Part shown: positions 1 through 52,747 of the stretch, piece after piece
How positions within the stretch are numbered: the stretch's first letter is position 1
How the letters are laid out: the number at the start of each line of letters is the position of its first letter
Assembly: GCA_018435125.1 (NCBI GenBank)
Contig: JAHDNZ010000030.1
Coordinates: 1 to 52,747 of the forward strand
Origin: Bacillota bacterium
GTDB taxonomy: Bacteria; Bacillota; DTU065
Length of the DNA stretch: 52,747 bases
Direction of reading: 5' to 3'
Program-made: the position numbers and the translations under genes
The notes under the pieces: model-generated
Databases searched by the model: none
Told to the model about the DNA's origin: nothing
What the model saw: the letters and a program-made list of their open reading frames with translations, nothing else

Positions 1-124
1 ATTTCGATCCTGCTCAAATTTGATCTGTCTTGATCTATGCTTATTTCTTATTCAAGAGATTATTGGTACTCTTTAAAACATTGTACTTACCATTTTACAC
101 AGCGTTATGGACTTGACTATTGTA

Positions 125-2683
125 ATGCAAAGTAAATTGATTAAATCATTTTTTTTATTCTTATCTTTAACATTTATTATCCTAGCAACGGACTTAACAA
201 TTTTTCCCCAGCCTAAATTAATGGAAGTGGGAAAAACAACCGCAGTTTCTGTGGATGACATCTATTTTACCTACACAGCTTCAGTACCTCAGGAACTTAG
301 AGTCTTTCCCGCAAACAATAAAAGCAAAGTCGAAGTTAAGGTAAGCATTGAAGATTCCCCCGATCTAATTGACTTAGGTTTGGAAGCTTATCTCATCGAA
401 TTTGGAGGAAGTAAAAATAGAATTATAGCCGCTTCACCTAGAGGGCTATACTATGCCTACCAAAGCTTTAACCAACTTATTAGTAGTACTAGTAAAGGGA
501 TCCCAAATCTCTTAATTATTGATGCTCCTGATTATCCCATTCGTGGTATTATTGAAGGTTTTTATGACACTCCCTGGTCCTTTGAGGCAAGAAAGGATAT
601 GCTTGTTTTTTTAGGAACACATAAGATGAATACCTATGTCTATGCTCCTAAAGACGATCCCTATCATCGCGAAAAATGGCGCTCTCCTTACCCTGCTGAT
701 AAACTAACCGAAATGAAAGAATTAGTTCAAGCTGCCCAAAGAAACTATGTGGATTTTATCTTTGCCATCTCGCCTGGAGTTTCTATTCAATTTACCTCAG
801 AGACAGACTGGGAAGCTTTATGTAAAAAAACCACTGCTATGATCGAAATCGGTGTTACTCATTTTGCTTTATTGTTAGATGATATTGACCCAAATTTGCG
901 TTATGCGGCTGATCGAACTAAGTATAAAGGTAATTATGCACTAGCTCAAGTTGAACTGTGCAATAAATATCAAAGCTATTTAGAATCTCTACTTCCGGGA
1001 CACCGTTTAATTGTTGTCCCTACCGAATATTACCAAAAAGGTTCTTCACCGTACCGTAAAACTTTTGCTGAAAACTTAAACAAAGATATTATTGTCTACT
1101 CTACCGGTTATGGTATTGTAGCTGAAACAATCACTGCAAAAGAGGCTGCTGAAATTGCTACGATTTGGAATCACGATATTGTTTATTGGGATAACTACCC
1201 TGTCAATGATTATAACCGAACCCGACTTCACTTATCACCACTGGCGGGAAGAGAAGCCACACTCCCCAATACTACTGGTTTTACTTTTAATCCGATGAAT
1301 GAAGCTGAGTTATCTAAGCTTCCACTGCTAACTTGTGCTGACTATACCTGGAACTCCGCCTGTTATGATCCTTTAGCTTCCTGGTTCAAAGCTACCGCCA
1401 TCTTAGGGGGCGATCATAAAGAACAATACCAAAGATTTGCCGAACAAAATATGGTCTTTTTTAAAGACGGTCCGGCAATTGAATATCCGACTTTGGTAAC
1501 TCTTTTTAATAATTTTGTTGAAGCCTATACCAAATTGACAGTTCTGCAAAAAAATAAGGTACCACTAAACTCAAAGGATTATACTGTCGCCTTGCAAGAG
1601 GTAGTAAACAGTGCTAAACCCCTAAAGCAGGAGTTTATAGGTTTAACAGCCCTATATGAGGACTTCTCGAAATATTTCCCTCAAGCTTTTAAGGAAGGTT
1701 CCTTATATCTCAAACGTCTAGAAAGCTTCGGTAAAATTGGCCAGTTGTATCTTGATGCTGTCTTATTACTTGCTGAAGCAGGTCCCCTATCTAGTCTAAA
1801 TCCCCCTGATAACACTACTTTAGCTAAGTATAGCTTAGGTTTAGATAGCTACCTTAAAGCAACATTGTTTAAGCGTTTAGATGCTCTTTCTAAGGTTCAA
1901 ATTAACAGTTCTTCAGTTATTGCACCTATCTTTGACCAACTCTCAGGGTTAATTACCAGTAGTTTTGGCTCTGTAAACTATACTGTTTTTACCAACATGC
2001 CTGTTTATAAAAACTATACCCCCTCACAAGCAGTTGACAAGGACTACAGTACTTTCTTTTGGAGTTCCAGAAGACAAAGAGCTGGTGATTATCTAATGAT
2101 CGATCTTGGTAAAGTAGAAAAGATTAAGGGTTTTAGACTCTTAATGAGTAACAATAATCATGATTACTTTCATAAATGCAAAGTAGAGATCTCCATCGAT
2201 GGTGACTCTTTTAAAGAAGTGGCTTCAATTCAAGGAAAATCGGAATTCCTCCTTAATTTCGCAGAGGAAAAAGAAGCACGCTACCTTAAGGTAACAGGAG
2301 TATCTGAGCAAGAGTATTGGGTGATTATCAGAGAATTTGAACCTTTTATAGAAAAGCCAAAAGCCATTGTCACTTGCGATAATACCTTAGTTGATATCTT
2401 TAATAAAATTGCCCTTGAGCCGTTTTTTGTTATCGAAGATGAGCTTATCTTTAAAATAGAACCCGAACAGAAAATTCGATTAGCCGCTCTCCTTCAAGAC
2501 CCAAAGGAGACTATAACCTGGGAAATATCCTACTCCTTGGACGGCCAAACTTTTTCTAAGCCTATTTACTCGACCAACATAATCCAGGTCTTACCCCTTC
2601 CTGCAAAACCTATAAAAGCCATTCGTTTTATTCCCAAAGAGCCAGGGTATTTACGAAGTATAATTATTTTACCTGAAGAATAA
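125..2683 (+). CDS. Secreted GH84 beta-N-acetylglucosaminidase with discoidin-like C-terminal domain
   Basis: Predicted exported glycoside hydrolase of family 84, which removes beta-linked N-acetylglucosamine from glycans or glycoproteins by substrate-assisted catalysis. The N-terminal hydrophobic stretch reads as a signal peptide. A GH20/GH84-type N-domain follows, then the barrel, which opens with YPIRGIIEGFYDTPW near residue 137. The adjacent aspartates in LLLDDIDPN (about residues 252-253 from this start) match the GH84 catalytic Asp pair. A helical region follows, then an F5/8 type C (discoidin) fold at roughly residues 635-750 with W-S-S and IDLGK motifs, which usually binds carbohydrate. 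The frame is also open to an ATG at 107. I prefer 125 because it gives a better signal peptide, but neither start has a clear ribosome binding site. It is one of only three plus-strand genes here and looks unrelated to the OM cluster. GH84 family: confident; natural substrate unknown. Confidence 0.88.
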   Translation: MQSKLIKSFFLFLSLTFIILATDLTIFPQPKLMEVGKTTAVSVDDIYFTYTASVPQELRVFPANNKSKVEVKVSIEDSPDLIDLGLEAYLIEFGGSKNRIIAASPRGLYYAYQSFNQLISSTSKGIPNLLIIDAPDYPIRGIIEGFYDTPWSFEARKDMLVFLGTHKMNTYVYAPKDDPYHREKWRSPYPADKLTEMKELVQAAQRNYVDFIFAISPGVSIQFTSETDWEALCKKTTAMIEIGVTHFALLLDDIDPNLRYAADRTKYKGNYALAQVELCNKYQSYLESLLPGHRLIVVPTEYYQKGSSPYRKTFAENLNKDIIVYSTGYGIVAETITAKEAAEIATIWNHDIVYWDNYPVNDYNRTRLHLSPLAGREATLPNTTGFTFNPMNEAELSKLPLLTCADYTWNSACYDPLASWFKATAILGGDHKEQYQRFAEQNMVFFKDGPAIEYPTLVTLFNNFVEAYTKLTVLQKNKVPLNSKDYTVALQEVVNSAKPLKQEFIGLTALYEDFSKYFPQAFKEGSLYLKRLESFGKIGQLYLDAVLLLAEAGPLSSLNPPDNTTLAKYSLGLDSYLKATLFKRLDALSKVQINSSSVIAPIFDQLSGLITSSFGSVNYTVFTNMPVYKNYTPSQAVDKDYSTFFWSSRRQRAGDYLMIDLGKVEKIKGFRLLMSNNNHDYFHKCKVEISIDGDSFKEVASIQGKSEFLLNFAEEKEARYLKVTGVSEQEYWVIIREFEPFIEKPKAIVTCDNTLVDIFNKIALEPFFVIEDELIFKIEPEQKIRLAALLQDPKETITWEISYSLDGQTFSKPIYSTNIIQVLPLPAKPIKAIRFIPKEPGYLRSIIILPEE

Positions 2684-2730
2684 AACCTTTGGGTGGTAAA
2701 GAGATCTGACCCCAAAAAGTTGGCCTGGTT

Positions 2731-3039
2731 TTAAATCTTAAAACTATCTTTATCTTCTTCTTTGGCTTGATTTAACTCTGCCTTTTCAAGCTCTTTACTA
2801 AATGACTCCGGTGAATTATTCTCCTTTGAGCTATGCTTTATTAACTCCAAAACTTTACCTATAATAAAAAAAAGGCCATAGTTTAAAAACCCCAGTACAG
2901 CTGCCAAAACTAGTATCTGCAAGCAGGTAGTTAAAGTTAAAGCTTGTGGCACTTTGGCAAGCAGTAAAATATAAATAATAGCTGCAACCAAGTGGGAAAT
3001 TGCAAGCCACTTCCCCAATAAATAGAAATATTGAGCCAA
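2731..3039 (-). CDS. Small two-helix membrane protein, unknown function
   Basis: About 102 residues. Two hydrophobic segments are visible in the N-terminal two thirds (around residues 10-30 and 38-65), followed by a charged, Glu/Lys-rich C-terminal tail likely to be cytoplasmic. The frame is open to a GTG at 3048, but the purine-rich SD (GAGGGTGG on the minus strand) would then touch the start codon. A TTG at 3039 gives a 5-nt spacer, so I place the start there. It lies tail-to-tail with the GH84 gene, 47 nt away, and divergent from the XRE pair. I do not recognise a family. Confidence 0.5.
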   Translation of the reverse strand: MAQYFYLLGKWLAISHLVAAIIYILLLAKVPQALTLTTCLQILVLAAVLGFLNYGLFFIIGKVLELIKHSSKENNSPESFSKELEKAELNQAKEEDKDSFKI

Positions 3040-3182
3040 CTTTACCACCCTCTTTTTCAGATTTAGCCCTGTTTATTTGTTGGGGTTAAACTTCTCCTAA
3101 TAAGAGAACATTGTACCCATAAAGGTTTGGACGGGTGTATGGGAGATATACCTTTGGGCCTGCAAATTGAAATCAAATGAAA

Positions 3183-3206
3183 AAATGTAAAGAGCGCTTT
3201 ACATTT
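3183..3206. promoter_or_regulatory. Perfect inverted repeat upstream of the membrane protein/XRE pair
   Basis: Two 10-bp arms, AAATGTAAAG and CTTTACATTT, are separated by AGCG, five bases upstream of a strong SD (GGAGGT at 3212-3217). It could be an operator for the XRE protein encoded two genes later (autoregulation is common for this family) or an RNA hairpin next to the ribosome binding site. The dyad is seen; the role is inferred. Confidence 0.5.
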
Positions 3207-3259
3207 AGACTGGAGGTAATCTTCTGAAGAAGCTAAACTGGAAAGCTGACGAGAGAGAA

Positions 3260-3478
3260 ATGAAGATCAATCTTATAGCGACAAGAGCAGCGTATGTGTT
3301 TTCTGTCATTGCGTTGCTTTGCTATTGTGTTACCTACTACATTGTTAAGAGTGACTTTCCGTTTATACCGTTTGGCATCATGTGCGTGCAGCTGATTGTG
3401 TTCTTTGCTGTCAAACTTGTGCTTACCAAACATCTTGCGGATGTTCCAAACGGTTATGTTAACGAAGATGAAGAATAA
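3260..3478 (+). CDS. Small membrane protein paired with XRE regulator
   Basis: 72 residues from the ATG at 3260, with two predicted membrane helices (about residues 10-30 and 36-56) and a short acidic tail ending in DEE. Such two-helix proteins commonly sit directly before a ~65-residue XRE repressor in Firmicutes; their function is not established. The ATG at 3260 has only a weak GAGAGA upstream. The strongest SD (GGAGGT, 3212-3217) is spaced 6 nt from an in-frame CTG at 3224, which would add 12 mostly charged residues (LKKLNWKADERE). The longer form resembles the N-termini of related small proteins as I remember them, so the true start may be 3224. The 3' end overlaps the next gene by 11 nt, implying translational coupling. 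Confidence 0.65.
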   Translation: MKINLIATRAAYVFSVIALLCYCVTYYIVKSDFPFIPFGIMCVQLIVFFAVKLVLTKHLADVPNGYVNEDEE

Positions 3479-3662
3479 TATCAAACAACTTCGCAAACAA
3501 GCCGGCCTGCGTCAGGAAGATATGGCCCAACTCCTCGGGGTAACTAGGCAAACTATCATTGCAATAGAGAAGGACAAATATAATCCTAGTCTTGAGCTTA
3601 CCCTCAAGATTGCATGTCTGCTGAAAAAGCCCGTTGAAGATATATTCACGTTGGAATACTGA
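3468..3662 (+). CDS. XRE-family helix-turn-helix transcriptional regulator
   Basis: 64-residue protein made almost entirely of a Cro/C1-type HTH. IKQLRKQAGLRQEDMAQLLG supplies helices 1-2 and VTRQTIIAIEKDKYNPSL the recognition helix and following loop, ending in the usual KIACLLKKPVEDIF. This size class is generally a DNA-binding repressor paired with a small membrane protein. The frame is open upstream to 3396, but the ATG at 3468 gives the canonical start of the family and an 11-nt overlap with the membrane protein gene. It probably controls its own pair through the dyad at 3183-3206, by position only. The 245 nt downstream hold nothing apart from the ATP operon terminator. Confidence 0.85.
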   Translation: MKNNIKQLRKQAGLRQEDMAQLLGVTRQTIIAIEKDKYNPSLELTLKIACLLKKPVEDIFTLEY

Positions 3663-3839
3663 CAGCCTGAAAAGACACAATAAGCCTTCACTACAGATTA
3701 CTTATAACTAGCAGCAATACCATATCAAGGGTTTGCAGTGCATTATAAACCTAGAAAAATAATACAAAACGCTTTGAGATTCCGCTTTTGTATGCTTGGT
3801 CTAAATGAGATCAGCTATGTAAAACTAATACTTCTGCGG

Positions 3840-3877
3840 AAAAAGAGGGTAGATGTAAAAAAACATCCACCCTCTTA
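3840..3877 (-). terminator. Intrinsic terminator of the ATP synthase operon
   Basis: On the minus strand the arms AAGAGGGTGGATG and CATCTACCCTCTT form a long stem with one mismatch around a T-rich loop, followed by a run of T (A-tract at 3840-3845 on the plus strand). It lies about 30 nt after the atpC stop. Confidence 0.8.
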
Positions 3878-3907
3878 ATATTATAGCAGAGTTATTAGAC
3901 AATTTAG

Positions 3908-4320
3908 TTAACCTTCTTGATAATCTACAGTCTTTAGACGTGCTAATGCTCTTTCCAAGGCAAGCTTGGCTCTTAAGATATCTACATCGTGACCACTTAA
4001 AAGTCTTTCTTCCGCTCTTTGTCTGGCTCTTAGTGCCCTTTGAACATCAATCTCTGCAGCAAACTCTGAGGCATCGGCAAGTACTTGCACGTCATTGCTT
4101 AAAACATGCAAAAAGCCACCTGTACAGGACAGTTTTTCAAACATATTGTTGTTTTCTCTGCGTACTTTTAAGACACCAGGTTTAAGTGAGGTAACCAAAG
4201 CAGTATGATTTGCTAAGACTCCGAGTTCTCCTTGAGATCCTGGTACTATAACCATTTCGACTTCTTCATCAAAAACCACTTTCTCTGGAGTGACGATTCT
4301 TAGTCGAAAAGTATTGGCCA

Positions 4321-4321
<1 letters not shown>
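3908..4321 (-). CDS. atpC: F-type ATP synthase epsilon subunit
   Basis: 137 residues. The N-terminal beta-sandwich has RLRIVTPEKVVFDEEVEM and PGSQGELGVLANHTALVT, both diagnostic of the epsilon subunit, and a two-helix C-terminal domain (RALRARQRAEERL...) acts in regulation of the rotor. Part of the F1 central stalk on the cytoplasmic side. It is the last gene of the atp operon; its start codon abuts the atpD stop at 4321, indicating coupled translation. Confidence 0.95.
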
Positions 4322-5721
<1,400 letters not shown>

Positions 5722-5738
5722 CTAAACCTCCTTACCGA

Positions 5739-6599
5739 TCAGCGGAGAGCTTCCGCACCACCAACTATCTCAGCTATCTCCTGAGTGATGGCTGCTTGTC
5801 TAGCCCGATTATACTGCAGAGTTAAATCAGCGATCATCTCTTCTGCATTTTTAGTTGCATTATCCATGGCTGTCATTCTGGAGCCTAGTTCGCCAGCATG
5901 GTTTTCAACTAAGCCTCTATAGACCTGAGTTATAAGATAACGGGGAATAAGAGTGTCTAGTAATCCCAAAGCTGAAGGTTCATATAGATATTCTTCATGT
6001 ATATGATTTTCATTTTGATTATCTATTTCATTTGTTATCTCAGCTGGAAGTAACCTAACTACTCTTGACTCCTGAGTTAATGGACTTACATAACGGCTAT
6101 AGACAAGATAGACGGAGTCAAACTCTTCTTTTTGATAACGAGTAATAAGATCGAGCACAATATTTTGGACTAAGGCTACATCAGGTTTATCACCTGCTAA
6201 ATAACCTTGATTCAGCAAAGGATAACCCCTAAAAGCTAGATAGTCCCGTCCTTTGCGCCCGATGGGCAAAAACACTGCTTTTTGGCCCTTGCTTTTTTCA
6301 ATAGCTAAGCGAGTGATGTTGGTGTTAAACCCACCACACAGTCCCCGATCCGCAGTAATAACCACATAGCAGGCTTTATTCCCATGTCTTGTTATAAGAA
6401 GTGGATGCTTAACATCTTCCGAACGCGCCATTATATTTTGAAAAACATTTTGCATTGTCCGCGCATAAGGACGTGATTCCTTAACTAGTTTTTCAGCGCC
6501 TTTAAGCTTAGCTGCAGCCACCATCTTCATAGCACGGGTAATCTGTTCGGTGCTTTTAACACTGCGAATTCGCCTTTTAATATCACGTATTCCCTGCAC
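5739..6599 (-). CDS. atpG: F-type ATP synthase gamma subunit
   Basis: 286 residues; the rotor shaft joining F1 to the c-ring. The N-terminal helix MQGIRDIKRRIRSVKSTEQI, the ITADRGLCGGFN motif and the C-terminal helix (MTAMDNATKNAEEMI, RARQAAITQEIAEIVGGAEAL) are all family signatures. The start codon is GTG with a GGGGGA upstream. It sits 12 nt after atpA and 20 nt before atpD. Confidence 0.96.
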   Translation of the reverse strand: MQGIRDIKRRIRSVKSTEQITRAMKMVAAAKLKGAEKLVKESRPYARTMQNVFQNIMARSEDVKHPLLITRHGNKACYVVITADRGLCGGFNTNITRLAIEKSKGQKAVFLPIGRKGRDYLAFRGYPLLNQGYLAGDKPDVALVQNIVLDLITRYQKEEFDSVYLVYSRYVSPLTQESRVVRLLPAEITNEIDNQNENHIHEEYLYEPSALGLLDTLIPRYLITQVYRGLVENHAGELGSRMTAMDNATKNAEEMIADLTLQYNRARQAAITQEIAEIVGGAEALR

Positions 6600-6611
6600 C
6601 TAAATATCCCC

Positions 6612-8141
6612 CTATCTGCTCGATGGAATAAATTCCTTGCCAAAAGCCTCAAGCGCTACTTTAAGTTTAGCTTCGGTCTGCTCAGTTAATTCTTTGGTCT
6701 TATTGATAGAATCATAGATATCAGAATGGAAATCCTCAAGATATTTAAGCATTTCAGTTTCATACCGGGAAATATCGTTAAAATGCAGATTGTCAAGGTA
6801 CCCATTATTAGCAGCGTAGATAATGGCTACTTGTTTATAAACAGGCATTGGCTGGTATTGATCTTGTTTAAGTATCTCGATAATACGGCTTCCTCGTTCT
6901 AAAAGATCCTTTGTCGCCTTGTCAAGTTCAGAACCAAATTGCGTAAAAGCCTTTAGTTCTTCATATTGTGAAAGATCTAATTTCAGACGTCCGGCAACCT
7001 TTTTCATAGCTTTAATCTGAGCTTTGCCACCCACTCGTGAAACAGATATACCAACGTTTACAGCCGGACGGAAACCTGCAAAGAAAAGATCGCTCTCCAA
7101 AAAGATCTGACCGTCGGTAATAGAAATTACATTGGTTGGGATATAGGCTGATACATCACCGGCCTGAGTTTCAATTATCGGTAAAGCGGTAATCGAACCT
7201 CCGCCCAAATCGGCTCTTAACTTCGCAGCACGTTCTAAAAGCCTAGAGTGAAGATAGAAAACATCCCCCGGATAAGCTTCGCGTCCTGGTGGACGCCTCA
7301 AAAGCAGTGACATAGTTCGATAGGCAACAGCATGTTTAGAAAGATCATCATAAATTATTAGCACATGTTTGCCTTGGTCCATAAAATACTCAGCCATTGC
7401 GCAGCCAGCATAAGGGGCAATATATTGAAGAGGTGCGCTTTCACTAGCTGTAGCCGCAACAACAATGGAGTATTCCAAAGCATTATGTTCTCTTAACTTG
7501 GCTATTACCGAACTTACTGTGGAAGCCTTCTGACCTATGGCTACATAAATACAGATTACATCCTGGCCTTTTTGATTAATTATGGTATCCACAGCAATAG
7601 CTGTTTTACCAGTTTGCCGATCACCAATTATAAGTTCTCTTTGTCCACGCCCTATGGGAAACATAGAATCTATTGATTTTAGACCAGTCTGTAAAGGCTC
7701 TGAAACCGGCTCTCTTTCAATAATTCCCGGGGCATTATGCTCTATAGGTCTAAATATTTTACTTTCAATAGGACCCTTGCCATCTAGAGGTAGACCCAGG
7801 GGATTAACCACCCGGCCAAGGAGTGACTCTCCTACCGGTACCTCAACCACACGGTTTAGTCTGCGTACCACCGAACCTTCTCTAATCCCTGTATCTAAAC
7901 CAAGTAAAACGGCACCGACATTATCTTCTTCCAGGTTTAAAACCATCCCGTATACCGGAGTACCATCTTGGGTTAAAAACTCAAGTAGTTCACCACTCAT
8001 GGCGTTTTGTAAACCCCAAACTCTAGCAATACCATCACCAACTTGAAGTACTGAGCCTTCATCAGCTAAGCTGAGGTCCCCACGAAAGTTCTTTATCCGT
8101 TCTTGTATAACTGAAGTTATTTCTTCAGGACGTAAACTCAT
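6612..8141 (-). CDS. atpA: F-type ATP synthase alpha subunit
   Basis: 509 residues; the non-catalytic nucleotide-binding subunit of F1. Walker [10 protein letters not shown], the [13 protein letters not shown] segment and the [21 protein letters not shown] signature are visible, as is the N-terminal RPEEITSVI that contacts the peripheral stalk. The ATG overlaps the atpH stop by 4 nt (ATGA), a typical coupled junction. Confidence 0.97.
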
Positions 8142-8701
8142 TGACTCTCACCTCTGCTTTTACCTTTTATCTCCAAAAGATCTCTTTTCATTTCTCGTAA
8201 TTGATTTGCAACCGAAGCATCTATAACTTTATGGCCTATTCTTACTTTAATTCCACCGATAAGTTCAGGTGTTGTCTGCATACTAAGATCAACAGGCCTA
8301 CTTGTCATCTGCTCAAGTTTAGCTTTAATCTGCTCTTTTATATCTTCTTTTAGTGGATAAGCTGTCTCAACTACAACACCCACTCGACCTCGGTATAGAT
8401 TCGCTTCCCTTTTATAGAGGCTTATAATCTTCTTAAGATGCTGCCAACGTTTTTTTTCAATCAAAAGGTTGAGAAAGTTTATCATTTCTTTAGAAAAACC
8501 TGCAAAGGCTTTAGTAATTAAATCCTGCTTATCAGCCGGGCGAATCTTGGGATGAGCAAGATAATTTTCTAGGTCAGGTGTTTTTTCAAGAAAACTTTCT
8601 ATTTCATCAAGTTCTTTTTCAAAGGTGTCTAAAAGATCATTTTGGGCTGCAAAAGAAGCAAGAGCCATAGCATACCTGAGGGCTACCTCGTTAGTGTACA
8701 T
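8138..8701 (-). CDS. atpH: F-type ATP synthase delta subunit
   Basis: 187 residues; joins the top of F1 to the peripheral stalk. The N-terminal helical domain ([15 protein letters not shown]) and the conserved C-terminal element [19 protein letters not shown] identify the OSCP/delta family. It overlaps atpF by 11 nt upstream and atpA by 4 nt downstream. Confidence 0.94.
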
Positions 8702-9182
8702 TCACTTCTCCCACCTTATCCAAGAACTTTTCCACTAAAGCGCGGTTAAGCTCGGCATCCATGTTCTCACTAATAATTTTTGAGGCTGCCAAGACTGCTA
8801 ACTCGGCTACCTGTTTTTTTAGATCCTCTTCAACTTGAAGCTTATTTTGTTTAATTTCCCAGTCTGCTTGAGACTTGAGACTTCTGGCTTCTTCCTTGGC
8901 TTGAGCTGTAATTCGTTCTCTTTTTTCTAAACCTTGTTTTTCAGCTCGAGTCAAGATAGCTCTGGCTTCATCTTCATAGCCGCGGATCTTTTCTTCATAT
9001 TCTGTTAAAAGTCTCTCTGCTTCTTTCTTCTTAGCCTCAGCTTCGTTAAGAGAATCGGCAATATATTTAGCTCGTTTGTTCATATATTCTGAAGCCGGCT
9101 TCCAAAAAAGCTTTGATAGAATAAATACTAGCAAGAGAAAGTTTGCCATCTGCAAAATCCAAACAGAAAAATCGAAGTCCAT
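8691..9182 (-). CDS. atpF: F-type ATP synthase b subunit
   Basis: 163 residues. One N-terminal membrane helix (about residues 8-26, including LLLVFILSKLFWKPA) is followed by a long charged helix that dimerises as the peripheral stalk. SD AAAGGAGG lies well placed before the ATG at 9182. It lies between atpE and atpH in the standard order. Confidence 0.95.
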   Translation of the reverse strand: MDFDFSVWILQMANFLLLVFILSKLFWKPASEYMNKRAKYIADSLNEAEAKKKEAERLLTEYEEKIRGYEDEARAILTRAEKQGLEKRERITAQAKEEARSLKSQADWEIKQNKLQVEEDLKKQVAELAVLAASKIISENMDAELNRALVEKFLDKVGEVNVH

Positions 9183-9238
9183 AATGCCGTCCTCCTTTAG
9201 TATTTATGGGGAGGCAAAGCCTCCCCATAGTATCCGCA

Positions 9239-10224
<986 letters not shown>

Positions 10225-10230
10225 TAATTT

Positions 10231-10611
10231 TCACCTCTTTTCTTCCTGACTCCTAGTAAGTAATGCTTCGAAAAGAAGAGCAATTCTTAAAGAGAAAAAG
10301 CCTATCATAGCCGCCCAGACATTAATTGCAGTCCAAAACCTAAGCATTATAATAGCGACGGAAATAAAGACGTACCTTCCAAAATAGCTACCTATAGCTG
10401 CTATTTTAGCTCCCTCTGGTTCCATTTGCACTAGACGTCTAGCTGTTATAGCCATAACAATAAAATTCCCGGCCGTAATTAAATAACCATATAAAAACCC
10501 AAAGGCCCAGTTAGTTTCACCCATAAAAAAGGAAACAGCTGCAGCGAGTGCATTAATTATCAGGGCAACTAGTAGAACCCGTTTTTCAAAAGCAATTTCT
10601 TTTATCTTCAA
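10231..10611 (-). CDS. atpI: ATP synthase subunit I (AtpI-like assembly protein)
   Basis: 126 residues with four hydrophobic segments and short loops, matching the ATP synthase I chain family that helps c-ring assembly or ion supply in several Firmicutes. The start is TTG at 10611 with CGGAGGT upstream. It sits between the AtpZ-like gene (4-nt gap) and atpB (6-nt gap). Family assignment rests on size, topology and position. Confidence 0.8.
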   Translation of the reverse strand: MKIKEIAFEKRVLLVALIINALAAAVSFFMGETNWAFGFLYGYLITAGNFIVMAITARRLVQMEPEGAKIAAIGSYFGRYVFISVAIIMLRFWTAINVWAAMIGFFSLRIALLFEALLTRSQEEKR

Positions 10612-10615
10612 TGCC

Positions 10616-10831
10616 TTACCTCCGATCCCTATACTCCTTAATCACTAAAAGATATACATCACGCATACCACCAATAAAACCAACTAACATAAAAAGAAGC
10701 GGGACCCAATTAGGCCAGTTAAATTTTTTTATCAGGAAAATACCCAAAAACATAGCGCCTAAAATAGGAGTTAAGAGTGAAAACCCAAGGTAGGCCAGAA
10801 ACATGAACCCTTTTTGGCCTCTATCCTTCAT
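10616..10831 (-). CDS. AtpZ-like small membrane protein of the ATP synthase operon
   Basis: 71 residues, two membrane helices. The pattern (FLAYLGFSLLTPILGAMFLG, then LLFMLVGFIGGMRDVYLLV) is that of the AtpZ/AtpI 'putative F0F1-ATPase subunit' family found first in many atp operons. The proposed role is assembly or Mg2+/Ca2+ transport together with AtpI. It has an excellent SD (GAGGAGG) and is the first gene of the operon, 83 nt from the promoter candidate. Confidence 0.8.
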   Translation of the reverse strand: MKDRGQKGFMFLAYLGFSLLTPILGAMFLGIFLIKKFNWPNWVPLLFMLVGFIGGMRDVYLLVIKEYRDRR

Positions 10832-10913
10832 GTTTTTAGCCTCCTCTTCTAACTTTATACGAGTCTGATACCTATATTATTTTATTTTTAAAAACTAAAC
10901 ACCAATCTTCTTT

Positions 10914-10942
10914 AATATACCAAAACAAGTAAGCTTTAGCAA
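10914..10942 (-). promoter_or_regulatory. Sigma-A-type promoter candidate for the ATP synthase operon
   Basis: On the minus strand TTGCTA (10937-10942) and TATATT (10914-10919) are separated by exactly 17 nt, upstream of the AtpZ-like start at 10831. The rest of the 320-nt gap (10832-11151) is AT-rich, with no further gene seen beyond the terminator at 11090-11140. Confidence 0.6.
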
Positions 10943-11089
10943 TTGTACTAGGAATAAGAGTCACCCACCAAAGAAAGATTCAAAACTTCCCTCTTTGAAT
11001 AATATTCTAACCCAACTAACAACGGCCTAGTAATTAGTTAACCTAGTAATAATTCGCTACTAATTTTGCTAGTTCCTTTATTGTTTATC

Positions 11090-11140
11090 CAAAAATAAAC
11101 GAGCCTGAAATGTGATTACATCCACTTCCTCAAGCTCGTT
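11090..11140 (-). terminator. Terminator after the SLBB export gene
   Basis: On the minus strand AACGAGCTTGA and TCAGGCTCGTT pair, with one mismatch, around a 20-nt loop. TTATTTTT follows. It starts 12 nt after the stop of the 11152-14460 gene. Confidence 0.65.
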
Positions 11141-11151
11141 ATTTAAATAAT

Positions 11152-14100
11152 TTAAAACCAAGCCCGCAGTAAATTGCTTAAAGAACTAAGTATGCTAAGA
11201 TAAGCTGCTATCTCAGTTGGATCCAGTTTCTTACTTCTAGCAACATAGATAACATCCCCTGGATAAATCTCGGGGTTTTCGCTAGCACGACCTTCAAAGA
11301 CTAATTTCCCGCTTCCAACAGAAATCAAAGTCTCATCTGAAGGTTCGCCACCTCTATAGATCGTTACCTTTGCCAAATCGGTAAACTTTGTTGGTCCTCC
11401 GGCCATAGCTATCAACTCAACAAGCCTACCTGTCGACGCAACACTAAAACTACCTGGTTTCTCAACTTCACCTAAAACAGTAATGGGTTGAATCTCCCTT
11501 ACTAGAATTGTCTCATTTCCATATAGAGGATAGTTTCCAAGCGGTGCATAATTTACTTCCTCTCCACGTTTGATTTCAATCTTAGTAAGATCGGCTTTGT
11601 TGGTAACACCGCCGGCTAAAGCTACAATGGCCGCTAAATCGTCTCCTTGTTTATAGCTATAGCGACCAGGCTTTTGCACCTGTCCAAAAACAAGAATCTC
11701 GTTTTGAGCTTCAGGAACAAGGATTACTTCTCCTCCAGCTAGAGTTAGATTGCTTACATCGGCTGGATCTTTAATAGCTTCAGCAATACTAAGGTTAATG
11801 AATTGATCCTTGGTGCGTACAGATATTTCGTAAGTTGCCTTGTCGGTTAGCCCACCAGCTAAGCCAATAATGTCCAACAACTTTTGGTCTTTAGCAATTG
11901 TATATAAACCAGGACGAGATACCTCACCCATAATTAATACTTCTTTTTGCCATTCGGGAATTTCCAAAATATCGCCACCATAAAGCAGCTCGTTTTGGGA
12001 CCAGTCAACTTGTTTTTTGACACCATCTCTAATAATAACAGCTTTTTCTAAATCACTTCTATCGGTATATCCACCGGCCATAGCCAGAGCATCACGAACG
12101 GAAAAACCCTCCTGCCAATTGTAGCTTCCGGGTCTTGCTACCATACCAAGCACCACAATTCTCTGGTTAGATGCTCCTATAAACAGAGATTCTCCTCCTC
12201 TAAGAAGTTCTCTGGAATTTATATCTACTTCTTTACTTTGGCCATCGGCAATAATAGTAACATTTTTTGCTGCATCCGGTAGTAGACCACCAGCTAAAGC
12301 AATTGCATCCAAAACAGTCAGACTTTTTTTAAGATCATATAAACCGGGTCTGGTAACTCTACCTGCAATAATTATTTCTTTTATCTCAGGTATAAAGATC
12401 TTATCACCTAGTTTAATAACTTTAGTACCTAAATCAGTTAAAGTTCCTTCAAAAACCGTGTCTTCTCTCTCCAAGCGGATTCTATTTTCATCTGCTTTGG
12501 TTGAGAGTCCGCCACAAAGAGCAATTACTTCGATAAGAGTTTGACCTTCTTTTAAGGTTAAGGTACCCGGATTTCGTACAGCGCCTAAAACCAGAACAGG
12601 ACTCTTTTGCGGTAAATAAATTGTTGTACCGGAAGATATTGGCCTATCTTTATTACTATCCGCAAAGATACTTTGCAGGTCCACTGTCTTTTCTCCGATT
12701 AAAACAGCTTGTAGGTTGGCTGTCTCTTTGGGTCCCCCAGCTAAAGCTAAAGCACTTAAGATTGTTTGTCCGTCTTGATAGTTATAGCTTCCTGGCTTTG
12801 CTACTTCACCTAAAACTATAATCATTTCAGATGAAGTTCCTACAAAAAGCGATTCCCCACCTAATAACGGTTCTCTTGAATTTGCTGGGACCTGGTAGGT
12901 CTGTCCATCCTTAAACAAGGAAATTGTATTGGCAGCATCACTTAAAAGGCCTCCTGCCAAAGCCAAGACATCAGAAACAGTAAGCCCGGATTTTAACTCA
13001 TATAAACCAGGTCTTGCCACTTTACCAGAAACCACAACCTGCTTTTTCTCTGAAACAGTAATTGTATCACCGAACTTGACTTCTTTTGCCCCTAGTTCGG
13101 CTAATGAGCCTTCGAAAACCTCACTTTCCCGCCTTATAGATATTCTCTCAGGATCAGCTCTTTCTGTAAGTCCTCCGGAAAGTGCGATCAGCTCTAGAAT
13201 TGTCTGACCTTCAGAAGGTATAATACTGCCTGGATTTTTTACTAATCCTAAAACTATTACCGGACTCTTTTTGGGTATATAAACTGTTGCACCGATTGAT
13301 AAATCAATATCTTTTTGAGGATTTGTAATTATTTCAAATACGTCGATTTTTTTATCATTGATGGCTACTTCTTTTAAATTAGCATTATTTGTAGGTCCAC
13401 CTGCTACAGCTAAGGCACTTAGTAGCGTCTGGGCCTGCGAATAGGTATAATGACCGGGTTTTGCGACTTCGCCTAATATTAAAACCATATCTTTGGCAAT
13501 ATCTATAAACAAAGATTCTCCACCCTGAAGAGGATCTCTTGCTTTGGTAACAGTATCATAGCTTGTTCCTGACTTAAAAACAGTAACTGTATTTGAAGCC
13601 TCCGGTAATAATCCTCCGGCTAAAGCAATAACATCGGCTACACTCATACCGTCTTTTATCTGGTAAGCTCCGGGGCGAACGACCTTGCCTGCAATAACTA
13701 CTTGTTTCTTTTCAGCGACAATAATAACGTCTCCAGGTTGAACTGTTTTTTCGCTTAACTCCACAAGATGGTTTTCTAAAACAATGCCTTCTCTGTTTAC
13801 ACAAATGTTATTTTCATCTGCACTAGCTGTTAAGCCTCCAGCTAGAGCAATAACATCTAAAACAGTCTGGCCTTCTTTCTGGTTATAAGTACCTGGATTT
13901 TTTACAGCTCCTAAAATTAATACTGGTCTGGCACCCAGTACATTAATCGTCTCACCTGAAGTAAGTTTTTTGTCTAGTTTTGGATCCTTAAGTATCTGAT
14001 CTATATCCACCTGTTCACTACCTAGTTGGACATTTCTTAGATCAGCTGTTGGCAATGGCCCCCCTGCAATGGCCAAAGCATCCAATAGAGTGCTTCCTGC

Positions 14101-14460
14101 CTCTAAATTATAAAAACCGGGTTTGGCAACTTGGCCTAAAATTTGAACTCGAAAAGTGCGATATTTAATAATTTGCACTGTAACTAATGGTTCCTTAATA
14201 TACGGTTCAAATCTATGTGCTATCTCTGCTTCAACCTCAGTCAGAGTCAGGTTGTTAACATCAAGTTGACCAGCTATAGGAATAGCTATACGGCCATCGG
14301 GACCTACTATTACTTCTGTTTTAAAATCAGGTCTTTCCCAGACTGTAATTAAAAGATTATCTCCAGGCCCTAATCTGTATAAATCAGCAGACCAAACATT
14401 GCTAGTTAGTAATAAAAATAATAACAGAAAAAAACTACACAATTTGAACCTTTTGTGCAT
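11152..14460 (-). CDS. Giant SLBB-repeat polysaccharide export protein
   Basis: 1102 residues from the ATG at 14460, chosen for its SD (GGAGGT, 6 nt) and an immediate signal peptide; the frame runs open to 14508. After the leader comes a poly-export domain (LYRLGPGDNLLITVWERPDF, DGRIAIPIAGQ). Thirteen SLBB repeats follow, each marked by G-x-V-x-x-PG-x-Y and about 20 residues later a (A/S/C)GG. Wza-type export proteins usually carry two or three. The repeats come in a higher-order period of three (AKPG, KNPG, RPG types). The likely location is periplasm/OM, forming or gating a polysaccharide conduit or binding glycans. There is no lipobox and no C-terminal amphipathic export helix, so a channel role is not assured. 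The family is certain; the role is inferred. Confidence 0.85.
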   Translation of the reverse strand: MHKRFKLCSFFLLLFLLLTSNVWSADLYRLGPGDNLLITVWERPDFKTEVIVGPDGRIAIPIAGQLDVNNLTLTEVEAEIAHRFEPYIKEPLVTVQIIKYRTFRVQILGQVAKPGFYNLEAGSTLLDALAIAGGPLPTADLRNVQLGSEQVDIDQILKDPKLDKKLTSGETINVLGARPVLILGAVKNPGTYNQKEGQTVLDVIALAGGLTASADENNICVNREGIVLENHLVELSEKTVQPGDVIIVAEKKQVVIAGKVVRPGAYQIKDGMSVADVIALAGGLLPEASNTVTVFKSGTSYDTVTKARDPLQGGESLFIDIAKDMVLILGEVAKPGHYTYSQAQTLLSALAVAGGPTNNANLKEVAINDKKIDVFEIITNPQKDIDLSIGATVYIPKKSPVIVLGLVKNPGSIIPSEGQTILELIALSGGLTERADPERISIRRESEVFEGSLAELGAKEVKFGDTITVSEKKQVVVSGKVARPGLYELKSGLTVSDVLALAGGLLSDAANTISLFKDGQTYQVPANSREPLLGGESLFVGTSSEMIIVLGEVAKPGSYNYQDGQTILSALALAGGPKETANLQAVLIGEKTVDLQSIFADSNKDRPISSGTTIYLPQKSPVLVLGAVRNPGTLTLKEGQTLIEVIALCGGLSTKADENRIRLEREDTVFEGTLTDLGTKVIKLGDKIFIPEIKEIIIAGRVTRPGLYDLKKSLTVLDAIALAGGLLPDAAKNVTIIADGQSKEVDINSRELLRGGESLFIGASNQRIVVLGMVARPGSYNWQEGFSVRDALAMAGGYTDRSDLEKAVIIRDGVKKQVDWSQNELLYGGDILEIPEWQKEVLIMGEVSRPGLYTIAKDQKLLDIIGLAGGLTDKATYEISVRTKDQFINLSIAEAIKDPADVSNLTLAGGEVILVPEAQNEILVFGQVQKPGRYSYKQGDDLAAIVALAGGVTNKADLTKIEIKRGEEVNYAPLGNYPLYGNETILVREIQPITVLGEVEKPGSFSVASTGRLVELIAMAGGPTKFTDLAKVTIYRGGEPSDETLISVGSGKLVFEGRASENPEIYPGDVIYVARSKKLDPTEIAAYLSILSSLSNLLRAWF
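12160..14148 (-). repeat. Three tandem ~221-residue super-repeats of SLBB domains
   Basis: The (V)A(K/R)PG motif that opens each triplet falls at residues 111, 332, 553 and 773 of the 1102-residue protein, spaced 221, 221 and 220. Each unit holds three SLBB domains of distinct type, and the linkers are also conserved, for example GGESLF at the end of each third domain. The DNA itself has diverged. This points to duplication of a three-domain block rather than of single domains. Confidence 0.85.
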
Positions 14461-14549
14461 TATACTACCTCCATGTTTAGAAACTATATGCTTTTTTAGT
14501 TTCAACACTTACACATTAATTCCTGCACTGTAATCAATTACCTTTAATT

Positions 14550-14576
14550 AGAGCCGCTGAGAAACTCAGCGGCTCT
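14550..14576 (-). terminator. Perfect 12-bp hairpin between the secreted repeat protein and the SLBB gene
   Basis: AGAGCCGCTGAG and CTCAGCGGCTCT flank an AAA loop, 17 nt after the 14593 stop. The following minus-strand sequence (TAATTAAAGG) is a poor U-tract, so termination may be partial and let transcription continue into the SLBB gene. Confidence 0.55.
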
Positions 14577-14592
14577 TGAAGGTTAATTTTAT

Positions 14593-15507
14593 CTAAAAAT
14601 AAACACCGGTAACCAAAACATCATACCTTACTTCAAGTGATAATTTGATACCACTTGGAATAACAAGCTCTTTACCCTTTACAAAAAACCCTACCGATAG
14701 GCTACCCTGATTGAAAATAACCGCCCCATCTACAGAAGGAGATGCAACAATATTTTGGTTCTTCGAGTTAAATTCTTTGATAGTTCTATCGGTCATTCCT
14801 ACTTTAAGATTAGTTTCATCGATAGCTTCAAGATTAGTAAAGGATATCTCCATACTGCCTCCTTTGCCAAGGTTACCAGATGGCGAAACATTGAGAACTG
14901 AGCCTCGTCCTTGCCGGCCGGCTGGAATAACTACTTTGCCGTTTACCTTAATATCCTCAGCAACGGTAAAACTTACAACTGCACCAGCATTAGTCTTCTC
15001 AGAATCTAAAGTTGTATCTAAATTAACAATCACTATAGTTCCAGCTGGTATCTTTATACTTTCGGTTCTAAAAGTGCCGGCTGGAAATATATCGCTACTA
15101 ATTTTATTTACACGTGAAAAGATTGTACCTAATTGCTTTTCACCGTAAAACTGTTGTTCAATCTCATTTAGACGCGTAATAACCGATACACTTGAAAGCT
15201 TTTTAAATAAAGCCCATTCTATGACATTGAGCCTAAGCTTAACTGAACCTTCAGGGAAACTTTCACCCTTAACATAATTATAAGCATCAGCAATACGAGC
15301 TACAAACGCACCCTCATTAACTTTACCAAAAATATCTTCTTCAATACGACCTAATCTTGTAGCAAATGGACCTGGATTAGCTTCTCCATATAGAGAAATT
15401 TCTATTTCTTCAAGGGCTCTCTGTGGAGGTGGCATTTCCACTGCTAACGAAGAAAAAGGCATAATAAAAAACAATGCGAATAAAAAGAAAGCTGTCAATT
15501 TTCTCAT
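14593..15507 (-). CDS. Secreted repeat protein, unknown function
   Basis: 304 residues with a signal peptide (cleavage likely after SSLA). Residues 32-140 contain about four copies of a ~21-40 residue motif, L-x-x-IE-x-x-(L/I)(Y/F)G-x-x-x-x-G-x-(F)-x-x-R(L/V). Residues 150-304 form a beta-rich domain with IPAGTIVIVNLDTTLDSEKT and VVIPAGRQGRGSV, resembling the 'AGT.. / V..GKVVIPAG' domain seen in many envelope proteins of unknown function. SD AAGGAGG. It lies 14 nt after the putative barrel gene and before the SLBB gene, so an envelope or polysaccharide role is plausible. I cannot name it. Confidence 0.6.
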   Translation of the reverse strand: MRKLTAFFLFALFFIMPFSSLAVEMPPPQRALEEIEISLYGEANPGPFATRLGRIEEDIFGKVNEGAFVARIADAYNYVKGESFPEGSVKLRLNVIEWALFKKLSSVSVITRLNEIEQQFYGEKQLGTIFSRVNKISSDIFPAGTFRTESIKIPAGTIVIVNLDTTLDSEKTNAGAVVSFTVAEDIKVNGKVVIPAGRQGRGSVLNVSPSGNLGKGGSMEISFTNLEAIDETNLKVGMTDRTIKEFNSKNQNIVASPSVDGAVIFNQGSLSVGFFVKGKELVIPSGIKLSLEVRYDVLVTGVYF

Positions 15508-15521
15508 TCTAGTTCCTCCTT

Positions 15522-16769
15522 TTAAAACTGTATGCTAATTTCTGCTGTAGCTAAGTTTTCATCAGCTGTCTTGCCTGTGCTTTTTTCGGAAGAAGTTACC
15601 AAGCGATAAGCTAAATTAATATAAGTACTTTCATTGATATCATAGCCGAGTTTTAAATTTGCAGTATTGCTTTGTGATTCGTTTTCCTTGTTGTAATAAT
15701 GATAATCGGCTTCAATACTTGCCTGTAAGATATCTATTTTGATACCTGCAGAGGCACCTTTTGTTGTGGCAAGTCCTTTTTCAGTATCCTTAACTTCGCC
15801 GTAGAGCAAGCCAGCTTTTAATATAGCCCACTGCCATATAGGAATCCCGACGACCAAAGAAGTTACCTGTGGAAGCTCAATTTTTTCTTTGCTAGTTGGT
15901 GGTATGGCAAAAGGAGGTTCGGGATTATAGATTTTGCTTCCGTCTTCTGTTATATAAGAATACAAAGGAGTATCTAAGTATGTAGCTAGTTCAACTTCTC
16001 CAAGTTTTACGGTAAAACCTAGTTCGGGAATTTCAAACGGTTTATTTCCCAGCCAGCTTTTTCTGGTGTTATAACTTGCTCCTAATTCAACAGGGCCAAC
16101 CTTCCAAGCGGCTTGAAATTTATAAGGTTGTGTTTGTGAATTAGACAAAGCCCCTTCTAAAAAGACCTGACCTAGTTGAACTTCGCCTGTAAGTTCATGT
16201 TTGCCTAATTGAGACATATTAACATAATCTAGTCTGAAGCGGGCCCAGTCGGTAAGCTCTTCGGTGTAACTTGCTACAAATGGTCTAATCATTTCTGAAA
16301 ATATCTGAACTAACTCAGTGTCTATATTCCATAAACTATATAATGCAACTTGGTTTTTTTCCTGATATACGGCAAATTGGCCAAAGTAAAAACCGTAACC
16401 AAGATCGTTAAGCTCATTGCGATATTTAAAAGTTAACCCCATTAATGTTTGGACTGTCTCCGTAGTCAGATTTGGACAGCGTGATTTTATCTCAGGCATT
16501 TTGTCAATAAGCGCAGGTAAATCAACTACTAAACGTTCATAATTGCCTTCGAGATTAGAACCAGTAACTCTTTTCCATGCTCTGCCTATTAGATTTGCAA
16601 GCTCATACGAACTAGTATTATCTGATTTTAAAACCGCACTTGCTTCCTGCGGGTGCAAAAGCCCCGAAACCACTAAAATATTTAGGTCATTTTTGTCATT
16701 TTTGGCTAAAATAATCCCTGAACACAGGATAACGATAACCAATATAAGGATCTCAAAATTATTTCTCAT
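15522..16769 (-). CDS. Putative outer-membrane beta-barrel protein with SLH-like N-terminus
   Basis: 415 residues from the ATG at 16769; the frame is open to 16802 but lacks a leader-like start there. A signal peptide is followed by a helical region (SSYELANLIGRAWKRV) reminiscent of a degenerate SLH motif. From about residue 170 there are alternating hydrophobic strands with aromatic girdles (YKFQAAWKVGPVELGASY, LKLGYDINESTYINLAYRL). It ends in EISIQF, the C-terminal Phe expected of Bam-inserted barrels. Probably an OM porin-like or structural barrel. The family is not recognised. Confidence 0.55.
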   Translation of the reverse strand: MRNNFEILILVIVILCSGIILAKNDKNDLNILVVSGLLHPQEASAVLKSDNTSSYELANLIGRAWKRVTGSNLEGNYERLVVDLPALIDKMPEIKSRCPNLTTETVQTLMGLTFKYRNELNDLGYGFYFGQFAVYQEKNQVALYSLWNIDTELVQIFSEMIRPFVASYTEELTDWARFRLDYVNMSQLGKHELTGEVQLGQVFLEGALSNSQTQPYKFQAAWKVGPVELGASYNTRKSWLGNKPFEIPELGFTVKLGEVELATYLDTPLYSYITEDGSKIYNPEPPFAIPPTSKEKIELPQVTSLVVGIPIWQWAILKAGLLYGEVKDTEKGLATTKGASAGIKIDILQASIEADYHYYNKENESQSNTANLKLGYDINESTYINLAYRLVTSSEKSTGKTADENLATAEISIQF

Positions 16770-16859
16770 AACTTTTCCACCATCTTGCCGTTTAGTGAAC
16801 ACTTTGAATAAAAACTATAGAGTATTTAAAAATTCTCTTATCAGTAAGGATTTTCCTTC

Positions 16860-17264
16860 TTAGGTATCTTTTTTATATGTATTTACTTCTTTAAAATACC
16901 TCTTTATTAAAACTCTTGCTGCATAATCATCAATCGGACGTTGGGGAAAACGCAGACCATATGGCAGCAGAATCTGCCAGCCATACCCATTCTCCATAAA
17001 ATAGAGTTTTCTCGCTTCTATTGTAGAAAAACTTTCTTTCACAACTACAGTCTTAAGTCCCATTTGTTCTAGTATTTGGATGTACTTCTTGGAGGTAGTG
17101 CCATCACCTATAATGACAGTAATATCGTGTCTTTTTATTAGATCATATAGTTCTTCTTCAAAGTCCTGCGGCGACACTATTTTTTGTAGAATAACCTTGC
17201 CTTGATTATCTGTTAATGCTAGACCACATTTATCTTTACCAGGATCTATGCCTAAAAAGTACAT
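16860..17264 (-). CDS. YqgF/RuvX-like RNase H-fold protein
   Basis: 134 residues. FLGIDPGKDKCGLAL supplies the first acidic residue of an RNase H-like fold, KESFSTIEARKLYF resembles the DER-x-(T/S)T-x-x-A element of YqgF, and PIDDYAARVL ends the fold with the last acidic residues. The known family processes pre-16S rRNA or resolves Holliday junctions, but this is a divergent branch (KES instead of DER). The SD AAGGAGGTG before the ATG is strong. It is followed after a short gap by the barrel gene. A cytoplasmic gene inside an envelope cluster. Confidence 0.7.
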   Translation of the reverse strand: MYFLGIDPGKDKCGLALTDNQGKVILQKIVSPQDFEEELYDLIKRHDITVIIGDGTTSKKYIQILEQMGLKTVVVKESFSTIEARKLYFMENGYGWQILLPYGLRFPQRPIDDYAARVLIKRYFKEVNTYKKDT

Positions 17265-17352
17265 CCCTAAACACCTCCTTTAATGTTTTTTACGATCTTA
17301 ATAGATTTATTCATACTTTATTAGGGTGTCTTTTTTTAGCTCAAGCTCATTA

Positions 17353-17381
17353 AAAAAGCGGTGGCAATGCCACCGCTTTTT
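17353..17381. terminator. Strong intrinsic terminator after the SLH tether gene
   Basis: AAAAAGCGGTGGC and GCCACCGCTTTTT pair perfectly around a 3-nt loop, with T-runs on both strands, so it may act in both directions. It starts 12 nt past the stop of the SLH gene on the minus strand. Confidence 0.85.
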
Positions 17382-17392
17382 ATCTACAGGTT

Positions 17393-18460
17393 TTATGGGA
17401 TAACAAAACCAACTATAATACCTGCAATACCTGCCAAAAGACCAAGAATCGCAATTGTTCTTGTAGTCTTAAGGTCTTTTTCCATTTTTATGAGCTTATC
17501 GTTTTGTTCGTCAAGTTTAGTTTGCATTTCGTTAACGCGGTTACTAGTTGCATATTTCTTCTCTAGATCCTCTTGTACAGTAGCTATCTTAGCGTTGCTT
17601 TCTTCTATTTTGGAATCTGTGTAGGTAATAGCTTTTGATTCAGCGGTTTTGAGGTTCTCTAACAGAGTATTAACCTTTGCATTAACTTCTTCCAAATCTT
17701 TATCAGTTTCAATAGTATATACTTCAAATATTCTAAATAAGTTTTCTGAAACTTTTGTATTACTTTCTATCCTTTTGCTTAAATAAGTTACATCCTCATC
17801 AAGTTTAACGTCCAAGCTAAATATCTCATTAGAAAGCTCTTGTTTTGTAGCTTTTAACTCTTTATCATTTTCTTCGTCATACATTTCCAATAACCTAAAT
17901 AAGTTTTCCGAGAGTTTCTTGTTACTTTCTACTTTTTTGCTTAGAAAAGTTACTTCTTCGTCAAGTGTAATGTCTGTTTCTTGGATCTTTTTCTCTAAAG
18001 CAACTAATTTCTCAGCATTGTTCTGATTATATTCATTAATAATTGCCTTAACTTCATCTGCTGTTAAACCTGCGAACTCATGTACTATATGCTTTTCAAT
18101 AATTTTTTCAACTGGTTTTTCAATGTATTCTTTCTCGACAATTTTAGTTACTTCGACTGGTTCTTGAACAGTTCTCTCTATAATTGTCTTTTCGATTACA
18201 GGCTGAACTGGCTGATTAATTGTTACAGGTTGCTGGACTATTTTTTCCACGACAGTTGCTGGCTGTTGTACAATTCTATCTAAAACTTTAGCGACTAAAA
18301 CAGCTACAGAATACCTATTCATCGGCTCGCTACCATGGTAATTACCGTCTGGCATACCAGAAATTAAACCTTCGTCAACAAGCTTTGTTATTGCCTCATA
18401 TGCCCAGTGATCTGAAGGAATATCAGGGAACTGAGCTGATGCAACAAAGCTAAAACACAT
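17393..18460 (-). CDS. Omp-alpha-like SLH/coiled-coil outer-membrane tether
   Basis: 355 residues as drawn from the ATG at 18460. A remnant signal peptide (FVASAQ) precedes one SLH domain, residues 11-63 (DIPSDHWAYEAITKLVDEG ... MPDGNYHGSEPMNRY), which binds secondary cell-wall polymer or modified peptidoglycan. A Val/Pro/Glu-rich linker (65-125) leads to a long coiled coil (130-333) containing a 54-residue tandem duplication (165-, 219-; LDEEVTFLSKKVESN / LDEDVTYLSKRIESN). A C-terminal hydrophobic, Gly-rich helix (335-355) completes it. This architecture matches Omp-alpha of Thermotoga, which spans the periplasm and holds the OM to the wall. The natural start appears to be an ATG at 18506-18508 with a GGAGGGGG SD, but codon 3 from there is TAG. 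From 18460 the leader is too short. Confidence 0.75.
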   Translation of the reverse strand: MCFSFVASAQFPDIPSDHWAYEAITKLVDEGLISGMPDGNYHGSEPMNRYSVAVLVAKVLDRIVQQPATVVEKIVQQPVTINQPVQPVIEKTIIERTVQEPVEVTKIVEKEYIEKPVEKIIEKHIVHEFAGLTADEVKAIINEYNQNNAEKLVALEKKIQETDITLDEEVTFLSKKVESNKKLSENLFRLLEMYDEENDKELKATKQELSNEIFSLDVKLDEDVTYLSKRIESNTKVSENLFRIFEVYTIETDKDLEEVNAKVNTLLENLKTAESKAITYTDSKIEESNAKIATVQEDLEKKYATSNRVNEMQTKLDEQNDKLIKMEKDLKTTRTIAILGLLAGIAGIIVGFVIP

Positions 18461-18508
18461 AATAGTAAAAACTACAACTGCCAGAACTTTGGTAAAACGC
18501 TATCTCAT
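18461..18508 (-). other. Signal-peptide leader of the SLH tether interrupted by an in-frame TAG
   Basis: Reading from ATG 18508-18506 in frame with the tether gene gives M-R-stop-RFTKVLAVVVFTI and then MCFSFVASA, a near-perfect signal peptide broken only by TAG at 18500-18502. The SD GGAGGGGG lies about 9 nt upstream of that ATG. It could be a nonsense mutation, a base-calling or population variant, stop-codon readthrough, or start at a non-ATG codon such as CTG 18482-18484, which has no SD. Confidence 0.75.
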
Positions 18509-18567
18509 ATGCACTTACCCCCTCCGGTTATGTTAAAAAAAAATCAAATTACTGAGAACATAAAATC

Positions 18568-18595
18568 AGCATAACGATTTAATTACTGTTCTCAA
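18568..18595 (-). promoter_or_regulatory. Promoter candidate for the SLH tether gene, overlapping an inverted repeat
   Basis: On the minus strand TTGAGA (18590-18595) and TATGCT (18568-18573) are 16 nt apart. TGAGAACA (18553-18560) and TGTTCTCA (18587-18594) form an 8-bp dyad spanning this candidate. The rest of the 306-nt gap (18509-18814) is AT-rich, with only the hairpin at 18771-18801 recognised. Confidence 0.35.
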
Positions 18596-18770
18596 ACTCA
18601 AACCTAAAAATAAAATACGACTGGAATAGTAGCCACTTTAACTACCTATACAATACTATTCTGCAGTTCAAAGGTATTTCCTTCCTTTAATATTGAATTT
18701 ATTAATCAGCTTCTTTATGCCCAGAGAATTATTATACAGAAAAAGCAGCTTCTACCAGATAAAAATCGCT

Positions 18771-18801
18771 AAATCTAGGAGAGTTAAACTCTCCCAGATT
18801 T
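18771..18801 (-). terminator. Terminator after the small SLH-like gene
   Basis: AAATCT-GGAGAGTT and AACTCTCC-AGATTT pair with one internal mismatch, followed on the minus strand by AGCGATTTTTATC. It lies 14 nt past the 18815 stop. Confidence 0.65.
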
Positions 18802-18814
18802 ACTCTTAGCTATA

Positions 18815-19099
18815 TTAATACCCAAGTTTGTTTAGTTCCCAAGAAACATCTTTAATAATGTCTTTCAATTCTGGCTTCAAAAAAGGATATTCTCCTAATA
18901 GTCTACCTAAAATAACTGCAAATTCCATCCGGCTTAAATCCGTAATTTGCAAAGCCTTAGTATAAGTTGGTACTTTGGGTAGGGTTCTAGTGACTTGCAA
19001 AACTTGTAAACGATAGTTCTTTTGAATAGGTTTGGCCATGGTTATACTAGAGCAAAAGAATAAAATGATTAGTACTATGAACAGCGACTTTAGGCGCAT
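18815..19099 (-). CDS. Small secreted protein with degenerate SLH-like segment
   Basis: 94 residues: a signal peptide (about 22 residues, ITMA cleavage) and then a ~70-residue mature part. The segment ITDLSRMEFAVILGRLL resembles the 'itRaEfA.lLaraL' half of an SLH domain, but the preceding D-x-x-HWA part is absent. The SD AAAAGGGGGGAG precedes the ATG. It lies just downstream of the DUF3084 gene and upstream of the SLH tether, so it may modulate wall attachment. No family recognised. Confidence 0.55.
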   Translation of the reverse strand: MRLKSLFIVLIILFFCSSITMAKPIQKNYRLQVLQVTRTLPKVPTYTKALQITDLSRMEFAVILGRLLGEYPFLKPELKDIIKDVSWELNKLGY

Positions 19100-19156
19100 A
19101 TTTCTCCCCCCTTTTATAATATTTTAATTAAAAGGAGTAAGAAACCTGCAAGAGTT

Positions 19157-20380
19157 TTATGGAAACACTTCCACCTCCAATTCACAATTAATTGGGAATT
19201 CAGTATTGATAACATCTTCAGCAGCGATAGCCTTAATTTTACTGGTATTGCCCCTTTTAGTTGCGTTATCAATAGCCAATTGCAAATTTTTAACCGGCAC
19301 ATCAACTACCTTGCCATTTTCGCCCACAATCATTCCTTTTTTGCGGACTGTAATATTGAGATTAGTTAACATATTGGCGATCTCTTCAAACACTTCTTGA
19401 GAATTTAAATTACTTTTGACAACTGTCTCCGCTAAAAGGTCCCCTTTATTAAAGATCTTTTCTTTAGGAAAGTATTCGAAAAAACAAGCTAGTGGTTCTC
19501 CCAGTACAGTATTGCCCCAAGATACAATCCTAAAAACGCCTTCTTTATTACTACTTGCAAAACTAGCGAGATCCATTATACTGTTTAGATCATCAGCAGA
19601 AATTTTAAGTGCCTTAAAACCTATTTGTGTACTACGGGCACCTTTTTCATAGGCTAGAGAATCCGTTAACTCAATGGCAGAACGAATCTGTTTTTCAATC
19701 TCTTTATCAGTTCCAGAAACCACTTTATTGTAAATGATATCATCTGTTTGATAAAGAATATAACCTCCATAAAGTCGAACCAGAAATTCCTCGGTATATT
19801 GTTTTGACTTTGTAGTCTCTTCGATTCTTGCGGTCAGCCTTTGCTCTACTTCTTTTAAAACATCAACTCTTGATTCGGCAATTTCCAATTCTAATGTCTT
19901 TTGATCTAACTTTGTACTAGCATCTGTGAGCTGCTTTTTTATTAAACTATAGTCTTTATTTAATTGACTTAATTTAGAATCAGTTACTCTTAGCTCTTCG
20001 ATAGCAGCAATCCGCTGCGAATCGATATTGGCAAGTTCATCTTTAGTTTTGGCAATTAAAGATGAGAGCTCAGCTAAATCTTTTTCCTTTGTAACTAACT
20101 CTTCTTTCTGGCTAGCCAATGTAGTTTTAAGTTCTTCAAGACCAAATAAAGCTGTGCGAACTTCAACCGAAATAGCCGCTAGAAAAGTTACTGTGCCCAG
20201 TGTGATTATCATTCCTGTAATAATAGTTATTAAAATAGAGGTGTGCTTTGGTCTTAACCCAAAGAGAGTAAGCCTCTTTTTGCCAACTTTAATACCCAAT
20301 CTATCGCCTATAAAGGCCACAGTTCCTCCGGTGATTGTCAGAACTAATAGTAGAAGCACTCCGCTTAGAGATAAACCCAA
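19157..20380 (-). CDS. DUF3084-family membrane/coiled-coil protein
   Basis: 407 residues. Two N-terminal helices (about residues 5-25 and 48-70) flank the conserved GDRLGIKVGKKRLTLFGLRPKHTS, the hallmark of DUF3084, known from cyanobacteria and some Bacillota. A long coiled coil (80-190) and a beta/alpha C-terminal domain (about 200-407) follow. The start is a TTG 4 nt past the upstream permease stop, served by a GGGGG. Function unknown. Close coupling to the LPS-transport genes suggests an inner-membrane role in envelope assembly; that is inference. Confidence 0.8.
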   Translation of the reverse strand: MGLSLSGVLLLLVLTITGGTVAFIGDRLGIKVGKKRLTLFGLRPKHTSILITIITGMIITLGTVTFLAAISVEVRTALFGLEELKTTLASQKEELVTKEKDLAELSSLIAKTKDELANIDSQRIAAIEELRVTDSKLSQLNKDYSLIKKQLTDASTKLDQKTLELEIAESRVDVLKEVEQRLTARIEETTKSKQYTEEFLVRLYGGYILYQTDDIIYNKVVSGTDKEIEKQIRSAIELTDSLAYEKGARSTQIGFKALKISADDLNSIMDLASFASSNKEGVFRIVSWGNTVLGEPLACFFEYFPKEKIFNKGDLLAETVVKSNLNSQEVFEEIANMLTNLNITVRKKGMIVGENGKVVDVPVKNLQLAIDNATKRGNTSKIKAIAAEDVINTEFPINCELEVEVFP

Positions 20381-20383
20381 AAC

Positions 20384-21478
20384 TCATCGCCCCCTTTTTA
20401 TAGCCAGAAAAAGACTCCAAAAGCCAATAATAATATTTTGAGTCCAGGCTGCTAAACACGGTGGTAGGTGACCGCCTTCTCCTAGCACCGAAGATAATGT
20501 AAGCAGGAGATAGTAAATAAAAACAATAGCAATACTCAATCCAAATCCCCTTGCAGAACCCCCTCTTGGAGAAGATACTGCCAGTGCAGCTCCCAGCAAT
20601 GCAAATATCAGACTGGCAAAAGGCACAGATATCTTTTGATGATACTCAATCAGGAGTTTTTTAACTTTCTCGCCTTGTTGTTGCAGTAAATTAATCTTTC
20701 TCTTTAACTCCCTAATTCCCATTTGGTTAGGGCTTTTTTGTATCACCTTAACATCTTGAGGTTGATATTTAATAGCTACCGGCTGGATACTTTTTTGAAA
20801 TGTCATCTCTGTAGAGGAAACATCATTATGAAAAGTAGTTTTACCTTCCTCAAGGTACCAGGCCTCATCACTCCAGATCATTTTATTAGCTTGTGTTGTG
20901 CTTTCAGGTTTTCCTTCAATAAATGTAAAGTAACTAACATTAGAAAATGTGTTTGTATCAGGATCAAATTCAGATGCATAGATAAGTGTTTTTAGCTTAC
21001 CGGCTTCATAATCCTCTAAAAGCACATTGTGTTTTATCTTAGGAAGAGGTTTTTGTCTGACCATCTGGTTAAAGAGCATTTCATAACGGATAATTGCTGC
21101 CGGAGCCATAACATCGTTTACAAAAAGACCAAACAGTGTTATGCACAGCCCAAAAACAATAACAGGTCGTATAGTACGCCAAAAACCCTGGCCGCAAGCT
21201 TGAATAGCAATGAATTCACTATTTTGAGACAGCTTACCTAAAGCCAGTAGCACACCCATCAAAGTTGCCATAGGCAGTGCATAGACCAGTATTTGAGGAA
21301 ATTTCATCATAGCTAAATCTAAAGCTGTAAAAAAGGATGCTCCTACACTAACAGCTACTCGGGCTAAATAAACTAAATCTGCAGCCACAAAGATCCCGGC
21401 AAAGGCCAACACGCCAAAGATAAAGGGAAAAATCAGCTCACTTATTATATACCTATCAATAATTGAACAAAGTATCAT
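20384..21478 (-). CDS. LptF/LptG-family LPS export permease (partner adjacent to lptB)
   Basis: 364 residues with three N-terminal membrane helices, a large periplasmic beta-jellyroll region (about 120-270) and three C-terminal helices, the YjgP/YjgQ layout. [18 protein letters not shown] and [19 protein letters not shown] are typical. With LptB and its sister at 38336 it should form LptB2FG, which extracts LPS from the inner membrane. It overlaps the lptB stop by 4 nt (ATGA). Which of LptF or LptG it is cannot be told by eye. Confidence 0.92.
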
Positions 21479-22194
21479 AAGGAAAACCGCTCCCCTAAGT
21501 AGAGGCGTTTGGCATCAGGATCAGTGGCTATATCTATTGAACTTCCTGAAACTAAAATGCGGCCTTCATGCATGATATAGGCTCGATCTGTAATTGATAG
21601 CGTTTCTCTTACATTATGATCAGTAATTAATACCCCTAACTGTTTTTCTTTTAACATGGCAATAATCTCTTGAATATCTGCTACAGCTATAGGATCTACA
21701 CCGGCAAATGGTTCATCTAAAAGAATAAAAGAAGGATCTGCCGCAAGTGCCCGTGCTATTTCAGTACGTCTTCTCTCTCCTCCTGATAGGCGAAATCCTT
21801 TGGTTTTTCTAACAATACCAAGCTTAAATTCTTCGATTAACGCATCTGCTCTGCTTTTTTGTTGCTTTAGATTAAAGCCTCTTGCTTCAAGAATAGCCAT
21901 GATGTTTTCTTCAACACTGAGTTTGCGAAATACTGAAGGCTCCTGAGGTAAATAACCGATACCATTTAAGGCTCGTTTATACATGGAAAGATGGGTGATG
22001 TCTTTTCCGTCTAAGAAGATACGTCCACTATTAACACTCTCAAGACCTACAATCATATAAAAAGTGGTGGTTTTCCCGGCGCCATTTGGCCCCAAAAGCC
22101 CAACAACCTCGCCGTTTTTAACTTCAATTGAGACATCATTTACTACCCGGCGTTGACTGTATATTTTCACAAGCTGCTTTGCTACAATGCTCAA
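21475..22194 (-). CDS. lptB: LPS export ABC transporter ATPase
   Basis: 239 residues. Walker [10 protein letters not shown], signature [16 protein letters not shown], Walker [17 protein letters not shown] and an H-loop in [11 protein letters not shown] match LptB rather than generic ABC ATPases; ERRR and FAGVDPIAV are characteristic. The start is TTG at 22194 with GGAGGTGG upstream, overlapping the preceding stop by 4 nt (TTGA). It powers LPS extraction with the two LptF/G permeases. Confidence 0.95.
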
Positions 22195-23321
22195 GAAACC
22201 ACCTCCTTATTAAAAATATCAGCTATTAAAACTGCCATCATCTTTGACGCTCCAGGAGGCCCCATTCTTTCTTTGCCAACTAAACCTCTCTGGAGGCATT
22301 CTAGGGGATGGAGTGCAAGATAGTCGACTACTTTAGCTACTTGCTCATAATCAGCTTCAACTAAAAAAACCGCCTCACCTAAAAGCTTTTTTTGTTTTCT
22401 GGCAAAATAGGCGGTAAATTGAGTCCCCTCTCCTATAAAAGTCACTACGGGCTTGCCAAGCCCAGCTGCCTGTTCGTTACCGGTACCGCTAAGACCTATT
22501 ACTATTTCTGATTGGCTAATAATATCACCAAATAAATTCTGACAGAGGTAAATTTTCTTGGCACCTTTTTTAAGCACGCAAGTGGCAAATTGGCTGGTAT
22601 CTCTCTGCCAATCTACAGTAGCAATAAAACTGGCAATATCAAAATCCTTGGTTAGAGCTACCAAGTAGTGATCACGGATTTTAGTTTTTTCAACAACCTG
22701 TAAGATAGCTCTTAAATTTATGGCGGCATCCTTTCTGCTACCGGGCAGAATACCAATAGGATTAGGCAAATTCAAGGCGATCCCTTTTAAGTCAATAGCA
22801 TCCATCATAAGATTGCCCAAACATTTGGCCTTGACTCCTCTTCTTTTGAGGTCAGTTGCTGTAACTTCATCTCTTGGTAGCACTACCCTTGCTTTTTTTC
22901 TCATGATAGCCACTTCAGGGAATGAATGCGGTTTTATATAATTGGATTTGGCCGTAGGAATAAAAACTATCTCCGTCTTTAGATTTTGAGCTGTTAAAAA
23001 AAGATTGTACGTATCCCCCACACAAATAGCCAGCTGAATGCCTTTTAGGTTTCTCAAAACCTTTTTTTGATCTGCTATCTGCTTAAAAAGGCCGCTTTCT
23101 AGATCATCTCTGAGATTTTTCCAACCTAAATAGGCAAAGCCACCACTTGGAAGCAGTGGTTGAGAATGAATCTTCTCGATACCAGCTTGGTCATAGGCTA
23201 AACCCAAACCCACCAGAGGAAGTGCTAAAATCTGGTCATTGATATAGTCTTTGAGTTTTTTAGCCAGCACCGCAGCTAGTGCATCTTCTCCATGTCCATT
23301 GCTGATAATCAGCACTGCCAC
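22191..23321 (-). CDS. Lipid-A-disaccharide synthase-related protein (TIGR03492-like)
   Basis: 376 residues from the GTG at 23321, chosen because GGAGGGG lies 5 nt upstream; the frame is open to 23339. It has an LpxB-like GT-B fold: N-terminal [19 protein letters not shown], an internal [10 protein letters not shown] loop and a nucleotide-binding stretch [20 protein letters not shown]. The SNGHGED motif marks a family known in cyanobacteria, of unproven function. Its place between msbA and lptB suggests it modifies lipid A or its precursor. Substrate unknown. Confidence 0.82.
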
Positions 23322-23380
23322 AGCTTCCCCTCCTAACAAATTCTCTTTATTTAACTAATAGACCTTTGGCAATTATTGGC

Positions 23381-25153
23381 TTATTCATCTTCATTGTTAG
23401 CTAGACTCTGATAAAGCCTGTAGTATATACCACCTGTTTGTAGCAATTGGTTATGGGTACCCATCTCCGCTAAACGCCCATCTTTTAAGACGATAATTTT
23501 ATCGGCATTTTTTATCGTTGACAGTCTATGGGCTATTACCAGAGATGTCGTTCCCTTTTGCAAGCTTTCAAAAGCCTCCTGTACAACTCTTTCGCTTTCA
23601 AGATCGAGAGCTGAGGTAGCTTCATCAAGAATCAAGAGCTTTGGTTTTCTAATAATAGCTCTAGCTAAAGCAATTCTCTGCCGCTGCCCGCCTGAAAGAT
23701 TAACTCCTTCCTCGCCGATGGGAGTAAAATATCCCAGGGGTAGTTTTTCTATAAATTCATGAGCATTGGCTTTTTGAGCCGCCCAAATAACATCTTCCAA
23801 TGAAACTCCCTCTTTAGAAGAGTCGTTCTTTCCATAGGCAATGCTATCAAAAATAGTGCCTGAGAATAAAAAGGTCTCTTGTGGGACTAAACCAATTTGA
23901 CGTCTTAAAGATCTCAAAGTTACATGCCTTAAATCCTGGCTGTCAATGAAAACTGCACCTTCTTGGGGATTATAAAAACGCATGATTAAATTAGCTATAG
24001 TAGTTTTACCTGAACCACTAGGTCCAACAATAGCAACTACTTCTCCCGGATTAATTACAAAAGAGACATTACTTAGAATGACTTCTTTTTCGTAGGAAAA
24101 GCTGACGTTTTTAAACTCGATTTGGCCTTTTGTGATCTCTAATTCTTGTTTTTCTCCCAAAGCCTCAGTTTCTTGCTTTTCATCCATCAGTTCAAAGACC
24201 CGTTCAGCCGAAGCAAGTGCCTGTTGAAAAACTCCAAAAAGCCTTGAGAGTGAAGTGATTGGACTTACGGACATACCTAAATAGCCTATAAAAGTTACTA
24301 GCGTCCCTGCTGTAAGTCGGCCAGCTATTACCTCTTTACTGCCATACCAAATAACAGTTAAAATGCCGGTTATACTTGTAATTTCTATTACTGGCAGTAC
24401 CAAAGCCATAACTCTAGCTGCTTTGACATTTACATCAAATGCCTGCTGATTGCTGTTTTGAAGGTTTTCATATTCTTTGGTTTCAGCATTATAGGCTTTA
24501 ATAATCCTTATTCCGGACAAAACCTCCTGTAGCAAAGCTGAGATATCTGCCAGCCGTGCTTGAATCTGTTTAGCTAAACCCCTAATTTTTTTACCTAGGT
24601 AAAAAACGATAAAACTGATTAAAGGCAGTACTAAAAATGAGATCAATGCCAAATACGGATGCAAGTAAAAGGTAATAACTACGATACCGATTCCTGTCAC
24701 AATTTGATTGATAAATTCCCCTAACCCTTGTCCCACTGCGCTTTGTACCATATTAATATCATTGGTTGCACGTGAGATAACCTCACCTCGTCTTGCTTTG
24801 TGATGATATTCCAATGGTAAATATAAAAGATGCTGGAAAAGATCACGTCTTAAATCTTTTACAACCCCACTGCCAACATAAGAGAGACAAAAGTGTTGGG
24901 TGTAATTTAAAATACCGCGTAAAACATAAAGACCTATTGCCAAAAGTGCTAAATGATTTAACTCTGCTAACCCTGTCGTAGCACCGATGCTACCAAGAAC
25001 CTTATCTATTAAACCCTTCCCTAAAAGCACAGGTAGATACAAAGCTGTTAAAGCCAGAGCTATTAAAGACAATATTCCCAGGACTGCATAGCCAAAATAG
25101 GGACCCAAATATTTTAAAAGGCGTCGGGATACCTTTTTTTTATCTTTAGTCAC
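23381..25153 (-). CDS. msbA: MsbA-type lipid A flippase (ABC exporter)
   Basis: 590 residues: a six-helix transmembrane domain (about 15-310) and a nucleotide-binding domain with Walker A GPSGSGKTT, Q-loop region GLVPQETFLF, signature LSGGQRQRIALARA and Walker B LLILDEATSALD. It is a homodimer-type half-transporter. Position among lpx and lpt genes supports lipid A flipping across the inner membrane over a drug exporter. The GTG start at 25153 overlaps the preceding gene by 8 nt. Confidence 0.88.
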   Translation of the reverse strand: MTKDKKKVSRRLLKYLGPYFGYAVLGILSLIALALTALYLPVLLGKGLIDKVLGSIGATTGLAELNHLALLAIGLYVLRGILNYTQHFCLSYVGSGVVKDLRRDLFQHLLYLPLEYHHKARRGEVISRATNDINMVQSAVGQGLGEFINQIVTGIGIVVITFYLHPYLALISFLVLPLISFIVFYLGKKIRGLAKQIQARLADISALLQEVLSGIRIIKAYNAETKEYENLQNSNQQAFDVNVKAARVMALVLPVIEITSITGILTVIWYGSKEVIAGRLTAGTLVTFIGYLGMSVSPITSLSRLFGVFQQALASAERVFELMDEKQETEALGEKQELEITKGQIEFKNVSFSYEKEVILSNVSFVINPGEVVAIVGPSGSGKTTIANLIMRFYNPQEGAVFIDSQDLRHVTLRSLRRQIGLVPQETFLFSGTIFDSIAYGKNDSSKEGVSLEDVIWAAQKANAHEFIEKLPLGYFTPIGEEGVNLSGGQRQRIALARAIIRKPKLLILDEATSALDLESERVVQEAFESLQKGTTSLVIAHRLSTIKNADKIIVLKDGRLAEMGTHNQLLQTGGIYYRLYQSLANNEDE

Positions 25154-26315
25154 CCCCCCACCTCCTTACTAAAGTCTGGGCGATAATCTCAGCTGCATTG
25201 CTTTTGGGGTATAATTCCTTAAGTTTGAGAGAGATTTCCTGGAGTTTTTCTTTATCCTGGTAGATTAAAAAAGCAGCCTCAGCTACTTGAGTAACATCCA
25301 AAAAGCCTCTTAGCTCAGGGACAACCTCTTGATTGGCAAGCATATTTGGTAAAGCCGTAGCAGTTATTGATGCAGCTTTTTTCCAGATCAACTTTTCTTT
25401 AAAAACTGCACCTACATATGGAATGCTACCAAGTAGTCCGACAAGTCCTTGCAGCGGAATATCTCTGGCAATATTTAGAGGTAAGATAACAAGCATGGGG
25501 AGTCCATAAAAAGCCATTTCGGCTGTATTAGTTCCTGGTATTGTTAACGCTAACGCCGAGGTTTCCATTATCTCATACTGTTTATTGTAAAAAAAAGGCA
25601 CCTTAACACCTGCTGAAGTTTCAATTATACCTTCTGCTATAATACTGCCGGTCACCCCTTCAAGCAATGGATGAGGTTTTTTTAAAGCCATTTGAAGCAT
25701 TTCTTTTTCAATAAAAGGAGACAGACTAATGACAAATTCCAGCTTGGAATTAATTTTTGTCATTTTCTCTGCTACACCTAAAAAGAATGGCAGCAGACTC
25801 TTAAAATGACTGCGGCTCCCGGGGAAGAGTGCTATTTGAAGAGGATTTTTAGTTAGGTTGCGCTGATAGAGGTTGGAAAGCATTAAATCGCCAACAATTT
25901 GGATTTTATTTTCACTAACTCTTTTTTGTACTTCTTCTTTTACTTTTTGATTAGGGACAAAAACCAGATCTAGGTTTTCATTGGCTCTTTTGGTACTGTA
26001 AACTGCCACTGGAAAATTCAAAAGCCAGCCCAACCTTTGAGCATGCATGATATCCCCACCTAAAAATAAAACACAGCCTGATTTCTCTCTGGGTATTTTA
26101 ATCAATCCCAAGGCCAAATGCCAGTATTTTTCAGGAGGATAAACCTGTCTGATGCCTTCTTGCTGCAATAAGAAAGAAGTCTCCTGCCCGGAGGCAAACG
26201 TACAGGGGGTCACCACTACATCAACCTTGACCCCAAGTTTATAGAGGGCCAAAGCTACAGGCTTGACCCAGGCAAAAGTTTCTCCAGGACTATTGGTTGT
26301 TATCACTACCTGCAC
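25146..26315 (-). CDS. LpxB-like glycosyltransferase paralogue
   Basis: 389 residues from the GTG at 26315, supported by GGAGGTGG 6 nt upstream; the frame is open to 26360. GT-B fold with NSPGETFAWVKPVALAL aligning to the LpxB N-terminus, ALFPGSRSHFKSLLPF matching the LpxB 'LLPGSR' loop, and a C-terminal donor-binding region TIPGTNTAEMAFYGLPMLVIL. It overlaps lpxB by 26 nt and so is co-translated with it. Likely a third LpxB-family enzyme acting on lipid A or another envelope glycolipid. The acceptor is unknown. Confidence 0.75.
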   Translation of the reverse strand: MQVVITTNSPGETFAWVKPVALALYKLGVKVDVVVTPCTFASGQETSFLLQQEGIRQVYPPEKYWHLALGLIKIPREKSGCVLFLGGDIMHAQRLGWLLNFPVAVYSTKRANENLDLVFVPNQKVKEEVQKRVSENKIQIVGDLMLSNLYQRNLTKNPLQIALFPGSRSHFKSLLPFFLGVAEKMTKINSKLEFVISLSPFIEKEMLQMALKKPHPLLEGVTGSIIAEGIIETSAGVKVPFFYNKQYEIMETSALALTIPGTNTAEMAFYGLPMLVILPLNIARDIPLQGLVGLLGSIPYVGAVFKEKLIWKKAASITATALPNMLANQEVVPELRGFLDVTQVAEAAFLIYQDKEKLQEISLKLKELYPKSNAAEIIAQTLVRRWGGD

Positions 26316-27441
26316 TGCTGGCCACCTCCACAATGATTTTTGCCGTATTGGCATAAGCATCTTTGGAACCGAGCTTGGAACGAACTTGCCTTAGCTTTGC
26401 TTGGATCTGTTTATCAGGCTGAGGTCGTGCCAAAAGAAGTGCTAAATTAGTTACCATATTGTCAACCGTAAAATTACTGTGAATTAATTCTACAACTACT
26501 CTTTCATTTAAGATAATATTTGGCAAAGCATAGTATTTTGCCTTGAAAAGTAGCTTGAATAATATAGTTGTTAGTTTAGAGAGCTTATAAACAGATACCA
26601 TTGGACGTGCTAAAAGAGCAGCCTCCAAAGTTACAGTCCCACAGGTGCAAAGACAGGCAGTTGAAGCGGCTATAGCTTGATGCGTCTTTTGTTCAATTAT
26701 CCCTAGATCTAAATCCATTTCTGTGATGATCTTGGCGACTGTTTCCTTTTGGATTGAAGCTGCTAAAGCTAAAATAACCTGAAGATCAGGATCTGCATTT
26801 TTTAATGTTTTAGCTGCTTCTAGCATCAACTTTAAATGAGTTTTTATTTCCTGGTTTCTAGAACCCGGTAAAAGTGTCAAGACCGGTTTATTAACATCGA
26901 GATTCAGCTCTTGACAAGCAATCTCTCGTGGGATCTCAGTGGGAATTTCTTCTAAAAGTGGGTGCCCAACCATCTCAATATTGGCACCGGCAGCTTGGTA
27001 AACATCCAAATCCATAGGCATAATTGCAGCAACTTTAACTACTGTTTGGGCCACTTTTTTAGCTCTCTTTCGACCCCAAGCCCAAGCTGAGGGGGGAATA
27101 AAATAAATACAGGCAATCCCTAAACTGTGAGCAATTTTGGCCAGATGAATATTAAAACCAGGGAAATCGATTAGTACCAAACAATCCGGACGTCTAGCTA
27201 TAAGTATATTTTTAAGACGCTTTAACCAGTTTCTATAAAAATTTAAAAGCTTAAGCGCTTCTGTAAAGCCCACAACACTTAATTGGGTTGGGTCAAAGAT
27301 AATCTCTAAACCTTCACTCGCCATAAGAGACCCACCCCAGCCATAAAAGGAGGTCTCTGGAGATTGCTTCTTAATAGCTTTAATAAGACTGGCTCCATAG
27401 TAATCTCCGGAAGCTTCTCCGGAAATTATCATTATCTGCAT
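26290..27441 (-). CDS. lpxB: Lipid-A-disaccharide synthase
   Basis: 383 residues. IISGEASGDYYGASLIKAIK, VLIDFPGFNIHLAK, FIPPSAWAWGRKRAKK, VGHPLLEEI and TLLPGSRNQEIKTHLKL are the standard LpxB motifs. It joins UDP-2,3-diacylglucosamine to 2,3-diacylglucosamine-1-phosphate to form the beta-1,6 disaccharide at the inner membrane. It follows lpxI, which makes its substrate, by 27 nt. Confidence 0.96.
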   Translation of the reverse strand: MQIMIISGEASGDYYGASLIKAIKKQSPETSFYGWGGSLMASEGLEIIFDPTQLSVVGFTEALKLLNFYRNWLKRLKNILIARRPDCLVLIDFPGFNIHLAKIAHSLGIACIYFIPPSAWAWGRKRAKKVAQTVVKVAAIMPMDLDVYQAAGANIEMVGHPLLEEIPTEIPREIACQELNLDVNKPVLTLLPGSRNQEIKTHLKLMLEAAKTLKNADPDLQVILALAASIQKETVAKIITEMDLDLGIIEQKTHQAIAASTACLCTCGTVTLEAALLARPMVSVYKLSKLTTILFKLLFKAKYYALPNIILNERVVVELIHSNFTVDNMVTNLALLLARPQPDKQIQAKLRQVRSKLGSKDAYANTAKIIVEVASSAGSDNNQ

Positions 27442-27468
27442 CTTCTACCCTCCCCAATAAATCAAATA

Positions 27469-28269
27469 CTATTTTTCATAACCATAAATAGCTAAGCCAT
27501 TGTCATTTGCTAACTTAAAGGCTTCCTCTTTTTCCAGCAGAAAAGCCTTGCCAGCTTCTACAGCCAAAACCCTTATATTAGCAGCTATAGCATTTTTAAT
27601 TGTCTCAGCACCAAGCGCTGGTACATCAACACGCCAATCCTGATCTGTGCGACTGACTTTAATTGCTACAGCGCCTTCTTTAGCTAGTTGACCTCCCCTT
27701 AAGATAGTCGCATTTGTTCCATCGATGGCTTCAACCGCAAAAATTGTCTTCCTTTTGACAACAACAGTTTGTCCGATATCGGCATCAGCAACCATCTTAG
27801 CAATTTCATAGCCAAAGGAAATATCATCTAGTTCCTCTTTAGAGGGCTTTCCTATAATAGCACCCTTCATAACTACATAATCTTCTAGGTACTTTGCCTG
27901 GGAAGCAACCTGGATACCATTTTCTTCAAAACATTCGATCAGTGCCTTAAAAAGGACATCGTTTTGGAAATTTGAAATACGGACTAGAATGCTTTGCCAG
28001 ACCAAATCTGGTCGAAACTGTAGTAAATCGATTTTCGAGAACCGTCCGGCCAGGACTATTTCTTTAATACCTTCTGACTTAATATAGCTTATTAACCTTT
28101 CTAATTCCCCTAGTGCAAAAACTTTTACTTGGATATCCTTGGGAATAGAATTTTCATTTTCTAAAGAGTTTAACATCATAATCGGTTCAAACCCTTTATC
28201 CCTCATACCCCTTGCGATTAAGATAGGCATTATGCCTCCTCCAGCAATTATGCCAGTTTTAATCCTCAT
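27469..28269 (-). CDS. lpxI: UDP-2,3-diacylglucosamine pyrophosphatase, LpxI type
   Basis: 266 residues from the ATG at 28269, which has AAGGAGA upstream and starts the family's GIIAGGGIMPILIARGM; the frame is open to 28338. DUF1009/LpxI signature segments include EIVLAGRFSKIDLL, MKGAIIGKPSKEELDDI and a C-terminal VPALGAETI. It hydrolyses UDP-2,3-diacylglucosamine to 2,3-diacylglucosamine-1-phosphate, replacing LpxH. The ATG overlaps the lpxA stop by 11 nt. Confidence 0.94.
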   Translation of the reverse strand: MRIKTGIIAGGGIMPILIARGMRDKGFEPIMMLNSLENENSIPKDIQVKVFALGELERLISYIKSEGIKEIVLAGRFSKIDLLQFRPDLVWQSILVRISNFQNDVLFKALIECFEENGIQVASQAKYLEDYVVMKGAIIGKPSKEELDDISFGYEIAKMVADADIGQTVVVKRKTIFAVEAIDGTNATILRGGQLAKEGAVAIKVSRTDQDWRVDVPALGAETIKNAIAANIRVLAVEAGKAFLLEKEEAFKLANDNGLAIYGYEK

Positions 28270-29095
28270 TATCTTCTCCTTCTTCCTCTTTGCGTGCCGA
28301 ACAGATACCTCGTCCCACTTCACGTAAAAACCTAACAAAATGGTCTATTTCAGGATAACCTTTCAAGGTTTGTTCAATTTCACTAATCGCCTGAGAGACA
28401 TTATTGTTCTTACGATATAGTAGCTTATAAGCTTTTTTAATCTCAGCTCTAACCTCCGGAGTAAGGCCACCCCTTCTTAAGCCAACAAAGTTTACACCAG
28501 CTACTTTGGCTGGTGCACCATCAACCAATAAATAAGGCGGTACATTTTTGGTAACCTTAGAAACTCCACCAATCATGGCCATAGTACCTATACGGCAAAA
28601 CTGATGGATTCCGGACATACCTCCGATGACTACCCGATCTTCAACAATTACATGACCTGCAAGACCTGCCCCATGTGAAAGAATAACATTATTTCCTACC
28701 TGACAGTCATGAGCAATATGAGCAAATGCCATAATTAAAGTATCCTTACCTACAGTTGTATAGCCATTACCTGTAACTGTTCCTCTTTCAATAGAGGCCA
28801 TCTCTCTTATCTGTGTATTTTCTCCTATAATAACCAGTGTCTTTTCCCCTTTATATTTTAAATCCTGTGGTTGCATACCAATAATAACTCCACCATTTAA
28901 GTGGCAATTGTTACCTATTTGGCTGCCAGAGTGTATGGTGCACCTTTCACCAAGATAAACATTGTCCCCGAGCTTAACCTCAGATTCTACGATACAAAAA
29001 GGACCGATCTCTACATTTACACCTAAATTGGCTTTGGGATCAATTATTGCAGTAGGATGAATCTTTACCACTTTTACTTTGGCCCCCTCCGACAT
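28259..29095 (-). CDS. lpxA: UDP-N-acetylglucosamine acyltransferase
   Basis: 278 residues of left-handed beta-helix hexapeptide repeats beginning IHPTAIIDPKANLGVNVEIG. The catalytic histidine lies in MAFAHIAHDCQVGNN. The C-terminal helical part has GLRRGGLTPEVRAEIKKAYK. First step of lipid A synthesis. The start at 29095 has only a weak AAAGAG; a GTG at 29071 after a GGAGGGGG is possible, nearer the usual MKIHPTA start. Confidence 0.95.
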   Translation of the reverse strand: MSEGAKVKVVKIHPTAIIDPKANLGVNVEIGPFCIVESEVKLGDNVYLGERCTIHSGSQIGNNCHLNGGVIIGMQPQDLKYKGEKTLVIIGENTQIREMASIERGTVTGNGYTTVGKDTLIMAFAHIAHDCQVGNNVILSHGAGLAGHVIVEDRVVIGGMSGIHQFCRIGTMAMIGGVSKVTKNVPPYLLVDGAPAKVAGVNFVGLRRGGLTPEVRAEIKKAYKLLYRKNNNVSQAISEIEQTLKGYPEIDHFVRFLREVGRGICSARKEEEGEDNED

Positions 29096-29109
29096 ATCTC
29101 TTTATTATA

Positions 29110-29538
29110 TTAACTGCTCTTACCCAGGGCAAACAATAATTCTGCCTGAGCTACAACTTCCCCATCTACTAGAGCTTTGCTATTAACTTTGACCATGTTA
29201 CCTATAGATTGAATAATATTTACTTCCACAATAAGTTGATCTCCAGGAACTACAGGTTTGCGAAAACGTGCTTTATTAACTCCAGCAAATAAAGGGACTC
29301 CTTCTATATCTTTTAGATCTGACATAAAGGCTACCCCTGTAGACTGAGCCATGATTTCTAAGATATAAACACCGGGCAAAAGCGGGGTTTGCGGGTAATG
29401 TCCCATAAATTGTGGTTCATTTATGGTAACGTTCTTCAAGGTAACTGCTCTTTTTCCGGGTTCAAGCTCTAATACTCTGTCAATTAGAAGCATTGGGTAA
29501 CGATGTGGAAGTAAGGCCATAATCTCTTTGATATCCAT
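29110..29538 (-). CDS. fabZ: 3-hydroxyacyl-ACP dehydratase
   Basis: 142 residues, hotdog fold. LLPHRYPMLLIDRV and GHYPQTPLLPGVYILEIMAQ hold the catalytic His and Glu. It competes with LpxA for 3-hydroxyacyl-ACP, which is why it sits in lpx operons. 14 nt upstream of lpxA and 19 nt downstream of lpxC. Confidence 0.95.
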   Translation of the reverse strand: MDIKEIMALLPHRYPMLLIDRVLELEPGKRAVTLKNVTINEPQFMGHYPQTPLLPGVYILEIMAQSTGVAFMSDLKDIEGVPLFAGVNKARFRKPVVPGDQLIVEVNIIQSIGNMVKVNSKALVDGEVVAQAELLFALGKSS

Positions 29539-29557
29539 TTAAATATTCCTTTCTTTT

Positions 29558-30385
29558 CTAATCTCTTACCAGCTGCTCAACTATCTTTTGTGCTAACAAA
29601 GCATTATGCCTATGACCGGTTCTTACAGCTATGATGTGGGCTAAAAGACGATATTCCCCAATAAGCGACAGATCGCCATAGAGATCTAGAAGCTTATGCC
29701 TGGCAACTTCATTTTGAAAGCGCCGTTTATTGGCAAAGCCGTTATTATCGATTAGAACAACCATGCTCTCGTCTCCGCCTAAAGCTAATCCTTTTTGACG
29801 CATATCGGCTAACTGCTCCTTAAAGGCAATGGTTCGTGCCGGAGCTAGATCAGTTAGAAAGTCATCTCTGTTTTCTAAGTAGTCATAAAACATATCCGGG
29901 ATAGACATTCTTTCAGAAACAAAAGTATAAGAAAGTCTTAGTTCAGAAGCTGGTACAGCAACTATAAAAGCTTGTCCATCTTTAACAGTTATGGTCTCTT
30001 TGAGCTTAATAACCGGTTTGGCCTCCTGTTTTACTATACCACCTAAAGCAAGTAGCTTGTAAAATTCCAGCGCTGAGCCATCTAAGGCCGGAGGCTCCGG
30101 ACCATCAATCTCTATTTTTAGATTGTCCAGTCCTAGGCCCTGGCACGCAGCCAGAAAATGCTCTACTGTGAGAATTCTATCATTTCCTACCGCTAAGGCT
30201 GTACACAGAGGAACCTCTAAACGGTTTTCCCAAAAAACTCTAACTTCCGGTTGATTCTCTAAATCAGTTCTGATAAATCGCCTACCATAATATGCCTCTT
30301 GAGGCAGTACTTTCATTGTTACCATTTTACCTGTATGAAGGGCTCTCCCACTAATTATTACAGGATTTGCCAGTGTTTGTTGCAT
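29558..30385 (-). CDS. lpxC: UDP-3-O-acyl-N-acetylglucosamine deacetylase
   Basis: 275 residues. Zinc ligands H76 (TVEHFLAAC), H230 and D234 (RHKLLDLYGD), and the catalytic H258 in TGHRHN are all in place, as is DGSALEF. It catalyses the committed step of lipid A synthesis. No SD lies within the usual distance of the ATG; the nearest strong one (30430-30434) is 44 nt upstream across a hairpin. Confidence 0.96.
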   Translation of the reverse strand: MQQTLANPVIISGRALHTGKMVTMKVLPQEAYYGRRFIRTDLENQPEVRVFWENRLEVPLCTALAVGNDRILTVEHFLAACQGLGLDNLKIEIDGPEPPALDGSALEFYKLLALGGIVKQEAKPVIKLKETITVKDGQAFIVAVPASELRLSYTFVSERMSIPDMFYDYLENRDDFLTDLAPARTIAFKEQLADMRQKGLALGGDESMVVLIDNNGFANKRRFQNEVARHKLLDLYGDLSLIGEYRLLAHIIAVRTGHRHNALLAQKIVEQLVRD

Positions 30386-30393
30386 AATTTTAA

Positions 30394-30434
30394 CAAGTAA
30401 GCTCCAAAAAGCAGGAGACTAACTTGCTTCCTCC
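30394..30434 (-). promoter_or_regulatory. SD-hairpin-start arrangement in the lpxC leader
   Basis: A strong SD, AAAGGAGG (GGAGG at 30430-30434), is followed by an imperfect hairpin (30394-30426; arms CAAGTTAGTCTCC and GGAGCTTACTTG with one mismatch and one bulge), then 8 nt and the ATG. With the hairpin folded the SD would be about 11 nt from the start, so folding could control lpxC translation. The elements are seen; control is inferred. Confidence 0.4.
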
Positions 30435-30462
30435 TTTAATATCATTTTAAGCATTGGCATTT

Positions 30463-30491
30463 GAGATAATAATTTAATTCTTTGACCTCAA
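30463..30491 (-). promoter_or_regulatory. Weak promoter candidate for the lpxC operon
   Basis: On the minus strand TTGAGG (30486-30491) lies 17 nt from TATCTC (30463-30468). The -10 is poor, but the 236-nt gap after the ABC pair is where an lpxC operon promoter is expected. Confidence 0.3.
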
Positions 30492-30591
30492 TACCTTAAT
30501 CCCAAAAATATATATCTTCTCAAAGCTGTTAGTTCTTTTTTAATATTGACTTCTTGTGAACATAATTCTGCAAGAGTTTAGATGTTCCTTC

Positions 30592-30626
30592 AGTAAGAGG
30601 CAGGTCCAAAAGGCCTGCCTCTTACT
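30592..30626 (-). terminator. 13-bp hairpin overlapping the stop of the ABC ATPase gene
   Basis: AGTAAGAGGCAGG and CCTGCCTCTTACT pair perfectly around 9 nt, and the stem includes the stop codon at 30622-30624. No U-tract follows, so it may block 3' decay or terminate weakly rather than act as a classic terminator. Confidence 0.45.
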
Positions 30627-31362
30627 GTGCTAACTTACTTAAAGCATCTTTGGTATCCAGAAGTCTTTCTCTATACATTACACCAAGATAAGAGGATGGT
30701 TGAACAAATATTTTTTGGGGAGGAGCTTCTTCTACAATCTTGCCAGATTCCATAAGAACAAGCCGATCTGCCACTTTTAAAGCAAAGGGCATCTCATGGG
30801 TTACTACCAGCATCGTTTTTTTCTGAGCTAAAGAATCCATAATTCTTAAGATTTCATGTACATACATCGGATCTAGAGCTGCTGTTGGTTCATCCCAAAA
30901 GATAATATCTGGATCTAAAGCCAGAGCTCTGGCAATACCCACCCTTTGTTTTTCACCCCCGGAGAGCTGTCTGGGATAACGAAACCTTTTTTCCCAAAGG
31001 CCAACTGATTTTATTGCTTTTTCAGCTTTAGAAAAATCGTGCTCTCCTTCCCAAAGAGCCAGCAAAACATTTTCCAGCAGAGTAAAATGCTCAAGCAACT
31101 GAAATTCTTGAAAAACTATACCCATCTTACGTCTTTTTTTCCGTAGCATCTTTTCTGAAAGGGCTTGCAAATTGACACCTTCAAACCAGACTTCTCCTTT
31201 TTGGGGTTTAATAAGTCCCAAAGCTACTCTTATAAGCGTAGATTTGCCGCAACCGCTAGGCCCTGTTAAAACCACTGTTTCCCCTTCGTTGACGGTAAGA
31301 TTGATGTCTGATAGAACCTTAACCTTGTTTTTTTCTAAATATATGTTGTGTAATTCAAGCAT
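30622..31362 (-). CDS. ABC transporter ATPase (polar amino acid-type)
   Basis: 246 residues. Walker A GPSGCGKST, Q-loop FQEFQLLEHFTLLENV, signature LSGGEKQRVGIARAL, Walker B IIFWDEPTAALDP and the H-loop in VVTHEMPFALKVADR are complete. The nearest relatives by pattern are GlnQ/HisP-type importer ATPases. It overlaps the unusual permease-like gene by 8 nt, so the two form one system. No substrate-binding protein gene is present. Confidence 0.88.
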   Translation of the reverse strand: MLELHNIYLEKNKVKVLSDINLTVNEGETVVLTGPSGCGKSTLIRVALGLIKPQKGEVWFEGVNLQALSEKMLRKKRRKMGIVFQEFQLLEHFTLLENVLLALWEGEHDFSKAEKAIKSVGLWEKRFRYPRQLSGGEKQRVGIARALALDPDIIFWDEPTAALDPMYVHEILRIMDSLAQKKTMLVVTHEMPFALKVADRLVLMESGKIVEEAPPQKIFVQPSSYLGVMYRERLLDTKDALSKLAQ

Positions 31363-33205
31363 GCTTAAACCTCCTTAGTGAAAGCAGCTTGCGACGATTA
31401 ATCAGCTGCCAAAGACCAGGCCTGCCATCTGGAATGATAACCTGGCGGTAAAGTTCTCTCTTGGAAAGGCCTAATGCTTCTCCCGCTTCAATGCTTTTTG
31501 GGTTAAGGGGAGATATGCGGTTGGCGATAGTTATTAAAAAGGCACTGCCTAAGCCTCCGGCCATTATATAGATTACTTTAACTAAAAGTGTAGTTGAAAA
31601 AGGCATTATCAGAGCTATAAGGCTTATTTCAGTTATGCCAAGAAGCCAACCATATAAAGGAGCGAGGAAGTTTTGTTTCATATGCAGGTAACTACCCCAT
31701 AATGAATGATCAATAGCAATAAAGACCCAAAGAAGAATAACCGCAGCTGCTAAGGCAGCTAAGGGTACTATGCCGCCAACAACTCCTCCGATTTGACTTT
31801 TAATATCCTCTTTTATTTCAGCGGCGGGTTTACAGACAACTCCCGGAATCGAGGGAGCTTTCTCGGTAGTAACAACCTTGAGTGATTTCTGACGAGTTAT
31901 GGCTTCTATATCGCGCCAGCTCTTATAGATGTCTTCGTCACTCCAGGAGGGTAAACTTTCTTTAAGGGTTAATAGGGGATCTGCAGGCAAAGTTTTAATC
32001 CATTCATAAACTTTGTTTGCTAGATCAGCCCGGAAGTTTTCTGGCAATCTCCCAATTCGATCCCACAATATTAATATCTCCAATTTAGATCTTAGGGCTT
32101 CAGGCAACTCCAGATTTTGTTTTCTAGCCAGCTGTTCTAAGTCTCTAAGCAAAAGTGAAAAGTCCTGGCCTTGAAGAATTTTGGTTGCTAGTTCTTCGGC
32201 ACTTGTTTTTAAATCAATAGCCTCTGAAACAGGCTTCCAAGACTCAAGATCCCGACGCGGACTTTCTAAACGATATGTTGGCAGTGCTTCTTTAAGACGT
32301 CCACTGCCATCAAGAAGATAAGCTTTTTCGTCACCTGTTAGCTTTAAGGAATCTCCACTTACAAGGTAGATACCATCTGAAAACACACGAGCACGGAATT
32401 CACTTTTAGGTTTGGAACCAATTTTAAGAACTTGGTTGGATATAACAAGATCAGCTCCGACCGGAAGTTTTTTATCAAAGACTAATCTAGAGTTATAACT
32501 TTTTAGAAGCCTTACTGCATCACCCATAACTCCTTCGGTCGAAGCAGCTAAATACCAGTATTGTTTCCCCTCTAAGGCTTTTTCTATTTCTTCGCGAGCT
32601 TTAGCAGCTTCCTGATTGGTCTGATCGGTTAATTCAAGTTCCCAAACATAATAGGGAGCAGTTAAAGTTCTTAGCTTATTCTGAATAACTTCTAAATTTT
32701 TTCTATTGCGAGCAACCACATAAAGCCCTGTTGGCCCTTTAGCTGCAAAACGTATTTCAGGCCAGTTGTTTATCTGTTTAATAATTTTAGGATATACCTC
32801 TTGAGGTATCCCTTGCACTATAATGGCAGTATCCAGTAAAAGAGCTAATCCCGCATAGCCTGGTAGAGGGCTCACAAGTTTAGCCACCTCATCCAAAGCG
32901 CCATTTTTCAAATCCTGTTCGCCAAAACCTATCAAAATGTGAGTTTTATCACCCAAAGTTTTGCCTATCCGATAATGAAAGGCTTCTCTGCCCGAGTATG
33001 TTTCTTGTAAAGCATGCAAAAAGCCCAGAGTATTTTTCTTTTCTACCTGGACAACAACTTGGTAATCTTTTCCGCCGACCAAATCATCTAGTCCCCTTTG
33101 TACATAGAAGGCAAAGCCATGACCAGCAGCAAGAAGTGTAACTGTGAGCAAAACAATTTCTAGCAAAATCACTATGGCTAAATCTGTGTTAATTCCACCA
33201 CGCAT
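31355..33205 (-). CDS. Permease-like ABC component with a ~450-residue extracytoplasmic domain
   Basis: 616 residues. One N-terminal helix (about 9-27) is followed by a large region (28-470) with alpha/beta and helical parts that should lie outside the cytoplasm. Three helices follow (about 476-498, 513-535, 540-560), then an EAA loop (572-597: EAGEALGLSKRELYRQV, PDGRPG) and a short basic tail. The EAA loop is the ATPase docking motif of importer permeases, but the two helices that normally follow it are missing. The ATG has a GAGGAGG. I do not recognise the big domain. The ATPase gene overlaps the end, so the short C-terminus looks natural rather than a frameshift. Confidence 0.65.
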   Translation of the reverse strand: MRGGINTDLAIVILLEIVLLTVTLLAAGHGFAFYVQRGLDDLVGGKDYQVVVQVEKKNTLGFLHALQETYSGREAFHYRIGKTLGDKTHILIGFGEQDLKNGALDEVAKLVSPLPGYAGLALLLDTAIIVQGIPQEVYPKIIKQINNWPEIRFAAKGPTGLYVVARNRKNLEVIQNKLRTLTAPYYVWELELTDQTNQEAAKAREEIEKALEGKQYWYLAASTEGVMGDAVRLLKSYNSRLVFDKKLPVGADLVISNQVLKIGSKPKSEFRARVFSDGIYLVSGDSLKLTGDEKAYLLDGSGRLKEALPTYRLESPRRDLESWKPVSEAIDLKTSAEELATKILQGQDFSLLLRDLEQLARKQNLELPEALRSKLEILILWDRIGRLPENFRADLANKVYEWIKTLPADPLLTLKESLPSWSDEDIYKSWRDIEAITRQKSLKVVTTEKAPSIPGVVCKPAAEIKEDIKSQIGGVVGGIVPLAALAAAVILLWVFIAIDHSLWGSYLHMKQNFLAPLYGWLLGITEISLIALIMPFSTTLLVKVIYIMAGGLGSAFLITIANRISPLNPKSIEAGEALGLSKRELYRQVIIPDGRPGLWQLINRRKLLSLRRFKHA

Positions 33206-33228
33206 AAGGCTCCCTCCTCTTGCCTTAA

Positions 33229-33237
33229 TTATAGCAG
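33229..33237 (-). promoter_or_regulatory. Extended -10 promoter candidate for the ABC pair
   Basis: TGCTATAAT on the minus strand: a consensus TATAAT with the extended TG, 23 nt before the permease-like start and after the terminator of the aminotransferase gene. No good -35 is visible. It suggests the pair is its own transcription unit. Confidence 0.5.
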
Positions 33238-33289
33238 AATCAACGTCTCTACCCTATTGGTAAGTTCCTGCATTACAAACAGAAGCTAG

Positions 33290-33318
33290 AAAAAAAGAGG
33301 AGTGTTTAACTCCTCTTT
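33290..33318 (-). terminator. Intrinsic terminator downstream of the ABC-pair promoter boundary (after aminotransferase gene)
   Basis: AAAGAGGAGT and ACTCCTCTTT pair perfectly around 5 nt, followed on the minus strand by four further T. It begins 2 nt after the aminotransferase stop. Confidence 0.85.
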
Positions 33319-33319
33319 G

Positions 33320-34699
33320 TTATTTGCGTCCAAAAACACCTGCTAAAATAGAACTCGAACTCTTTACTGCCATTCCTAGAAAACTTTTATTGGCTTCAAA
33401 AATTTTATCAAGCGAATCAACCACATGATCAATTTCCTCTTTCGTTACTACAAGAGGTGGTTCTAGTCTGACCACATTAGGGTTATTTAGAGTATAGGCT
33501 GTAATAACTCCATATTTGTTTTGCAGTTGTCCCGCAACCAAAGAGCCCAAATACTCTTCCGAAGCTCGCGAGATAGCTCCTCCGCTTAACTTATCCAGCA
33601 TACCTTTTGGTTGTTCAAATTCTAAGCCGATTAAAAGCCCTCGGCCACGAACTTCTTTAATCAAACCATATTTTTCCTTTAGTATCTGAAGTTTATCTAA
33701 TAGATAATCTCCTAGCTCTAGGGCTTTATCAGCAAGATTGTCGTTTTTAATAACCTCTAAAGCAGCTATCCCAGCAGCAGCAGCCCAAGTATTGCCACCA
33801 AAGGTAGTCGTGTGTAAAAGGCACTTTTCTTTGGTGCCATAGGCTTTATTCCACACCTCTTCAGTCGTAATAAATACTGAAGTAGGTATAATGCCGCCAC
33901 TTAGAGATTTGGCTATACACATAATATCAGGCTTGGCTTCATCCCATTCACAGGCAAACATTTTGCCAGTTCTGCCAAGACCAGTTTGAATTTCGTCAGC
34001 GATAAATAGTGCCCCATAGGCGTGACAGATCTCCTCTACAGCTTTTAAATAACCTTTATCAGGAACTATAATTCCACCTTCACCTTGGATGGGTTCAACG
34101 ATAAATGCAGCTACATCGCCCTGCCTTAATCGCGTTTCAAGTGCTTTAGTATCATTAAAAGGAATCTTATCACAAGCCGGGACCAGAGGTTTAAAAGGTT
34201 CCTGATACTTTTGTCTGCCGGTTAGTGATAAAGCACCCATGGTCTTGCCATGAAAAGAACCTATCGTGGAAATAATCGTTGGCTTTTGGGTAGCAATGCG
34301 AGCCGCTTTAAGAGCACCTTCTACTGCCTCAGCACCACTGTTGCCAAAGAAACAGTGCTTGAGATCCCCAGGTGTAATCTCAGCTAGATTATGTGCCAGC
34401 ACTCCAGCCAAAGCCGGGAGTGAGGCTTGCATAAAATTAGGGCGCCCCACCACCTTTTTTATGGTCTCAATGACATAAGGGTGATTGTGTCCGGTATTTA
34501 AAGAGCCATACCCTCCTAGAAAGTCAAGGTATTCATTGCCTTCACTATCCCATACTTTAACACCCTCAGCTCGGACAAATAGTTTATCAAAATTAAGCAT
34601 GCCAAGCAATGAAGCAAAAGCTGTGTTGCCATATTCGCGATGGAGATCGATGATAGATTTTCTATCTAGTTTTAAGGCTTCTTCAATTGTAATCAACAA
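33320..34699 (-). CDS. Class III aminotransferase, putrescine/ornithine type
   Basis: 459 residues, PLP-dependent fold type I. It has EYLDFLGGYGSLNTGHNHP, SGAEAVEGALKAARIA, the SFHGKTMGALSLTG loop, VEPIQGEGG, IADEIQTGLGRTG and the PLP lysine in CIAKSLSGGI. Length and N-terminal extension resemble putrescine aminotransferase (PatA) more than ArgD. The start is TTG (two in tandem) after GGGGGA, 9 nt past lptA. Its presence inside the LPS-transport block is odd; a link to diamine or amino-sugar supply for the wall is only a guess. Confidence 0.82.
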   Translation of the reverse strand: MLITIEEALKLDRKSIIDLHREYGNTAFASLLGMLNFDKLFVRAEGVKVWDSEGNEYLDFLGGYGSLNTGHNHPYVIETIKKVVGRPNFMQASLPALAGVLAHNLAEITPGDLKHCFFGNSGAEAVEGALKAARIATQKPTIISTIGSFHGKTMGALSLTGRQKYQEPFKPLVPACDKIPFNDTKALETRLRQGDVAAFIVEPIQGEGGIIVPDKGYLKAVEEICHAYGALFIADEIQTGLGRTGKMFACEWDEAKPDIMCIAKSLSGGIIPTSVFITTEEVWNKAYGTKEKCLLHTTTFGGNTWAAAAGIAALEVIKNDNLADKALELGDYLLDKLQILKEKYGLIKEVRGRGLLIGLEFEQPKGMLDKLSGGAISRASEEYLGSLVAGQLQNKYGVITAYTLNNPNVVRLEPPLVVTKEEIDHVVDSLDKIFEANKSFLGMAVKSSSSILAGVFGRK

Positions 34700-34708
34700 C
34701 TATTCCCC

Positions 34709-35347
34709 CTACTTGGTTTTAGTTTTAAACTCTAATTTACCCTTGACTTTATAACTACCTTTGTCTACATTAGCTTCTAAATAGCCATCAGGACTACTTA
34801 AGGTACGATCTTCTTCAATGAGCTTTATATTGCCTGATAACTTTGCCAAACCAGTTTGATCACTAAATTCTAGTATATCACCAAAGATGGTCTTCTTCTC
34901 ATCGTTAATAATTATATCACCTTTGGCTTTAACATCCTTAACTTCGGTCCATAGTTCCACCTCGTTGGCATTAATTGTTATGGCTTTGTCTTCTCTTTTT
35001 TGCTTAATACAAACGCCGCCTAAAAGCTTAGCATATTTATTGTCGGTATCAAAGAAAACCTCTTTAGAAGTAATATCCATATTATCATTCATAATAATGC
35101 ATTCACCAAAAGCCTTTGCGATCTTCGTCTTGGTGTTGTAGATCAACTTTTGGGTAATAATTTTTGTTTTTCCTTGGCTAATAACTATCTCCTTGCCTAC
35201 AACAGTAACCTCATCACCATCGCCGCCTACCATTTCACCGTCTTCACTGACAGTAAACCATAACTCTTCTTCAGCTGCAAAAGCTGTAAAACAAATAATA
35301 AGCACTAAGACCACCATAAGAAGTGCTGGTTTTTTCTTCATAAACAT
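34709..35347 (-). CDS. lptA: Periplasmic LPS bridge protein LptA (OstA-like)
   Basis: 212 residues. A signal peptide (MKKKPALLMVVLVLIICF) precedes repeated short OstA strands such as ITSKEVFFDTDNKYAKLLGG, INANEVELWTEVKDVKAKGD and IFGDILEFSDQTGLAKLSGN. These beta-jellyroll units polymerise into the LPS bridge between LptC and LptD. Start ATG 35347 or 35341; both lie past an unusual hairpin that separates them from the SD. Downstream of lptC in the same orientation. Confidence 0.88.
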   Translation of the reverse strand: MFMKKKPALLMVVLVLIICFTAFAAEEELWFTVSEDGEMVGGDGDEVTVVGKEIVISQGKTKIITQKLIYNTKTKIAKAFGECIIMNDNMDITSKEVFFDTDNKYAKLLGGVCIKQKREDKAITINANEVELWTEVKDVKAKGDIIINDEKKTIFGDILEFSDQTGLAKLSGNIKLIEEDRTLSSPDGYLEANVDKGSYKVKGKLEFKTKTK

Positions 35348-35349
35348 AT

Positions 35350-35374
35350 GCCGGCAAACCCGGCTAACCCCTCC
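35350..35374 (-). promoter_or_regulatory. SD-hairpin-start arrangement before lptA
   Basis: The SD GGAGG (35370-35374) is separated from the ATG at 35347 by 22 nt, of which 15 form a hairpin (GCCGG, 5-nt loop, CCGGC; 35350-35364). Looping it out leaves a 7-nt spacer, close to ideal. This parallels the lpxC leader. Confidence 0.5.
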
Positions 35375-35383
35375 TTTTTCTCT

Positions 35384-36007
35384 TTATTTAGAGCCTATTT
35401 TCACTGTTAAGGGTCCTTTTATGCGGTAGTTTTGAGTTTCCCAGTTAAATTCAAGACTTGAACCGGTTACTCTTAGACCCTCGTTATCTTTTAATTCTAC
35501 ATTTTCGCTGGCGTAGAGAATTTTTTTGGGTACATCGCCTGAAAGCTTGTCTGAGATAAGTGTGTACCTGCTGGTTTGTACAACTGAGGTACCCTCGGTT
35601 GTAAACTGATCCTCTAAGATTTCATAGATCACCTTAGGTGCAGCTAATTCAAAATCTTTTTTCACTCCTGTGATTAGTACGTTTCCTATAGCTTCCAGCC
35701 TTTCATTTTTTTCATACCAATTGGCAATATTAGCTGTTAGTTTCAGCTCAGGCTCTCCTTCACTATAGGTAAACACTTCTCCTAGTGCCTGAAACTCAAA
35801 ATGGCTTTCATACTCCACCAGTTGTTCGGCTTCCAGAAAAAAGGTCGGTTTACCATCTTTGCGTTTAACAATCTGAATCATCTCAACCACTTTTTTGTAT
35901 TCACTAGGTAATGGCTCGCGTACAGGCTTTTCAGGTGCCTGCTTGCCACAACCGGTTAAAAGTAATAAGACTGTAGCTAACAAGATAAAGTGTTTAGGCA
36001 CCCTCAA
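35384..36007 (-). CDS. lptC: LptC-family lipoprotein
   Basis: 207 residues from a TTG at 36007 with GGAGG 6 nt upstream; the frame stays open into lptD, to 36088. A lipobox LLTGC follows the leader. The mature part has the LptC jellyroll (FFLEAEQLVEYES, LTANIANWYEKNERLEAIGNV, LELKDNEG-like strands). LptC docks on LptB2FG and passes LPS to LptA; usual LptC is membrane-anchored, and a lipid anchor would replace the helix here. 22 nt after lptD, 37 nt before lptA. Confidence 0.85.
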   Translation of the reverse strand: MRVPKHFILLATVLLLLTGCGKQAPEKPVREPLPSEYKKVVEMIQIVKRKDGKPTFFLEAEQLVEYESHFEFQALGEVFTYSEGEPELKLTANIANWYEKNERLEAIGNVLITGVKKDFELAAPKVIYEILEDQFTTEGTSVVQTSRYTLISDKLSGDVPKKILYASENVELKDNEGLRVTGSSLEFNWETQNYRIKGPLTVKIGSK

Positions 36008-36029
36008 AGTTATCCTCCCTCCAAGTAGC

Positions 36030-38321
36030 TTAATTTCCCGAACTAAGAGCAGAGAGCATATCACTGCTAAATTCCACACCACTACCACTTAGTTTGACTT
36101 TCATCGGCTTATCACCAATAGCTTTAATTTTAAACTCCAACCAAACGGCCTTATTGATAGAATCATAAGTTAGATCAAGCTCCCTACAATGCAGATCTCT
36201 GCTTAGGGTAACTTTGAGAGTGGTGTATTTATTGGTTTGAGGATTGAATACAGCTTCACCTCGTAAACCATACAAACCATATTTTAAGATGCCTTTACCG
36301 TTTAATTCCTTGAGCTGCCATTTGCCTTTGTCTTTGCTGTAGTTGATGCGTCCTTCTAAACTCAGATTTTCCATAGGTTCTACTTTTATGTTTCCGGCCA
36401 CCTTTATAGCCTCAAAAGGAACTAAATTATAATCGTGTTCAAGATTAGCCGTAAGCTTCCCGTAACTAATGCGGTGTGTGCTAGATAAGGTTTTAAAAGT
36501 TGCCTTAACCAGATCATATCCCGTTTTTATCTGCGTAGTAACTACAGAAAGATTATTATAGACACTAAAATCCAAGGCATGGATGTTGGACAGTTTATCA
36601 AAGCTAAACGGTGAATTGCCATAAACATCACGTTTAGTATAGTCGAAGGTAAAATTCCAGTTCTTTGCCGGCTGATAGCTAAGGCCTAAAGCACTACGCC
36701 AAGAAAGAACATAGGGGCTAAAGTTCTTTAAATTATAAACTGTACCCTGGCCCTCACCCAGAAGATTAAAGTTTAGTCCGGTAGCAATTTTATATGTTTT
36801 CCGGCCCAAAACTCCTCTAAAACTTAATTTATCACTTTCGATTTTTTTAGGTTCCTCTTTATAATGACCAATGGTAGTCTCTAGCATAATAGGCCAGGTC
36901 AGAAGATTTAGACTACGGGTTCTTAAAACTAATTCCGGTTGCCGAAATAACCTGCTGTAGGTAGAGGTAGTCGCTTCTTCCTGACTTTTATCCTCTTGCT
37001 GCCACTTAAGGGTACCTGATAAATATTTGGCATTGTAATTCAAGGTGCTATCGTAACTTAAAACTGTAATCCAAGGTTGATTGGCCTTTTGATAATAACT
37101 TAAATTTACTCCCAGATTAGTGGTTAAAACCTTACTAAGTTTTAGAGATTGGCTGGTTTCCAATTTAACTTCTTCTTTATCATTTGCAGGTGAATTCTCA
37201 TCACTATAACTAAATCTTAAATTACCAGTATAGCTACTACCACTAAAACTATAATTCCAACTGGTAGCTTTTAGCAATTTAGGAGCAAACTCGGTATAAT
37301 CCTCTTTATAAGCACCTGTCCCCGAAAGTTTGAACTTATCTTTAGTAAGGTTAAAACTTCCTGAGGTGTCAAAAAGCTTAAGTTCATTGGTAAAGGGGGA
37401 ATAAATAAGGTAATAACGGGTATTTAGATTCTTTTGATCCTTAGAGTAGGCATGCTGCAGTCCTTGACCTATTCCCAACTTATTTAAATAATCAATGTTT
37501 ATCTCACCTTTGTTGTAATTATTTAAAGTATAGACATAGGCGAGTTTGACAAAAAAGCCCTCTTTAGCCGATGACCCAAACTGTGGGAACTTCCAATAGT
37601 TCTTCTTTTCTTTTAAAGAAACCTGCCAATACGGCAAATATAGCAGGGGTAGTTTACCCTCTTTATAGTAGAGATTGCGCATAACTAGTTTATCATCTTC
37701 ATAAATCTCGATTATCTTGGCAGCGATATGATAATGAGGGTTTTCAAGATTACAAGTGGTAATCCGGCCTCCTTCTAGACGCAGAAATTTTTCTTCAAAG
37801 CTCATATTATGACCATAGAGGTAAATATCATCCTTGAATTTTTCATTTTCAATGTGACCTCTTACCCCTTTGATGGTACCTGTTTTTGTTTTGTAATTAT
37901 AGACAAGCTCATCCCCGGTAAATTCTTTTGAACCCTCTACAACCCTAACTCCCCCGGAAAAACGCACTACATTGTTTTCCAAATCGACTTCAGCTATATT
38001 ACCTTTGGCTGTAAAGTTTGAACCGCGAATATTGACATCACCTTTAATTGTAACCTTCTTTTCATCGCCAGCTAGTTCATCATCAGCTGTTACCAAGATC
38101 TCATCCTCAGCAATATTATCAGGCTCATCCTGGTTATCTCCACCATCTTCAATAGCATCAGTATCCAAGTCACTTTTTTTGTCAGTTGTTTCTTCTAGTT
38201 CAACTGCCGAGGTGGGATTGTCACTTGGGGATGATTTGGTATCATCATAAATTGTTTCCTCAGCCAACGCACACATGCCAAGGGCTACTATTATTCCGAT
38301 TATAAGGCAGACCTTTTTCAA
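36030..38321 (-). CDS. lptD: LPS assembly OM protein LptD
   Basis: 763 residues from a TTG at 38321 (GGGGGGG 6 nt upstream); the frame runs open to 38357 and would overlap the previous gene. A signal peptide is followed by an acidic Asp/Glu-rich low-complexity stretch (about residues 30-80). An OstA-like jellyroll comes next (VTIKGDVNIRGSNFTAKGN, FTGDELVYNYKTKTGTIKG), then a barrel of about 500 residues with YYKEGKLPLLYLPYWQVSLKE, a typical LptD segment. It inserts LPS into the outer leaflet. No LptE is seen in the window. Confidence 0.9.
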   Translation of the reverse strand: MKKVCLIIGIIVALGMCALAEETIYDDTKSSPSDNPTSAVELEETTDKKSDLDTDAIEDGGDNQDEPDNIAEDEILVTADDELAGDEKKVTIKGDVNIRGSNFTAKGNIAEVDLENNVVRFSGGVRVVEGSKEFTGDELVYNYKTKTGTIKGVRGHIENEKFKDDIYLYGHNMSFEEKFLRLEGGRITTCNLENPHYHIAAKIIEIYEDDKLVMRNLYYKEGKLPLLYLPYWQVSLKEKKNYWKFPQFGSSAKEGFFVKLAYVYTLNNYNKGEINIDYLNKLGIGQGLQHAYSKDQKNLNTRYYLIYSPFTNELKLFDTSGSFNLTKDKFKLSGTGAYKEDYTEFAPKLLKATSWNYSFSGSSYTGNLRFSYSDENSPANDKEEVKLETSQSLKLSKVLTTNLGVNLSYYQKANQPWITVLSYDSTLNYNAKYLSGTLKWQQEDKSQEEATTSTYSRLFRQPELVLRTRSLNLLTWPIMLETTIGHYKEEPKKIESDKLSFRGVLGRKTYKIATGLNFNLLGEGQGTVYNLKNFSPYVLSWRSALGLSYQPAKNWNFTFDYTKRDVYGNSPFSFDKLSNIHALDFSVYNNLSVVTTQIKTGYDLVKATFKTLSSTHRISYGKLTANLEHDYNLVPFEAIKVAGNIKVEPMENLSLEGRINYSKDKGKWQLKELNGKGILKYGLYGLRGEAVFNPQTNKYTTLKVTLSRDLHCRELDLTYDSINKAVWLEFKIKAIGDKPMKVKLSGSGVEFSSDMLSALSSGN

Positions 38322-38335
38322 ATCAATCCCCCCCC

Positions 38336-39418
38336 TTAAACCCTTTCCACTTCCCACAGAAGGCTAACTCCAATAGTTAAAAAGAATACTGTTGGAAGCC
38401 AGGCTCCCAGTATGGGAGCTATAATTCCTTCTATGCCCAGGGTACGAAAAAGAGCACTTAATACATAGTAAATTAATGCAATTCCAATGGCTAGCCCTAC
38501 ACCTAAGAAAGTTCCACCCTTACCGAATTTGATACTAAGAGGTGCCCCTAAAAGGACAAACACTAAACTTACTAAAGGGATAGATACCTTGCGATGATAA
38601 TCAACAATCAATTCATTTACATTTGCGCCCGAGCGGCTAAAAATAGCATTCTGCTCTGCCAGTTCTTTTCTGGTCATTTCACCGGTGCTTTTTTGCACCC
38701 CGAAAATAGTATCTATATCCTGACCGATATTAATGGCCACTTTTTGAAACTTTTTTTCACTAGTAACAAAACCAGCTTCGTCAAATTCTCTACTTATACC
38801 ATCTTTTAATATAAAGGTTTTTTCTTCATAACAGGCTTCTTTGGCTGAGATTATCTCTGGCAACCCGATATAGTTAGTCCGATAAACCAAAACATCCTTC
38901 ATTACACCATTGGTGCGATCTACAAAACGGACATAAAAATAGTAATTGCCTGTCCCCTTAAAAAATACATCTTCTTCGATTTGGGGTAAGTTATCCTGGA
39001 AAATAACTCTTCTAATAACCTCTTCAAACTCCGCATTAGCCTTGGGAACTATGTAATCACCTAATAAAAATGCCATCGAGCTAATAACAATTCCGAGCAA
39101 AATAAGTGGCGTTACCAGTGACACAAAACTAATACCTGCTGTTCGCATAACAGTCATCTCTGAGTCTTTAACCAAACGGCCTACTGACATAAATACTGCC
39201 AGAAGTACTGCCACAGGTAATGTTAAAATTATTATTTCAGGTAGCTTAAACCAAATTAGCTTTAAAACTACAGCCAAAGGGGTCCGCCGTGAAACCAAAT
39301 AATCCATCAGTTCAAAAAGAAGATCACTCATAAGAATCACTGTCATTCCAGCGATGCCCATTAAAAAAGGTGTGGTAAATTCTTTCAGTATGTAGCGTTT
39401 AAAAATTTTATTGTGCAT
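38336..39418 (-). CDS. LptF/LptG-family LPS export permease (partner adjacent to lptD)
   Basis: 360 residues, six-helix YjgP/YjgQ layout: IFKRYILKEFTTPFLMGIAG at the start, a periplasmic jellyroll (about 115-255), then KVSIPLVSLVFVLLGAPLSI. Second of the two permeases needed for LptB2FG; the other is at 20384. It ends 15 nt before the lptD start, in one operon. Confidence 0.92.
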   Translation of the reverse strand: MHNKIFKRYILKEFTTPFLMGIAGMTVILMSDLLFELMDYLVSRRTPLAVVLKLIWFKLPEIIILTLPVAVLLAVFMSVGRLVKDSEMTVMRTAGISFVSLVTPLILLGIVISSMAFLLGDYIVPKANAEFEEVIRRVIFQDNLPQIEEDVFFKGTGNYYFYVRFVDRTNGVMKDVLVYRTNYIGLPEIISAKEACYEEKTFILKDGISREFDEAGFVTSEKKFQKVAINIGQDIDTIFGVQKSTGEMTRKELAEQNAIFSRSGANVNELIVDYHRKVSIPLVSLVFVLLGAPLSIKFGKGGTFLGVGLAIGIALIYYVLSALFRTLGIEGIIAPILGAWLPTVFFLTIGVSLLWEVERV

Positions 39419-39449
39419 TGAATCACCCCACTTGTTTGCGCTAAGAATT

Positions 39450-39484
39450 TAAGATAGGTACCTAAAGTCCAGGCACCTATCTTA
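39450..39484 (-). terminator. Long hairpin between the small barrel gene and the LptF/G permease
   Basis: TAAGATAGGTACC and GGCACCTATCTTA pair with one mismatch around 9 nt. The minus-strand sequence after it (AAATTCTTAG) lacks a solid U-tract, so attenuation or RNA processing is as likely as full termination. Confidence 0.5.
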
Positions 39485-39514
39485 GGCATCCGCCCTCATT
39501 TTGTTTTCCATTCC

Positions 39515-40327
39515 TTAAAAAACATAATTAAAGCTTGCACTGTGACCGATTTTACCTTCTTGGCAACAAAGACCCAAGTCCAGACTATAGTGGTTATTAT
39601 CTTTAAGACCACTATACCCCAGCCCTAAGGAAGGAATAAATTGTTTAAAAGTTGTATCTACTCCTAAACCGCCTCGAAAACACCACGAGGTTTTTTTATA
39701 TTCAACTCCCAGACTAAGATTGGTTTTTTTGTCCGAACTAGTAAAAGCATCAAAGCTTACAGCTAAAGGCTGTCTAAAGCGGTAGGTAAGAGCCAACCGA
39801 ACTAAAGATTTGTTTGATACCAATGAGTTGCTTTTATCTGACCATATTACAAGATCCTTAACCACAAGTGCTGTTATTAAGTTTTCAAACCAATTTGCCC
39901 CAATAGCTAGATCCATGCCATATGAATTTGGGTTACCTTTTCTATAGATCAGGTTTATCCCGCCATAGACAGGTTTAGTACAAAAAGCAATTGTATAATA
40001 AAAATGGTTTTGCTTTGCTTCAGGAAGGTAAAGCCAGGTAAGACCTCCCGCTAATCTAAAATTACTGAGTCTGGGGTTATATAGCTCCGAAAAACCAGGT
40101 TCCAAATAGCCTATTACAATCTTATTTGTCCCTAGGAATTCATAACCCCCACCTATGAGACGTCCCTTTAACTGGCTAAGGGCTGCCGGGTTATTTAACA
40201 CCGCATCAAAACCACAAGCCACTGCCGCTCCAGCATTACTTTGATAAGATAGCTCGGAGGCTAAACTAACTATAGCCATAGTACTTATTATAAATATCAC
40301 TATTAAAGCCAACTGTCTTTTTTGCAA
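39515..40327 (-). CDS. Putative OM beta-barrel protein (PorV/UPF0164-like pattern)
   Basis: 270 residues from a TTG at 40327; a GTG at 40336 would sit on its own SD (AGGAGG). Signal peptide, then ELSYQSNAGAAVACGFDAVLNNPAALSQL, the 'NPA.L' start common to PorV/FadL-like small barrels. Alternating strands follow, ending SASFNYVF with a C-terminal Phe. It follows the YjbH-like gene by about 12 nt. An OM transporter or assembly factor is likely; the exact family is uncertain. Confidence 0.6.
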   Translation of the reverse strand: MQKRQLALIVIFIISTMAIVSLASELSYQSNAGAAVACGFDAVLNNPAALSQLKGRLIGGGYEFLGTNKIVIGYLEPGFSELYNPRLSNFRLAGGLTWLYLPEAKQNHFYYTIAFCTKPVYGGINLIYRKGNPNSYGMDLAIGANWFENLITALVVKDLVIWSDKSNSLVSNKSLVRLALTYRFRQPLAVSFDAFTSSDKKTNLSLGVEYKKTSWCFRGGLGVDTTFKQFIPSLGLGYSGLKDNNHYSLDLGLCCQEGKIGHSASFNYVF

Positions 40328-40339
40328 CCTCTCCACCTC

Positions 40340-40966
40340 CTAAAATTTAGTGGTGAAACAGGCACTGATTGAAAGAGCATTGAAGTTTAACAGGCCAATA
40401 TCTACACTCAAGTTATGCTTAAATTGCAATCTACTGCCAATATTAAAAACTGCAGGTATTTCGTTTAAGTTGCTGTTATCTTTAAATTCGCCAATTATGG
40501 TAACGACAGGCAAAATAGTTCCTGCCGGAGATACAGTTACAGGATTTAGAATTAAACTAATACCACCAAAAATGCCACCATATCTACCCGTTCCAAAGCC
40601 AAGATGACCTTTAAGACCTTTATTGGTCAGATTTTTACTTACTACTCCATAAAAAGCAGAACCTGTTGCTCCCACAGCAACAGCAGGTAGTTCGGAGGTC
40701 TCTTCAACTAAACACCATTTAAAAAAGCCATAAAGCGGCCTGTTTATTGCTCCTGCTATACCAAGTTCAACATTATCAATAAAAGTAGCCTTAAGGTTAG
40801 CATAAATACTTTTTTCTGTATAACTAGCACCCAAACTATAAAAACCCGGTCTTGCTACAGCAGCTGTAGGTATAGTCAAAAGTCCTTTTGGGCCAAGATA
40901 ACTATCTGCCTGAACGAAAAAACTAAATATAGAAATGATTACAAGCCCCAGTAACAATCGCTTCAC
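40340..40966 (-). CDS. Putative small OM barrel, YjbH-like N-terminus
   Basis: 208 residues. After the signal peptide comes GPKGLLTIPTAAVARPGFY, resembling the 'G..G....P.A....G' opening of YjbH-type exopolysaccharide OM proteins. Glycine-rich strands follow and it ends ACFTTKF, again with a terminal Phe. The ATG overlaps the lpxD stop by 4 nt. About 10-12 strands would fit. Function unknown. Confidence 0.55.
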   Translation of the reverse strand: MKRLLLGLVIISIFSFFVQADSYLGPKGLLTIPTAAVARPGFYSLGASYTEKSIYANLKATFIDNVELGIAGAINRPLYGFFKWCLVEETSELPAVAVGATGSAFYGVVSKNLTNKGLKGHLGFGTGRYGGIFGGISLILNPVTVSPAGTILPVVTIIGEFKDNSNLNEIPAVFNIGSRLQFKHNLSVDIGLLNFNALSISACFTTKF

Positions 40967-42036
40967 TTATTATTATTCTCCCCTCGGTCCAGCTGGGCAA
41001 CTAACTTATCTAGTGTTTTTGTCAGTTCTCTTACGTCTTTACGTAACTTTGGAAGTTCTTGAAGACTGGCTTTAATCCGATAGTCTTTCCTATGATCTGT
41101 TGCCGGAATACCGCTTACAATTTCATTATCAGCTAAGTCTCCATCCACTAAAGACTTGCTCATAATGCCACAGTCATCACCAATTTTTTGCTGCCCGGCG
41201 AACATAACCTGTCCTCCCACTTTAACTCGTTTGCCCAAGGTTGTACTACCAGCAAGACCGATCTGCCCTGCCAATATACTATCCTGACCTATTTGGCAGT
41301 TATGTCCGACATGAATCATATCACCTAATTTAACCCCGTTTTCTATTACAGTAGGCCCAGCAGCTCCGGAGGCAATAGAGGTATTGGCAAATATTTCGAC
41401 ATCATCACCGATTATTACTCCACCGATTTGTGGTACCTTCTGCCAACCTTTTTCCGAGTAAACAAAGCCAAAACCTTCTACCCCAATTAAAGCTCCCGGG
41501 TGTATTAAAACTCTATCGCCAATTGTAACATTTTCTCGGATAACTACTTGCGGGTAAATTACACAGTCTCTGCCAATTTGGCTGCCAGGTCCAACAAAAA
41601 CGCCTGGATAAAGCACTGTGTTATCTCCGATCTTAGCGCCACTAGCGACAAAAGCGTAGTCATAGACAGTTACCTTTTCTCCCAAATGAGCGTGGGGTTC
41701 AATCGTAGCTTTTGAACTAACTTGACCATCATAAATTACCTTACGGGCAAAAAGTGCGAGTACCTTGCTAAAAGCTTCTCGGCCATCTATAACTACAATC
41801 CCATTAACCAGCAGATCCTTTATATACTTTTCTTCGATAATATAAGCTGAGGCTTGCTTTAAGGCAGCAATATCTCTGGCTTCTTTGCTGGCTACTAAAG
41901 TTATGGCACCACTGCCTGCTTGAAATATAGGAGCAACTTGAGTAATTAGTACCGACGGATCACCAATAACAGTTCCACCTGTCAGTGCCCATATATCTTT
42001 TAGCATAATAGGTTCTTGTGGTGGTGATAGCTGCAT
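40963..42036 (-). CDS. lpxD: UDP-3-O-acylglucosamine N-acyltransferase
   Basis: 357 residues: an N-terminal uridine-binding domain (about 1-105), a left-handed beta-helix of hexapeptides (105-320), and a C-terminal coiled tail (KLRKDVRELTKTLDKLVAQL) that forms the trimer's end. The catalytic His lies in MIHVGHNCQIGQDS. It adds the second acyl chain in lipid A synthesis. SD AGGAGGGAG precedes the ATG. Confidence 0.95.
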   Translation of the reverse strand: MQLSPPQEPIMLKDIWALTGGTVIGDPSVLITQVAPIFQAGSGAITLVASKEARDIAALKQASAYIIEEKYIKDLLVNGIVVIDGREAFSKVLALFARKVIYDGQVSSKATIEPHAHLGEKVTVYDYAFVASGAKIGDNTVLYPGVFVGPGSQIGRDCVIYPQVVIRENVTIGDRVLIHPGALIGVEGFGFVYSEKGWQKVPQIGGVIIGDDVEIFANTSIASGAAGPTVIENGVKLGDMIHVGHNCQIGQDSILAGQIGLAGSTTLGKRVKVGGQVMFAGQQKIGDDCGIMSKSLVDGDLADNEIVSGIPATDHRKDYRIKASLQELPKLRKDVRELTKTLDKLVAQLDRGENNNK

Positions 42037-42064
42037 ATTTCTCCCTCCTAGCAGGCTGATTGAT

Positions 42065-43249
42065 TTACATGTTATTTTGGTCTTGTCTGTTTAGAAACAA
42101 AAGCAGATCCTTGGTTAAATCCATAGCGTTTTCAGGAATCTTATCTACCAGTATCCCATTACTATAACCTTTTTTTATGGCTAATACATTTAGACCTTCG
42201 AGGCATTCTTGTTCAATCCTCTTTAGAAGTTTTTCCTTTTTTATAACCAGGTTTTCTAATTGTTTTCGTTGTTTATCGTTAAAATTAGCTATTAAATTGG
42301 TTTTTTGATCTAGCGCACTAACCTTTTCTATACTCTCTAAAGCTTTTGCTAGTTCACTACGTCTTTTTTCTGCAGCTTGAACTTCCTTTGTCATTGATTG
42401 TAAATAATAATTCTCTTTTTCTCGGTATCTTATATCAATCTCATTTTCTTTTTTAGCTAAGCTAGCCAGTCTTTTAGCCAGCAAATCGTCCAATTCATTT
42501 TCTTGCTCTTTATCTAGTTCAAGTAGACGCTGCTGCCATTCCTGCTGTTTCTTTTTCAGTTCCACTTCCGGGCTTACTTCGGCTTGTATGTTAGCATCAT
42601 TTCTGGTGAAATTAGTTTGTTTATTTTTTAAACCTATATCGACTCGGATTGAATATTTTGCTTGTATAGCAATTGAATTTTGCTTTTTTTCAAGATAGGC
42701 TAACTCTTGTAGATACTGCTGTTCTTCCGAGGCAATCTGTTTAAGGTATCTTCCTATAATCTGCTTTTTTTCTTTTTCAAGCTGACTTTGTGATTCTTTT
42801 TGTAATTTTTCCTTTTCCAATACCATCTCTTTGCGTAGTTGCACAATCAGAGCATCTTTTAATTGAGCTAATGAATTGGTTACCAGTTCTGACTGCGTTT
42901 GTAAAAAACCCTGTGGATTTGCTAGATTTTTTTGGTTCTCCCATTCTTGTAAAAGATCATCGTAGGCTTTTTGTTCTATCTTTCTGGTGGCGATCTCTCT
43001 AGCTAGTTTTTCTATCTCAGGGTAGAGGGGATGTTTTTTTAGAGCACTGTCTCTAACTGCCACTATCTGGTAGTTTTTATCATTTACTGATTGCATAGTC
43101 TCCGGTGATATTATTTTTTTAGACTCCAATACGCCTATTTGCTGTTTAAATAAGTTTATCGACTCTTCATTAGTGATAAATCCCACAATACAGCCACATA
43201 TAAAAAGCCAAATTACAAAATTCCAGCTCAATCTCCTATGGCGAGTCAC
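42065..43249 (-). CDS. Long coiled-coil OmpH/Skp-like periplasmic protein
   Basis: 394 residues from the GTG at 43249 (AAAGGAGG 7 nt upstream; frame open to 43300). One N-terminal helix or uncleaved signal is followed by about 350 residues of charged, helical, Gln/Glu/Lys-rich sequence. The C-terminal part (AIKKGYSNGILVDKIPENAMDLTKDLL) matches the end of OmpH/Skp chaperones. More than twice the usual Skp length. It is followed by lpxD and preceded by a normal skp; likely an OM-protein chaperone variant. Confidence 0.6.
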   Translation of the reverse strand: MTRHRRLSWNFVIWLFICGCIVGFITNEESINLFKQQIGVLESKKIISPETMQSVNDKNYQIVAVRDSALKKHPLYPEIEKLAREIATRKIEQKAYDDLLQEWENQKNLANPQGFLQTQSELVTNSLAQLKDALIVQLRKEMVLEKEKLQKESQSQLEKEKKQIIGRYLKQIASEEQQYLQELAYLEKKQNSIAIQAKYSIRVDIGLKNKQTNFTRNDANIQAEVSPEVELKKKQQEWQQRLLELDKEQENELDDLLAKRLASLAKKENEIDIRYREKENYYLQSMTKEVQAAEKRRSELAKALESIEKVSALDQKTNLIANFNDKQRKQLENLVIKKEKLLKRIEQECLEGLNVLAIKKGYSNGILVDKIPENAMDLTKDLLLFLNRQDQNNM

Positions 43250-43277
43250 AGACAGTCCTCCTTTCTGTTTACTTAAG

Positions 43278-43308
43278 AAAAGAGGATGGACTAGGCCCAT
43301 CCTCTTTT
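43278..43308 (-). terminator. 12-bp hairpin between skp and the long Skp-like gene
   Basis: AAAAGAGGATGG and CCATCCTCTTTT pair perfectly around 7 nt, directly after the skp stop. The T-run is inside the stem and no strong U-tract follows on the minus strand, so partial termination is likely. Confidence 0.5.
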
Positions 43309-43311
43309 GTC

Positions 43312-43785
43312 TTACTTAATCTTGGCGCCAGCCTGAATTACTGCTTCAGTTATATCAAAAGCAGGGTTACCATAATAAATAACGCCAGCATCAATTACCG
43401 AACTTAATCCCTTCTCTTGAGCTACTTTGCTAATTGTAGAAAGAAGCTGGTTTTGGGCTGCTTGAAGTTTCTCATCAAGCTTAAGTTCAATAAGACGATC
43501 ATTAAGATCCTGTTGATATTTAATAAAAGTTTGTTGCTTATCTTCTTCTTTCATATTTTTAGTTTCCTTGTCGAACTTATCTTGCATTTTTTGCGTTTCG
43601 GTATCAATAATTTTTTGAATATCAGCAATTGGTTTAAACTCAGATGAAAGTCTCACAATATCAACATAGCCCATCGGACCATTAGCGTTTTTGTCTATTG
43701 CACCACCTATAAATACAACTGAAAGTAGTGCAACAACTGCAATAGCTGCAACGATAATTAAACGCCCATTTTTAATCTGTTTCAT
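43312..43785 (-). CDS. skp: OmpH/Skp-family periplasmic chaperone
   Basis: 157 residues. A signal/anchor helix (about 9-28) precedes MGYVDIVRLSSEFKPIADIQ, a long coiled coil, and AQEKGLSSVIDAGVIYYGNPAFDITEAVI, the typical OmpH ending. It escorts unfolded OM proteins to BamA, whose gene lies 18 nt upstream, the usual arrangement. Confidence 0.88.
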   Translation of the reverse strand: MKQIKNGRLIIVAAIAVVALLSVVFIGGAIDKNANGPMGYVDIVRLSSEFKPIADIQKIIDTETQKMQDKFDKETKNMKEEDKQQTFIKYQQDLNDRLIELKLDEKLQAAQNQLLSTISKVAQEKGLSSVIDAGVIYYGNPAFDITEAVIQAGAKIK

Positions 43786-43803
43786 TTCCGAATCACCTTT
43801 CTT

Positions 43804-45492
43804 TTAAAATGCCTGGCCCAAACTAAAGTAAAATTGCGACTGCCACTTTCCCTCTTCCTTAGAAAATCCATAATCCAGACGGATTGGACCTATGGGGGTG
43901 TTTATACGAACGCCAGGGCCAAAACCAGTTTTAAAATTAGACATACTAAATCCATTGTCCCATATTTGGCCGGCATCTGCAAATAACACTAATTGAATCT
44001 GCTCTGAAATAAGATAGCGATACTCTAAATTACTTACCATACTGCGTTTACCGTCAAGTATACCAAATTTATAACCCCTAACCGTATTGGAACCACCTAT
44101 ATAATACTTCATATTCTCAGGTAGTTTAGCATCAGGAGTTGTAACTACGCCACATTGGATGTGTCCTGCTAAAACATGCTTGCCAGCCTTATCAAGCTTA
44201 ACATATTTAGACATATCAAAATCGTATTTTTGGTAAGAATAGTTTCCGCCTAATACCTTGCCGCCAAATTCTGTTAGTAATCTAATCCTGTGTCCTTTAC
44301 TTGGATAGAGGTAGTGGTTTGCATCGTCATAACTAAGTATAAACCCTAAACTACGGGTTTTCCAGTCAGTTACGGTGTTTGTTGCTGACACTTTTTCCAA
44401 ATTGTTATCTAAGGTACCATTTAGTGATAAGCGCAGATACTCTCCCACAGGACGGCCGATTGTTAGGGTAAATCCTTTGCGATCATCTTCTACATAGGTA
44501 TGGTCTGCGTTATCAATCCTTTGCTTGATATAGTTTAAATCAACACCAAAAGAAGTTAGGCTCGAACCTAAAAAAGGCTCGTAGAAACTTAAGCCAAGCA
44601 ACCGCTTTTGTTTGCCAAGCTCAACCTTTGAAGATAACTTTTGTCCATAACCTAGAAAATTATCTTCTTGATACTGCAAATAACCGACAATCCCATCAAC
44701 TGAACTGTAACCAAGACCACCTAGGATTTGGCCTGATTTTCTTTCCTTTACATCGATAACCATAGTCTGCTCCATTGGTTTGTCGGTAGGTTCAAAGAAA
44801 ATGTTCACTGAATCAAAGTAACCAGTATTATAAAGCTTGCCATAGATCTTTTCTAACTCATCTTTTTTAGGTACATCACCTTTTTTTAGAGTTACATATC
44901 TTAGCACTACATTCTCCTTAGTCTTTTCCAGTCCGGTTACTTTAACTCCTGAGAGCTTAATTGTCACAAAATGCATTTGAAATATACCGTTATCATCTAC
45001 ATAGACATCGGCTGGTTCAATATAAATGCCATAGTCATTAGCTATGCTTTCTATCAAAGCTTGTATAGTTTCCGGAGTTATTTTATTAATATTTAAGATC
45101 TCACCTACAGGTATATCTAACCTCTTTACGATTTCATCTGCAGGTATATCACTGACATCAATATCTACATTAACGCCATTAATAACCGGGTTTTCTTCAA
45201 GTTTAAAATTGACTCTAATACCGCCTAAATAAAATTTAGGTTCGACTTCTACAAAACTGAAAAAACCCATCTCGGATATGGCCTTCATATCCTCCATCAA
45301 TTTATCATCATCGAGAGGTTCTCCAACTTTTGTTGCCTTAATTACTTCTAAAACAGCAGCAGATTCTATCTCCTGATTGCCTGATACAGTTATTGAAGTA
45401 ACAACAGCCCCCTCAGCACTTCCAACCCAGGATAAGGCTATCAGTAGGATGATTGTAAAAACTATCATAACTGCATTTTCTCTTCGAGTCAT
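43804..45492 (-). CDS. bamA: OM protein assembly factor BamA (Omp85)
   Basis: 562 residues from the ATG at 45492, which follows GGGGGCAGG; the frame is open to 45513. Signal peptide, then three POTRA domains by my count (about 28-98, 100-185, 185-265) rather than the five of E. coli. A 16-strand barrel follows with GGSNTVRGY, the RGF/RGY lid-lock motif. The C-terminus YFSLGQAF ends in Phe. It inserts barrels into the OM. BamB-E were not seen in the window. Confidence 0.93.
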   Translation of the reverse strand: MTRRENAVMIVFTIILLIALSWVGSAEGAVVTSITVSGNQEIESAAVLEVIKATKVGEPLDDDKLMEDMKAISEMGFFSFVEVEPKFYLGGIRVNFKLEENPVINGVNVDIDVSDIPADEIVKRLDIPVGEILNINKITPETIQALIESIANDYGIYIEPADVYVDDNGIFQMHFVTIKLSGVKVTGLEKTKENVVLRYVTLKKGDVPKKDELEKIYGKLYNTGYFDSVNIFFEPTDKPMEQTMVIDVKERKSGQILGGLGYSSVDGIVGYLQYQEDNFLGYGQKLSSKVELGKQKRLLGLSFYEPFLGSSLTSFGVDLNYIKQRIDNADHTYVEDDRKGFTLTIGRPVGEYLRLSLNGTLDNNLEKVSATNTVTDWKTRSLGFILSYDDANHYLYPSKGHRIRLLTEFGGKVLGGNYSYQKYDFDMSKYVKLDKAGKHVLAGHIQCGVVTTPDAKLPENMKYYIGGSNTVRGYKFGILDGKRSMVSNLEYRYLISEQIQLVLFADAGQIWDNGFSMSNFKTGFGPGVRINTPIGPIRLDYGFSKEEGKWQSQFYFSLGQAF

Positions 45493-45702
45493 TAACCTGC
45501 CCCCTAACAACATAGTTCTTATCTAGTTCTTATACAGTTTTTGTAATTCTCGACCAGAATTATTATTCCTTCCCCTTTAGACTCTATCACTTTGTGGGGT
45601 TACCTCCAAATTAAGATATTTTCTCTTCTCAATTTACATAGCTGGTATCTTTTATTAGCCTCAATTTCTACGGCCGAAGAATATTTTTAGTTCCTAGCTT
45701 TG

Positions 45703-48700
45703 CTAAAAATTGATACCAAACTCAATGCCTAGACGGAATTCGCCTTTGTCATCTAAAGATGCTGTAAGCTTGGTTTGGGGTTTAATTCTATACTCGAGCT
45801 TCATCAATTCTTTAGCTTTGATCTCTAATGTTCTTGAATAGGTAAAATAGAGGTTTTCAAAAAGATATTTCCCTGCTTTGAATTTCATGGTTCTTTCCAT
45901 AATGTTTGGCTCTAGCTTAAATTCATCAAGCTTGAAGGTTTCCTTCATAACATTTTCTACATCACCTAAAACAGTTGCTTCGAGTTGGTTACTTACAATT
46001 CTTAAAAGCTCCTCAGTTAAAGCTTGCTGAATGTTTCCTCCGGCAAAATTACTAAACCGATGCAGTGTTAATTTGCGAATAATCTCAGTCTCACTCATAG
46101 GTGGATCTGAGATCAGTGTTGTTCTGAGATCACCTATAGTCCCATTTATCTGGACTCTGACCTCTGACTCTGGAAGCCTAGTTAAGGCTTCAGCAGATAT
46201 TAAGGGCATGATCCCTCGGTAACGTTGAAAGACCAGTTGTGCTTTGGTTATTTCAAAAATGTTATCAAGATAATTAATACTACCTTCCTTAGCTTCAACT
46301 CTGCCATCTAAGCCAAGGTTAGCTAAAGACCCTGTAATTTGAACAAAACCTGTACCTTTGGCATTTAGACCTAGCCCCCTAACCCGAAAATCGCCTTTGT
46401 GATCGACATTTAGATCCAATTTAACTGGTAGCTTGGCATATGATTGGACCGGTTTTCCTTCATAGGCAGCTAAATTTACATCGGTATCCTCAAGCTCAAT
46501 ATGGCCACTTATTAAGGGTTGATTAAGAGTTCCGGTAATTTGACCTCTACCTGTGATAACTGTTTTTACTAGTTCAGTCTTATAAGGTATTTTCGTAAGC
46601 GTATATGTTATTGATAGATTAGAATTAGAAGGTTCTAAATTAATAATTCCTCCTAGTTTAGCACTACCCTGGTCTATTTTAGCACTGACATTATTAATCT
46701 CGGCCATATTGCCTGAAAAGATAATCTCGCCTTTTAAATCAGTAATAGCATCTGGATAGGAAGCAGGGTTAAGCGAAGCGTCTGCAAGGGTAATATACCC
46801 ATTAAATTCTGGCTTTTGCCAGCTACCTGAGACATCAACATTGACTTTAAGCTGCCCTTTATTAAAAGTAACTCCTTTGATTAATCCATTTAACGAACTT
46901 AAGTTGCTCTTGGGCGAGCGAACAGACAACTTCAATGGCAGTTCTTTACCATTTTGTTTGTTATTCAAAAGATTTTTTACAAACTCAATTTCTTTTGGCC
47001 AAGGAATAGTTCCCGTTACACTCAGTTCATTACCTTCTAAACTAGCTCTAAATTCTGTAACTCGAATTCCCTGATTATCAATAGCAAAGGAACCAAGAAG
47101 GCCCTTTAGCTGAAGTTGTTCATAGTTGATATTGCTGGCTTCTAATTCTAATTGACCTTTGAAATTTTCAATACTACCAGCCAGATTAGCCTTAAAATTA
47201 ACTTTACCATCTAGATTTTGCTTAAAATCAAAGGCTGTTTTAATATTTCTTAGGTCAATATTTCCTCCTTGCATAGTCACATTCAAAGCACCGTTTTTAT
47301 TGTAGTTTCCAGCCAAAAGAACATTTGATCCATTGACAGCCAAATTGGCATCACTAACCTGTAAAATACCACTTTCATATCTTATTTTAGCAGCTAAAGT
47401 TGGTTGTATGTCTTTTAGCATCCAGGTGGCTTTGGTTAAATCTAACTGGAGATGAGGATCGTTTTTAGTTCCGGATATTTGTGCGTTAAAATTAGCCCAG
47501 ATATTTTCAGGGATCTTGTAACCAGCAATAGAGGCAATTTTAGACAAGTCTGCTCTAAGAGCAGTCAGCTCACCATTAAGTACTTGAGTCTTAAAATCAT
47601 ACTTGCCTTTGGTAGAGAAAAATCCCTGACCCCACTTAATCTCTGAATTACTTATTAACAGACACTGGTCAGCTAAGCTAAACAGCCCGCCGATACGATC
47701 AATACGCTGTCCTAAAACAACAGCATCCTCGATAACAGCTTCACCCCTGATATTAGGCTCTGTTAAATTACCTGTGAGTCTGCCACTGTAGCTAGCAAAA
47801 CCAGCTGTCAGATATCTTTTATACTCATCTGGATATGGCAGGTCTTTTAAGGGGAGCTTTTTCAAGTTAAGCTGTAAATCCATCTGTCCGTAAGTGTCAA
47901 CACTGCCAAATGCAGAAAAACTTCCGCTGCTAATTTCACCTTTACTGTGAGTTATTAACATTAGGCCCTTATTATAAGTGATTGCAGCCACCATATTGTT
48001 CGTATCCACGCCCATAATATTAACCGGCCCTGTGGTCAAATCCAGTTTAACTAAAGGATCATCTATCGTACCTTCTAAGGTTGCTTCAGCACTAAAAGAT
48101 CCAGCTGCTAAATCTAAATACCCCAAAGGTTCTAGGATCTCGCTAAGATCTTGATTGCGAATGGAAAGAGCTAACTTCCCGGAAATTTTATCCTTCAATT
48201 TTATAAAACCATGTATTACATGAGTTGAACCGCTTAGGCTTGTAAGATTTAGATTGATGAGATTGATTACTTCTGTCTTAGGATCCCCATTTAACTTCCC
48301 GGAAAGTCTTTGAAATTTGATATCTTTATAAGCTGGATTTAACCAATCCAAGCTCCCGCTGGCCAAAGGATTATTAAGGGAACCATTGATCCTTAAAACT
48401 AAATCCATGCGGCCGCCTAGATCTTTAAATTGCGGAAATAAAGCAGCAAACGCATTCGGTTCAAAAGAACTAATGTTTAAATTAAGGTTAAGTTTATCAG
48501 TCTCATTTAGTGGCACTATGCCTGAGAGAAAGACCCTGGCAGGAGCTAACTCAGCTTGTATTCCCTCTAATCCGATTTTACCATCGCGCAGATAAAAACC
48601 ACCTTTTAGATTAGCAGCTTTAATATTGTCATAAACTAGCTTTGGTGTCTCCACATTGCCAATAACTTCAGCCTTAGCTAAATTCCAATCGGATACCCTA

Positions 48701-50688
48701 GCTAAAAGCGATAAGTTTAGTTTGCCTTTTAAAGTACTAAGATTCAGAGGTATTTTCTCCTGTAAAGTAGCTACGGACTCAAATACAACACTAGGATCTA
48801 AACCCAATGCGTCAATTTCCAAAAAGCTTTCACGCTGAAGCTTTTCTTGAGGGAAAAGCAGCTGTTGTAAACTATCCGGCAGTGCTAACGCACCTTTTGC
48901 AGCCACCTTAGCTCCCATAAACCCGGCTAAAAGGTTTTCTATTTCCACCACACCATTGGCTAGTCTTCCGGATAAAACCATACCTTCATGATTATAACCT
49001 GCCACTGCTCCGGGTGAGGTCTCTAGAGAAAACACAGCAAAAGGTTGATCGTAAAATCCACCAATATCAGTTTTAAGACTTACAGTTCCATTGGCATTAA
49101 GTCCGGGATACTTTTGGCTAATTGTTGTAAGAGCTAGTTTATCTACCTTTAATGCTAGATTAAGATAGGGTTTTATAATAACATCCTCAATATTGCCATT
49201 GATATTGAAAAATCCGGTTTCTGCTTTACCTGTAACTGAAGTTATCTCCACTGTACCATCTTTGTAGCTTACTAAACCACTTACATCAGTTAAAGGGAAA
49301 GGAAAATCAGGGTGATTGATATTAGCAGAATTGATATTTATATCACCACTTATAGATAACTGAGAAAGATAACCGGAGACAATAAACCTACCAGCAAAAA
49401 GGCCCTGAAGAGAAATATCTTTCAGCCAATTAAAATTCTCACCATATCTCTTAGGAAAACTATTGGTCATAGGAGAAGCTATGTTGTTTGAGATAGCATA
49501 ATAACGATCATAGAGATCAGCTTTTAAATAGCCTTCAGCTATATTTAGCTTACCTTTTTCAAAATCTACCTCTGCAAACAACCGCGGATCAAACCAACCT
49601 CCTGCTGTATACCCTTTGGTTATAAACTTGGAATTATCTATTTGACCTGCAGCGCTCCAACTCTCCAAGCCTTGATCACTATATTCTACCGTGCCGGAAA
49701 GAACCTCGACTGTTTCAGGTACCAAGTGAGATCTAAAAGTCACTCCCTTTAGGTTAGCTTCTCCTTGAAATGCCAGATACCCATTTTTATAAGCCAGCTC
49801 AGTTTTAGCATCAACCTTACCATTGTAAAAGTCCAAACCTATATTAGGGGCTATCCAATAGTTGAATTCAGCAGGATCTAAACCGTAGGTGTCGACTTTC
49901 CCTGTCCACTCTGCAGTTTTTAAATCTACCATAATCTTCCCGTCAACCTGATAAAAACCAGTCTGACTTTTATTTTTAGGCAGCCACTCACTAGGCCATT
50001 TAGCCACATCCCAGCCTGTAACAGGTAGCGAGGCTTCTCCCTGAAAAGAAATATCAACCTTGTTATCCGTTACAACCACTGCTTTGGCATTAATTGTTCT
50101 GCCTAGATAGATCTGGTTTTTATCCATGTAAGGCATCCCTTTAAATGATACCCTACCTTGCTTTACATAAAGAGGTATACCTTCAGGTATTGACATAGCT
50201 TGAGAATTATCGTTTGAACTCATAAGATCAAAAAAATTCCACTTGTTTGAATCTCCATAATACTCCAGATTAATAGCTGGCTGATATAAAGTTATACTTT
50301 TTAAACCTTTTAAATAATTACCCTGACAAAATAGCAGCTTTAGAAGACTATAATCAATAGTTACTTTCTCAAGCCTTATAAAAGGTTCCTTATTCTTTTT
50401 TAGGTTTTCATCTATACCAGGTTGTCTAGACGGTCCTATCACTACATCCTGTACTACTAAATGGTTGAAGATATCCGGAGCTAACGCACCTATATCAACT
50501 TGCCTATCTAAATTAGCCTCGAGGGCTTTAATTATTTGAGCCTTAATATTATCAGTTATAGACTTTTGATTGAGAACCAATATAACTCCTAAATTAACTA
50601 AAAGTAACAAAACTAGGATGATTCCAAGGGTGATAAACACGACCCTGAAAACAGGATGAGCATTAACTAGATCTGTCTTTTTTTGCAC
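45703..50688 (-). CDS. tamB: TamB-like translocation and assembly module protein (DUF490)
   Basis: 1661 residues from the GTG at 50688 (GGAGG 8 nt upstream); an ATG at 50694 touches the SD. An N-terminal anchor helix (about 15-40) precedes a very long beta-taco of repeated strands (GNVETPKLVYDN, GSLNNPLASGSLDWLN type) and a C-terminal DUF490 domain with VRVQINGTIGDLRTTLISDPPMSETEI and LEYRIKPQTKLTASL. AsmA/TamB proteins bridge inner and outer membranes for OM-protein assembly or phospholipid transport. It lies just upstream of bamA, the arrangement reported in diderm Firmicutes. Confidence 0.92.
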   Translation of the reverse strand: MQKKTDLVNAHPVFRVVFITLGIILVLLLLVNLGVILVLNQKSITDNIKAQIIKALEANLDRQVDIGALAPDIFNHLVVQDVVIGPSRQPGIDENLKKNKEPFIRLEKVTIDYSLLKLLFCQGNYLKGLKSITLYQPAINLEYYGDSNKWNFFDLMSSNDNSQAMSIPEGIPLYVKQGRVSFKGMPYMDKNQIYLGRTINAKAVVVTDNKVDISFQGEASLPVTGWDVAKWPSEWLPKNKSQTGFYQVDGKIMVDLKTAEWTGKVDTYGLDPAEFNYWIAPNIGLDFYNGKVDAKTELAYKNGYLAFQGEANLKGVTFRSHLVPETVEVLSGTVEYSDQGLESWSAAGQIDNSKFITKGYTAGGWFDPRLFAEVDFEKGKLNIAEGYLKADLYDRYYAISNNIASPMTNSFPKRYGENFNWLKDISLQGLFAGRFIVSGYLSQLSISGDININSANINHPDFPFPLTDVSGLVSYKDGTVEITSVTGKAETGFFNINGNIEDVIIKPYLNLALKVDKLALTTISQKYPGLNANGTVSLKTDIGGFYDQPFAVFSLETSPGAVAGYNHEGMVLSGRLANGVVEIENLLAGFMGAKVAAKGALALPDSLQQLLFPQEKLQRESFLEIDALGLDPSVVFESVATLQEKIPLNLSTLKGKLNLSLLARVSDWNLAKAEVIGNVETPKLVYDNIKAANLKGGFYLRDGKIGLEGIQAELAPARVFLSGIVPLNETDKLNLNLNISSFEPNAFAALFPQFKDLGGRMDLVLRINGSLNNPLASGSLDWLNPAYKDIKFQRLSGKLNGDPKTEVINLINLNLTSLSGSTHVIHGFIKLKDKISGKLALSIRNQDLSEILEPLGYLDLAAGSFSAEATLEGTIDDPLVKLDLTTGPVNIMGVDTNNMVAAITYNKGLMLITHSKGEISSGSFSAFGSVDTYGQMDLQLNLKKLPLKDLPYPDEYKRYLTAGFASYSGRLTGNLTEPNIRGEAVIEDAVVLGQRIDRIGGLFSLADQCLLISNSEIKWGQGFFSTKGKYDFKTQVLNGELTALRADLSKIASIAGYKIPENIWANFNAQISGTKNDPHLQLDLTKATWMLKDIQPTLAAKIRYESGILQVSDANLAVNGSNVLLAGNYNKNGALNVTMQGGNIDLRNIKTAFDFKQNLDGKVNFKANLAGSIENFKGQLELEASNINYEQLQLKGLLGSFAIDNQGIRVTEFRASLEGNELSVTGTIPWPKEIEFVKNLLNNKQNGKELPLKLSVRSPKSNLSSLNGLIKGVTFNKGQLKVNVDVSGSWQKPEFNGYITLADASLNPASYPDAITDLKGEIIFSGNMAEINNVSAKIDQGSAKLGGIINLEPSNSNLSITYTLTKIPYKTELVKTVITGRGQITGTLNQPLISGHIELEDTDVNLAAYEGKPVQSYAKLPVKLDLNVDHKGDFRVRGLGLNAKGTGFVQITGSLANLGLDGRVEAKEGSINYLDNIFEITKAQLVFQRYRGIMPLISAEALTRLPESEVRVQINGTIGDLRTTLISDPPMSETEIIRKLTLHRFSNFAGGNIQQALTEELLRIVSNQLEATVLGDVENVMKETFKLDEFKLEPNIMERTMKFKAGKYLFENLYFTYSRTLEIKAKELMKLEYRIKPQTKLTASLDDKGEFRLGIEFGINF

Positions 50689-50724
50689 TGACATCTCCTC
50701 CCGGCAAGGCCGGTTTTCACCTCC
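50686..50724 (-). promoter_or_regulatory. Two ribosome binding sites flanking a hairpin before tamB
   Basis: GGAGG at 50720-50724 and again at 50697-50701 flank a CCGGC-AAG-GCCGG hairpin (50701-50713), whose last base overlaps the second SD. The second SD serves GTG 50688. Folding could alter access to it. Confidence 0.4.
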
Positions 50725-50747
50725 TTAAGACAATTCTTAGAACCTAT

Positions 50748-52424
50748 CTAAAGCAAACTGCTTTCTAAAATTTCTAAATCAAAAGCTATTTCCCCCTCCA
50801 TAACATAGTCGGTTGCCTGGCGGACCTGTACCGGTAAGAGAGTCTCATTTGAATCTTCATTTTTATATAAACTCTCATTGTATGGTGGGTAAAACTCAGC
50901 TACTAGTTCATTATTCTTCTCACGAGTGAGAAAATCTTTAAGAACCTTTTCCCAGTCCTTTGCTTCCTGAGAAATAGGTGTGCTTTTGCGTTCTTCTGAT
51001 TGTAATTCCAGCTTTTCACTTACGGAAACAGGCTCTGGTTCATAGGTAGGAATTGAAACCCCAGGACGTACAACTACATGAACCTTGCCAGGTGTAATAT
51101 CTTCCGGAATAGGAAGTAGTAACTTGACTGTCTCTGTTTCACCTCTAAAAGGCCGCAATTGAACCACAACCTCAAGATCCTGACCCGGTTCTACTTGAGT
51201 TAAAGCTGGTGTGGCACTAGTGATAACCGCTGTGTTTTTAGCTTCTGTAAACTCTGCCAAAACTATAATCTCTGTAGGTTCAACCTTGTAGTAGTCGTTA
51301 AATAGAATTAAATCCAGTATCTCTGAAAGCTCGCTTATACTGAGTGCTGCTATATCCGCATAACTATAGAAATAGTTTTCTCTTTCAAGAGTATAGGGTA
51401 GATTTTTGCCCTGAATGGTAAATTTAATCTTCGAACTGCCGGCCCCTACTCGATCTATACCCCGATCAAAGCCTTCCAAAATCGAGCTTATTGCCAGCTT
51501 AGCAAAAAGCATATTATCAGGAATAACTAAGGCTTTGGTTTCTAGAACCTGATTTAAATCATTTTCCTTAACAACTACTTTTACTGGTACCATCTGGGGA
51601 CTTTTAGCCAAACTCCCCAAAATACCTGCTCCTCTATCTTCACTAATAAGGCCTATCTTTTCACTAAAACTAGCTAACTTAAAGCTACTAGATTGGCCTT
51701 GAATTATGGTGTGAATAAAGCTAGTGCTGGCCAGATAAGCTGTTTTGCCTCTCTTTAAGAGAGGATGACCAAAAGCTAGAAATCTCCCATCCGGATAGAT
51801 AGTAGTTAAGGTCCCAAAACCACCTACAGTAACATCTCCGGTTACAAGTAAAACACCCAAAGCGGATCCTGGTTCGACTTGCATAGTTGCAGTTTCTTTA
51901 TTGCCAAAGCTACTCTTGGCTAAAGTAAGCCCCAGCTGTTTTTCCAAAAATGCTCTGCCCCGCTCACCAAAACCACTAGCAACTAGATGTGTGTTTAGAG
52001 ATCTTAGTGTTGTATTAGGAGGAAGATTCTCAAGCGGGAAATCGCCTTCAGACAGAGAAAGAAGTTCTTCCATCTCACTAATCGGTGTTACCAAAGCCAA
52101 GCTACGTCCAATATCATTAAAGCCATAACTGATAGCTCCCAAAAGCTTGCCAGAGATATAAACAGGGCTGCCACTCATACCTTCGACAACCCCACCTAAT
52201 TCCAAAGCTTTGCCACCAACCTTAATTAAAACAAAATCAGAAACAGTTCCTTCACCGGGAATAATACTCAAAATCTCTACCGGAAACTCTTCTACCATGG
52301 TACCAGAAAACACAGTTTTCCCAATACCCTTTAATCCCGGAACAACTTCACTGAGAGGATAGTTTTCAGCCCATACTACTACTGATAATACTACTATTAA
52401 GACTAGTACCAAATTTCTTTTCAC
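50748..52424 (-). CDS. Secreted SpoIVB-type S55 serine peptidase-like protein
   Basis: 558 residues from a GTG at 52424 after GAGGTG. Signal peptide (MKRNLVLVLIVVLSVVVWA), then VVPGLKGIGKTVFSGTMVEEF and EGMSGSPVYISGKLLGAISYGF; the serine in GMSGSP (S86) is the predicted nucleophile. GRFLAFGHPL supplies the histidine. The N-terminal S55 domain covers roughly residues 25-240. No PDZ domain is visible. The rest is a beta-rich region with EPGQDLEVVVQLRPFRGETETVKLLLPIP. SpoIVB acts in sporulation; this one heads the OM cluster next to tamB, so an envelope role is more likely here. Confidence 0.82.
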   Translation of the reverse strand: MKRNLVLVLIVVLSVVVWAENYPLSEVVPGLKGIGKTVFSGTMVEEFPVEILSIIPGEGTVSDFVLIKVGGKALELGGVVEGMSGSPVYISGKLLGAISYGFNDIGRSLALVTPISEMEELLSLSEGDFPLENLPPNTTLRSLNTHLVASGFGERGRAFLEKQLGLTLAKSSFGNKETATMQVEPGSALGVLLVTGDVTVGGFGTLTTIYPDGRFLAFGHPLLKRGKTAYLASTSFIHTIIQGQSSSFKLASFSEKIGLISEDRGAGILGSLAKSPQMVPVKVVVKENDLNQVLETKALVIPDNMLFAKLAISSILEGFDRGIDRVGAGSSKIKFTIQGKNLPYTLERENYFYSYADIAALSISELSEILDLILFNDYYKVEPTEIIVLAEFTEAKNTAVITSATPALTQVEPGQDLEVVVQLRPFRGETETVKLLLPIPEDITPGKVHVVVRPGVSIPTYEPEPVSVSEKLELQSEERKSTPISQEAKDWEKVLKDFLTREKNNELVAEFYPPYNESLYKNEDSNETLLPVQVRQATDYVMEGEIAFDLEILESSLL

Positions 52425-52716
52425 CTAAAACACCTCTATCTCTGGTTTGAAGCCCCAGTTAGATATTTCTCTTTTTTTCACTAGCTAAATTCATCTTTTA
52501 GCTCTCTAAAGATACCTTTTTCTATTATAAATGTCTACTTCTGTAAAAAAGAACAGCATTCCTTTTATTCTCACTTCTAACTACATTAATTCCCAGTCTC
52601 TATTTATGATTTTTCCAAAACTTATTGTAAAGATGATTTAAGAAATCCCCCTATAACCTGAATTAATCTTTCTTATTATAACTAGGCCCTAATTAAGCTA
52701 AAAATGTGTTTTTTTG
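52425..52716 (-). other. AT-rich leader upstream of the S55 peptidase gene
   Basis: Together with the promoter at its far end this is a 323-nt stretch without a gene. Two further TATAAT-like boxes (around 52530 and 52675) lack good -35 partners. A weak hairpin (ATCT..CTGG / CCAG..AGAT) lies near 52445-52475. No small ORF with a ribosome binding site was seen. Confidence 0.4.
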
Positions 52717-52745
52717 ATTATAATAGAACTCTTAGCTGCTTACAA
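52717..52745 (-). promoter_or_regulatory. Near-consensus sigma-A promoter at the head of the OM cluster
   Basis: On the minus strand TTGTAA (52740-52745) and TATAAT (52717-52722) are spaced exactly 17 nt. It would give a ~290-nt leader before the S55 gene and could drive the S55-tamB-bamA block. Confidence 0.6.
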
Positions 52746-52747
52746 AT

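Follow-up and report, generated by a model that had tools for sequence, protein, structure and literature searches.

A permease–ATPase gene pair between the lpt and lpx genes of diderm Bacillota, probably an unrecognized part of outer-membrane building

The gene pair and its surroundings

The window analyzed here is a single stretch of 52,747 nucleotides, in which all the genes described below lie on the reverse strand. Pfam matches in the segment 34709..39418 (PF06835, PF13100, PF03968, and PF03739) identify two LptA/C-like genes (34709-35347 and 35384-36088), an LptD-like gene (36030-38357), and an LptF/G gene (38336-39418). On the other side lie LpxC (29558-30385, with PF03331 matched at G000:C43:29579-30382) and, within the same segment 27469..30385, FabZ, LpxA, and LpxI, whose names are based on sequence and gene order. 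Between these two groups stand a permease gene encoding 616 residues (31355..33205) and an ABC ATPase gene encoding 246 residues (30622..31362), their reading frames overlapping by 8 nt. The ATPase is nearest to the amino-acid importer ATPases GlnQ and ArtP. Its catalytic motifs (Walker A, Walker B/E, and D-loop) are preserved intact, as they are in 37/37 homologues checked. The coupling by overlap of a GlnQ-like ATPase to a 616-residue protein, proposed in an earlier note on this DNA, is thereby confirmed. The pairing of the two genes extends well beyond the window, the ATPase lying directly downstream of the permease in 40/40 loci, with a distance-matrix correlation of 0.84 between the two proteins versus 0.76 between permease and LpxC.

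An intrinsic terminator (33294..33318, 10 bp stem with a T tail) separates the pair from the aminotransferase gene upstream, and an extended −10 promoter-like element, TGCTATAAT (33228..33236), can be read in the sequence, 23 nt ahead of the start codon of the permease. Given these two features, the pair looks like a transcription unit of its own in the window. The element is an extended −10, as claimed earlier, and a perfect one, but it has no −35 and is absent from the output of a two-hexamer consensus scan. The hairpin described downstream of the ATPase is also present, as GAGGCAGG-N9-CCTGCCTC (30597..30621), without a T run.

The pair is usually placed between lpt and lpx genes, in the recurrent order lptFG-lptD-lptC-lptA-pair-lpxC-fabZ-lpxA-lpxI-lpxB (gene names from Pfam matches and sequence). 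In Lpt-positive genomes devoid of the pair, lpxC is mostly preceded by other genes, and nothing recognizable stands at the place of the pair. The class III PLP aminotransferase gene that separates the pair from the lptA-like gene (33320..34699) is kept at this spot only in the GTDB family of the window (L039-L041), and is probably outside the system. In line with the initial description, neither a substrate-binding protein nor a second permease gene could be recognized next to the pair, whether in the window itself or among the recurrent neighbors across the 40 loci.

Architecture of the permease

The permease consists of a first transmembrane helix (TM1, residues 9-27, 33125..33181, from hydropathy and the AF2 model), an external domain of about 420 residues (residues 44-467, 31805..33076, from DSSP of the model), three further helices (TM2-TM4, residues 468-560, 31526..31804, from hydropathy, alignment, and the model), and a C-terminal EAA-type NBD-docking loop (residues 566-603, 31397..31510), which is the best-conserved stretch of the protein. 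Only 13 residues follow this loop. The reading frames and the AF2 model (pLDDT 85, pTM 0.59) thus agree with the layout initially read from the sequence. In the model, helix 5-43 extends TM1 into the periplasm, the other helices being predicted at 468-510, 514-533, and 540-559, with the EAA helices at 569-593. The TM1 and TM2 helices are 39-47 residues long both in this model and in that of the Sporomusa ovata permease. Asp499, in the long TM2 helix, is invariant in the homologue alignment, as are A574, G579, P592, P596, G597, and N603 in the EAA loop. The TM2-TM3 loop is variable among homologues (9-42 residues), the conserved dock being C-terminal instead.

The two helices that normally follow an EAA loop had been reported missing, and the 41 aligned homologues bear this out. 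They all stop 6-60 residues after the invariant Asn closing the loop, and a hydrophobic segment beyond it is found in none of them (41/41). They share before their end the motif xAGxALGLxxxxIMREIVIPxGRPGLLxLLNRxK, and the gap between the EAA loop and the ATPase start is too short for two extra helices. Orthologues in three genomes of the window's GTDB family align over their full length (63-70% identity) with the same C-terminus, and more distant homologues of 668-986 aa are found across the phylum. In one genome (G190, L169:5872-8775, reverse strand), permease and ATPase even form a single reading frame of 967 aa, with the permease at residues 13-691 and the ATPase at 740-960. Since all aligned homologues end after the loop and this fused frame runs on into the ATPase, the absence of the two helices is a property of the family. 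A frameshift at the C-terminus, named from the outset as what would overturn the description, or a truncation, is ruled out by this end common to 41/41 homologues. An apparent triple fusion of permease, ATPase, and LpxC (G373, L170, a 1333-aa ORF) was rejected: only its permease part is real, the remainder being GC-rich out-of-frame read-through.

Relationship to known ABC systems

The permease family has no NCBIfam assignment and no Pfam match at gathering level. There is a sub-threshold BPD_transp_1 match over residues 489-596 (18.4 bits versus a gathering score of 26.4), which recurs at E ≤ 0.1 in 16 of 36 homologues, with a best value of 2.9e-4. Compared by hhalign with proteins of the same genome, the C-terminal profile scores 94.3% with type I permeases, 0.4% with FtsX-domain proteins, and 1.4% with LptF/G; with MlaE of Sporomusa/Pelosinus-type genomes, the score is 0.2%. 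The eight best PDB profile matches are type I permeases (MetI, an ArtQ-like amino-acid permease, PotB, and PotC) aligned at the EAA loop, the best match of the C-terminus having an E-value of 0.014. Pfam detects no FtsX (PF02687), MlaE (PF02405), or LptF_LptG (PF03739) domain in the permease. These profile comparisons, together with the sub-threshold match, back the EAA loop first read from the sequence, and indicate a distant homology between the C-terminal part of the protein and the permeases of type I importers.

The likeness to type I importers (BPD_transp_1: MetI, ArtQ/GlnP-type, PotB/C, PstC) covers the EAA loop, the preceding helices, and the ATPase of GlnQ/ArtP type. The pair differs by the lack of a binding protein, of a partner permease, and of the two helices after the loop, and by the external domain of about 430-712 residues inserted after TM1 in the various homologues. 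In type I importers, the helices following the EAA loop line the pathway. A true type I importer, with the external domain as built-in binding protein and a reduced channel, would fit the ATPase type and the homology of the loop to MetI and its relatives. It appears quite improbable, however, given that the two helices are absent in every homologue, that no binding-protein fold is found in the external domain by sequence or Foldseek, and that the distribution of the pair tracks the outer membrane rather than nutrition.

The topology (TM1, external domain, TM2, TM3, TM4) is instead that of the type VII systems (MacB, LolCDE, FtsEX, and YbbAP), as are the predicted helical stalks and ferredoxin/porter-like units. 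Type VII systems have been described as working by mechanotransmission, with four TM helices and without a transmembrane pore (PMC12646458). There is no sequence relation between them and the permease, the ATPase of the pair is of importer type, and type VII systems couple through a TM2-TM3 coupling helix, whereas the permease docks through its C-terminal EAA loop. The analogy in mechanotransmission would thus be one of topology only, since the coupling loop is C-terminal and not between TM2 and TM3.

This shared topology raises the question of an FtsEX-like actuator or sensor, in which the ATPase cycle would move the external domain without any lipid being handled, in order to switch a periplasmic enzyme (a peptidoglycan hydrolase or an LPS-modifying enzyme) or to report on the lipid status of the envelope. 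Most homologues have a helical or coiled-coil external part, and the pair comes without a partner lipoprotein or channel gene of its own, both of which would suit such a device. We consider it unlikely, because the profile relation to FtsX is absent, the neighbors are Lpt and Lpx genes and not cell-wall hydrolases, and conservation follows LptFG.

Two other systems deserve comparison. MlaEFD is also an outer-membrane-linked ABC system of diderms, but the pair has no MCE protein and its permease is unrelated to MlaE. Lpt (LptB2FG-C-A-D) is the genomic neighbor of the pair and co-occurs with it, but the permease is unrelated to LptF/G, and the genomes already hold their own LptB/F/G. With no family match and no confident fold, the statement that the pair fits no importer, FtsEX, Mla, or Lol layout is upheld.

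The external domain

According to our reading of the predicted secondary structure, residues 50-191 may form two tandem beta-alpha-beta-beta-alpha-beta units of ferredoxin/porter-like type. A beta-rich unit (residues 240-314) and a helical unit (residues 328-437) follow in the DSSP assignment of the AF2 model. The helical unit comprises about 110 residues in the window permease versus more than 200, with a 43-residue helix, in the S. ovata model, and the external part ranges from about 430 to 712 residues across homologues. In view of these longer relatives, the GTDB family of the window carries a shortened external domain. Because the domain of the relatives is larger and has a helical/coiled-coil region, it is plausible that it spans part of the periplasm.

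A profile search with the external domain, as initially suggested, retrieved no sequence relative. In hhalign comparisons with FtsX, LptFG, LptD, and MlaE, no relation was seen, the best score being 4% with LptFG. Foldseek found no fold match to the window permease model in the PDB at E ≤ 0.001, and a single match to the S. ovata model, MmpL5, which is badly superposed. Profile matches of the full permease alignment to the PDB are mostly coiled-coil proteins. An MCE-like external domain was considered and rejected: matches to the MCE family are confined to the coiled coil, alongside SMC and other coiled coils, and the ordered beta part has no MCE-domain match. Since the domain has neither a recognizable homologue nor a confident fold match, the sequence implies no cargo.

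Through its tandem ferredoxin-like units and coiled coil, the domain weakly resembles RND and MmpL5 porters in Foldseek, which might evoke a MacB/RND-like efflux pump carrying its own periplasmic adaptor. This is highly improbable, as the Foldseek matches either lack significance or superpose badly (rmsd above 30 Å) and no TolC or adaptor gene was recognized as a recurrent neighbor.

Distribution across Bacillota

The permease was searched for in 399 Bacillota genomes, a genome being counted as positive at E < 1e-20. It is present in 77 genomes. LptF/G is also found in 75 of these, and the other two are assemblies in 250-480 contigs. Roughly 300 genomes without Lpt are devoid of the permease (Fisher p ~1e-57, a statistic that ignores phylogeny). 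The suspected link with LPS and outer-membrane genes, for which a survey in diderm Firmicutes had been proposed, is thus borne out, the pair being almost confined to LptFG-positive genomes. Named carriers include Sporomusa ovata, S. silvacetica, Pelosinus fermentans, P. propionicus, and Fuchsiella alkaliacetigena, beside many Bacillota MAGs. An alignment-based scan of 84,980 species, with strict seed patterns, gave matches only in records titled as Bacillota lineages. When the window permease alone was used as query in the contig scan, no relatives appeared; the alignment query found them. Pelosinus genomes have two permease copies on different contigs (L108/L114, L104/L155, and L105/L110).

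LpxC and LpxD are dispensable for this association. LpxC is found in 85 of the 399 genomes, 63 of which are also permease-positive, and neither LpxC nor LpxD occurs in 14 permease carriers, which belong to three GTDB families and are mostly more than 90% complete (G064, G080, G102, G116, G136, G149, G165, G175, G200, G225, G240, G249, G273, and G319). At least 12 of these 14 retain LptFG and LptD-like genes. Since the pair persists there together with LptFG/LptD, it is tied to the Lpt/outer-membrane system and not to lipid A synthesis. Judging from their gene content, these carriers are possibly LPS-free diderms equipped with an Lpt system. Among the 77 Lpt- or permease-positive genomes tested for an LptD-like protein (E < 1e-40), it is found in 50 of the 54 permease-positive versus 6 of the 23 permease-negative ones, as counts that ignore phylogeny. 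Conversely, Lpt occurs without the pair in Veillonella/Selenomonas-like families, and LptFG-LptD without the pair in families f36 and f111. The pair is thus not essential to Lpt everywhere, since the Veillonella/Selenomonas-like families manage without it.

The distribution also bears on a possible phospholipid transporter replacing Mla in the diderm Bacillota that lack MlaEFD. MlaE is present in 9 of 54 permease-positive versus 14 of 23 permease-negative Lpt genomes (Fisher p 2e-4), and Mla is absent from Halanaerobiales and most Limnochordia (PMC10665443). However, Mla and the pair occur together in 8/8 named Sporomusa/Pelosinus-type genomes, which rules out a strict replacement, and also in f55. 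Members of f36 and f63 have neither system, the MlaE contrast is carried by few lineages, and the external domain shows MCE-family matches in its coiled coil only. Such a substitute for Mla is distinctly unlikely.

Proposed function

The pair is probably part of outer-membrane building, because it is conserved in Firmicutes bearing an outer membrane, lies beside lipid-transport genes, and is absent from relatives lacking an outer membrane. More specifically, with a probability of about 0.45, it would encode a homodimeric, channel-less ABC machine whose mechanical action in the periplasm serves the traffic of outer-membrane lipids or LPS near Lpt. We infer a complex of two four-helix permeases and two ATPase subunits, operating in Bacillota with an outer membrane and Lpt, each ATPase docking on a C-terminal EAA loop that would descend from a type I importer permease. 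Most likely, no cargo would be moved across the inner membrane, given the lack of the pathway-lining helices after the loop and the topology with a large external domain between TM1 and TM2-TM4. ATP-driven motion of TM1 and TM2, whose helices continue into the periplasm, would instead drive the external domain, as in MacB, LolCDE, and FtsX. A lipid or LPS-like glycolipid might thereby be extracted, handed over, or gated next to Lpt; alternatively, the machine could actuate the LptF/G-LptA/C-LptD bridge.

A broader proposal, which we regard as doubtful, is that the pair represents a separate architectural class of ABC systems. An importer would have lost the helices following its EAA loop and gained a giant periplasmic domain after TM1, becoming a type I-derived, channel-less mechanotransmitter that would power Lpt-linked lipid export as a second ATP-driven engine. 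It would do so in diderm Bacillota, including lineages that have LptFG-LptD but no LPS synthesis genes.

Outer-membrane biogenesis is poorly known beyond Proteobacteria, and the loss of outer membranes is studied above all through diderm Bacillota. A conserved ATP-driven system between their lpt and lpx genes, with no name in NCBIfam or Pfam, is of interest in this context, and its occurrence in Lpt-positive genomes devoid of LpxC and LpxD makes the cargo of Lpt in the absence of LPS directly testable. A search of the main texts of freely accessible papers found no description of the pair. The outer-membrane gene cluster was described by Antunes et al. in 2016, with three unknown conserved genes listed (PMC5007114), and the main text presents none of the three as an ABC system.

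Some variation is also seen in the Lpt genes. The cluster of the window contains two separate LptF/G genes (20384-21478 and 38336-39418), the former adjoining an ABC ATPase gene (21475-22194) that is probably LptB. The second and the LptD-like gene are separate, overlapping by 22 nt, whereas elsewhere LptF/G and an LptD-like protein form one ORF of 1034-1092 aa (L053:258-3536 and L057:58-3162, forward strand; L049:8792-11977, reverse strand). The L053 ORF has PF03739 in its N-terminal part and PF03968 and DUF3769 in its C-terminal part, and similar frames of 1050-1140 aa are found in G039, G149, G175, G200, G249, G275, and G299.
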